Source: a virus
Virus record (IMG/VR): IMGVR_UViG_3300026076_000037
Span: 1 to 33,474 of that record
DNA: 33,474 nucleotides
Strand: one strand, 5' to 3'
Positions 1-33,474 of this stretch are shown here, in pieces. How positions within the stretch are numbered: position 1 is the first letter of the stretch; the number at the start of each line of letters is the position of its first letter. The notes beneath the pieces are model-generated. The model ran no database searches, had not been told where the DNA came from, and was given only the letters and a program-made list of their open reading frames with translations. Position numbers and translations under genes: made by a program.

Positions 1-267
1 AAGCTTTCTCTTAGGATCCAATCCTTCATATGCTACCACTAGTTCTGCTAGTGTCCTGTTAGCATTGTTCTTGAATCCTCTGTGACAATCGTCACGTTTG
101 ATAAGAAACTTTAGATTAGTAATCCAATCTGTTGTTTCATTCGTGCCTTCTACAGCAAGAATGGTGTGACCTTCCACCTTCCTACTGACAAGAAAGTCTT
201 TTTCGTTAGGATAAACATCCCTACAGCACCGTAGTGCTTCTAATACAACCTCTTTTGATAAAGTCAT
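1..267 (-). CDS. Lipase-like protein, N-terminal part (runs off window)
   Basis: This is an 89-codon open frame starting at ATG (267) and leaving the window at base 1, so only the N-terminus is seen. The visible part has the pattern 'EGTNETTDWITNL' followed about 12 residues later by 'HRGF'. That resembles the segment just before the catalytic serine in class 3 lipase-like proteins (GTxxxxDWxxNL...HxGF). The GxSxG nucleophile would lie beyond the edge, so activity cannot be judged. It is the last gene of the minus-strand series. The family call is inference from a short pattern; a serine hydrolase of another type is possible. Confidence 0.5.
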   Translation of the reverse strand, partial: MTLSKEVVLEALRCCRDVYPNEKDFLVSRKVEGHTILAVEGTNETTDWITNLKFLIKRDDCHRGFKNNANRTLAELVVAYEGLDPKRKL

Positions 268-281
268 TATAAATTTATCTA

Positions 282-437
282 CTAGAATATATAGTCTGCT
301 TCATTAAGCACTCTTAACCATCTCCTCAACCCTTCTGGGTAAGGAGTGTTTGGTATAGGTGTAACGTAATCAGGTTGTAATCTTAAAAAAGATGTTAGAC
401 GTTCACACTTATTTTCTGTCGTCTCTGTCTGCGTCAT
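282..437 (-). CDS. Small hypothetical protein (51 aa)
   Basis: A 51-aa frame, ATG at 437 and TAG at 282-284. It is hydrophilic, with a central 'TPIPNTPYPEG' stretch and an acidic, aromatic C-terminus ('NEADYIF'). I do not recognise it. It starts 29 nt inside the 3' end of the upstream 54-aa frame and ends 15 nt before the lipase-like gene, which fits the tight packing of this strand. Its reality rests on filling the gap with no better candidate frame. Confidence 0.5.
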   Translation of the reverse strand: MTQTETTENKCERLTSFLRLQPDYVTPIPNTPYPEGLRRWLRVLNEADYIF

Positions 438-573
438 TATTATTACCTCTAGGTCCATCAGGGACTTTTGGCATCACTTCAACAGTTTTTCTTTTCTTTT
501 TTCCTTTCTTGTTAACAGGTAAGGTGTCACCTACTGGCAATCTATATTCTAAAAACTGTCTGTATGATTTCAT
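409..573 (-). CDS. Small basic hypothetical protein (54 aa)
   Basis: A 54-aa frame whose ATG (573) overlaps the TGA of the 201-aa gene in an ATGA junction, which suggests coupled translation. The protein starts 'MKSYRQFLEYRLPVGD', has a lysine/arginine cluster 'NKKGKKKRKT' in the middle, and ends in an Asn/Asp/Arg-rich tail. The basic patch could bind nucleic acid, but no family is recognised. It overlaps the following 51-aa frame by 29 nt. Confidence 0.55.
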   Translation of the reverse strand: MKSYRQFLEYRLPVGDTLPVNKKGKKKRKTVEVMPKVPDGPRGNNNDADRDDRK

Positions 574-1175
574 TTCACATATCCCATGATTTTTTTAGCT
601 TTCTTTCTCTGCTTCTCTTTATCAGAGCAACCTTCCTCGATGACAGGCTTGTCATCAGTCTCCCACTTCTCACCTGTAACAGTGTAAGTAGTTTTATTTA
701 ACTCACTAAGTTCTGTAAGAATCTTAGATGCTTCATCCCAGAGTTCTGCCTCTCTTCCTTGTGCTTCTTCTCTGGCAACTACATTAGTATAGTTGATTGC
801 TTGACCATTAGTTTGTGGAACACCACCTGACATAGATCCTTGCCCCATAGTCATGGAACCCTTTAGTGCAACAGCAGGTTCACCACCATTGGATGTTGCT
901 TTAGGATCTTTTGATGAATCATCATCAGGTTTCTGCTTCTCTATTGTAGGAATCGAAGTTGATGCATCAGATGCTGGTGCAGGAACTGATCCTATTGGTG
1001 TGTCAAATGTAGCAAAAGCAGTACCACCCTGCTTCTGTCCTGTAGGAATTTCTTCCTCAGCAATTGAAGTGTTTTGGAAACCGTCACCACCTGACCAACG
1101 TGTGTAAGACTCCATGAGAGCCTTAGAAAAGTCGTCGTTATGTGCGAGACTGTTAACTGTCTTCTGCTTTTCCAT
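570..1175 (-). CDS. Hypothetical low-complexity protein, probably late (201 aa)
   Basis: A 201-aa protein I cannot assign. Residues about 45-125 are rich in Gly, Ser, Pro, Thr and Met and look disordered. Residues about 130-165 look helical ('AREEAQGREAELWDEASKIL'), and the C-terminus is charged and lysine-rich. A perfect T4-type late box, TATAAATA, lies 29 nt upstream of the ATG, inside the end of the preceding gene. That points to late expression and so to a possible virion or assembly role, which is inference. It ends in an ATGA overlap with a 54-aa gene. Confidence 0.75.
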   Translation of the reverse strand: MEKQKTVNSLAHNDDFSKALMESYTRWSGGDGFQNTSIAEEEIPTGQKQGGTAFATFDTPIGSVPAPASDASTSIPTIEKQKPDDDSSKDPKATSNGGEPAVALKGSMTMGQGSMSGGVPQTNGQAINYTNVVAREEAQGREAELWDEASKILTELSELNKTTYTVTGEKWETDDKPVIEEGCSDKEKQRKKAKKIMGYVK

Positions 1176-1195
1176 GTCTAAAATTGAAGAGTTTT

Positions 1196-1408
1196 CTATG
1201 ATCTATTTATAGTACGAATATCCTTTACCCATGCACGAAACATGTCTCCACCCTCTGTCACACAGATAACGTAGTTGACACCTGTTCTGTGGATGGTTCC
1301 TTTTTCACCTGAAATAGCACTCATTACTCTGTCACCTACAGAGAATCCCTCAGCATGTCTATGCTGCTGACGTATAGCCTGCTCTCTCAGTTTTTTAAAG
1401 TCCTTCAT
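1196..1408 (-). CDS. Small beta-barrel-like hypothetical protein (70 aa)
   Basis: A 70-aa protein with a basic N-terminal helix ('FKKLREQAIRQQHRHAE') followed by 'FSVGDRVMSAISGEKGTIHRTGVNYVICV'. Alternating hydrophobic strands with a 'VGDRV..GEKGTI' turn look like KOW or SH3-type small barrels, which often bind RNA or protein; this is fold inference only. Its ATG (1408) overlaps the TGA of the 71-aa gene upstream (ATGA). The last codons overlap a late-promoter box serving the next gene. Confidence 0.65.
   Translation of the reverse strand: MKDFKKLREQAIRQQHRHAEGFSVGDRVMSAISGEKGTIHRTGVNYVICVTEGGDMFRAWVKDIRTINRS
1204..1211 (-). promoter_or_regulatory. T4-type late promoter box TATAAATA
   Basis: On the minus strand this reads TATAAATA, the full T4 late -10 consensus recognised by gp55-bearing polymerase. 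It sits 29 nt before the ATG of the 201-aa gene at 1175, a normal distance for a late promoter, and lies inside the last codons of the 70-aa gene. No -35 is expected for this class. Confidence 0.65.
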
Positions 1409-1620
1409 TTATCAGAGATACTCTCAGAACCACCCACAGAGAATGGGTTGTACTTATCTGTGGCAATCCTATACATTTTTTCATGCATAGTTATATTATC
1501 AGCGATCTCTTCCTCTGGTCTGGGATTCTCATTTGGGTCTGTTGCTATTGGCATACTATCATGTGGGTGTGGAACGTCATCAAACCAATCATCAACTGGA
1601 AGTCTATGCAGTTTCTTCAT
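1405..1620 (-). CDS. Small acidic hypothetical protein (71 aa)
   Basis: A 71-aa acidic protein beginning 'MKKLHRLPVDDWFDDVPHP', with a proline/glutamate-rich centre and no recognised domain. It is joined at both ends by ATGA overlaps: its start at 1620 overlaps the stop of the adenylyltransferase-like gene, and its stop overlaps the start of the 70-aa gene. This indicates a single translationally coupled series with the adenylyltransferase- and ligase-like genes. Function is unknown. Confidence 0.65.
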   Translation of the reverse strand: MKKLHRLPVDDWFDDVPHPHDSMPIATDPNENPRPEEEIADNITMHEKMYRIATDKYNPFSVGGSESISDK

Positions 1621-2180
1621 TTGAAATTTTTTGGTAGATTACTTTTGATTTCACTCATCAAAGTCATTACATCTTTGTCACCTAAAGTGGGTATCCCTGC
1701 CTTAAATGACTTAAAATCACCAGCAAATGCTGCACGTCTCATCTTTGTACCAGATATAGTAAACGTATCACCATCTGCATCTCGACTACCAGAAGATTTT
1801 ATCTCTATGGTACGAAAAGTGAAGTCTTTATGATTATATTTATGCACCCACTGCATAGCGTTAACCCTGTCAGACCCTACAAGAAACACTACCTCATCAT
1901 ACCCAGACATCATTATATTTTGTAAACATGCTACTGGATCTGCCTTCGGAAGACTGAATATTTTACCTCTATGCTCTGGAAACATCTTGTTCATCCAGAA
2001 TAATTTTCTATCAGGTGGTAGTGGGTTGCTACCTTTAGTGTCATGACTGTGTGAAATATAAATGCGGTAGTCCTCACCGTTAGCCATGCGTTTAACATTA
2101 CTAAAATTGTCCTTATGACCTGTAGTAGGTGGTTGAAACCTACCAAATGTGAAGTAGCACTTGTTACACTTTAACGCCAT
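1617..2180 (-). CDS. HxGH-type nucleotidyltransferase (NMNAT/cytidylyltransferase-like)
   Basis: A 187-aa protein of the HxGH adenylyl/cytidylyl-transferase superfamily. Residues 13-22 read GRFQPPTTGH, the N-terminal nucleotide-binding loop with TxGH in place of HxGH. Residues 142-148 read ISGTKMR, the second signature (ISxTxxR type). 'VVFLVGSDR' at about 97-105 fits the central strand and phosphate site. Nicotinamide-mononucleotide adenylyltransferases share this build, so AMP transfer to a mononucleotide is plausible, but the substrate is not shown. It overlaps the upstream ligase-like gene by 10 nt and the downstream 71-aa gene by ATGA, so it probably works with the ligase-like protein. 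Confidence 0.75.
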   Translation of the reverse strand: MALKCNKCYFTFGRFQPPTTGHKDNFSNVKRMANGEDYRIYISHSHDTKGSNPLPPDRKLFWMNKMFPEHRGKIFSLPKADPVACLQNIMMSGYDEVVFLVGSDRVNAMQWVHKYNHKDFTFRTIEIKSSGSRDADGDTFTISGTKMRRAAFAGDFKSFKAGIPTLGDKDVMTLMSEIKSNLPKNFK

Positions 2181-3388
2181 GACTTTGCTACCGTGAAGTT
2201 ATTGTATGAAAACTCAAGACGATTCACAAACTTGATCATGTCTCCATTTCTATGCATAACGTATCCCTCTGGACCAGTTACCTTGTATCCTTTCTCTGTT
2301 TGCACAAAAGTTCTAAAGGTTTCAAGTTTATCCAACTTATCTATAACCATCTGCTTCACTGTTTGCAACTCTTTATAGAGACCAAGCAATGATTTAAACT
2401 TAGATTGGTTATCTCTTAGATAATTTTGACTCTTGTATACAAGGTCCGACTTAGAAACCCTATTAGCAGGTGTCTTTATCTTATCAAGCATAACCTTAGT
2501 CTTGTCATAATAAAAATTATAGAGACTAGCAAAAGTATTATCGACATTACCAATGGAACGTGCTGCTTTTATCTCTGCGTTGAAAAACTGCTTCAAATAT
2601 GATGCAACATGCCACTTTTCATCACCTGTCGTACCTGTATTTGTTACCAATTCATCAAGGAAATACCCACAGTCTCCACATAATTTTTCAATGGTTGACA
2701 CATGCTTGTCAAACTTGACCTCTTCAGCATGATTCAACCCAACTCTGTCCATTGGAGTATCATTATCGATTACTACAACATTTGCATCCTCAGTGAACTT
2801 TGTATTTGCTCCACCTTTCGCTGTCATAGTAGACAAGTTATACCCATCTTTCTCACCCATATAATGAGTGTGGAATACTACCCCAATTTGTGCTTGAGAT
2901 ACCTTTTTACCTATTGGATGGTCTACTGGGATAGCATAGGTGATAGTATTAGGTTTAAAAGTGAGTAGGTTTTCACCATGTACTTTTTCTTTCCTAACAT
3001 CACCAGGTGTGAACATCAAATCACCCTGAATGACACCTTTTATACCAATATTTCTGAAATATTTGAGAGACATCTTCAACTTGTTTGCTAAGTCTCCTGT
3101 ATATTCATACTTGTCTACGTCAGATTCTGTGTAACATATCTTCGGACCAGTTTTATTGAAGACAGACTTAGTTCCAACGAAAAACAGTCCGTTTGCTGGA
3201 TCCTTACCACATACTACTGAAGGAGCACCATCCCATTTGGTCTGCATATATCCTGTACTGTTGTCACAACCAAGCATTTTCCTCAATTCCTGTAGGAAAG
3301 CAACAGCGGCCTTGCATCCCTCAACTCCATAGTTGAGCATCTCATCCTCAAGGTGTTCTAAGTGTTTTAGTTGTTTTATGTTAGCCAT
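2171..3388 (-). CDS. Ligase-like covalent nucleotidyltransferase candidate (405 aa)
   Basis: No product name is recognised, but the motif order of the DNA/RNA ligase and capping-enzyme superfamily is visible. K51-W-D-G54 matches motif I (KxDG, the nucleotidylated lysine). 'TKSVF' with K74 fits motif Ia. 'GVIQGDLMF' at 118-126 fits motif III. 'EGYVM' from E374 fits motif IV and 'MIKFVNR' with K386 fits motif V. About 250 residues, largely helical, separate motifs III and IV, far more than in classical ligases, and could be an inserted domain. The gene meets its neighbours by a 1-nt (TAATG) overlap upstream and a 10-nt overlap downstream. Substrate is unknown; it could be a ligase, an end-modifying or a capping-type enzyme. 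Confidence 0.6.
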   Translation of the reverse strand: MANIKQLKHLEHLEDEMLNYGVEGCKAAVAFLQELRKMLGCDNSTGYMQTKWDGAPSVVCGKDPANGLFFVGTKSVFNKTGPKICYTESDVDKYEYTGDLANKLKMSLKYFRNIGIKGVIQGDLMFTPGDVRKEKVHGENLLTFKPNTITYAIPVDHPIGKKVSQAQIGVVFHTHYMGEKDGYNLSTMTAKGGANTKFTEDANVVVIDNDTPMDRVGLNHAEEVKFDKHVSTIEKLCGDCGYFLDELVTNTGTTGDEKWHVASYLKQFFNAEIKAARSIGNVDNTFASLYNFYYDKTKVMLDKIKTPANRVSKSDLVYKSQNYLRDNQSKFKSLLGLYKELQTVKQMVIDKLDKLETFRTFVQTEKGYKVTGPEGYVMHRNGDMIKFVNRLEFSYNNFTVAKSWR

Positions 3389-5004
3389 TATGATGATACC
3401 TTTAAGAATGGTGCTGACTTATCAGATCTAGATGCAGCATATTGATACAGTCTACTAGATACATCATTTCTTTCTTGAGAAGTTCCACCCATTACGATGT
3501 CAACTACCTCCAATCCTAGAAATTTAGAGAATTTCCACTGAATTCTCTGTTGTGCATTCCTACCATCAGCACTAGCAATCGCATCAAGTTCAATCTCTTC
3601 TGCAACTCTGGTTCTACTTGGGTTTCTATGCTTATAAAGGTTACCTCTATCACTCATCAGTACAACACCTTTGTTTTTGGTAGCAAGATCAAAAATCATT
3701 CTGTCTAAACTGTTTCCATGTGCTGCTCTTTTAGCACTATCAACATCATGGGTTCTAAAACAACCATTACCCTCACCATATACAGACTCAAGTATACGAT
3801 TTAGTATACCACCACCAACTTTACCACCTTTAGCACCAGCACCGAAAGCAGATCCACCTAAAATTTCACCTTGCCAAGTGTTTCCTTTACCACTTGTGTC
3901 ACGCATCTGCATATTGAATCCACTACCATCAAAGTAAGTATCCATAGAACCATACAAAGTGTTTGAACCACAAGAAATGAAGTTTTTACGTGGTCTTTCT
4001 TCACCCATGTTAGTTCTTTCTACCCTTGCTGAGTTTGCTGTTACTTTCTTCAGAGATACACCGATCAATTTCTTCTGAGTTACTAGTTCCATCAACAAAT
4101 TATTCCAACCAGCAAAGTATTCTTCAAATGTTGTTAGAGGTGATGATATAGCACAGTCACACAACCATATATCTGCTGGAGTCCACTTGTTAATGTCAGC
4201 AAAAGGTCTATCCTCTCTATCGTTTACCTCTTTAAAATGTGCGTTGATTGCTTTAACAAAATCGTTGCCGTGATACCAGTGAAAACTACTGTTTCTATAC
4301 CTTTGGTCAGCATATAATGCATTAGCAGTACGAATACTAGACTGCATCCAGTCAGGATTGTCCATCAAGTATTGATGAATATCCTCCATACTTTCTTTAG
4401 TTTCAACATGTCTAGCAACACTCTGAAAATCAGCTAAAGTACACCTATAATCATCTTGTATTGCTTGATTCAAACTATATCTAAAAGCACCAACCCAACA
4501 GGCAGCACCCTCAAACAAATCAGTGTTCTCTGAACCAGATCCAGACCCTCCACTACTACCAAACTCTGCTGTTTTTATTAAACCAGCAGGTGAAATCTTA
4601 TATTCTTTAGTCTCGTTACCAGATACTTTTAATGCTGTTAATATTTTACCAGCGTTACCTGATTTCTGATACCTTCTAGAGAATGAATCTCCACTACCAA
4701 CAGGATCAGCAAAATCAAGACTACCAGCAACACAATCCTTCATGTCTTGCAAAACTTTCTGCTCACATGTAATCACAGCAGTAGGACCAGGAGCACCATG
4801 TACTTGAACTGCTCTCCTAGTTTCTATAATATCGATAAGAACTTGTAATCGCATTTGCCCACCACGTATATCACCATACTCAGCAAATGCCATTTTATTG
4901 GCCATGTTTCTAATAGAAAACCTTCCCCTATTATTTAGAGGAAGGTCTGTTCTTTCTATCCCTTTTGCGTAGTGGTGTACCAATAGGGTTTCTTTTGAGA
5001 TCAT
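3388..5004 (-). CDS. Hypothetical protein, possible nuclease-like core (538 aa)
   Basis: A 538-aa protein I cannot assign. Around residues 270-320 it has 'KWTPADIW' followed about 40 residues later by 'LIGVSLKKV'. That spacing is loosely like a PD-(D/E)xK nuclease core (acid, then xxK on the next strand), but the second acid is replaced by Ser, so this is a weak suggestion. A Gly-rich stretch ('GGSAFGAGAKGGKVGGG') lies near 380-400. It ends in a 1-nt TAATG overlap with the ligase-like gene and starts 11 nt after a 95-aa gene. A structural role is also possible. Confidence 0.7.
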   Translation of the reverse strand: MISKETLLVHHYAKGIERTDLPLNNRGRFSIRNMANKMAFAEYGDIRGGQMRLQVLIDIIETRRAVQVHGAPGPTAVITCEQKVLQDMKDCVAGSLDFADPVGSGDSFSRRYQKSGNAGKILTALKVSGNETKEYKISPAGLIKTAEFGSSGGSGSGSENTDLFEGAACWVGAFRYSLNQAIQDDYRCTLADFQSVARHVETKESMEDIHQYLMDNPDWMQSSIRTANALYADQRYRNSSFHWYHGNDFVKAINAHFKEVNDREDRPFADINKWTPADIWLCDCAISSPLTTFEEYFAGWNNLLMELVTQKKLIGVSLKKVTANSARVERTNMGEERPRKNFISCGSNTLYGSMDTYFDGSGFNMQMRDTSGKGNTWQGEILGGSAFGAGAKGGKVGGGILNRILESVYGEGNGCFRTHDVDSAKRAAHGNSLDRMIFDLATKNKGVVLMSDRGNLYKHRNPSRTRVAEEIELDAIASADGRNAQQRIQWKFSKFLGLEVVDIVMGGTSQERNDVSSRLYQYAASRSDKSAPFLKVSS

Positions 5005-5015
5005 TTTTAATCTGT

Positions 5016-5303
5016 TTAAGTTTCTTCAGATGATCCTTGATCTCTTTCTTTGATATCATATTCGATTTTAATAATTTTGGAAGACCTCCCAACAGAATTT
5101 AATGTTTCGTACTGATTGAACTCACCTTTTAGTAGTATTTCTACTGTCTTTTTATCTAACCCACACAACTGTTCGCAATTCTCAAGTGACTTACGAACTG
5201 TCTCTAATGCATTAGGTTTTACATCCTTAGTGAATCCATTTAGGTCAGTTGTTTTAGCATTCTCTAATGCTTTGTCGATATCTAAATGAAATTCGTCACT
5301 CAT
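5016..5303 (-). CDS. Hypothetical protein (95 aa)
   Basis: A 95-aa hydrophilic protein, probably helical at the N-terminus ('FHLDIDKALENAKTTDLNGF') with two cysteines near the middle ('NCEQLCGLDKKTVEILL'). The C-terminus is charged. No family is recognised. Its ATG at 5303 overlaps the end of the 65-aa gene by 8 nt, and it precedes the 538-aa gene by 11 nt, so it belongs to the same coupled series. Confidence 0.65.
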   Translation of the reverse strand: MSDEFHLDIDKALENAKTTDLNGFTKDVKPNALETVRKSLENCEQLCGLDKKTVEILLKGEFNQYETLNSVGRSSKIIKIEYDIKERDQGSSEET

Positions 5304-5493
5304 TGTTCCTTATATCATCCTCCAACATCTCAATGATCTTTGTTGAGTCAATGATGTTGTCAATATTAGCAAGCATGTTAGCAATATGTTTAGCAACATA
5401 AGGTTTTTCACTTCTTGCAGCAAATGCTAGTGCATTACGTAGATCTTCCTGTGCATCTCTTAGAGATTCTTCTACGGTTTTAGTGAGGGTCAT
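5296..5493 (-). CDS. Hypothetical helical protein (65 aa)
   Basis: A 65-aa protein that looks almost entirely helical, with heptad-like spacing of Leu, Ile and Ala ('VEESLRDAQEDLRNALAFAA', 'IANMLANIDNIIDSTKII'). It is acidic at the C-terminus. No function is recognised; a small coiled-coil partner is plausible. It overlaps the tiny membrane ORF upstream by 14 nt and the 95-aa gene downstream by 8 nt. Confidence 0.6.
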   Translation of the reverse strand: MTLTKTVEESLRDAQEDLRNALAFAARSEKPYVAKHIANMLANIDNIIDSTKIIEMLEDDIRNNE

Positions 5494-5566
5494 ATCTATT
5501 AATAACTGAGTATACTATTACCAAAACAATTAGTCCGATACAGATTATGGGTAAAATCAAATGCAT
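5480..5566 (-). CDS. Tiny single-span membrane protein (28 aa)
   Basis: A 28-aa frame, ATG at 5566 and TAA at 5480-5482. Almost the whole length is a hydrophobic helix ('LILPIICIGLIVLVIVYSVI') ended by 'NRYDPH', the profile of a one-span membrane peptide. Its ATG overlaps the TAA of the MazG-like gene in a TAATG junction, which supports translation by reinitiation. No function is known. Its small size keeps confidence moderate. Confidence 0.5.
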   Translation of the reverse strand: MHLILPIICIGLIVLVIVYSVINRYDPH

Positions 5567-5976
5567 TAGCGATCTCCTTTTGCTCTAACTTCAGATTTTT
5601 CTACAGAGAATGAACCACCTGGATAGCGTTTCTCCAACTTTCTAACATTACCTCGCACAACATCGTCGAAAGATACGTCCAGAGCCATGCAAGCTTGTGC
5701 CACATACCACATAACGTCACCCAACTCAATAATAAGATGCTCTCGGTTATCGTCGTTCCAAGGCTTTCCCTGAAATACCATCTTTTTAACGATTTCCAGA
5801 AACTCACCAGACTCAGCAGCAAGCCCAACACCAGCAGTGGTAAGACGTTCAATGCAGGCACCTTGTCTGTCAAGTTCACCCAGACGGTCAGCAAGACTGA
5901 CAAAATCCTTAGAACAATCGCTTGTGACAGCATCCACGAAATGACTGTACTTATCAAAGTCAACATTATTTGTCAT
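5566..5976 (-). CDS. mazG: MazG-like nucleoside triphosphate pyrophosphohydrolase
   Basis: A 136-aa all-alpha NTP pyrophosphatase of the MazG family. The metal-binding helices are visible: 'AAESGEFLEIVKK' carries the ExxE(x)nE-type acids and 'IIELGDVMWYV' carries the following ExxD. One MazG domain is present, as is usual for phage versions. MazG homologues are widespread in cyanophages and hydrolyse nucleoside triphosphates; an effect on host nucleotide pools or (p)ppGpp has been proposed. It follows the gp41 helicase by 3 nt and overlaps a 28-aa membrane ORF by TAATG. Confidence 0.85.
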   Translation of the reverse strand: MTNNVDFDKYSHFVDAVTSDCSKDFVSLADRLGELDRQGACIERLTTAGVGLAAESGEFLEIVKKMVFQGKPWNDDNREHLIIELGDVMWYVAQACMALDVSFDDVVRGNVRKLEKRYPGGSFSVEKSEVRAKGDR

Positions 5977-5979
5977 AAT

Positions 5980-7362
5980 TTAAACATTCCATTCAGCGAA
6001 TTTACTTAATCGATTTTTTGTTTCAGAGAACTGAGGCATCTCTTCTTCTTCAGCAGATGAATTTAGAACTGATGTATCCTCAGCAACATCATACAGCCTC
6101 ATCTTCGATCTGTCAATACCTATCAAGAATTTCTTGTTAGAGGTAGGATCATTGTAACGATTCTTTAGTTGCTTAACTAATAATCTGTTTTGACTTTCCA
6201 ACTCCTCAGTAGATATGAGAGCGAACATAAGGTCAGCAGTAGCAGGGAGTCCGAAAGACTCTGACGTGTCAGTAAGGTCAGGATCGCTAGACCCGAAACC
6301 AGCACGAGTAGTTTGAGTAGCACTGACAATCGGTACGTTATGCTCGACAGCAAGACCCCGAAGCTCTTCAGCAATCGCTTTAACATAAGTGTAACTGTTT
6401 ACAATAGCACCTTTATACCGTGCAGAAGCACAGATATTAAGGTAGTCCACAAATATAATTTGTGGTTTGAAATCTTTCTTCAAAGACAAGTCTGATAACA
6501 ATGCTTTGAAGTGTCCAGCATGTGCTGAAGCAGTAGGATATTCTTTAATGATAAGTTTACCCTGTGTCTTTCTAGCAATCTCCTGTACCTTAGAATTATA
6601 CAGAACTTCAGGTAGTTCTGGTATATCTTTGATGTTACAGTTTAAAAGATTTGCGTCAATTCGTTCAGCAATCTTCTCCTCTGCCATCTCACATGTAATG
6701 TAGAGAACGTTGATCCCCGATGTGAGACAGGCACTAGCCATGTGGCACATGAATAAACTTTTCCCGACACCTGTACCAGCAAGAGCGATGTTGAGAGTCT
6801 TATTAGGGAGACCACCTTTTGTAATATAGTTAAACTTCTCCAGATCAAAGGGAATTTTCTCCTCTGTTTTATGGTAGAAGGCATATCTATCTTCAGATTG
6901 TTCAATGTAGTCATGTCCAATGTGTTCATCAAAGGAGACAGCTAAAGCATCTTGCAAGATACTTGGTATAGCATCCTTGCTAAGCTTCTTATCTCCACCG
7001 TCAGCAATCTTAATCGACTGCATGAGCGCAAGATATATAGCACGGTCTTGACACCATTTTTCTGTGGCATCTACAACCCAATCAAAGTCTACCCACTCGT
7101 CAGTAAGTTCACGTATGGTAGTAACAGACTGATTAAATGTATCTTCAGTTAGATCAGTCCTATTTTGCAGGTTAATGATGACAACTTCTTGAGTAGGAAG
7201 TTTATCATACTTCACTGCAAAGTCAGCAATCTCTTCAAAGATTACTCTTTCATGGAATTCTTGAAAATAATCAGGCTTAAGGAAAGGAACCACCTTACGA
7301 TAGTACTCCTCAGTAAATATGAGGTTACGTAAGATAGTTTCTTCAATCCTTTCAGTTGCCAT
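5980..7362 (-). CDS. 41: Replicative DNA helicase gp41 (DnaB-like)
   Basis: A 460-aa RecA-fold hexameric helicase that unwinds DNA ahead of the phage replisome and recruits primase. The Walker A motif AGTGVGKS is at residues 195-202. A Walker B-type strand follows ('IIFVDYLNI', about 297-305), then the conserved 'SATQTTRAG' segment. The N-terminal domain (1-150) matches the DnaB/gp41 helical layout. Length is close to T4 gp41. It overlaps the 3' end of uvsX by 11 nt and is followed by mazG, in the usual uvsX-41 order of T4-like cyanophages. Confidence 0.93.
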
Positions 7363-8365
7363 AACTGTACTCCGTTCGAGCTGCTTCTTCTAGTTTTGCC
7401 ATCACTTCGTCTGTGAAGTATTTCTCAGGATCACTGAGTATAGACTTAGGGTAAACATTAGTGTCACCAACTTTGATACGGTTCCCCACCCTTGTGAATA
7501 CTCCGTACTTCTCACCAAGCTCCAAGAGTCCGTAATAGCGGTCCAATCCACGTTCGTCAAAGTATAATCGTGTAGCAACTTTAGAACCCTCCTGAGTAAA
7601 TCGTGATTTTTTTGCTTCGCACTTAATGATGTTACCCACCACGTCAGTGCCATCCTTCTCTTTCGATTTGGATAAGAATATTATAGTAGATGCAGCATAC
7701 TTTAGTCCAGCCCCACCGCCCATTTCTTTCATTGGCACATAGCTTCCGATCACATCATATGTGTGATTCGTGACAAGCATAGGAATACCTGCTTGTCCTA
7801 GTTTCAAGGTCAATACCCTGAATGCACCCTTGATCAACTGTGATTTGGTCATATCTCTGACCTGTTTATCATTGGAGATGTCATCCATCTCTTTTGATGT
7901 TGATAGCATACCAAGAGAATCAAGGACAAACATCAATGGTTGACGCTGATCCTTTGGTTCCTTCATATATTTGTCAACAATCCTAGTTGCCTGAGTCCTG
8001 AACTCTTCTATCGTGGCAACAGGGAATATGACCATACGTTTAGAATCAATTCCTCTGGATTCAATGATGTCCTTGCTGAGAGCAGACTCAGACTCAAAAT
8101 AAATAACCCCACCGTTGCTATTGTTATCAAGAAAGTTACGTACAACGCTAAGGGCAAAGAAAGTTTTTCCTGTTGAGGATTCTCCTGCGAGTGCTGTGAC
8201 TTTGTTAGAGGGAATGCCACCGAAAAGAGAACCGCTAACGACAGCATTAAAAATATAGCTACCTGTATCAACAAAACTGGATGTATCTCCTGCAGCCACT
8301 CCGTCACTGACCCTACTAGCAAACTCATTACCACTATCTTTAATTACATTATCTAGGAATCCCAT
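7352..8365 (-). CDS. uvsX: Recombinase UvsX (RecA-like)
   Basis: A 337-aa RecA/UvsX strand-exchange protein, shorter than T4 UvsX (about 390 aa), as is common in cyanophages. Walker A GESSTGKT lies at 61-68, and Walker B '[10 protein letters not shown]' has D149. Loop regions '[19 protein letters not shown]' match the RecA core. It acts with UvsY and the gp46/47 nuclease in recombination-dependent replication. A 59-aa gene overlaps its start by 17 nt and gp41 overlaps its end by 11 nt. Confidence 0.95.
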
Positions 8366-8528
8366 CGGTTACCTCACTTAAGTACATGTTTACGTATGAG
8401 TAGGTCTTACTCATCAATTTAGCAAATGATCTAGCAGTCTCCTGTTCCTCAAAGCATTTTAAGTTACTCTGATCTACAGTAAACACTTGATCATTAGTCC
8501 AACTTACAACCCATAGGTTTTTATTCAT
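8349..8528 (-). CDS. Small conserved-looking protein between polymerase and uvsX (59 aa)
   Basis: A 59-aa frame, ATG at 8528 and TAA at 8349-8351. It starts '[20 protein letters not shown]' and has a helical centre ('[18 protein letters not shown]'). This beta-beta-alpha look resembles small regulatory or structural folds, but no family is recognised. The ATG overlaps the TGA of the DNA polymerase gene (ATGA), and the end overlaps uvsX by 17 nt. It fills the only gap between these two core genes. Confidence 0.65.
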
Positions 8529-11014
8529 TCAAAGAAGCTCCCTAATTTTATTGTTTTCTTAGTTGTCCAACCTACACAGTCTAGCACCTTTTCCAGAGGA
8601 AACAAGAAAGACTTTTCGAATTGTGTCTGATAGTCCACATACTTGTCCAACCCAAATTCCTTTGGAATCTCAGTGAAGAAGCTTATGGTATCTTCATGTA
8701 TCGGATTCGGCATCCTAAGATACATGTATTTGATTTTCTCACCCTCTTGTATCCGTTGATGCTTATGCTCTATACCATACTTTTTCAAGTAGTGGTTGTA
8801 GAGGAGGGATCCTCTGACGTGGATTGGTGTTCCTTTACTATAGATGTCAGTTCTGCTGCGGTATTTTTCAAGACCGTTGACCCCTCTGGGGAAGGCGATT
8901 TCTTCGTAGGGTCGCTCTTTTGTTTCTGCTCTGACTGCATTGACAAAAGTGATAAGTTCATCATTTGTTTTGCCGATAATGATCTTAAAAGCTGCATATA
9001 ACTTATCCCTGAAATATTGTGGTGTAGAAGACCTTGCGGTCTCCAGTCCCATGATTTTCATCTTGGGTTCTTTGTATCGAACTCCTTCAGAGTCCCACAC
9101 ATTTAATATGTATCGCTTTTTGGCAGTCCATATACCTCTATCGGCAATGTTCTCCCTCTTCATGATCATCTTTTGGTCATACGCCGAAACATACGACGCA
9201 AGCTCCTGATAGGAGGCATCAATGAACGGTTCCAACTTATCCTTGCAGACCTTATCAAGTAACTCCACAACCCTAGCCTTATCGCTAGACTTACTACCAA
9301 AAAATTTATCAACAACAGGTCCGAGATTAAGATATATTGAGTCGGTATCTGACGCAATGACATAATCCACTTTATCTGTAGAGAGTAGTTTATTTAGATA
9401 CCCATTCATCTTGTTCTCAATCCACCTGATTGAGACCTGTCCAGACAAAGTTATAGCCTCAGCATTTGCTAACCTATAATACCTGAAGTGCTCATTGCCG
9501 ATAGCACCATAAGCAGAGTTAAGAGAAATCTTCTTTGCCATTTGGATGTTGTTACACCTGGCAATCTCTTTTGTAAGAGCATTCGTGGGTGTCTTCTCGT
9601 AGGCTTTCTTGGCATCGATCATTCTCTTTTTAAATATGACCCTAGAGTCATACATCTTCTGCATCATCAAGGGTAGGAACCCTTGTATATCCTTTCTGTA
9701 CTGTGCTCCATTAGCACACACAGCATACTCACCATCAATCTCAACCTTCTTGTTTAGAATCCCTTCAACGTTTGCACTGGGATGTCTAGCCTCCCTGAGT
9801 GTCTCTGGCGAGATGTTGTATTGCATAATAAGATGAGGATAGAGGCTATTAAGGTCAAAATTAACCACCCAATCATAGCCTCCTGTTTTCGGTTCTTTGA
9901 CATAAGCACCTGCATACTGTTCGGACTTTGTTGCTTCCTTCTTGGGAGGAATAGCAATCTTTCTTTTATTTAATTCACAATAGATATAGTTGTCCCACAT
10001 TCTAACCTGTGAGAATACATCTTCATAATTCACCTTAGCATCATATGCCATAGTGAATGCAAGATCAAGCAGTTTCATCTTGTCATCAAGTTGATCTACC
10101 AACCTAACATCATGGATGTTATAATCGATAAACTTCTGCCAGTCTTTCTCATAGAACTCTTTGAATGTATCAAACTCAGAGTGATCTAGTTTTCTCGATC
10201 CAAGTTCAACCATACAGATGTGATCCAACCTATAGCTTTCTTGGTTTGTGTAAGTGAATTTCCTGTATAGTTCGAGATAATCCAGAGTAGCAATTCCTGG
10301 TAAATCGTAAGCGATTTGTCTTCTGCCTTTGATGAAAATTTCACGAGAAGATATAAGTTTCCATGGGCTAAGACTCTTAGTAGCCCTCTCCCCAAGTATC
10401 CTATCAATACGACGAGCGATATAGGGAATATCAAAAAGCTGTACGTTCCAGCCCGTAATAACATCAGGACAGTTTTCATTCCAGTACTGCAAAAATGCTG
10501 TCAACATGGACTCTTCTGTTCTGAAGTGCATGTAATCTACATCTTCATGCTTGTTGTCAAATGGTCTAGCACCAAAGACTATGATGCGACCAGTATAAGA
10601 GTCCTTAATACTGATCGCTAGTATCTCCTGGTCTGCTGATTCTATATCTGGGAAACCATTCTCAGCAGCAGTTTCAATATCTATATTAAATACACGAATC
10701 TTCGAAGTATCATATTTGATTTCATCCTCTGGATGTTCACCAACAATATACTGATAGAGATACCTAGTGTTACCATAGATATCAAAGTCAGGTACTTCTT
10801 TATATTCTTTAACAAATTCTTTAGCAGACTTGATAGAACCCAAAGGGATAGGTTCTACACATTCTCCCTCAAGGGTTCTCCACTCAGAATAATTCTTTGT
10901 AGGAACATACAGGGTGGGGTTATAAGCCACCCTATATGAGAATGCAACACCTGCATCATAACCACGCACTAGCAAACGATTGCCAGCTTGTTCAACGTTT
11001 GTGTAGAACTTCAT
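8525..11014 (-). CDS. 43: Replicative DNA polymerase gp43 (family B)
   Basis: An 829-aa family B polymerase with 3'-5' exonuclease. Exo I is D112-I-E114, Exo II 'WNVQLFDIPYI' (189-199) and Exo III 'YNIHDVRLVD' (298-307). Polymerase motif A is 'FDLNSLYP' (386-393), motif B 'KKISLNSAYGAIGNEHF' (494-510) and motif C 'SDTDS' (555-559), so all catalytic acids are present. It is one uninterrupted gene, slightly shorter than T4 gp43 (898 aa). The start overlaps the stop of an 88-aa gene and the end overlaps a 59-aa gene, both by ATGA. Confidence 0.97.
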   Translation of the reverse strand: MKFYTNVEQAGNRLLVRGYDAGVAFSYRVAYNPTLYVPTKNYSEWRTLEGECVEPIPLGSIKSAKEFVKEYKEVPDFDIYGNTRYLYQYIVGEHPEDEIKYDTSKIRVFNIDIETAAENGFPDIESADQEILAISIKDSYTGRIIVFGARPFDNKHEDVDYMHFRTEESMLTAFLQYWNENCPDVITGWNVQLFDIPYIARRIDRILGERATKSLSPWKLISSREIFIKGRRQIAYDLPGIATLDYLELYRKFTYTNQESYRLDHICMVELGSRKLDHSEFDTFKEFYEKDWQKFIDYNIHDVRLVDQLDDKMKLLDLAFTMAYDAKVNYEDVFSQVRMWDNYIYCELNKRKIAIPPKKEATKSEQYAGAYVKEPKTGGYDWVVNFDLNSLYPHLIMQYNISPETLREARHPSANVEGILNKKVEIDGEYAVCANGAQYRKDIQGFLPLMMQKMYDSRVIFKKRMIDAKKAYEKTPTNALTKEIARCNNIQMAKKISLNSAYGAIGNEHFRYYRLANAEAITLSGQVSIRWIENKMNGYLNKLLSTDKVDYVIASDTDSIYLNLGPVVDKFFGSKSSDKARVVELLDKVCKDKLEPFIDASYQELASYVSAYDQKMIMKRENIADRGIWTAKKRYILNVWDSEGVRYKEPKMKIMGLETARSSTPQYFRDKLYAAFKIIIGKTNDELITFVNAVRAETKERPYEEIAFPRGVNGLEKYRSRTDIYSKGTPIHVRGSLLYNHYLKKYGIEHKHQRIQEGEKIKYMYLRMPNPIHEDTISFFTEIPKEFGLDKYVDYQTQFEKSFLFPLEKVLDCVGWTTKKTIKLGSFFE

Positions 11015-11277
11015 TCAGATTCGATGTAACGAGCAAGAACTTTCTTACTTGGATTAACCAATACTAATATATCAGATGACCTAATGACAACCTCACCCTC
11101 CTCAGCATGAGGAGGCCAAGGTGTCAGTTCACCATCCTTATTCACTTCTTTAGAGTTGTATAGTACACAGTCTGGATCACCAAACTCTACACCACCCAGT
11201 TCCTCAACTCGTGCTACTATCCACTGGTCCCGCAGTAGCAGCAGCCGCACTAGACTCTCCTGTTGTTCCTCCGCCAT
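11011..11277 (-). CDS. Hypothetical protein, possible small beta-barrel (88 aa)
   Basis: An 88-aa protein whose core 'WIVARVEELGGVEFGDPDCVLYN' and tail 'VVIRSSDILVLVNPSKKVLARYI' alternate in strand-like fashion, reminiscent of the Sm-like neighbours but too diverged to call. It overlaps the 150-aa Sm-like gene by 74 nt, the longest overlap between annotated genes here. A GTG at codon 10 (11250) has AGGAG six bases before it and may be the true start, which would shorten the overlap to 47 nt. It ends in an ATGA overlap with the polymerase gene. Confidence 0.65.
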   Translation of the reverse strand: MAEEQQESLVRLLLLRDQWIVARVEELGGVEFGDPDCVLYNSKEVNKDGELTPWPPHAEEGEVVIRSSDILVLVNPSKKVLARYIESE

Positions 11278-11656
11278 TTAAAATGTCCTCTCCATTATTA
11301 GGTAGGAAGCTTAGATCAACTCCAGCTTCTTTCAATTTCTGTACATAGTTTACCATGATCTCATTGTTTGGAGGCATGGCAGTTACCACATGTTGTGGAT
11401 TAAGTCGGAAATCTTCATAGGGTGTGAAAACATTCCAACGGCGATAATTCACACGGTACGTAGCTTCTGGAGTACCTTCTACACCCTCTACCTCAAGCTC
11501 AGTAATCAAAGGATATAGCATTTGATATGCTACAAACTTATCATCCTCACGAACTTGAGAGAAGTTGCAAATAACGTTCTCCCCTGACGCTAGTGTAACG
11601 ATGCGAATATTGTGTTGTATTGGTGCTGATGCTGCACCAGCAGCTGAATCCGTCAT
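11204..11656 (-). CDS. Sm-like (LSm-fold) protein candidate (150 aa)
   Basis: A 150-aa protein with 'IRIVTLASGENVICNFSQVREDDKFVAYQMLYPL' near residues 17-50. The strand-turn pattern (I.lv.GE.vi..f......fv..nPl) matches the Sm1-like motif and is shared with the 134-aa protein at 26736-27140. A central 'YRRWNVFTPYEDFRLNP' and a low-complexity Ala/Ser/Gly tail (from about 125) follow. Sm-like proteins of putative cyanophage origin are known structurally, so RNA binding is plausible but unproven. It has its own near-consensus sigma70 promoter ending 24 nt upstream. Confidence 0.65.
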   Translation of the reverse strand: MTDSAAGAASAPIQHNIRIVTLASGENVICNFSQVREDDKFVAYQMLYPLITELEVEGVEGTPEATYRVNYRRWNVFTPYEDFRLNPQHVVTAMPPNNEIMVNYVQKLKEAGVDLSFLPNNGEDILNGGGTTGESSAAAATAGPVDSSTS

Positions 11657-11679
11657 AATTTATAGTCTACGGTTTTATT

Positions 11680-11708
11680 AGTATACAGTATATTTAACCA
11701 GTTGTCAA
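11680..11708 (-). promoter_or_regulatory. sigma70-type promoter (TTGACA-17-TATACT)
   Basis: On the minus strand -35 TTGACA (11703-11708) is followed by a 17-nt spacer and -10 TATACT (11680-11685). The -10 box lies 24 nt before the ATG of the 150-aa Sm-like gene at 11656. Only one base differs from the two consensus boxes, so early transcription by unmodified host polymerase is expected. Confidence 0.85.
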
Positions 11709-11709
11709 G

Positions 11710-12138
11710 TCAAAGCCAATCCTTCCTTGCATGATGCTCTGGAATGATCTTGCCTAGTCTGACAGAAAGAAGACCGTCTTGAAACTCTACAGACCTGATC
11801 TCAACATCATCTGAGATAGACCAAGACCTCTTGAAAGATCTTTGTGCTAGTCCTCTGTGATGGTATTCTGTTTCTGTGTCTGTGTTTTCTTTCTTGCCTT
11901 CTACAAACAGTTTACCATACTCTGTGTAAACTGCAACCTCTTCTTTCTTGAAACCAGCAAGAGCGATCTCCAGTTTGGATTCAATATTGTTTACAGATAC
12001 CAAATTGTATGGTGGATAGTTATCTGTTGTTGCATTAAAAAACCCATCGAAAAAATCTTCCATTCCGATGGAGTTCTTATTAATTCTTTCTAGTAGCTGT
12101 GGTAGATCCGCAGCATGATACCTTGTTAGGTTACCCAT
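11710..12138 (-). CDS. hsp20: Small heat-shock protein, Hsp20 family
   Basis: A 142-aa alpha-crystallin-domain chaperone. The domain spans about 40-128, with 'LEIALAGFKKEEVAVYTEYGKLFVEGKKE' and 'HHRGLAQRSFKRSWSISDDV' followed by 'FQDGLLSVRLGKIIPE', the typical A-x-x-x-n-G-v-L strand. Hsp20 genes are common in T4-like cyanophages, where capsid or scaffold chaperoning has been proposed. The C-terminal I-x-I anchor is not clear (only 'KIIPEHH'). AAGGAG lies about 9 nt upstream of the ATG, and a stable hairpin occupies the leader. The stop lies just beside the promoter of the next gene. Confidence 0.9.
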   Translation of the reverse strand: MGNLTRYHAADLPQLLERINKNSIGMEDFFDGFFNATTDNYPPYNLVSVNNIESKLEIALAGFKKEEVAVYTEYGKLFVEGKKENTDTETEYHHRGLAQRSFKRSWSISDDVEIRSVEFQDGLLSVRLGKIIPEHHARKDWL

Positions 12139-12168
12139 GATAGTTCTCCTTATTAAGCGAGTGTGTTT

Positions 12169-12187
12169 GTGTCCCTTTCGGCGACAC
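12169..12187 (-). promoter_or_regulatory. Leader hairpin with GAAA tetraloop before hsp20
   Basis: On the minus strand this reads GTGTCGCCGAAAGGGACAC, which folds as a five-pair outer stem, one bulged G, two C-G pairs and a GAAA tetraloop. It lies 31 nt before the hsp20 ATG with no U-run after it, so it is a leader structure rather than a clear terminator. It could stabilise the transcript or influence hsp20 translation. Confidence 0.5.
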
Positions 12188-12202
12188 TACTATTTAAGCA
12201 CA

Positions 12203-12934
12203 CTACAACTTAGTTGACAACAGGATTATTTTCGCAAGATCCGTATCAGAAGTTTCGGTTTTCCTGATATATTTGAAGTTGTATTCATTAAAAAGATCGA
12301 AAGCTAGGGTATACCGAACCTTCGAACTAGGATTTCTATCAACCCTATGCTGCAACCATGAAGGAAAGAATGTAACAGCACCTGGTTTATTAAGTACCCT
12401 GAAGTACCCATGATATAAACTAAACAATGGTATCCAATAGTCTGTATAAGTAGATGGTTCTAACTTATGCAATGCCATGTTACCACTGACGAATGCATTC
12501 TCATGTATAGCATGTGAGTGCATCCCTATGCTATGACCTTGCTCTAATCTAGCAAACCATCCTCTAATCCATATATCTTTTCTATCTAAGACTTCTACTT
12601 CAAGAGTATTACAATACTCTACATAACTGTCATAGATTAAATCTCTAAGGACTTTGAAGATTGTATTGTCCCAAGAGAAAACATTATATTTTGTCCACCA
12701 ATCCTTATAGTCAGCACCAGTTAAAAACTTTGCTTGTTCTACTTGACCTATACGAGCCTGACCTGCTATTAGATTTAATTCTTTACCAAGTATCTCTGGA
12801 TATTCATCACAAAAAACATGTGCATCTATATTAGGTGCAAAGGGTGTCTTAGGTTCCCACGTTTTCCATCTATGTAACTTACCATTAATTGATTTTATAA
12901 CAAGAGCATTGACATCATTACTGCCATTAATCAT
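12203..12934 (-). CDS. Putative 2OG-Fe(II) oxygenase-like protein (243 aa)
   Basis: A 243-aa protein whose C-terminal half looks like the double-stranded beta-helix of 2-oxoglutarate/Fe(II) oxygenases. 'GMHSHAIHENAFVSG' (137-151) carries the first metal-site histidines in an HxH arrangement. 'GAVTFFPSWLQHRVDRNP' (185-202) carries the distal H196, and R207 could bind 2-oxoglutarate. The usual HxD aspartate is replaced by His (H139-S-H141), so activity is uncertain. Homologous phage proteins are common in cyanophages but their substrates are mostly unknown. The gene overlaps the end of regA by 4 nt. Confidence 0.65.
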   Translation of the reverse strand: MINGSNDVNALVIKSINGKLHRWKTWEPKTPFAPNIDAHVFCDEYPEILGKELNLIAGQARIGQVEQAKFLTGADYKDWWTKYNVFSWDNTIFKVLRDLIYDSYVEYCNTLEVEVLDRKDIWIRGWFARLEQGHSIGMHSHAIHENAFVSGNMALHKLEPSTYTDYWIPLFSLYHGYFRVLNKPGAVTFFPSWLQHRVDRNPSSKVRYTLAFDLFNEYNFKYIRKTETSDTDLAKIILLSTKL

Positions 12935-13356
12935 TGTGTCTCAGTTTTCTTTCTACCAATATTATACTTGCTTTCTAGTGTCCAGTCACCCTTCTCTTTG
13001 AATGCCAAGACTTTGATTTGATTGAGTGGTGCTAAATCGAGTACCTTATTACTATCAGAGATTTTAATCAATCCCCAATCAGATAGTAACTGTACAATTC
13101 TGTTACGACGTTGCACATCATTTGTTGATAAGTTAGTTTTCTTACCATCCAAAGCAAACAGTTCTTTAAAATGAACTATGTAATACTTACCTTGCTTGTG
13201 TAGAATATGGCAAGATTGATAAATCTTTTTTTCCTTACGAGATGCTACTCCTATCCTAGTTAGAGTCTCCCTCACTTTTAGAAAATCATCTGGTTCACTC
13301 AGCATGACTTCAATCATGTCTGATTGTTTCCACTGGATCTCAGTTTCGACGCTCAT
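12931..13356 (-). CDS. regA: Translational repressor RegA
   Basis: A 141-aa RegA protein. 'FLKVRETLTRIGVASRKEKKIYQSCHILHKQGKYYIVHFKEL' closely follows T4 RegA, as do 'LSDWGLIKI' and 'KYNIGRKK' near the end. RegA binds ribosome-binding sites of early phage mRNAs and represses their translation. I chose the ATG at 13356 because GGGTGG precedes it at normal spacing. A GTG three codons upstream (13365) and an ATG at 13317 (the point where T4 RegA begins) are alternatives. It overlaps the end of gp62 by 17 nt, as in T4 where 44-62-regA-43 are clustered. Confidence 0.93.
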   Translation of the reverse strand: MSVETEIQWKQSDMIEVMLSEPDDFLKVRETLTRIGVASRKEKKIYQSCHILHKQGKYYIVHFKELFALDGKKTNLSTNDVQRRNRIVQLLSDWGLIKISDSNKVLDLAPLNQIKVLAFKEKGDWTLESKYNIGRKKTETQ

Positions 13357-13735
13357 TGTTTCCACCCTTTCTCAATGAATATGTTATATGTTCAATCTGA
13401 TCCTTGGTGAGAATCCTGAGTGCTTGCAGAGCTTTATCATCATTATAACCATAATACTCTTTAACTACGTCAAGATAATCAATAGAATCTTTACGTGCCC
13501 ATGGCGAAAAACGCTTTCTAGGCTTGAGACTATTTATATAAAAGTCGTACTGCATCTTCTTAGGAAGGTGGGCAGACTTATTCATTTCATTGGCATAAAG
13601 AATTGCATCTGTGAATGATGACAAACATCTATTCACAACATAGGGTGCATATCTTTTGACAGCATCAGCATCTCCATCCATCAAATTCTTTTTGGATTGA
13701 TTGATGGAATAGAGATAATCTTTGAGTTGATACAT
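13340..13735 (-). CDS. 62: Clamp loader small subunit gp62
   Basis: A 131-aa gp62, shorter than T4 gp62 (187 aa) as in other cyanophages. 'YAPYVVNRCLSSFTDAILYANEMN' and 'LPKKMQYDFYINSLKPRKRFSPWARK' are the hallmark segments. It forms the clamp-loading complex with gp44 and places the gp45 ring on DNA. Unusually, it is parted from gp44 by Dam and three tiny genes. Its ATG begins 1 nt before the stop codon of the PsbN-like gene, and its end overlaps regA. Confidence 0.9.
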   Translation of the reverse strand: MYQLKDYLYSINQSKKNLMDGDADAVKRYAPYVVNRCLSSFTDAILYANEMNKSAHLPKKMQYDFYINSLKPRKRFSPWARKDSIDYLDVVKEYYGYNDDKALQALRILTKDQIEHITYSLRKGGNNERRN

Positions 13736-13736
13736 G

Positions 13737-13889
13737 TCAGTCGTGTTTGTGTGCTATACCCAACTCATGCATCTTAGCATGTTCTGCGATTGGGTCACGT
13801 AGTTCTTTTCTGCCTGGTCCTACGGTCAAGTATAGACCATACCCCATAACAAAAAACAGTAGTGCTACGATTATGAAAACTAAAATCAT
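13737..13889 (-). CDS. psbN-like: PsbN-like membrane protein (50 aa)
   Basis: A 50-aa protein with an N-terminal membrane helix (residues 1-21, 'ILVFIIVALLFFVMGYGLYL') followed by 'VGPGRKELRDPIAEH'. The pattern GYxLYxxxGxxxxxLRDPxxEH is that of PsbN, a roughly 43-aa thylakoid protein needed for photosystem II assembly and repair. The His-rich tail after 'EH' is an extension. ATG (13889) overlaps the TGA of a 34-aa gene (ATGA), and the stop is 1 nt from the gp62 start. Phage copies of photosystem genes are well known, so a role in keeping PSII working during infection is plausible; the homology call rests on the motif. Confidence 0.7.
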   Translation of the reverse strand: MILVFIIVALLFFVMGYGLYLTVGPGRKELRDPIAEHAKMHELGIAHKHD

Positions 13890-13990
13890 TTCTCTTGGTC
13901 TTGTTTCTTCCAGTGTTCGATTAACAAAAGTAGTTCATCGATTCGCTTTAATGCTATATCGATTTTCTCTTGTAGATTTGTTTTGCTCAT
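13886..13990 (-). CDS. Tiny helical protein (34 aa)
   Basis: A 34-aa protein predicted to be one long amphipathic helix ('NLQEKIDIALKRIDELLLLI'), with leucine/isoleucine at a-and-d-like positions ending 'HWKKQDQEK'. Such a peptide would suit a coiled-coil dimer. No family is recognised. It is linked by ATGA overlaps to the 47-aa gene before it and to the PsbN-like gene after it, which makes translation likely despite its size. Confidence 0.55.
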   Translation of the reverse strand: MSKTNLQEKIDIALKRIDELLLLIEHWKKQDQEK

Positions 13991-14130
13991 TTGAATACAG
14001 CATTTACAGACATTACTTTAGCATGTGGATTGCGTACTTCTGCAACCTGACGTGCCTCTTGATAATCACGTGCTTCGACAAACTCACTATAGACTCTGCC
14101 AGCAACGTAGAGTTTCACTTCGCATCTCAT
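13987..14130 (-). CDS. Small conserved-looking protein (47 aa)
   Basis: A 47-aa protein, beta-alpha-beta in appearance: 'CEVKLYVAGRVYSEFVEA', then a helix 'DYQEARQVAEVRN', then 'AKVMSVNAVF'. I recognise no named family. It is the first gene behind a sigma70-type promoter (-10 box 27 nt upstream) and leads a coupled trio (47 aa, 34 aa, PsbN-like) that feeds into gp62, regA and beyond. Confidence 0.65.
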   Translation of the reverse strand: MRCEVKLYVAGRVYSEFVEARDYQEARQVAEVRNPHAKVMSVNAVFK

Positions 14131-14156
14131 AGTTAGTACCTTTGTTATCTGTATGT

Positions 14157-14185
14157 ATTATAGCAAAGGGAGTGCGTTGTGACAC
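14157..14185 (-). promoter_or_regulatory. sigma70-type promoter (GTGTCA-17-TATAAT)
   Basis: On the minus strand -35 GTGTCA (14180-14185, 4 of 6 consensus bases), a 17-nt spacer and a perfect -10 TATAAT (14157-14162). It lies between dam and the 47-aa gene, with the -10 box 27 nt before that ATG. It would drive the PsbN-like trio plus gp62 and regA separately from gp44. Confidence 0.7.
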
Positions 14186-14194
14186 TAAAATGTG

Positions 14195-14210
14195 CCAGTT
14201 CTTCAACTGG
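14195..14210 (-). terminator. Hairpin after dam, possible weak terminator
   Basis: On the minus strand CCAGTT-GAAG-AACTGG forms a six-pair stem with a four-base loop 1 nt after the dam stop codon. The bases that follow (CACATTTTA) give only a poor U-run, so termination would be partial. The position between dam and the next promoter supports a boundary role. Confidence 0.45.
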
Positions 14211-14211
14211 T

Positions 14212-15045
14212 TCAGTAGTTCAAAAGAACCAGTTCTTTACGTTCATGTTGTTCCTTCATATAGTTACCAACAGTACGCATGCTGTAAGTGTGATCGAACT
14301 CAGCAGCATTCCAATCTTTGAATCTGTCTCGTACTACCTGACTGCTGTTATATGATATCAGCATAGGTGCAGTATGATCATCACAATCGTGAGCAAACTT
14401 ATCGTGATCAAAATACTTATGCATAGCACCCCTCTTCCCATAGATAGGAATCTTAATATCGTAGGGTGGATCAAGATAAACGAATACATCCTTCTTATCT
14501 GTTAGAAGGGATTCGTAGGTGTCGTTGGTAATTTTCCATCCTTCAATAAGCTCGGAGTATTCCATGAGTCTTTCAATTCCATTGATGGAGAAGTTGGACT
14601 CGCTTGCTTGTTTTGAGAACGACGAGGACTCAGTGAGACCACTAAAACTGCACTTATTGACAATATAAAAACTGACAGCACGACGGAAGTCTTCAGTCTC
14701 TTCTGTGGACAGATACTCTTTAGATCTGGTAAAGATGTCCCTTGCCAGATCGGGAGTATGATATTCTTTTTTGATTTGTGTAAGTTCATCTTGTAATTTT
14801 TCACCATCATGTTGTAATACTTGCCAGAAATTTGCAAGAGGTTCATAGAGATCATTGACCCAGATCTCTATGTGAGGATACCTCTTCGTAATTTCTAATG
14901 CTACTGACCCACCACCTAAAAAGGGTTCACGAAACTCTTTTACCTGGGTAAGGTCTGGGAGGTATTGCAGCAACTTTACTATCGCTCTGCTCTTCCCTCC
15001 TGGATAACGCAGTGGTGTCTTCAGTGATTTTAGTGTTCTGGGCAT
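14212..15045 (-). CDS. dam: DNA adenine methyltransferase (Dam-like, N6)
   Basis: A 277-aa class D12/Dam-type N6-adenine methyltransferase. It shows 'PLRYPGGKSRA' at 11-21, motif I 'PFLGGGSVAL' at 41-50, the D12 'SFYIVNKCSFSG' segment at 125-136, and motif IV DPPY at 192-195. It transfers a methyl group from S-adenosylmethionine to adenine, probably in a short site such as GATC, to protect phage DNA or mark it. No companion restriction enzyme is seen. It follows gp44 by 67 nt. Its ATG lacks a good Shine-Dalgarno sequence, while an out-of-frame ATG 31 nt upstream has one. Confidence 0.92.
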   Translation of the reverse strand: MPRTLKSLKTPLRYPGGKSRAIVKLLQYLPDLTQVKEFREPFLGGGSVALEITKRYPHIEIWVNDLYEPLANFWQVLQHDGEKLQDELTQIKKEYHTPDLARDIFTRSKEYLSTEETEDFRRAVSFYIVNKCSFSGLTESSSFSKQASESNFSINGIERLMEYSELIEGWKITNDTYESLLTDKKDVFVYLDPPYDIKIPIYGKRGAMHKYFDHDKFAHDCDDHTAPMLISYNSSQVVRDRFKDWNAAEFDHTYSMRTVGNYMKEQHERKELVLLNY

Positions 15046-15112
15046 TGTAAGGATTTGGTCTCTTTAGTTCAGTCATTGGGAAACTCCACTTGCTATGTTA
15101 ATTTAGCACACT

Positions 15113-16057
15113 TTATTGGAATTCGCAAGTCATCATAATTTCAGTCAGACATGCAAGCATATTGATCTCTTGATCTGGTACATTGGAGATATCTCTCATG
15201 TACTTTGCGATAACTAGTACCGCCTCTGGTATTGAGTTGGGTTTGAGTACGCCATATAAATTGTCATAAATCTTACGCATTACCATGCTAGGATCATTAT
15301 CCATATGCTGTACCACCCAAGTCTTTACAGTCTTAAAGTCTTTCTGCTTTAAAGCCGTAAGCAAATGATCAAAATTAACATCAGCAACATCAACGAGAAT
15401 AGCTGAGTCAATGGATCCATTAGCAGCATAGCGTTGACACTCATTGATAACCCTACGCCAATCAGGATAGTACCTAGTAATAAGCTTAGCCAGAACTTTG
15501 TCTTCAAATTTAACATTCTCTGATTTTAATATAGTTCTAAGTCGTTCAAAGAACTGACCCTGTAATGCTACAGTCTGTCCATTCTTTACACGAAAATCAA
15601 TAACTGTACACCTAGAGTGTAGTGGTTCAATAATCTTGTTAATAAAATTACAAGTAAATATGAACCTACAGTTATTGTGAAACTCCTCTACAGCAGTTCT
15701 GAGAGACAGTTGGACATCGTTGGTTGTGTTATCTGCTTCATCTATAATAACAACCTTGTGGGATGCCCCAGAGGTCAGTGAGACTGTTGAAGCAAATGTC
15801 CTGATCCTGTTTCTAACAGTATCTAAGAATCTACCCTCATCAGATCCATTGATCATGATGTAGGATGCACCTATCTCATCACATAATGCTTTGGCGATGG
15901 TAGTCTTACCGACACCAGCAGATCCAGTAAGAAGTAGATTAGGTAATTCGCCTTGAGAGACGAATCCCTTGAATACATCCTTGATAGTCTGTGGGAGTAT
16001 ACAGTCATCAATCACATTTGGTCGATATTTTTCGACCCATAAAAAATCTTTGTTCAT
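15113..16057 (-). CDS. 44: Clamp loader large subunit gp44 (AAA+)
   Basis: A 314-aa AAA+ clamp-loader ATPase close in length to T4 gp44 (319 aa). From the chosen start it reads 'MNKDFLWVEKYRP', the usual N-terminus. Walker A GSAGVGKT lies at about 45-52, Walker B with a DEAD box is 'VVIIDEAD', and the SRC motif is 'LHSRCTVIDF'. It opens the gp45 ring with gp62. The frame extends 7 codons further upstream, but this ATG overlaps the oxygenase stop codon as TAATG and fits the family, so I prefer it. Confidence 0.93.
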   Translation of the reverse strand: MNKDFLWVEKYRPNVIDDCILPQTIKDVFKGFVSQGELPNLLLTGSAGVGKTTIAKALCDEIGASYIMINGSDEGRFLDTVRNRIRTFASTVSLTSGASHKVVIIDEADNTTNDVQLSLRTAVEEFHNNCRFIFTCNFINKIIEPLHSRCTVIDFRVKNGQTVALQGQFFERLRTILKSENVKFEDKVLAKLITRYYPDWRRVINECQRYAANGSIDSAILVDVADVNFDHLLTALKQKDFKTVKTWVVQHMDNDPSMVMRKIYDNLYGVLKPNSIPEAVLVIAKYMRDISNVPDQEINMLACLTEIMMTCEFQ

Positions 16058-16632
16058 TAAACGCACCAAGTAACCCAAGAATAACGTATACCACTAGTCA
16101 CTGTCGTGACTTCATGTGGAAATAAAAACACAGAAGGGAAAGCTACGACATCTCCCTTCTTTAAATCAAGTTGATACTCATTCCAGAATAGTAGGTTACC
16201 ACCTTCATAATCATCGTTAAGTACACCAATAAGACTGGTGATGGGGATCCCTCTAATGTTACCATCAAACATATCATGGATATGATCATGGTGTGGTTGA
16301 ATAGATTCACCCTCAACATATTTGTTGAACTTCATATCACCTGTAGTTGACCAGAAAATATCAGAATTGGTATTCTCTTTAACAAAATACTTTTTGTTAT
16401 ATTCAATACAGAGGTCTCTAATATATGGGAAGATCTTTTGGCGACACTTATCATTCTTTACTGTAGAAAAGTCTCCTTTACTATATGAAGATTGATCACC
16501 AGCATCATACCAACCATGATCTTCCCACTTGTTCTTCTTCTCTAATCTCTTAATTACACTATCGCATACATCCTCTGGTAGAAGATTCATTTTGAAAATG
16601 TAATCTTTGAGATGAGGATATTTTAAACTCAA
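16057..16632 (-). CDS. 2OG-Fe(II) oxygenase (191 aa)
   Basis: A 191-aa 2-oxoglutarate/Fe(II) dioxygenase of the prolyl-hydroxylase-like type. The metal triad is complete: H114-x-D116 in 'PHHDHIHD' and distal H173 in 'FLFPHEVTTVTSGIRYSW', with R183 placed to bind 2-oxoglutarate. 'YEGGNLLFW' and 'KKGDVVAFPS' are typical of the fold. The substrate is unknown, whether a protein side chain or a nucleic acid. It sits between clamp gp45 and loader gp44 with 4-nt and TAATG overlaps, so it is co-expressed with the replisome. Confidence 0.88.
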   Translation of the reverse strand: MSLKYPHLKDYIFKMNLLPEDVCDSVIKRLEKKNKWEDHGWYDAGDQSSYSKGDFSTVKNDKCRQKIFPYIRDLCIEYNKKYFVKENTNSDIFWSTTGDMKFNKYVEGESIQPHHDHIHDMFDGNIRGIPITSLIGVLNDDYEGGNLLFWNEYQLDLKKGDVVAFPSVFLFPHEVTTVTSGIRYSWVTWCV

Positions 16633-17297
16633 GGTTCCAATGCAATATAATATGTGAGATCATCATCCTGATTAGTCCATTCAGAAATCAATTGAGAAGA
16701 TACCTTAACAGAATAATCTCCTTCAACCAATCTGATGTTCTCAACCTTGATGTCCAATTGATGTTGACCATCATATGAACCCTCAACAACTTGTTCATAA
16801 GTGTTGCTGGTATCACTCTCCTTATCTCTAAGAATAAGTTTAATCTTTTCTTTGGTTGTATCGATTGTTAGATCGGGCAACCCATATACACTTGCTGCCT
16901 TGAAGAGTTTGAATCTATCTTCATTGCTTAGTGAGAAAGTGATGTCACCACCAGGAAACTTTACATTCTTTTCTGGTGCAGACTTGAGCGTAATCTCAGG
17001 GTCACTAAAATAATACTTAGCAGACTGACGACCGCCACGGATAGTGACATAATCCTTACCCATGAAGTCCAGTTCAGGATTGTCAAACAGAGTGATACCT
17101 GAAAGAAACTGGCTAAGATCATATATAGCGAAGTCATCTGGAAAGCTTTCCTCGCAGGTGTACTTAGATAGGATGTTCTCTGCGTTACTGATTGTTCTGA
17201 TAACATTTCCTTTTCTGAAAACAATAGATGAATTGATAGTACTGTAATTTTTCAGTACATTAATCGTTCTTTGTGATAGTTTTACTTTACTTGTCAT
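16629..17297 (-). CDS. 45: Sliding clamp gp45
   Basis: A 222-aa processivity clamp similar in length to T4 gp45 (228 aa). It starts 'MTSKVKLSQRTINVLKNYS', with 'NSSIVFRKGNVIRTIS' next and the PCNA-like strands ('FAIYDLSQFLSG', 'YSVKVSSQLISEW') in order. It encircles DNA to hold gp43, and in T4 it also activates late transcription with gp55 and gp33. The open frame reaches back to 17444, but that extension only mirrors the 106-aa gene in another frame, so I place the start at 17297 with an 11-nt overlap. Confidence 0.92.
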   Translation of the reverse strand: MTSKVKLSQRTINVLKNYSTINSSIVFRKGNVIRTISNAENILSKYTCEESFPDDFAIYDLSQFLSGITLFDNPELDFMGKDYVTIRGGRQSAKYYFSDPEITLKSAPEKNVKFPGGDITFSLSNEDRFKLFKAASVYGLPDLTIDTTKEKIKLILRDKESDTSNTYEQVVEGSYDGQHQLDIKVENIRLVEGDYSVKVSSQLISEWTNQDDDLTYYIALEP

Positions 17298-17607
17298 AGT
17301 CAACGGTGAAGGAGGTGGAACCAGATGTGGAGGCAGCGTCTGCTGCTGCTCGTTTGTCATTGAAGTGTAGAAGGAGAATTCCATAGTGAATAATTTTAAT
17401 AATGTCTTTACGTGCTGATCCTTTACGATCATATCGTGAAGCATATTTCAGAACATTGCTTCTACAGAATGCTTCAGCATCTCCTACAGAATCAATGAGG
17501 TCAAGTGTTTGTACATTACCAGCAGAGTAGTGTCCTCTGTAGGTTTGACTGATGTAGTCATGAATCTCTTTGATGAGTTGGTCTTCGTTATACTTCAAGG
17601 TGTCCAT
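17287..17607 (-). CDS. DUF3310-like small protein (106 aa)
   Basis: A 106-aa protein with 'GDAEAFCRSNVLKYASRYDRKGSARKDIIKIIHYGILLL'. This matches the DUF3310 pattern in which a KY..RY..K motif and a helix with conserved D and K form a small helical unit found in many phages; the function is not established. An Ala/Ser/Thr tail follows. It overlaps the 55-aa gene upstream by 13 nt and gp45 downstream by 11 nt. Confidence 0.7.
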   Translation of the reverse strand: MDTLKYNEDQLIKEIHDYISQTYRGHYSAGNVQTLDLIDSVGDAEAFCRSNVLKYASRYDRKGSARKDIIKIIHYGILLLHFNDKRAAADAASTSGSTSFTVDYDK

Positions 17608-17762
17608 ACATATTGTATCTCTTCATAATAACACTCTTTGGGAGTTCCGTCAAGTTGTACCACAGTAATTTTATTATCATGGACTCTCTGGACTCTGGCA
17701 GACGCACCTCCCTTAAGGGAGATGACACTGCCTACGAACCTACAATCGCCTGATTTAATCAT
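17595..17762 (-). CDS. Small beta-rich hypothetical protein (55 aa)
   Basis: A 55-aa frame, ATG at 17762 and TGA at 17595-17597. The sequence 'FVGSVISLKGGASARVQRVHDNKITVVQLDGTP' alternates strands and turns like a KOW or Tudor-type small barrel, followed by 'CYYEEIQYVW'. No family is named. It overlaps the CobS-like gene by 8 nt and the DUF3310-like gene by 13 nt, in line with coupled translation. Confidence 0.6.
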   Translation of the reverse strand: MIKSGDCRFVGSVISLKGGASARVQRVHDNKITVVQLDGTPKECYYEEIQYVWTP

Positions 17763-18843
17763 CTGATGGATCCTCCGTGTTTACATCTGCATCAATCTTA
17801 TCATACAAATCTAAGAATGATTGTTTTGTTTCATCATCGAAACGATTGACACATAACTTGATTGCCTTCATTCGATCTTGCCAGATAGCAAAGGCACGAA
17901 TGATGTGTACTAATCTACGAGTTGAAATGATCTCGTCAATACCACCTTCTCTGAATGTTCTACGAATAATATCAGACCAGTTGGCAAGGTTCTCACAGAA
18001 CTTCTCGTCAAGTACACCTAAGTTACCAGATACTTTCTCAAGGATCTTCTGCTCAGTCTTAACTGAAGGATACTCTTGCTCAAATGTTAGAGCGAATCTT
18101 TCTAGGAATGCTTCATTCAATACATTAGTACCGATGAATCTACCATCCTCAGATCCTTTACCCTTAGTGTTAGCAGTTGCGATAACATTGAAGCCTGGTT
18201 TTCTGTCAACATACTTACCGATCTTCTTCAAGAATACACCTTTACCTTCAAGGATAGACTGAAGACATAAAATTTTATTTGATGCAAGGTCAACTTCATC
18301 TAGAAGAAGAATTGCACCTCTCTCTAGTGCTTCTACCACAGGACCATTGTGCCATGCAGTTTCACCATTAACAAGTCTGAATCCACCGATGAGATCATCT
18401 TCGTCTGTTTCAATGGTTATGTTTACACGAATGAGTTCTCTATTTAGTTGAGCACATGCTTGCTCTACTGATAGAGTCTTACCATTACCTGAGAGTCCAG
18501 TGATAAAGGTAGGATAGAATAGTTTCGATGCTATAATTTTCTTAACATCTGAGAAGTTTCCAAACGGAACAAAGTTTGGATCCTTTTGTGGTTTTAAGTT
18601 TTGCTGTATCTCTGGAATAACTGATGGAGAAGTGATTTGCTTTTCAAGTTGCTGCTTAACTTTCTCAATATTCCATGTACCACGTTGTACGTAGAACTGA
18701 CGTAGACGCTTCGTGGTTGTAGCATACCCAATCCCAAAGTGTGATGCTGCTTCACGTACGTGATCTGCATTGATTTCTGTACCGTATTTTTCTGATAGGT
18801 AACCAACTAACTGTGTAGTTGTTAAAGGATTTGGTGCTGGCAT
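17755..18843 (-). CDS. cobS-like: MoxR/CobS-like AAA+ ATPase
   Basis: A 362-aa AAA+ ATPase of the MoxR/CobS group. Residues 1-70 form a helical, HTH-like region. Walker A GLSGNGKT is at 116-123, Walker B 'ILLLDEVDLA' at 178-187, and a sensor-1 segment 'FNVIATANTKGKG' follows. Cyanophage copies are usually annotated CobS (cobaltochelatase subunit), but MoxR-type ATPases generally partner VWA proteins, and one is encoded at 19541-21790. A remodelling ATPase for a metalloenzyme or virion component is therefore as likely as cobalt insertion. It has its own promoter, whose -35 sits in the preceding terminator. Confidence 0.85.
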   Translation of the reverse strand: MPAPNPLTTTQLVGYLSEKYGTEINADHVREAASHFGIGYATTTKRLRQFYVQRGTWNIEKVKQQLEKQITSPSVIPEIQQNLKPQKDPNFVPFGNFSDVKKIIASKLFYPTFITGLSGNGKTLSVEQACAQLNRELIRVNITIETDEDDLIGGFRLVNGETAWHNGPVVEALERGAILLLDEVDLASNKILCLQSILEGKGVFLKKIGKYVDRKPGFNVIATANTKGKGSEDGRFIGTNVLNEAFLERFALTFEQEYPSVKTEQKILEKVSGNLGVLDEKFCENLANWSDIIRRTFREGGIDEIISTRRLVHIIRAFAIWQDRMKAIKLCVNRFDDETKQSFLDLYDKIDADVNTEDPSDD

Positions 18844-18868
18844 TTTGCTGTTTGTTTGTTATGTACTT

Positions 18869-18896
18869 AGTATAACAATAAAAAACCCCCTGTGAA
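18869..18896 (-). promoter_or_regulatory. sigma70-type promoter (TTCACA-16-TATACT)
   Basis: On the minus strand -35 TTCACA (18891-18896), a 16-nt spacer and -10 TATACT (18869-18874), 26 nt before the ATG of the MoxR/CobS-like gene. The -35 coincides exactly with the loop of the intrinsic terminator, so termination and initiation share the same bases. Confidence 0.75.
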
Positions 18897-18902
18897 GGGG
18901 GT
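18880..18902 (-). terminator. Intrinsic terminator after the 190-aa gene
   Basis: On the minus strand ACCCCC-TTCACA-GGGGGT forms a six-pair GC-rich stem with a six-base loop, followed by a run of six T. It starts 6 nt after the 190-aa gene's stop codon. This is a textbook Rho-independent terminator. Confidence 0.85.
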
Positions 18903-18907
18903 GTGTG

Positions 18908-19480
18908 TCAGTTCTTGAACTGGATGGTGGTGGCATCTTTTAAGGTTACTTGAACCTCCTTTGCCTTATCGAAATATCGATCCATCAAATCCAAAGCATC
19001 TAGATCATTAAGTCTGGTTCTAGTTGCTGGTGCTCTATCATTGATAGGTTCTTCGTATTGGATCTTACCTTGAACTGGTATACCAATATGTTGTTCAACA
19101 GGAAGTGGATCATTTCCATAAATCTCAAACTCTTTTCCAAAGTTAATGGATGCTTGAGACTTCTGCTTACTATCGCCAAACAAGTTAGGAAGCTGATCCC
19201 TAAACTGATATAGTGCTGGTCTAACATTCTTTTCAGACTGCCAGATAGAACTAAACCTTTTGGCAACGTTCTTCCATTCATCATCAGTCATTTCCTTTGC
19301 TACATTTGGATAGTAGGTTTGGAAATACTCGATGATGCACTTCTTTTGGAATTTAAGTTGTGTCCTCGTCGGATCGTGATTCATCTGACGTTTGATCGCA
19401 CTTATGAAAATCTTATCGTTATGAAGATTTTCGTAGGTAGCGTATTCTGGACACAACTGTTTGAGTTTTCTCTGAGACAT
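18908..19480 (-). CDS. Hypothetical protein between the VWA and MoxR-like genes (190 aa)
   Basis: A 190-aa protein with no recognised domain. The N-terminal two thirds look helical and charged ('FISAIKRQMNHDPTRTQLKF', 'MTDDEWKNVAKRFSSIWQSE'). A linker rich in Pro and acidic residues follows, then a short C-terminal strand 'EVQVTLKDATTIQF'. It forms a single-gene unit, with a near-consensus promoter 36 nt upstream and a terminator right behind. Its position between a MoxR-type ATPase and a VWA metalloprotease suggests it is a third partner or substrate adaptor, which is inference. Confidence 0.75.
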   Translation of the reverse strand: MSQRKLKQLCPEYATYENLHNDKIFISAIKRQMNHDPTRTQLKFQKKCIIEYFQTYYPNVAKEMTDDEWKNVAKRFSSIWQSEKNVRPALYQFRDQLPNLFGDSKQKSQASINFGKEFEIYGNDPLPVEQHIGIPVQGKIQYEEPINDRAPATRTRLNDLDALDLMDRYFDKAKEVQVTLKDATTIQFKN

Positions 19481-19515
19481 GTGTCTAAGTTGTGCAAATT
19501 TTGTGCTTTGGTGGC

Positions 19516-19544
19516 AGTATAATGCCTAAATGGGTAATTGTCAA
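19516..19544 (-). promoter_or_regulatory. sigma70-type promoter (TTGACA-17-TATACT)
   Basis: On the minus strand -35 TTGACA (19539-19544), a 17-nt spacer and -10 TATACT (19516-19521), 36 nt before the ATG of the 190-aa gene. The -35 overlaps the TGA stop codon of the VWA gene, so coding and promoter functions share bases. Confidence 0.85.
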
Positions 19545-21790
19545 GCAACATACCCTATGAAAGAATTCAACAATTTCTTGTTGGAAGACTTAGACTTGAG
19601 CATTTTTTTGAATGCTCTAGAAATGTCTGCCTTCTTACTTCCAGATTCTACATCAAACTCTGTGCTAGTGTCAAGGGCTGTTTGCTGTATTGCATAGAGA
19701 GCAGTATATCCAAGTGGATTTGGAACGATGACAGATTTGTTTTTTCTCCACTGTGACTGGATTTCACTGTAGTGACCACCACTCTGTGAGTATCTGCACA
19801 CAAACTCTTGGAGTCTGCTGCCACTCATGATTCTGAATCCTAAAACATTAACTTCAGGATTTCTGTCACGAACCTGTTGGAGTAGTTGGTTGGTTACCTG
19901 AGTGTATGAATTGGTTAGTGGCTTGTATACAATACCAGTCTTACGATCACGTAATGCATTACCATAACCTATTTTACTAGCATAGGTTCTTACTTCACCA
20001 GTTCTTTCATTGTCAGACTCCCTTCCATATGCAGAGCAGCATGCTTCACCATCAGTAAGGATAACTGCATTCACTTTCTGAAGATCATTGTCCTTCTTGA
20101 ACTTAGGAAGGATGTAGTTGAGCATAACAATTGCTTCGTTCAATGGAGTACCAGATAGATTCATACCTTCTGGAATTTGATAACTGCCAGTACGATGGTT
20201 ATCGTATGCATATGTTATTCTCCAAATGTTCTTACACTGATTCTCATACTCACGATTGTTGCTACGTGATGAAAGAATGTTAAGCATATTAAACTCACCC
20301 TTTGCAAGATGGAATCTACCTAACTCTAATCCTTCTACTGCTTCCCTATAATAATAGTACTGGCGAGAATTAGGATCATTATTCTTTATCATATCAACAA
20401 CTCTCCACTCATTAGTGAAAGCATATACCTCGAATGGTATCTGAACCTTCTTGCAGAATGCAGTCAAGTTAAGCAACTGCTTATATGTTGAATGTAACTG
20501 CTCAGACATTGATCCAGACCAGTCTAGTAAGAATACTAATCCATGATTCTTACCATCAGGTAGAACTGATACTTTCCTGAATAGATCTTCGTTGTACTTA
20601 TAGGTGTGTAACTTGGCAGTATCTAGAACACCAGTTCTAGCAGTAGTTGCACGAGCATATGCATCAGCAGACTTTCTACATTCGAATTCTTTAACAAGAT
20701 AGTTAACTTCCTTCTGTGCATCCTTTCTGTGAGCACTGTACTCAGCATCAGCATCTGCTAATCCTATCTGCTTCCAGTATACAGTACCATCTTCACCTAC
20801 AGACTGTCTTGGTTCTGGTGTTTCAGCGAATCTAGAATTGATCCACTCATGTACTTCTTTCCAGTCAACAACATGATCATCTAAGTTTACTTTGTCTGGA
20901 ATCTCAAAGTACTTAATGTTATAACCATTGTTACTAGAGAGTTGTGAAGCAGCACCATCAAATGCTCTTTGTGTACGAGAATAATCTGCACCTTCTTCAC
21001 CACCTTGTCCAGAAGATGCTGCACCACCATCGGATGCTCCACCACTAGAACTAGTTTCAAATTGCTGATCTGAATTATCACCTTCACCATCTTCAGTGTC
21101 ACCTTGTTGCTGACCTTGTGGTTGTGCCTGTGAATCTCCATCTTCTTCACCTTGATCAGCACCTTCTGATTCCATTTGACCATCAGGAGTTGCTAGTGAT
21201 TCTGTTTCTTGTTGTTGCTTCTGTTGCTGTTTAGCATACTCATAGATCTCACCTGCTAGAGCACATACTTCTTCAAATGTTTCAGTTAGTTCTGCACGTT
21301 TAACAAAACCATACTCATCAGCATTAAAAGGAATCATGGCAGCAGCACCAACCTTATAGTGTAGGTTGATACGATCAATCAACAAAAACTGATCAACATC
21401 TTCACCTTCGATCTGAAAGAAATCTTTCTGATTCAATTCTCTGTATCCTTTAAAGAAACTCTTTGTTAAACCAGGATACTTACGCTTCATTAATTTTTCA
21501 ATGCGAACATCTTCAACGACATTCACATAATCCATTGGACACTGAACATGATCTGTATAATTTTCGTTAGGAGTATATAAAGCATGTCCTACCTCATGAC
21601 CTACAAGCATATCATATACATCACCACTAGCATAATCCCACTGTGGTAACTGAAGAACTCTACGGTCTGTATCAAATGATGCAGTAGGAATATCTTTCCT
21701 ATGCTCTACTATAAGGTTCTCTGTTGCTAGGAGTCTTGCAAGGTTGCCTTTGATCTCCTGTCTTTGATGTGCGTGATGCTCGAATGTCAT
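19541..21790 (-). CDS. VWA-domain zinc-metalloprotease-like protein (CobT/ViaA-like)
   Basis: A 749-aa protein with two functional parts. An N-terminal zinc-peptidase signature HEVGH lies at 65-69, with a possible third ligand E93 in 'VVEDVRIEK'. After a Gln/Gly/acidic low-complexity linker (about 188-270) a von Willebrand A domain carries a MIDAS D423-W-S425-G-S427, with 'AVILTDGEACC' further on. Proteins with a VWA domain after an acidic linker (CobT, NorD, ViaA) pair with MoxR-type ATPases, and one lies two genes away. I place the start at the ATG at 21790, since the upstream TTG (21823) precedes the likely transcription start. Confidence 0.85.
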   Translation of the reverse strand: MTFEHHAHQRQEIKGNLARLLATENLIVEHRKDIPTASFDTDRRVLQLPQWDYASGDVYDMLVGHEVGHALYTPNENYTDHVQCPMDYVNVVEDVRIEKLMKRKYPGLTKSFFKGYRELNQKDFFQIEGEDVDQFLLIDRINLHYKVGAAAMIPFNADEYGFVKRAELTETFEEVCALAGEIYEYAKQQQKQQQETESLATPDGQMESEGADQGEEDGDSQAQPQGQQQGDTEDGEGDNSDQQFETSSSGGASDGGAASSGQGGEEGADYSRTQRAFDGAASQLSSNNGYNIKYFEIPDKVNLDDHVVDWKEVHEWINSRFAETPEPRQSVGEDGTVYWKQIGLADADAEYSAHRKDAQKEVNYLVKEFECRKSADAYARATTARTGVLDTAKLHTYKYNEDLFRKVSVLPDGKNHGLVFLLDWSGSMSEQLHSTYKQLLNLTAFCKKVQIPFEVYAFTNEWRVVDMIKNNDPNSRQYYYYREAVEGLELGRFHLAKGEFNMLNILSSRSNNREYENQCKNIWRITYAYDNHRTGSYQIPEGMNLSGTPLNEAIVMLNYILPKFKKDNDLQKVNAVILTDGEACCSAYGRESDNERTGEVRTYASKIGYGNALRDRKTGIVYKPLTNSYTQVTNQLLQQVRDRNPEVNVLGFRIMSGSRLQEFVCRYSQSGGHYSEIQSQWRKNKSVIVPNPLGYTALYAIQQTALDTSTEFDVESGSKKADISRAFKKMLKSKSSNKKLLNSFIGYVA

Positions 21791-21812
21791 TGGTCTTTTG
21801 TTTGATATACCT

Positions 21813-21840
21813 AGTATACACAAAAAAGTATGCTAGCCAA
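21813..21840 (-). promoter_or_regulatory. sigma70-type promoter (TTGGCT-16-TATACT)
   Basis: On the minus strand -35 TTGGCT (21835-21840, 4 of 6), a 16-nt spacer and -10 TATACT (21813-21818), 23 nt before the ATG at 21790. The -35 overlaps the last codons of gp46. This promoter position helps rule out the more upstream TTG start of the VWA gene. Confidence 0.7.
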
Positions 21841-23578
21841 CCAGTGCATGTGTCACTTCGTGAACTGTCTCCTGTACTGTCGAATAATTCTTTTCTTTGG
21901 TCACATTGATAGTTCTATCAAACTTATCATTCAATAGATCCTTATGACTGATTACGAAAACATTAGTGTTATCGTCGAAATTACGTAAGATCCAACCAAG
22001 ATCAGAAGCACCAGATTGGTCAAGCGAGCTGTCAAAGATTTCATCTAAAATTAAAAGGTTTGTATCTACACTATTCTTAAGCTTAGCAACAGATCGCCAA
22101 GTTAGCAATAGGCTGATATCAATACGTGCTTTCTCACCCTCTGAGAATGACTCATACGTAAAGACATCTCTATATCTAGACTTGATAGTCTCATCAAAGT
22201 TCTCATCAAGGGTAAAGTTAACATAAAAATCCATCCGTTGAAGATACTCATTGATCAACTTGTTCATCGTAGGAAGGTATGTCTTGATGATCCTAGTCTT
22301 AATTCCACTGTCCTTTAACAATGCAATAGCAGCACCAAGAACATCACGATCCTTCTTAGAGTCAGCAGTTGTTTGCTTTATATCTTTCTTCTCATTTACA
22401 AGACCTTCTAACTTAACAAACTCTGCTTTCTTATCTGGATTGGAACCTTCCAGTTCCATAACCTCATCATGAATTTCTTTAATGGTCTTGCGTATAGTTA
22501 CCAAACGATAATTTGATGTTGCAATCTCTGCGTTTGCTTCTGTTACCTTAGTGGATAACTCAACAAACTTATCATGTCTTTTCTTTTCTGCATCAATGGT
22601 TGCATTCAATTCATCAAACCCACCATACATTTCATCTAGTTTAGCCTGACCACTCTCTAACTTTTCACCTCTAAACTCTTCAGTTAAAACCTGAGTGCAT
22701 GTAGGACACACATGATTCTTCTCAAAGAACTCATGCTCCTTCTTAACTGTGTTCAATTTCTGATTTAGTTTTATTAAAATTGTATTAAGTTTCTCTAGCT
22801 TGTCAACAGACTTTGCATATTCTTCCATCTCTTGCTGCAAATCTTGCACGTTATCTACTAGACGTTGAATAGATCCATTGGTTTCTAATTCTTCCTGCTC
22901 TGCTTCTGTGATCCTTGCTCTCTTTCTATCAATCTCTTCTTTGTTCTTTTTCTCCAGTTCAAACATATACTTCTTCTGAAGTTCAATCTTCTCTGTGAGT
23001 AGATGCAACTGATAATCTAGATCCTTAAGTTCATTACTATTATCCTTTACCCTATCCTTCAGTCTCTGATTCATTATAGAGAATACTTGAATGTCTAAGA
23101 TGTCTTCAATGATCTCTCTACGTTGTACACTAGGCAAACGCATGAAAGGAACAAAGGTACTAGATCCTAACACCACAATCTGTGTGAATGACTTGAAGTT
23201 CATCTTCAAGATATTCTGTTCTAGATTCTTCTGTTGATCTACTGCCTTAGCATTCTGATCTAGCATCTTACCATTACAATGAATCTCAAACCTATTAGGT
23301 TTGATACCACGAATGATATGATAGTTCTTCTTACCAATACTAAATTCTATCTCAACTATAGTGTCCTTCTCATTGACACTGTTAACCAACATACTCTTAC
23401 TAATTTTCCTGAACGGTTTTCCGAACAAAGAAAATGTCAAAGCATCTAAAATAGTTGACTTACCAGAACCATTAGCTCCAACAATCAAAGTATTTCTAGT
23501 CGCAGATAGATCTATCTCGCTGAATGTATTACCTGTGCTCAGGAGGTTCTTCCAGCGTATCTTGCGAAAGTGAATCAT
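21833..23578 (-). CDS. 46: Recombination endonuclease subunit gp46 (Rad50-like)
   Basis: A 581-aa SMC-type ATPase, the T4 gp46/Rad50/SbcC homologue. Walker A GANGSGKS is at 34-41. Long coiled coils (about 170-290 and 300-430) flank a zinc hook C291-P-T-C294. The ABC signature 'SEGEKARI' begins at 479 and Walker B 'LLILDE' at 508. With gp47 it resects DNA ends for recombination-dependent replication. Its start overlaps the 101-aa DUF3110-like gene by 50 nt; the alternative is a later start, but residues 1-12 ('MIHFRKIRWKNL') match the family. Confidence 0.95.
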   Translation of the reverse strand: MIHFRKIRWKNLLSTGNTFSEIDLSATRNTLIVGANGSGKSTILDALTFSLFGKPFRKISKSMLVNSVNEKDTIVEIEFSIGKKNYHIIRGIKPNRFEIHCNGKMLDQNAKAVDQQKNLEQNILKMNFKSFTQIVVLGSSTFVPFMRLPSVQRREIIEDILDIQVFSIMNQRLKDRVKDNSNELKDLDYQLHLLTEKIELQKKYMFELEKKNKEEIDRKRARITEAEQEELETNGSIQRLVDNVQDLQQEMEEYAKSVDKLEKLNTILIKLNQKLNTVKKEHEFFEKNHVCPTCTQVLTEEFRGEKLESGQAKLDEMYGGFDELNATIDAEKKRHDKFVELSTKVTEANAEIATSNYRLVTIRKTIKEIHDEVMELEGSNPDKKAEFVKLEGLVNEKKDIKQTTADSKKDRDVLGAAIALLKDSGIKTRIIKTYLPTMNKLINEYLQRMDFYVNFTLDENFDETIKSRYRDVFTYESFSEGEKARIDISLLLTWRSVAKLKNSVDTNLLILDEIFDSSLDQSGASDLGWILRNFDDNTNVFVISHKDLLNDKFDRTINVTKEKNYSTVQETVHEVTHALVG

Positions 23579-23834
23579 AACTATCGGGTGGAACTATAAA
23601 GTCGTCTTCTGTAATAATACTATACCTTTGGCCAGACATAGAACAAGCATGGATCATCTGATCTATCTGGACATCTATCACCTCTAAAGGTGGATTGTCA
23701 TCGTGGAGTTCGATTAGATTGACATATCTCGTGGCATCATTCTTACTCACAAAGATTGGAATGATGCGGTCGTCATCAGCATCCATCACAGAGTATACAC
23801 CCTGTGGATGGTCTTTTATCGTGATGACGAACAT
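23529..23834 (-). CDS. DUF3110-like protein (101 aa)
   Basis: A 101-aa protein with 'GVYSVMDADDDRIIPIFVSKNDATRYVNLIEL' followed by 'LEVIDVQIDQMIHACSMSGQRYSII'. The pattern (a strand, 'F...DDATRY', then an acid-rich helix and a second C/G-containing strand) matches DUF3110, a family known mainly from cyanobacteria and plastids, whose function is not established. It lies between gp47 (5 nt away) and gp46 (50-nt overlap), so it is co-transcribed with the recombination nuclease. The family call is from memory of the pattern. Confidence 0.65.
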   Translation of the reverse strand: MFVITIKDHPQGVYSVMDADDDRIIPIFVSKNDATRYVNLIELHDDNPPLEVIDVQIDQMIHACSMSGQRYSIITEDDFIVPPDSYDSLSQDTLEEPPEHR

Positions 23835-23839
23835 AGAAT

Positions 23840-24880
23840 TTATGAGACTTCACACGCTTCTATGTATAGAGATTGCATCAGGGTCTTCAGGTCGGATTTA
23901 TCCACCTGTAGATCTACCTCGTCTATGTACTCACCTAAGAGGGTCAGCGTATCTTTCACGTTCAATTCTACATCATCATCTATAGCCGTGTCAACCAGCT
24001 TCTCAATAATTTTTACATCATGAGCACCATTGTGATACAAGCCGTCAATCAAATTTTCAAAATCGTTTATCTTGTGCTTCTCCTCGACCACAACTTTAAC
24101 AAAAGTATCCTTGTGCTTGCCAGTAGCATAGTCACTATAATCATTCTCAACATCATTATAGTATATCTTAGTAAAGATATCAAAAGGATTCTTGATGTAT
24201 GTTAGTCTGTCTGTATCCGTATCATATATGTGGAACCCTCTAGTGTCTGCATAATCATTCCAGAACATCTGGTATGGGTTACCTAAGTATTGGATGTTAC
24301 CATGCTTAGACTTATGATGGAAGTGTCCTGACCATACACGTTCAAACTTTTTAAAGTCTGTAGATTTGAAACCACCGTTGAATCTGTGACCTCTCATTAC
24401 TTCGAAGCCGTCTATCTCTAAATGACCAGCACAGATAGGAGCAGTTGTTTCTTGTATCGCTTCAATTGCTTGAGCACGGTTACCTGAATTAATCCATGGT
24501 AACATAAGAAACTCCTTACCACCTAGTGTGAGTTTAGTTGGTTCAGAGTAGATAGTTATATTATTATACTCTTGTAATAATAGTTCTGGGGAATTGATCC
24601 TATTGGTATTTTTATAATAGGTACAATGGTTCCCTAGAATCATGTGTACATCATACTTTTCAAGTCTGTCGAAATAGTCAGTTTTAATCCTTGCAAAAGT
24701 ACTATAATCCATAGACTTTCGATTATCAAATGTGTCACCCAGATCAAGGATGGTATTGATACCGTGCTTCTCAAGTGTTGGGAAAAATATTTCATCATAA
24801 AATTTGTTAAAGTAATTCCAAAACACTTGTGATCCTTTGCGACCATCTAGATGCTGGTCTGTTATAACTGCTACCTTCAT
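23840..24880 (-). CDS. 47: Recombination endonuclease subunit gp47 (Mre11-like)
   Basis: A 346-aa metallophosphoesterase, the T4 gp47/Mre11/SbcD homologue, close to the T4 length (339 aa). The metal-site motifs are in order: D8-x-H10, 'LGDTFDNR' with D49, G83-N84-H85, H153 in 'AGHLE', and H186-x-H188 in 'SGHFHHK'. It forms the end-processing nuclease with gp46. The ATG overlaps the stop of a 31-aa ORF (ATGA). Confidence 0.95.
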   Translation of the reverse strand: MKVAVITDQHLDGRKGSQVFWNYFNKFYDEIFFPTLEKHGINTILDLGDTFDNRKSMDYSTFARIKTDYFDRLEKYDVHMILGNHCTYYKNTNRINSPELLLQEYNNITIYSEPTKLTLGGKEFLMLPWINSGNRAQAIEAIQETTAPICAGHLEIDGFEVMRGHRFNGGFKSTDFKKFERVWSGHFHHKSKHGNIQYLGNPYQMFWNDYADTRGFHIYDTDTDRLTYIKNPFDIFTKIYYNDVENDYSDYATGKHKDTFVKVVVEEKHKINDFENLIDGLYHNGAHDVKIIEKLVDTAIDDDVELNVKDTLTLLGEYIDEVDLQVDKSDLKTLMQSLYIEACEVS

Positions 24881-24972
24881 AGCATTCGTGTCTTGATATT
24901 ATATACTGCTCTAGTAGAAGGATACAATTCCCTCAACTTTCTAACTACTGCCAATTGTACTTCTAGAATCAT
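24877..24972 (-). CDS. Tiny basic helical ORF (31 aa)
   Basis: A 31-aa frame, 'MILEVQLAVVRKLRELYPST...', basic and probably one helix. It is joined by ATGA overlaps to the 58-aa gene upstream and to gp47 downstream, which is the main support for it. It could act only as a translational bridge into gp47. No family is recognised. Confidence 0.4.
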   Translation of the reverse strand: MILEVQLAVVRKLRELYPSTRAVYNIKTRML

Positions 24973-25145
24973 CTACCTTCCCTCGATTTGTTTCGTATGG
25001 TTATATGGTTTCCTTCTATTTTAAACTCTAGGTAATCAATATGATCCCATCCAAGTTCTTCATATAGTTCATTGAGTTTGTCCATGTCATCCCACAGATC
25101 AGTGGGGGTTGGTTCTCCCCAGAAAGGATTTTCATCAGGATTCAT
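24969..25145 (-). CDS. Small acidic hypothetical protein (58 aa)
   Basis: A 58-aa acidic protein: 'NPFWGEPTPTDLWDDMDKLN', then 'LGWDHIDYLEFKIEGNHITI'. The second half has a helix-strand-strand look. I recognise no family. It starts 11 nt inside the end of the 141-aa gene and ends in an ATGA overlap with the 31-aa ORF, so it is part of the pyrE-gp47 transcript. Confidence 0.6.
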   Translation of the reverse strand: MNPDENPFWGEPTPTDLWDDMDKLNELYEELGWDHIDYLEFKIEGNHITIRNKSREGR

Positions 25146-25560
25146 TGTTCCTCTTGCGTACAGGTACTTCTATTGTCCATGCTGAACAAGACAGTTCAAC
25201 CATATCAAAATTCTTTTCAAATTCCTTCTTACGTTTCTTTGCTTCTGCTTCCCTATCGTTTAATTCTTTCTCACGTCCAGGTTCAGGTTGGATCTCACCG
25301 TAGTGTACGTCTGTCCAGATTTCTGGATGCTCATGACAATCATAGAACTGAAGGATGGCAGTATCAACCATGTGATATAGTGTATCCCAAGTTAATTCAG
25401 TTCTCAATCTCTCTGCTATATGTCCTATTTGATTATGGGACATTGATACATCATCATCTTTAAATAAAAACTCACCTCTAGTGGCAACCAGTTCATTCAA
25501 GTCAATGGTGATCTGTACATTATTATGAATGCCAGTGTTTAAATCATATGGTTCAGTCAT
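25135..25560 (-). CDS. Hypothetical protein (141 aa)
   Basis: A 141-aa protein with no recognised domain. The N-terminus has 'VQITIDLNELVATRGEFLF' (strand-like), the middle is helical with aromatic and His residues ('FYDCHEHPEIWTDVHYGEI'), and residues about 92-117 form a highly charged helix ('REKELNDREAEAKKRKKEFE'). It starts 4 nt inside the end of pyrE and overlaps the 58-aa gene by 11 nt. Confidence 0.7.
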   Translation of the reverse strand: MTEPYDLNTGIHNNVQITIDLNELVATRGEFLFKDDDVSMSHNQIGHIAERLRTELTWDTLYHMVDTAILQFYDCHEHPEIWTDVHYGEIQPEPGREKELNDREAEAKKRKKEFEKNFDMVELSCSAWTIEVPVRKRNNES

Positions 25561-26132
25561 GTTATATCATTAAGTAAGAATAGTGAGAAGAATTCAATAT
25601 CATTATCTATCCATGTCTGATGGTTTTCCATCCTATCAACAATAGCAACAACACGATTAACAACGTAACCTGCATCACGTAACACTCTGACTGCTGTCAT
25701 TGCACTACTACCTGTTGTGGTTACATCTTCTAATACTGTTACTATTGATCCTTTCTTAGGTTTCGGTCCTTCAATGACCTCCTTCGTACCATACCCTTTA
25801 GGATTCTTACGAATTATAAGTGCATCCAAATCAGTATGAGATGCAATATAGTATGATCTTTGTGCCACACCACATACTAATGGGTCTGCACCTAGAGTCA
25901 AGCCGCCTACTGCTACTGCCTTCTTGTCAATATACTTAATCATAAGTTTAGACAGCAAAGCATTACCCTCACATGACAAAGTGACAGGTTTACAATTTAC
26001 ATAATGTTCTGACTCTTGTCCAGATGATAGAGTAAACTTTCCATGTCTATAAGCATTGTCGTGAAGTAACTGCTGTAGAGTTTCTCTATGCTTAATATCC
26101 TCATGAGGAATAGCGTTTTGATATTTGTCCAT
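25557..26132 (-). CDS. pyrE: Orotate phosphoribosyltransferase PyrE
   Basis: A 191-aa type I phosphoribosyltransferase. 'FTLSSGQESEHYVNCKP' at 33-49 is the PyrE N-terminal signature (F.L.SG..S.yy.d.k). The PRPP loop 'VTVLEDVTTTGSSA' spans 131-144. It converts orotate and PRPP to OMP in pyrimidine synthesis. In a phage this is an auxiliary metabolic gene, likely to raise pyrimidine supply for DNA synthesis. It follows gp55 with a 1-nt (TAATG) overlap and so shares its early promoter. Confidence 0.92.
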   Translation of the reverse strand: MDKYQNAIPHEDIKHRETLQQLLHDNAYRHGKFTLSSGQESEHYVNCKPVTLSCEGNALLSKLMIKYIDKKAVAVGGLTLGADPLVCGVAQRSYYIASHTDLDALIIRKNPKGYGTKEVIEGPKPKKGSIVTVLEDVTTTGSSAMTAVRVLRDAGYVVNRVVAIVDRMENHQTWIDNDIEFFSLFLLNDIT

Positions 26133-26638
26133 TAGCGATTCATTTTGGTTTCGATGTTCTCTTTTATGCTGCCCATGTCAGATTGAGATGGATTCATCCC
26201 AGTCATTGTACCCTCAAACGTGTCAGTGTGCATAACTTCATCATATCCTGACCGTTCTAAAATTTTATTCTTGATCTCTAGTTGCTTTTTCTCTTTCTGA
26301 ATCCGTCTCAAGAATGCGTAGTATATAATCTGAGTGAAGTAAGCAAAAGGGTTCTTGGATTTGTCTGGATCGAAGTTGTCTATGTATTGTAAGCAGTTTT
26401 CGATCCCATCACAGATCATGTCCTCTCGGAACATGTAGTTGACAAAGTTCGGTTTATATGATAAATGTGTAGCTATCTTAAGGAAGCAGTCGCCAATGTA
26501 ATTCGGCACACGAGGTCGGGTTGCACCCGATTCCCTTGCAGCAATAACAGAATTCCGATACACAGTGATCGCTTCTAGAAATTCTTTATTGTTTACGTAA
26601 TACTCAGTTTTCTTTTTAACCATTGTTGCATGTGCCAC
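26132..26638 (-). CDS. 55: Late-transcription sigma factor gp55
   Basis: A 168-aa gp55-type sigma factor that directs host RNA polymerase to late phage promoters together with the gp45 clamp. Conserved parts include 'VPNYIGDCFLKIATHLSYKPNFVNY' and 'MICDGIENCLQYIDNFDPDKSKNPFAYFTQIIYYAFLRRI', the region 2-like core. I use the GTG at 26638: AGGAG lies about 14 nt before it, and the in-frame ATG at 26623 is a less well placed alternative. A near-consensus early promoter drives it. It runs into pyrE with a TAATG overlap. Confidence 0.92.
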   Translation of the reverse strand: MAHATMVKKKTEYYVNNKEFLEAITVYRNSVIAARESGATRPRVPNYIGDCFLKIATHLSYKPNFVNYMFREDMICDGIENCLQYIDNFDPDKSKNPFAYFTQIIYYAFLRRIQKEKKQLEIKNKILERSGYDEVMHTDTFEGTMTGMNPSQSDMGSIKENIETKMNR

Positions 26639-26662
26639 TTAGATTGCTTGCTACTCCTATCA

Positions 26663-26691
26663 AGTATACCAGTTAATGCAAGCATTGTCAA
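26663..26691 (-). promoter_or_regulatory. Strong sigma70-type promoter of gp55 (TTGACA-17-TATACT)
   Basis: On the minus strand -35 TTGACA (26686-26691), a 17-nt spacer and -10 TATACT (26663-26668), 25 nt before the GTG start of gp55. The transcript would begin almost at the AGGAG ribosome site, giving a very short leader. The -35 is also one arm of an inverted repeat. Confidence 0.88.
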
Positions 26692-26706
26692 CAGGGGGCT
26701 TGACAA
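26685..26706 (-). repeat. Inverted repeat over the gp55 promoter -35
   Basis: TTGTCAA and TTGACAA, 7 bp arms in perfect inverse, flank the 8-bp GC-rich spacer CAGGGGGC. One arm contains the -35 of the gp55 promoter. A third TTGACA on the minus strand lies at about 26733-26738. This could be an operator or a short hairpin ending the upstream transcript. Confidence 0.5.
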
Positions 26707-26735
26707 GGTGACAAAAAACATATAGACTAACTCTG

Positions 26736-27140
26736 TCAAGGGTTCAAGGGAGGTTGTAGCTTATAAATCTTCTCTAGGAATTTTTTGGTCTCACTGACAG
26801 ATCCTAAACGACCCATACTTCTAGTAAACTTATTGTTGTCTAGACCCATCTTCATTTTTTTGAGAGTCTTTAAATAGAAAACCTCAATCTTTTTATCCGT
26901 CTCAGTCATGGTTAGGACGTGGCATCGGGGGAGCACGAACATCTGATCAAACGTTGATCGGATCCATTCTACTAAAGTAAACCCACTCACCTGAACATCT
27001 TGACTACGTTGCTGCTGGACAGGGACAACCTCTAGAGGATTCTCTAGTACAAGACTGTCGTCATCAGGCATAAAGGATACCTTAGAGACAATCTCCTCTC
27101 CGTTAACCAACTTTATTGTAGCGTAAAATTCTTCTTCCAT
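26736..27140 (-). CDS. Sm-like (LSm-fold) protein candidate (134 aa)
   Basis: A 134-aa protein that begins 'FYATIKLVNGEEIVSKVSFM' and continues 'DDSLVLENPLEVVPVQ', the Sm1-type pattern (strands around a GE turn, then an NPL/NPY-like segment). The Sm2-like strand may be 'SGFTLVEWIRSTFDQMFVL', and a basic C-terminal region follows ('LKTLKKMKMGLDNNKF'). It is a probable relative of the protein at 11204-11656. Sm-like cyanophage proteins are known; RNA or protein scaffolding is plausible. It abuts uvsW with no gap. Confidence 0.7.
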   Translation of the reverse strand: MEEEFYATIKLVNGEEIVSKVSFMPDDDSLVLENPLEVVPVQQQRSQDVQVSGFTLVEWIRSTFDQMFVLPRCHVLTMTETDKKIEVFYLKTLKKMKMGLDNNKFTRSMGRLGSVSETKKFLEKIYKLQPPLNP

Positions 27141-28607
27141 TTAAGATGCTGTAAGGTTTACTTTAATGACTTCATACTTGAAATTCTCTTCGTTGTATAT
27201 GTTTACTCTTTCATTCAAATGCTTTAGAGTATAGTTCTGACTTCCAATGTCATCTGCTATATCATATAATGTTGCTAATGACTTTCCTTCTCCTCTACGA
27301 AGGACTCTCCCGATGGATTGAAGATTTCTGATTCGTGATTTGGATGGGCTTGCAAAGATGATATTGTGCAAACGCTTAATGTTAATGCCAGTACTGAAAG
27401 TACCATAGGACGCAACGATGATAGCATTATTTTCTTGCTCCGTAATTTGCCTAACTTCTTCACGGTCTTCTACTTCCGTACCGCCGTGAACAAAGAATAC
27501 CTTTCGATTTTCTTTAACATTACTATTTATGAGATCGTATAATGGTTCACCGTGCTTCTCTATATAATTGAATAGCACTAGTGTGTTACCATCTAGGTCT
27601 CTGACTAGGTTCTTGATCAGATTGTTCCTACCCCTGTGACCTACAATGTACTCTATCTCATCCTGATATGTTTCAAAATGTTGTGCAGGGTGTTTACAGA
27701 GTAGGATTTTGATCCTAAACTTACTAAGGTAACCACGTTTGATGAGATCATCTGTCTTGGTTACTTGGTCACACTGTCCAAATAGACCTTCTAGCACCCA
27801 CTTATGGGTCTTGGTTCCGTTCAGTGTCCCAGTAAATCCAAACCTATACTTAGCATTATGTAACTTGGTCATGATGCCAGTTAAGGATTTACTCTTAAAC
27901 AGATGTGCTTCATCCCCGATCACACAATCAATATCATCAAAGTATCTCTTCGGAAACTTATAGATTGATTGCCAAGTAGATATGATGACAGTTTTGTCAG
28001 TCTCTTTATCCTTACCCCCATAAATTTTATGAATATGAGTATCCGCATCCCAACCGTAGTCGATGAAGTCGGTAACCATTTGCTCAACAAGGGATGTAGT
28101 TGGGACGATTATAAGTACCTTCTTTGCGGTGGCGCAATAGTATCTGACGAGGGAATAGATCATAAGAGACTTCCCCGACCCAGTAGGAGAAAGAAGTAAC
28201 TTTCTATTATTCTTGATAGCAGAGTACACTGCTGCGTATTGATAGTCTCTAGGTTTCACGTGAGTGATCTTATCCATAAAGACTTTGACACCAGCAGGTG
28301 ATACAAAATCATTTACCTCATTAGGATGACCATACCAGTCATCCTTTTTTATTGCCAGATCATAATTACGTTCAAAGGCAAAGCCCTTTAAATGAGTATA
28401 CAATCCAGCATATAGATCACCAGTAGCAGGTGAGTACAACCTTATGGTTCCATCCCAGTGTCTATATCTGGGATTCTTTTTTAAATATTTTGCTTCAGGT
28501 ACTTCGAACGTAAAGTAATCTGCTAACTCATGGTGTATGTGTTGTTCAGGAGATTCAATAGTAACGTAGACTTCATTCTTCTTTTTAACTGAGAGGTGTG
28601 ACATCAT
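27141..28607 (-). CDS. uvsW: Recombination helicase UvsW
   Basis: A 488-aa superfamily 2 helicase, close to T4 UvsW (503 aa). Residues 1-100 form the N-terminal DNA-binding domain. Motif I 'SPTGSGKS' lies at 140-147, motif II is G-D232-E-A-H235, and later motifs include 'FGFTGTLNGT' (III) and 'QSIGRVLRRGEGK' (VI). It unwinds R-loops and branched DNA and helps the switch from origin- to recombination-dependent replication. Its ATG overlaps the stop of uvsY (ATGA). Confidence 0.95.
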   Translation of the reverse strand: MMSHLSVKKKNEVYVTIESPEQHIHHELADYFTFEVPEAKYLKKNPRYRHWDGTIRLYSPATGDLYAGLYTHLKGFAFERNYDLAIKKDDWYGHPNEVNDFVSPAGVKVFMDKITHVKPRDYQYAAVYSAIKNNRKLLLSPTGSGKSLMIYSLVRYYCATAKKVLIIVPTTSLVEQMVTDFIDYGWDADTHIHKIYGGKDKETDKTVIISTWQSIYKFPKRYFDDIDCVIGDEAHLFKSKSLTGIMTKLHNAKYRFGFTGTLNGTKTHKWVLEGLFGQCDQVTKTDDLIKRGYLSKFRIKILLCKHPAQHFETYQDEIEYIVGHRGRNNLIKNLVRDLDGNTLVLFNYIEKHGEPLYDLINSNVKENRKVFFVHGGTEVEDREEVRQITEQENNAIIVASYGTFSTGINIKRLHNIIFASPSKSRIRNLQSIGRVLRRGEGKSLATLYDIADDIGSQNYTLKHLNERVNIYNEENFKYEVIKVNLTAS

Positions 28608-29077
28608 TGTCCATTAACAAATTTCTCCCACTCGATAGCACTCTTGATTTGAAACCCTCTATTTGATATTTGTTTCATTACCTGATCCAACCAATAAAGC
28701 ATTTGATCTAGGTATTTAATTTTCGCTTCTAAGTTAATGATGTCATCATCAGACTCAACATAGACTTTCATCTTATCTTGAGTTGAGATCCTACTGCCAA
28801 ATGGTTTTTCAGCATAGGTCTTTGCGTCAGACTCGCCTCCATAGTACTCACGCTTGTCTCTAACCAGTTTACGAAATTGAAATTCAAGTGAGGTTTTAAG
28901 TTGAGAAATATCAGTATAGTGGTTTAAGTATTTATTGTGTTGAAATGGAATGTCAAGAGCTAACTGTGCCAGATCAGCAGAGTATTGTTTATTCTTGAAC
29001 TGAAAGTCTACATGACTATCTTCGTTCCAATCAGTTTTTAGTTTGTCAAATTTATTACGAAGGGTTTCAAAATTCAT
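28604..29077 (-). CDS. uvsY: Recombination mediator UvsY
   Basis: A 157-aa UvsY, which loads UvsX onto single-stranded DNA coated by gp32. Its length is a little over T4 UvsY (137 aa). The core 'SLEFQFRKLVRDKREYYGGE' and 'VYVESDDDIINLEAKIKYLDQMLYWLDQVMKQI' matches the family's conserved helical part. It sits immediately upstream of uvsW and downstream of a tail-tube-like gene, each with a 4-nt overlap. An AATAAATA string inside it is probably not a working late promoter. Confidence 0.9.
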   Translation of the reverse strand: MNFETLRNKFDKLKTDWNEDSHVDFQFKNKQYSADLAQLALDIPFQHNKYLNHYTDISQLKTSLEFQFRKLVRDKREYYGGESDAKTYAEKPFGSRISTQDKMKVYVESDDDIINLEAKIKYLDQMLYWLDQVMKQISNRGFQIKSAIEWEKFVNGQ

Positions 29078-29586
29078 AAATTAGTGCCAGTTTCTGTCTG
29101 TACGTTATATCTTGTGTATTTAAAAACTGCTGTTGCAGTTACATAATCGATGTCTGTAGGGGTAGCATCGAAGTTAACACCTGTCAGTGCTACTGGGAAT
29201 AACTCTTCAAAGTTGACGTAGAAATTCCCATTAAAATTAGAGGTAAGAACTTGTATGGTTCCTCTTGAAGTTTTATCCAACCCAGATGCATGACCTTCTG
29301 AGAGTCCGAAGTCCCTAATCCAATTTTGGATTGACATGTAGTTCTTAAGATCTTCATCGATTAAAAATTGTACGGTAAGATCACCAAACTGTACACCACC
29401 ACTTCCAGGTATAGGTATACCCCTGAAAGCACTCTGTACTTCAACAACAGGCATGCTAATATCAGGGAGGTTTACTGACTGACAGAAAAAATCTACCCCC
29501 GAAAAGAGTTCCAGATCAAACTGAAATCCTACTGGAGATAGAAAATTTCTATTCTTTGGTTGTTCTTTATACCAATCGGCAGTCAC
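29074..29586 (-). CDS. Tail-tube-like structural protein (gp19-related)
   Basis: A 170-aa protein with the tail-tube fold pattern of T4 gp19 and related tube proteins. It begins 'FLSPVGFQFDLELFSGVDFFCQSVNLPD', goes on with 'FGDLTVQFLIDEDLKNYMSIQNWI', and ends with alternating strands ('VTATAVFKYTRYNV'). True gp19 usually lies next to gp18, so this is likely a tube-initiator or tail-end relative. The start is GTG (29586), preceded by GGGAAG. It overlaps uvsY by 4 nt. Confidence 0.75.
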   Translation of the reverse strand: MTADWYKEQPKNRNFLSPVGFQFDLELFSGVDFFCQSVNLPDISMPVVEVQSAFRGIPIPGSGGVQFGDLTVQFLIDEDLKNYMSIQNWIRDFGLSEGHASGLDKTSRGTIQVLTSNFNGNFYVNFEELFPVALTGVNFDATPTDIDYVTATAVFKYTRYNVQTETGTNL

Positions 29587-29607
29587 GTCAACTTCCCAAG
29601 CTACTTA

Positions 29608-29781
29608 CTATTTAGTGTACCACCAATATGGACCTTCACCTGGACCACCAAAGTCATCATCATCGTCATCATCAAACTTGACTTTAGTTGGTTTCTTTTT
29701 CAAAGCATTGAAAATTACTACCACGGAAGCAACAGTTCCTGGTATACCAACTCCCATTAATACTTTGTAAATTGGATTCAC
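29608..29781 (-). CDS. Small membrane-anchored acidic protein (57 aa)
   Basis: A 57-aa frame starting at GTG (29781), which overlaps the TGA of the 63-aa gene as GTGA. An N-terminal hydrophobic helix ('VLMGVGIPGTVASVVVIF') is followed by a basic 'LKKKPTKVKF', seven aspartates in a row, then Gly/Pro and 'YWWYTK'. The order suggests one membrane span with the charged tail in the cytoplasm. No family is recognised. Confidence 0.6.
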   Translation of the reverse strand: MNPIYKVLMGVGIPGTVASVVVIFNALKKKPTKVKFDDDDDDDFGGPGEGPYWWYTK

Positions 29782-29969
29782 TTATTCAGTACCCAGTTCT
29801 CGGCAAAGTCTTCTGCCTCTGTTGTATGTATAAAGTCTGTAGAGTTAGTTCCTTCACCTGTGGTAGTGAAAACTCTGCATTGATACGGTCTTTGATCGAA
29901 GTCTTCTATCCAGAAAACTTTTGCATGTCTGTCATCATCGTCGCTGAAGTAGCTACTTAAAAGTCTCAT
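29778..29969 (-). CDS. Hypothetical protein (63 aa)
   Basis: A 63-aa protein, 'MRLLSSYFSDDDDRHAKVFWIEDFDQRPYQ...', with a beta-hairpin look ('AKVFWIEDFDQRPYQCRVF') and an acidic helix at the C-terminus ('TEAEDFAENWVLNK'). No family is recognised. It overlaps the 74-aa gene upstream by 17 nt and the 57-aa gene downstream by GTGA. Confidence 0.6.
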   Translation of the reverse strand: MRLLSSYFSDDDDRHAKVFWIEDFDQRPYQCRVFTTTGEGTNSTDFIHTTEAEDFAENWVLNK

Positions 29970-30177
29970 ATGCTTCCTTAATCAATGTATCTGCGTTTGC
30001 TTTAGATGCTATATCATTATCGTTATTTAAAATCCAATCGTCACAAAAACGATAAACTTTATTTTCGATACTGATCTGTGATCTGATGATGGATCCCATC
30101 AGAAATTTTCTTAGGTCTAACTGTTCGTCAGTTAAATCACCAGTGATTATTACATCTGGTTTAGTAGTGGTATTCAT
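29953..30177 (-). CDS. Hypothetical helical protein (74 aa)
   Basis: A 74-aa protein likely to be mostly helical ('LTDEQLDLRKFLMGSIIRSQ', 'ASKANADTLIKEAYETF'), with 'FCDDWILNNDND' in the middle. The pattern suggests a small helical bundle. No family is known to me. It overlaps its upstream and downstream neighbours by 17 nt each. Confidence 0.6.
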   Translation of the reverse strand: MNTTTKPDVIITGDLTDEQLDLRKFLMGSIIRSQISIENKVYRFCDDWILNNDNDIASKANADTLIKEAYETFK

Positions 30178-30325
30178 CGAGGATGTCCAGTGCGTCGTTT
30201 AGTGCTTGTTGTGCTGCCCATCTTTCTTTATCATCCCATTCACGATGCCAGTTTTTACTGGCAATACCGCTTTTGATTTTCAAAAGTCTAGATGTCATAT
30301 CAACTTTGCTAAGTCTACCGTTCAT
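30161..30325 (-). CDS. Small hypothetical protein (54 aa)
   Basis: A 54-aa frame, ATG at 30325 and TAA at 30161-30163. It is basic at the N-terminus ('RLSKVDMTSRLLKIKSG') and helical and acidic at the C-terminus ('RWAAQQALNDALDILDEYHY'). No family is recognised. It is the first gene after the gp23 terminator and has a good -10 box 22 nt upstream. Confidence 0.6.
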   Translation of the reverse strand: MNGRLSKVDMTSRLLKIKSGIASKNWHREWDDKERWAAQQALNDALDILDEYHY

Positions 30326-30346
30326 AAGGTGGGCTCATTTAATCAT

Positions 30347-30375
30347 ATTATAGTATATTTAATAAAAAAGGGGAA
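30347..30375 (-). promoter_or_regulatory. Possible promoter after the gp23 terminator
   Basis: On the minus strand a perfect -10 TATAAT (30347-30352) lies 22 nt before the 54-aa gene. The -35 position at 17-nt spacing reads TTCCCC (30370-30375), a poor match, and falls in the terminator stem. An activator or an extended -10 would be needed for strong use. Confidence 0.4.
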
Positions 30376-30390
30376 CCTTTCGGCTCCCCT
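30364..30390 (-). terminator. Intrinsic terminator after gp23
   Basis: On the minus strand AGGGGAGCC-GAAA-GGTTCCCCT is a nine-pair stem (one G-U) with a GAAA tetraloop followed by TTTTTT. It lies about 25 nt after the gp23 stop codon. This ends the highly expressed capsid transcript. Confidence 0.93.
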
Positions 30391-30414
30391 TCGTTCTGAT
30401 CTCGTGACCAAAAT

Positions 30415-31797
30415 TTACATTAGGTTCTCAACCTGAACACGTCTGTAGTACTGGTTCCTGTTAGCAGTAAGTGTTTCTGCATCAGGAGTACCGTTAGCCT
30501 GTGTTACAAATGGGTTTGCAACCATGCCGTAACGTGTCTTAAATCCAATCTTGGGTTGGAAGGTGTCTGGACCTATGCTTCTAACCATTTGGAGAGGAAC
30601 ATAAGGACAGTAGAACAGACCAGCGTCATAAGGAGAAGTTCCTTTGTATCCTACAACGTAGTAATGCTTGTCAGCAATGTTTGCAGAATAAGGATCAACG
30701 TATACCTTAATACGTCCGTTCATTGTACCTACAAGTAGGTTTCCAGTGTCATCAACTTCACCGATGGAAGGACCACCAGCACCAGTAAGACCTGAAGAGT
30801 AGTCTAGAGTACCAGACATAGCAAGAGCACTAGCAACGTCAGCAGATGTGACGATGAAGTTACCCTTCCCACGACGAGTTTCCTGTGCGATTGCGTTGGC
30901 ATCTCTTTCGACTTGGAACATAAGTCCTTTGAATTTCTCAACTGACCATCTTCCGTTTGAGTCTACGTCTAAGTCAAAACGACCAGCGTTTGCTACGTTG
31001 TTAGCAGCACCAGGTTTTGCAATTGTGTAAACTGTACGTACAACCTCACGGTTGATTTCAGCAAGGATCTCACTAGAAAGAATGTTAGCAAGTTCTTGCT
31101 CTGCATCTAGACCGTGAATAGCTTTCAAGTCTTGGGCTAGTTCTAGAGTGTACTCTGCCTTGAGGGCTCTGGACTGTGCAGTCACAGCAGTCTTCTCAAT
31201 GCTGAATGCCATCTCACGGAACTGAGTTGTTTCTCCCAATTCTTCAGCAACGTTACGAGCCATTGGCTTAACACCACGCTCATAAGTTCCAGGTGATGCG
31301 TCGTTGAGCAATGCAGGGTTCGAACCATCTGTTGCATCGTTAGCAGGGTTGTATGCACCCTTACTTGCGTCTGATCCAGCAGAGAAGTTTGAATCTGGCT
31401 CGTTGAATAGTGCTTCGGGGCCAGTGCGTGTTTCGTAATGCGCCTTCATTGCGAAGATAAGTCCAGTAGGACCACTCATTGGTTGTACACCGCAGATATC
31501 GTATGCAACTAGGTTAGGCATAGCACGACGAATCAAGCTGATTAGAACTGGGTCGAAACCAGCTAATCCACCTGTCTTAGTGTCGAGTCCACTACCAGAT
31601 AGTGCGTTACTACCGATAGCACCAGCAGCGTTAACTGCAACCTCGTTTAGCATTCCACGCTCTTCACGTAGGAATTTCTCTTGGTTTTCTAACAGTACAG
31701 CAGTTACAGCCTTTCTATAATTGTCTTTGATGGGAGTAGACCCTTCATGACCCAGAACAGGTGACCACTTTTCTGTTAGAGCTTTAGCGTTAAACAT
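30415..31797 (-). CDS. 23: Major capsid protein gp23
   Basis: A 460-aa T4-type major capsid protein of the HK97 fold. 'MPNLVAYDICGVQPMSGPTG' and 'KAHYETRTGPEALFNE' are the conserved N-terminal core, and 'ARNVAEELGETTQFREMAFSIEK' and 'SILAEINREVVR' type segments follow. 'GYKGTSPYDAGLFYCPYVPLQ' and 'KIGFKTRYGMVANPF' close the core. The first ~65 residues are likely to be cut off by gp21 during maturation. It has 36 nt between it and gp22 and is followed by a strong terminator. Confidence 0.97.
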   Translation of the reverse strand: MFNAKALTEKWSPVLGHEGSTPIKDNYRKAVTAVLLENQEKFLREERGMLNEVAVNAAGAIGSNALSGSGLDTKTGGLAGFDPVLISLIRRAMPNLVAYDICGVQPMSGPTGLIFAMKAHYETRTGPEALFNEPDSNFSAGSDASKGAYNPANDATDGSNPALLNDASPGTYERGVKPMARNVAEELGETTQFREMAFSIEKTAVTAQSRALKAEYTLELAQDLKAIHGLDAEQELANILSSEILAEINREVVRTVYTIAKPGAANNVANAGRFDLDVDSNGRWSVEKFKGLMFQVERDANAIAQETRRGKGNFIVTSADVASALAMSGTLDYSSGLTGAGGPSIGEVDDTGNLLVGTMNGRIKVYVDPYSANIADKHYYVVGYKGTSPYDAGLFYCPYVPLQMVRSIGPDTFQPKIGFKTRYGMVANPFVTQANGTPDAETLTANRNQYYRRVQVENLM

Positions 31798-31833
31798 TTG
31801 TTTACTCTATAAAAGTGTTTTATATTATTAAAA

Positions 31834-32997
31834 TCAATTCCAGCGATTCAAAGCGTCTAGATAGCTACCCATTGCTGGTGTAACATCTTCTGCTTCAACT
31901 GGTGTTTCGTCAGATACTTCGCTGACTTGAGCCTTTTCTTTAGGGAAATATGACTCTTTAATAGTATTGAGTTTCTTGGAGTACTCCTCCTCAGATTTAA
32001 ACTCAACACCCTCAGCGAGAGCTGATAGTTTGTCCTTCTGAGTATCTGCCAATCCTTCTGAAACTTGTTTCAGAATTACAGTTTTTGCAGACTCGTTAAG
32101 ACGATTCTGAAGTTTCACATTAGCCTTGACCTGTTCGTCAAGTCTTTCTTCCATCTCACGAATAGATGTAGCCATACTTTCTACCGCATCGACCTTATCG
32201 TCGGGGATAGAAATGTAGTGCTCTTCAAAGAGATTCTTAAGACCTGAAATGAAGTCTTCAGTAATCTCATTCCTTATGCCACGATCAACGGCGAGTTGGT
32301 TCTCTTCCAACCATTGATTCACAGCGTAGTTCACAGTGCCATTGACTTCCTCATTGAGTTCTGCCTTCATAGCAGCGATTTTCTCTTCGGATTCTTTAGC
32401 AAAGTGTGCTACAAGCTTGTCGTACTCTTCAGTAAGTTTTGCCTTGACAGCAGCTTCAAAAATTGTCTTTGCTTTCTCGGCAAACTCTTCAGAGAGTTCG
32501 GTTCCCTCTAGGAGGGCTTTTACGTCGTCAGATAATTCAACTTCTTCAAACGATGGTTTGATTGGGTACTGTACATCTGGACCTTTAGAAGTTCCGTGTG
32601 TAATTTCAGCACCAAGACTGTTAGCACCAGCTTCGTCACCACCCTTACCAGATGGAGATGCTGCACTGCCATCTTGAGAGATAGGGGCAGCTGCCTTAGC
32701 ACCAGGATTTTCCTCACCCTTCTCTTTCTTGGCATGGAGAGGTGGTGAAGATGATCCACCTAGATCGTTTCTAGACTGACCACTGGCAACACTTGGTTCA
32801 ATTTTAGGATCAGAACCTGATGGTTCATCCTTGCCTGAACTTTTCTGTTGGGGATCACCCGAAACTTGAGTTGGATCGCTTCCAGTACCAGGTATAACAG
32901 TAGCCGTTACTGTAGGCATTGGATCTTGATATTCTTTGAGAACATCCTTCTGCTCAGATGCGAATTCCTCAAACTTTTCGTTTAACATGTCTGACAT
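31834..32997 (-). CDS. 22: Prohead scaffold core protein gp22
   Basis: A 387-aa scaffolding core protein, clearly longer than T4 gp22 (269 aa). The C-terminal part (about 155-350) is acidic and helical, with coiled-coil-like repeats ('ESMATSIREMEERLDEQVKA'), and is expected to be shredded by gp21. Residues 25-150 are low-complexity, rich in Ser, Pro, Gly and Lys, and account for the extra length. It lies between gp21 and gp23 as in T4. An AATAAATA late box sits 33 nt before the ATG. Confidence 0.9.
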   Translation of the reverse strand: MSDMLNEKFEEFASEQKDVLKEYQDPMPTVTATVIPGTGSDPTQVSGDPQQKSSGKDEPSGSDPKIEPSVASGQSRNDLGGSSSPPLHAKKEKGEENPGAKAAAPISQDGSAASPSGKGGDEAGANSLGAEITHGTSKGPDVQYPIKPSFEEVELSDDVKALLEGTELSEEFAEKAKTIFEAAVKAKLTEEYDKLVAHFAKESEEKIAAMKAELNEEVNGTVNYAVNQWLEENQLAVDRGIRNEITEDFISGLKNLFEEHYISIPDDKVDAVESMATSIREMEERLDEQVKANVKLQNRLNESAKTVILKQVSEGLADTQKDKLSALAEGVEFKSEEEYSKKLNTIKESYFPKEKAQVSEVSDETPVEAEDVTPAMGSYLDALNRWN

Positions 32998-33029
32998 TAG
33001 TCTTCCCGTAAATTTGAATTATCTATGTT

Positions 33030-33037
33030 TATTTATT
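33030..33037 (-). promoter_or_regulatory. T4-type late promoter box AATAAATA before gp22
   Basis: On the minus strand this reads AATAAATA, which matches the NATAAATA core of late promoters of T4-like cyanophages. It lies 33 nt before the gp22 ATG and just beyond the gp21 stop codon. It would raise gp22 and gp23 expression over gp21. Confidence 0.65.
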
Positions 33038-33039
33038 AA

Positions 33040-33474
33040 TTACAAGCCTTGTAGGAAGTTATCAAACACTTGAAGTGTTCTTTCCTCTAGGTTTTGACGA
33101 GTAGCATCGTCCATGTAACTCTTATATTTAGCAACCTTAGTCTCCCTAAGTATGCCATTATCCCAAGCCCACTCTTTACCTTCCATGATTCCATTAACGA
33201 ATGCATCAGGTGCGGAGGGGTCAGCAACAATGTCTGCTGCTGTAGCAAGCATGAAGTCATCCATGACTACATTAACATCTTCACGCTTATCGATTGAACC
33301 CATACCTCTAGATGAAACTCCAAGTTTCACACCTTCGTCAAGGAGTGACTTAGCAATTTGTCCCATAGGGGTGTCTAGGATTTGTGCTCTTCCGATGAAG
33401 TTAGTACCTTCAGCAGATAGCGATGTGATTCTGTGGGAAACACGGTCAAGGTTAACAGTAGGACCGTCAGGATG
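33040..33474 (-). CDS. 21: Prohead core protease gp21, C-terminal part (runs off window)
   Basis: An open frame of 144 codons entering from the right edge, with no stop in the last 108 nt, so the N-terminus is missing. 'VSHRITSLSAEGTNFIGRAQI' and 'GVKLGVSSRGMG' match the gp21/S78-type prohead protease, the latter holding the likely catalytic serine. It cleaves scaffold and capsid proteins inside the prohead. It is followed by gp22, the standard order. Confidence 0.9.
   Translation of the reverse strand, partial: HPDGPTVNLDRVSHRITSLSAEGTNFIGRAQILDTPMGQIAKSLLDEGVKLGVSSRGMGSIDKREDVNVVMDDFMLATAADIVADPSAPDAFVNGIMEGKEWAWDNGILRETKVAKYKSYMDDATRQNLEERTLQVFDNFLQGL

Follow-up and report, generated by a model that had tools for sequence, protein, structure and literature searches.

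The window, a stretch of 33,474 nt (IMG/VR record IMGVR_UViG_3300026076_000037, positions 1 to 33,474), comes from a marine cyanobacterial virus with a PsbN-like gene in its DNA-replication cluster. The gene is an ORF whose 50-aa translation is MILVFIIVALLFFVMGYGLYLTVGPGRKELRDPIAEHAKMHELGIAHKHD. The ORF is real, as the preliminary description had it, although the strand had gone unstated there: the coding strand is minus, the same as that of the surrounding replication genes, and the plus strand at 13737-13889 is interrupted by stops. The N-terminal membrane helix followed by GYxLYxxxGxxxxxLRDPxxEH that had been read in it is borne out by an exact motif at residues 16-37 and by an AlphaFold2 helix (Table 1). 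A second helix at residues 32-41 is less certain in this single-sequence model, the confidence of which is moderate after residue 20; in a full-tailed relative, helices 2-23 and 31-43 and a disordered end are predicted. Because basic residues come directly after the membrane helix, the C-terminus is probably cytoplasmic by the positive-inside rule.

Table 1. Features of the PsbN-like gene and its neighbours in the window.
Feature	Position	Strand	Remarks
PsbN-like ORF, 50 aa	13737..13889	-	ATG at 13889, stop TGA 13739-13737
Predicted single membrane helix, residues 2-22	13824..13886	-	AlphaFold2 helix, pLDDT ~90 in first 20 residues
PsbN signature, residues 16-37, GYGLYLTVGPGRKELRDPIAEH	13779..13844	-	PF02468: residues 2-37 = model positions 6-41 of 43
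Phage-specific tail, residues 38-50, AKMHELGIAHKHD	13740..13778	-	Shorter than the usual AKMHELGIAHGHGGNKxAYEMSGKLxHxHD/E
34-aa microprotein ORF, MSKTNLQEKIDIALKRIDELLLLIEHWKKQDQEK	13886..13990	-	ATGA overlaps with phrog_685 stop and psbN start
phrog_685 protein, 47 aa	13987..14130	-	E 4.6e-24
Dam, D12-class adenine methyltransferase	14212..15045	-	E 1.2e-31
gp62 clamp loader subunit	13340..13735	-	ATG 1 nt past psbN stop (TGA C ATG)
RegA translational repressor	12931..13365	-	E 3.5e-44
gp44 clamp loader subunit	15113..16078	-	ORF; DNA alignment to annotated gp44 of Synechococcus phages

In the order of transcription, the genes are gp45, a 2OG oxygenase-like ORF, gp44, Dam, phrog_685, the 34-aa ORF, the PsbN-like gene, gp62, RegA, a second 2OG oxygenase-like ORF and an Hsp20-like ORF. 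The position inside the DNA-replication cluster is thus as first reported, with gp45, gp44, Dam, gp62 and RegA around the ORF. The placement between Dam and gp62 is correct for the neighbourhood but not for immediate adjacency on the Dam side, where phrog_685 and the 34-aa ORF intervene. The stop codon of phrog_685 overlaps the ATG of the 34-aa ORF, the stop of which in turn overlaps the psbN ATG. This packing around psbN looks like translational coupling, by which the microprotein, the PsbN-like protein and gp62 would be translated together. Promoter-like sites showed no excess in the region (22 found vs 25.7 in shuffles), and no PsbNH or other RNA motif was matched in an Rfam search of the window. 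The suggestion that psbN in the window belongs to an early transcript is plausible.

The assignment to the PsbN family is supported by the Pfam profile PF02468, which matches the protein with an E-value of 3.6e-7 and 30.4 bits over a curated gathering cut-off of 25 and is the only Pfam family to do so. The similarity in a profile search is therefore significant, and a six-frame scan of the record with the PsbN profile gave a single match (E 3.1e-8). The alignment to plant-type PsbN by BLASTP reached 39% over 36 residues; this plant-type sequence served as a yardstick and a Prochlorococcus-like PsbN as bait, and only the DNA matches that they gave are used as evidence. PF02468 was over its cut-off in 6 of the 8 phage records searched, the match to phrog_8051 (E 9.4e-6) covers residues 5-39, and tblastn of the window protein reached P-SSM7 (E 2e-9) and P-SSM2 (E 1e-9). 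Because the NCBIfam equivalog NF009650 scores only 28.4 bits against a cut-off of 70, the protein is, judged by its sequence, a PsbN homologue rather than a standard PsbN or certified equivalog. It has the single N-terminal helix and the hydrophilic LRDPxxEH segment of PsbN, but it continues for 13 residues beyond EH (usually ~30 in relatives), where a PsbN of ~43 aa ends soon after EH. In hosts, the neighbour of psbN is psbH; the window gene lies between the microprotein ORF and gene 62. For a phage gene, such a context does not settle the matter.

The ORF is unbroken in the 80 closest IMG/VR loci, so the possibility that close relatives would carry it in broken form did not materialise. In these relatives, it is under strong purifying selection, with a dN/dS of ~0.04, a value lowered by choosing the loci by whole-protein similarity. 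By its sequence, the window copy is a member of a "tailed" branch, characterised by a PsbN end (LRDPxxEH) that continues into [A/S]KMHELGIAHGH. Among the sequences closest to the window, pN is 0.014 and pS 0.735 for residues 38-49. Since whole-protein selection of the 80 loci lowers dN/dS, the tail was re-measured on loci recruited with a query ending at EH, a sample unselected for the tail. Among the 61 distinct sequences obtained, the 12 residues that open the tail had a dN/dS of ~0.003 (with pS, at 0.72, close to saturation), compared with 0.125 for the 15 residues that follow and 0.154 for the 37-residue PsbN core. Only the first of the 12 tail positions varies (A or S), the other eleven being invariant; the filter left out another sequence, in which L replaces M in the tail, and a locus missed by the anchor pattern (L236) shows this same tail on visual inspection. 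Synonymous codons are used freely in the tail, and therefore what is constrained is the protein and not the DNA or RNA. The most constrained part of the protein family is its phage-specific C-terminal extension.

The tail goes together with PsbN. A PsbN-like core is present at all 78 of the 78 loci recruited by the tail, 72 by pattern and 6 by eye (IYGxYLTxG...RDPIDEH), and in named phages, the tail was found solely at T4-GC163 genes; where records were unannotated, it lay at sites already reached with the PsbN query. Database searches matched it to no family or solved structure. In the window, it ends at IAHKHD, with K replacing the usual G, as also in L007, the DNA of which is 99.9% identical; the rest of the usual His-rich tail is truncated in this copy. 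The histidines of the region are spaced as H37, H41, H47 and H49, and a second HxH usually closes the tail. The resemblance of MHELGIA to the nickel chaperone HypA has no family support and is only a lead: HypA begins with MHE and contains a HypA domain, whereas the motif is internal here (residues 40-46) and the tail alone has no Pfam match. For Met40 as an internal start that would release a free MHELGIAH peptide, no ribosome-binding site was seen by eye in the window. The absence of the tail from hosts is based on the length of 43 aa given for PsbN in the literature and on profiles of 43 and 46 positions, not on a survey; a scan of genome contigs for host PsbN gave only two plastid-like contigs in mis-binned MAGs, and plasmids gave none. 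These two contigs (L096, L097), from MAGs labelled Lactobacillus and Clostridia, carry 93-100% plant-type PsbN and are likely plastid contamination. Going beyond the preliminary description, the window protein is, on sequence grounds, not a plain PsbN but a tailed variant specific to cyanophages.

The 34-aa microprotein preceding psbN matched no family. Unannotated ORFs of 27-39 aa with the motif RIxELxxLIxHWK were found at 37 of the loci examined (the window and 36 others, e.g., L010, L043, L195, L246); they are coiled and basic in character. In 35 of the 37, the ORF shares an ATGA with a tailed psbN, its stop overlapping the psbN start, and this applies to both long and short psbN forms. The microprotein is under purifying selection, with a dN/dS of ~0.06 over 20 aligned codons in 23 distinct copies, synonymous change being saturated. 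At other loci (L012, L015, L022, L051 and ~20 more), T4-GC158 (phrog_2000), a small protein with one likely membrane helix, ends 2 nt before psbN. Both recurring neighbours are leads for partners.

Three architectures of the phage gene can be distinguished, and intermediates also occur. Untailed forms, which end, for example, in LTDPWDDHDD, carry an N-terminal extension (C/S)PxVYxLPGTW in P-SSM4, P-HM1, P-HM2, P-RSM1, S-SSM4 and many IMG/VR loci. The tailed form has this extension in P-SSM2, P-SSM5, P-SSM7 and P-TIM68, and is without it in the window and the 80 closest IMG/VR loci; an LPGTW-type motif was absent from all six frames of the window. At four loci (L116, L166, L167, L168), PSVYTLPGTW is found on a separate small membrane protein (phrog_33944) directly upstream of a psbN without it, and for this reason the sequence behaves as a module, being fused in some cases, split off in others and elsewhere lost. 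One locus (L052) has two tailed PsbN-like genes, near 3730-3977 and 7360-7599, one by Dam and the other between Hsp20 and purM.

The search of other cyanophages for the same ORF between dam and gene 62 gave a divided answer. The closest relatives with the window arrangement (L007, L010, L043) have it intact, but the site is empty in S-MbCM7, where the phrog_685 stop directly abuts gp62. Because such close cyanophages have no psbN at the junction, the pair of microprotein and psbN looks inserted. In ACG-2014i and S-CAM4, there is a different gene at the junction, and in S-RSM4 and S-H9-1, a short gap. One further locus (L246), 92% identical over 2.2 kb on one side, has the long tailed form in the same place, as if by local allele exchange. 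Of 240 short pieces, about half had a gene for gp44, Dam, gp62, RegA or gp45 beside psbN (46, 38 and 40 in three samples of 80 each); other sites are after gp43, beside talC, near gp32 and behind gp17. The stated separation of psbN from other photosystem genes holds: psbA-type Photo_RC genes occur in 13 of the 13 larger psbN-carrying phage records examined, never adjacent to psbN and 9 to ~70 kb away on assembled records, and no psbA lies in the 33-kb window.

Taken together, these data are best explained, with somewhat better than even confidence, by a membrane-bound phage PsbN homologue, the tailed cyanophage variant of T4-GC163, that aids photosystem II assembly or repair, the latter role being a best guess from homology. 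One helix would anchor the protein in the thylakoid or plasma membrane with the C-terminus on the cytoplasmic side. There it would most likely give PsbN-like help in turning D1-/D2-containing precomplexes into photosystem II reaction centres, or speed up repair, and electron flow and ATP supply would thereby persist during phage replication. The [A/S]KMHELGIAHGH segment would prolong the cytoplasmic PsbN segment with a helix and an HxH end, and the tail probably binds one fixed partner or a metal. Since psbA-type genes occur in all 13 records, these phages themselves produce a photosystem II target. Tobacco PsbN is a reaction-centre assembly factor, not a photosystem II subunit, and has its conserved C-terminus on the stromal side (PMC4823308); this role, the PF02468 matches, the purifying selection on the core and the constant presence of that core with the tail speak for the proposed function. 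Against it stand the core, only ~39% identical to plant-type PsbN, the score below the equivalog cut-off and the non-host context. Moreover, the function of PsbN is known only from tobacco; in Synechocystis, no added defect was seen in a psbH psbN double mutant, and what PsbN does in cyanobacteria is not settled (PMC4823308).

The protein may have another function, because the strongest constraint lies outside its PsbN-homologous part. The PsbN part might be a mere membrane anchor and the tail might perform a phage-specific task unrelated to photosystem II, such as metal binding, tethering replication proteins to the membrane or an envelope change against a second phage. This is rather unlikely but deserves weight, since dN/dS is ~0.003 in the tail vs 0.15 in the core, and the histidine spacing with the mostly present terminal HxH and the frequent replication-cluster location would suit such tasks. 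However, the LRDPxxEH signature has been retained as well, and this is the segment conserved at the C-terminus of PsbN. The tail was always accompanied by this signature and has no database match, and the gene location varies, as the sites after gp43, beside talC and near gp32 indicate. It is improbable that the protein is a dominant-negative or remodelling factor that displaces host PsbN and slows host-type photosystem II assembly or favours phage D1. These phages do carry their own D1, and the reportedly functional end (PMC4823308) is where the tailed form differs from canonical PsbN, but untailed forms (P-SSM4, P-HM1, others) keep a PsbN-like end. A spurious ORF with a chance resemblance might be feared with so short a frame, as hydrophobic helices easily give false matches; this hardly merits consideration, having already been refuted by conservation, with a match above the gathering cut-off, hundreds of relatives under purifying selection, the ATGA coupling upstream and the 1-nt gap to gp62. 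Within the preferred reading, a PsbN homologue acting on photosystem II, it is proposed tentatively that the KMHELGIAHGH module, usually with its second HxH, and the coupled 27-39-aa peptide form a viral device steering photosystem II assembly, which might act, e.g., through metal binding or the recruitment of a fixed host partner.

Viral PsbN and its separation from psbA and psbD are not new. T4-GC163 was designated "possible photosystem II PsbN" of T4-like cyanophages and was universal in and exclusive to the Prochlorococcus phages of the 2010 set (Sullivan et al. 2010, PMC3037559); the two PsbN passages found in that paper mention neither the tail nor a paired microprotein. The exclusivity no longer holds because T4-GC163 is present in S-SSM4 and S-SSM6b, which have Synechococcus hosts. 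PsbN has also been placed outside the D1/D2 cluster in phages (PMC7029224), and marine viruses have psbN as one of their most abundant photosynthesis genes (PMC8940887). The records of P-TIM68 and P-TIM40 annotate PsbN, and annotations already exist for relatives 69-112 aa in length, most of them as hypothetical proteins. The tailed variant, the microprotein and the N-terminal module go beyond the preliminary description, and the tailed variant with its coupled microprotein deserves attention. Phage photosynthesis genes are usually regarded as copies of host genes. Here, a phage branch has rebuilt a host assembly factor, and the added part is more constrained than the inherited one. This raises the testable questions of what the tail binds and whether it alters photosystem II building during infection, and the phage version may help to clarify the unsettled role of PsbN in cyanobacteria.

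With the PsbN of cyanobacteria and plastids (PF02468), the phage protein has in common one N-terminal helix followed by GYxLYxxxG...LRDPxxEH. The canonical gene stands beside psbH, whereas the phage form is found in replication or other early-type phage clusters. Canonical PsbN has ~43 aa (PMC4823308), and the phage form has the added KMHELGIAHGH tail. T4-GC163 and phrog_8051 are the same family, and its members from P-SSM2, P-SSM7, P-SSM4, P-HM1 and P-HM2 align with the window protein; these T4-GC163 isolates have the N-terminal PSVYTLPGTW extension, whereas the window copy is without it and has a shortened tail.
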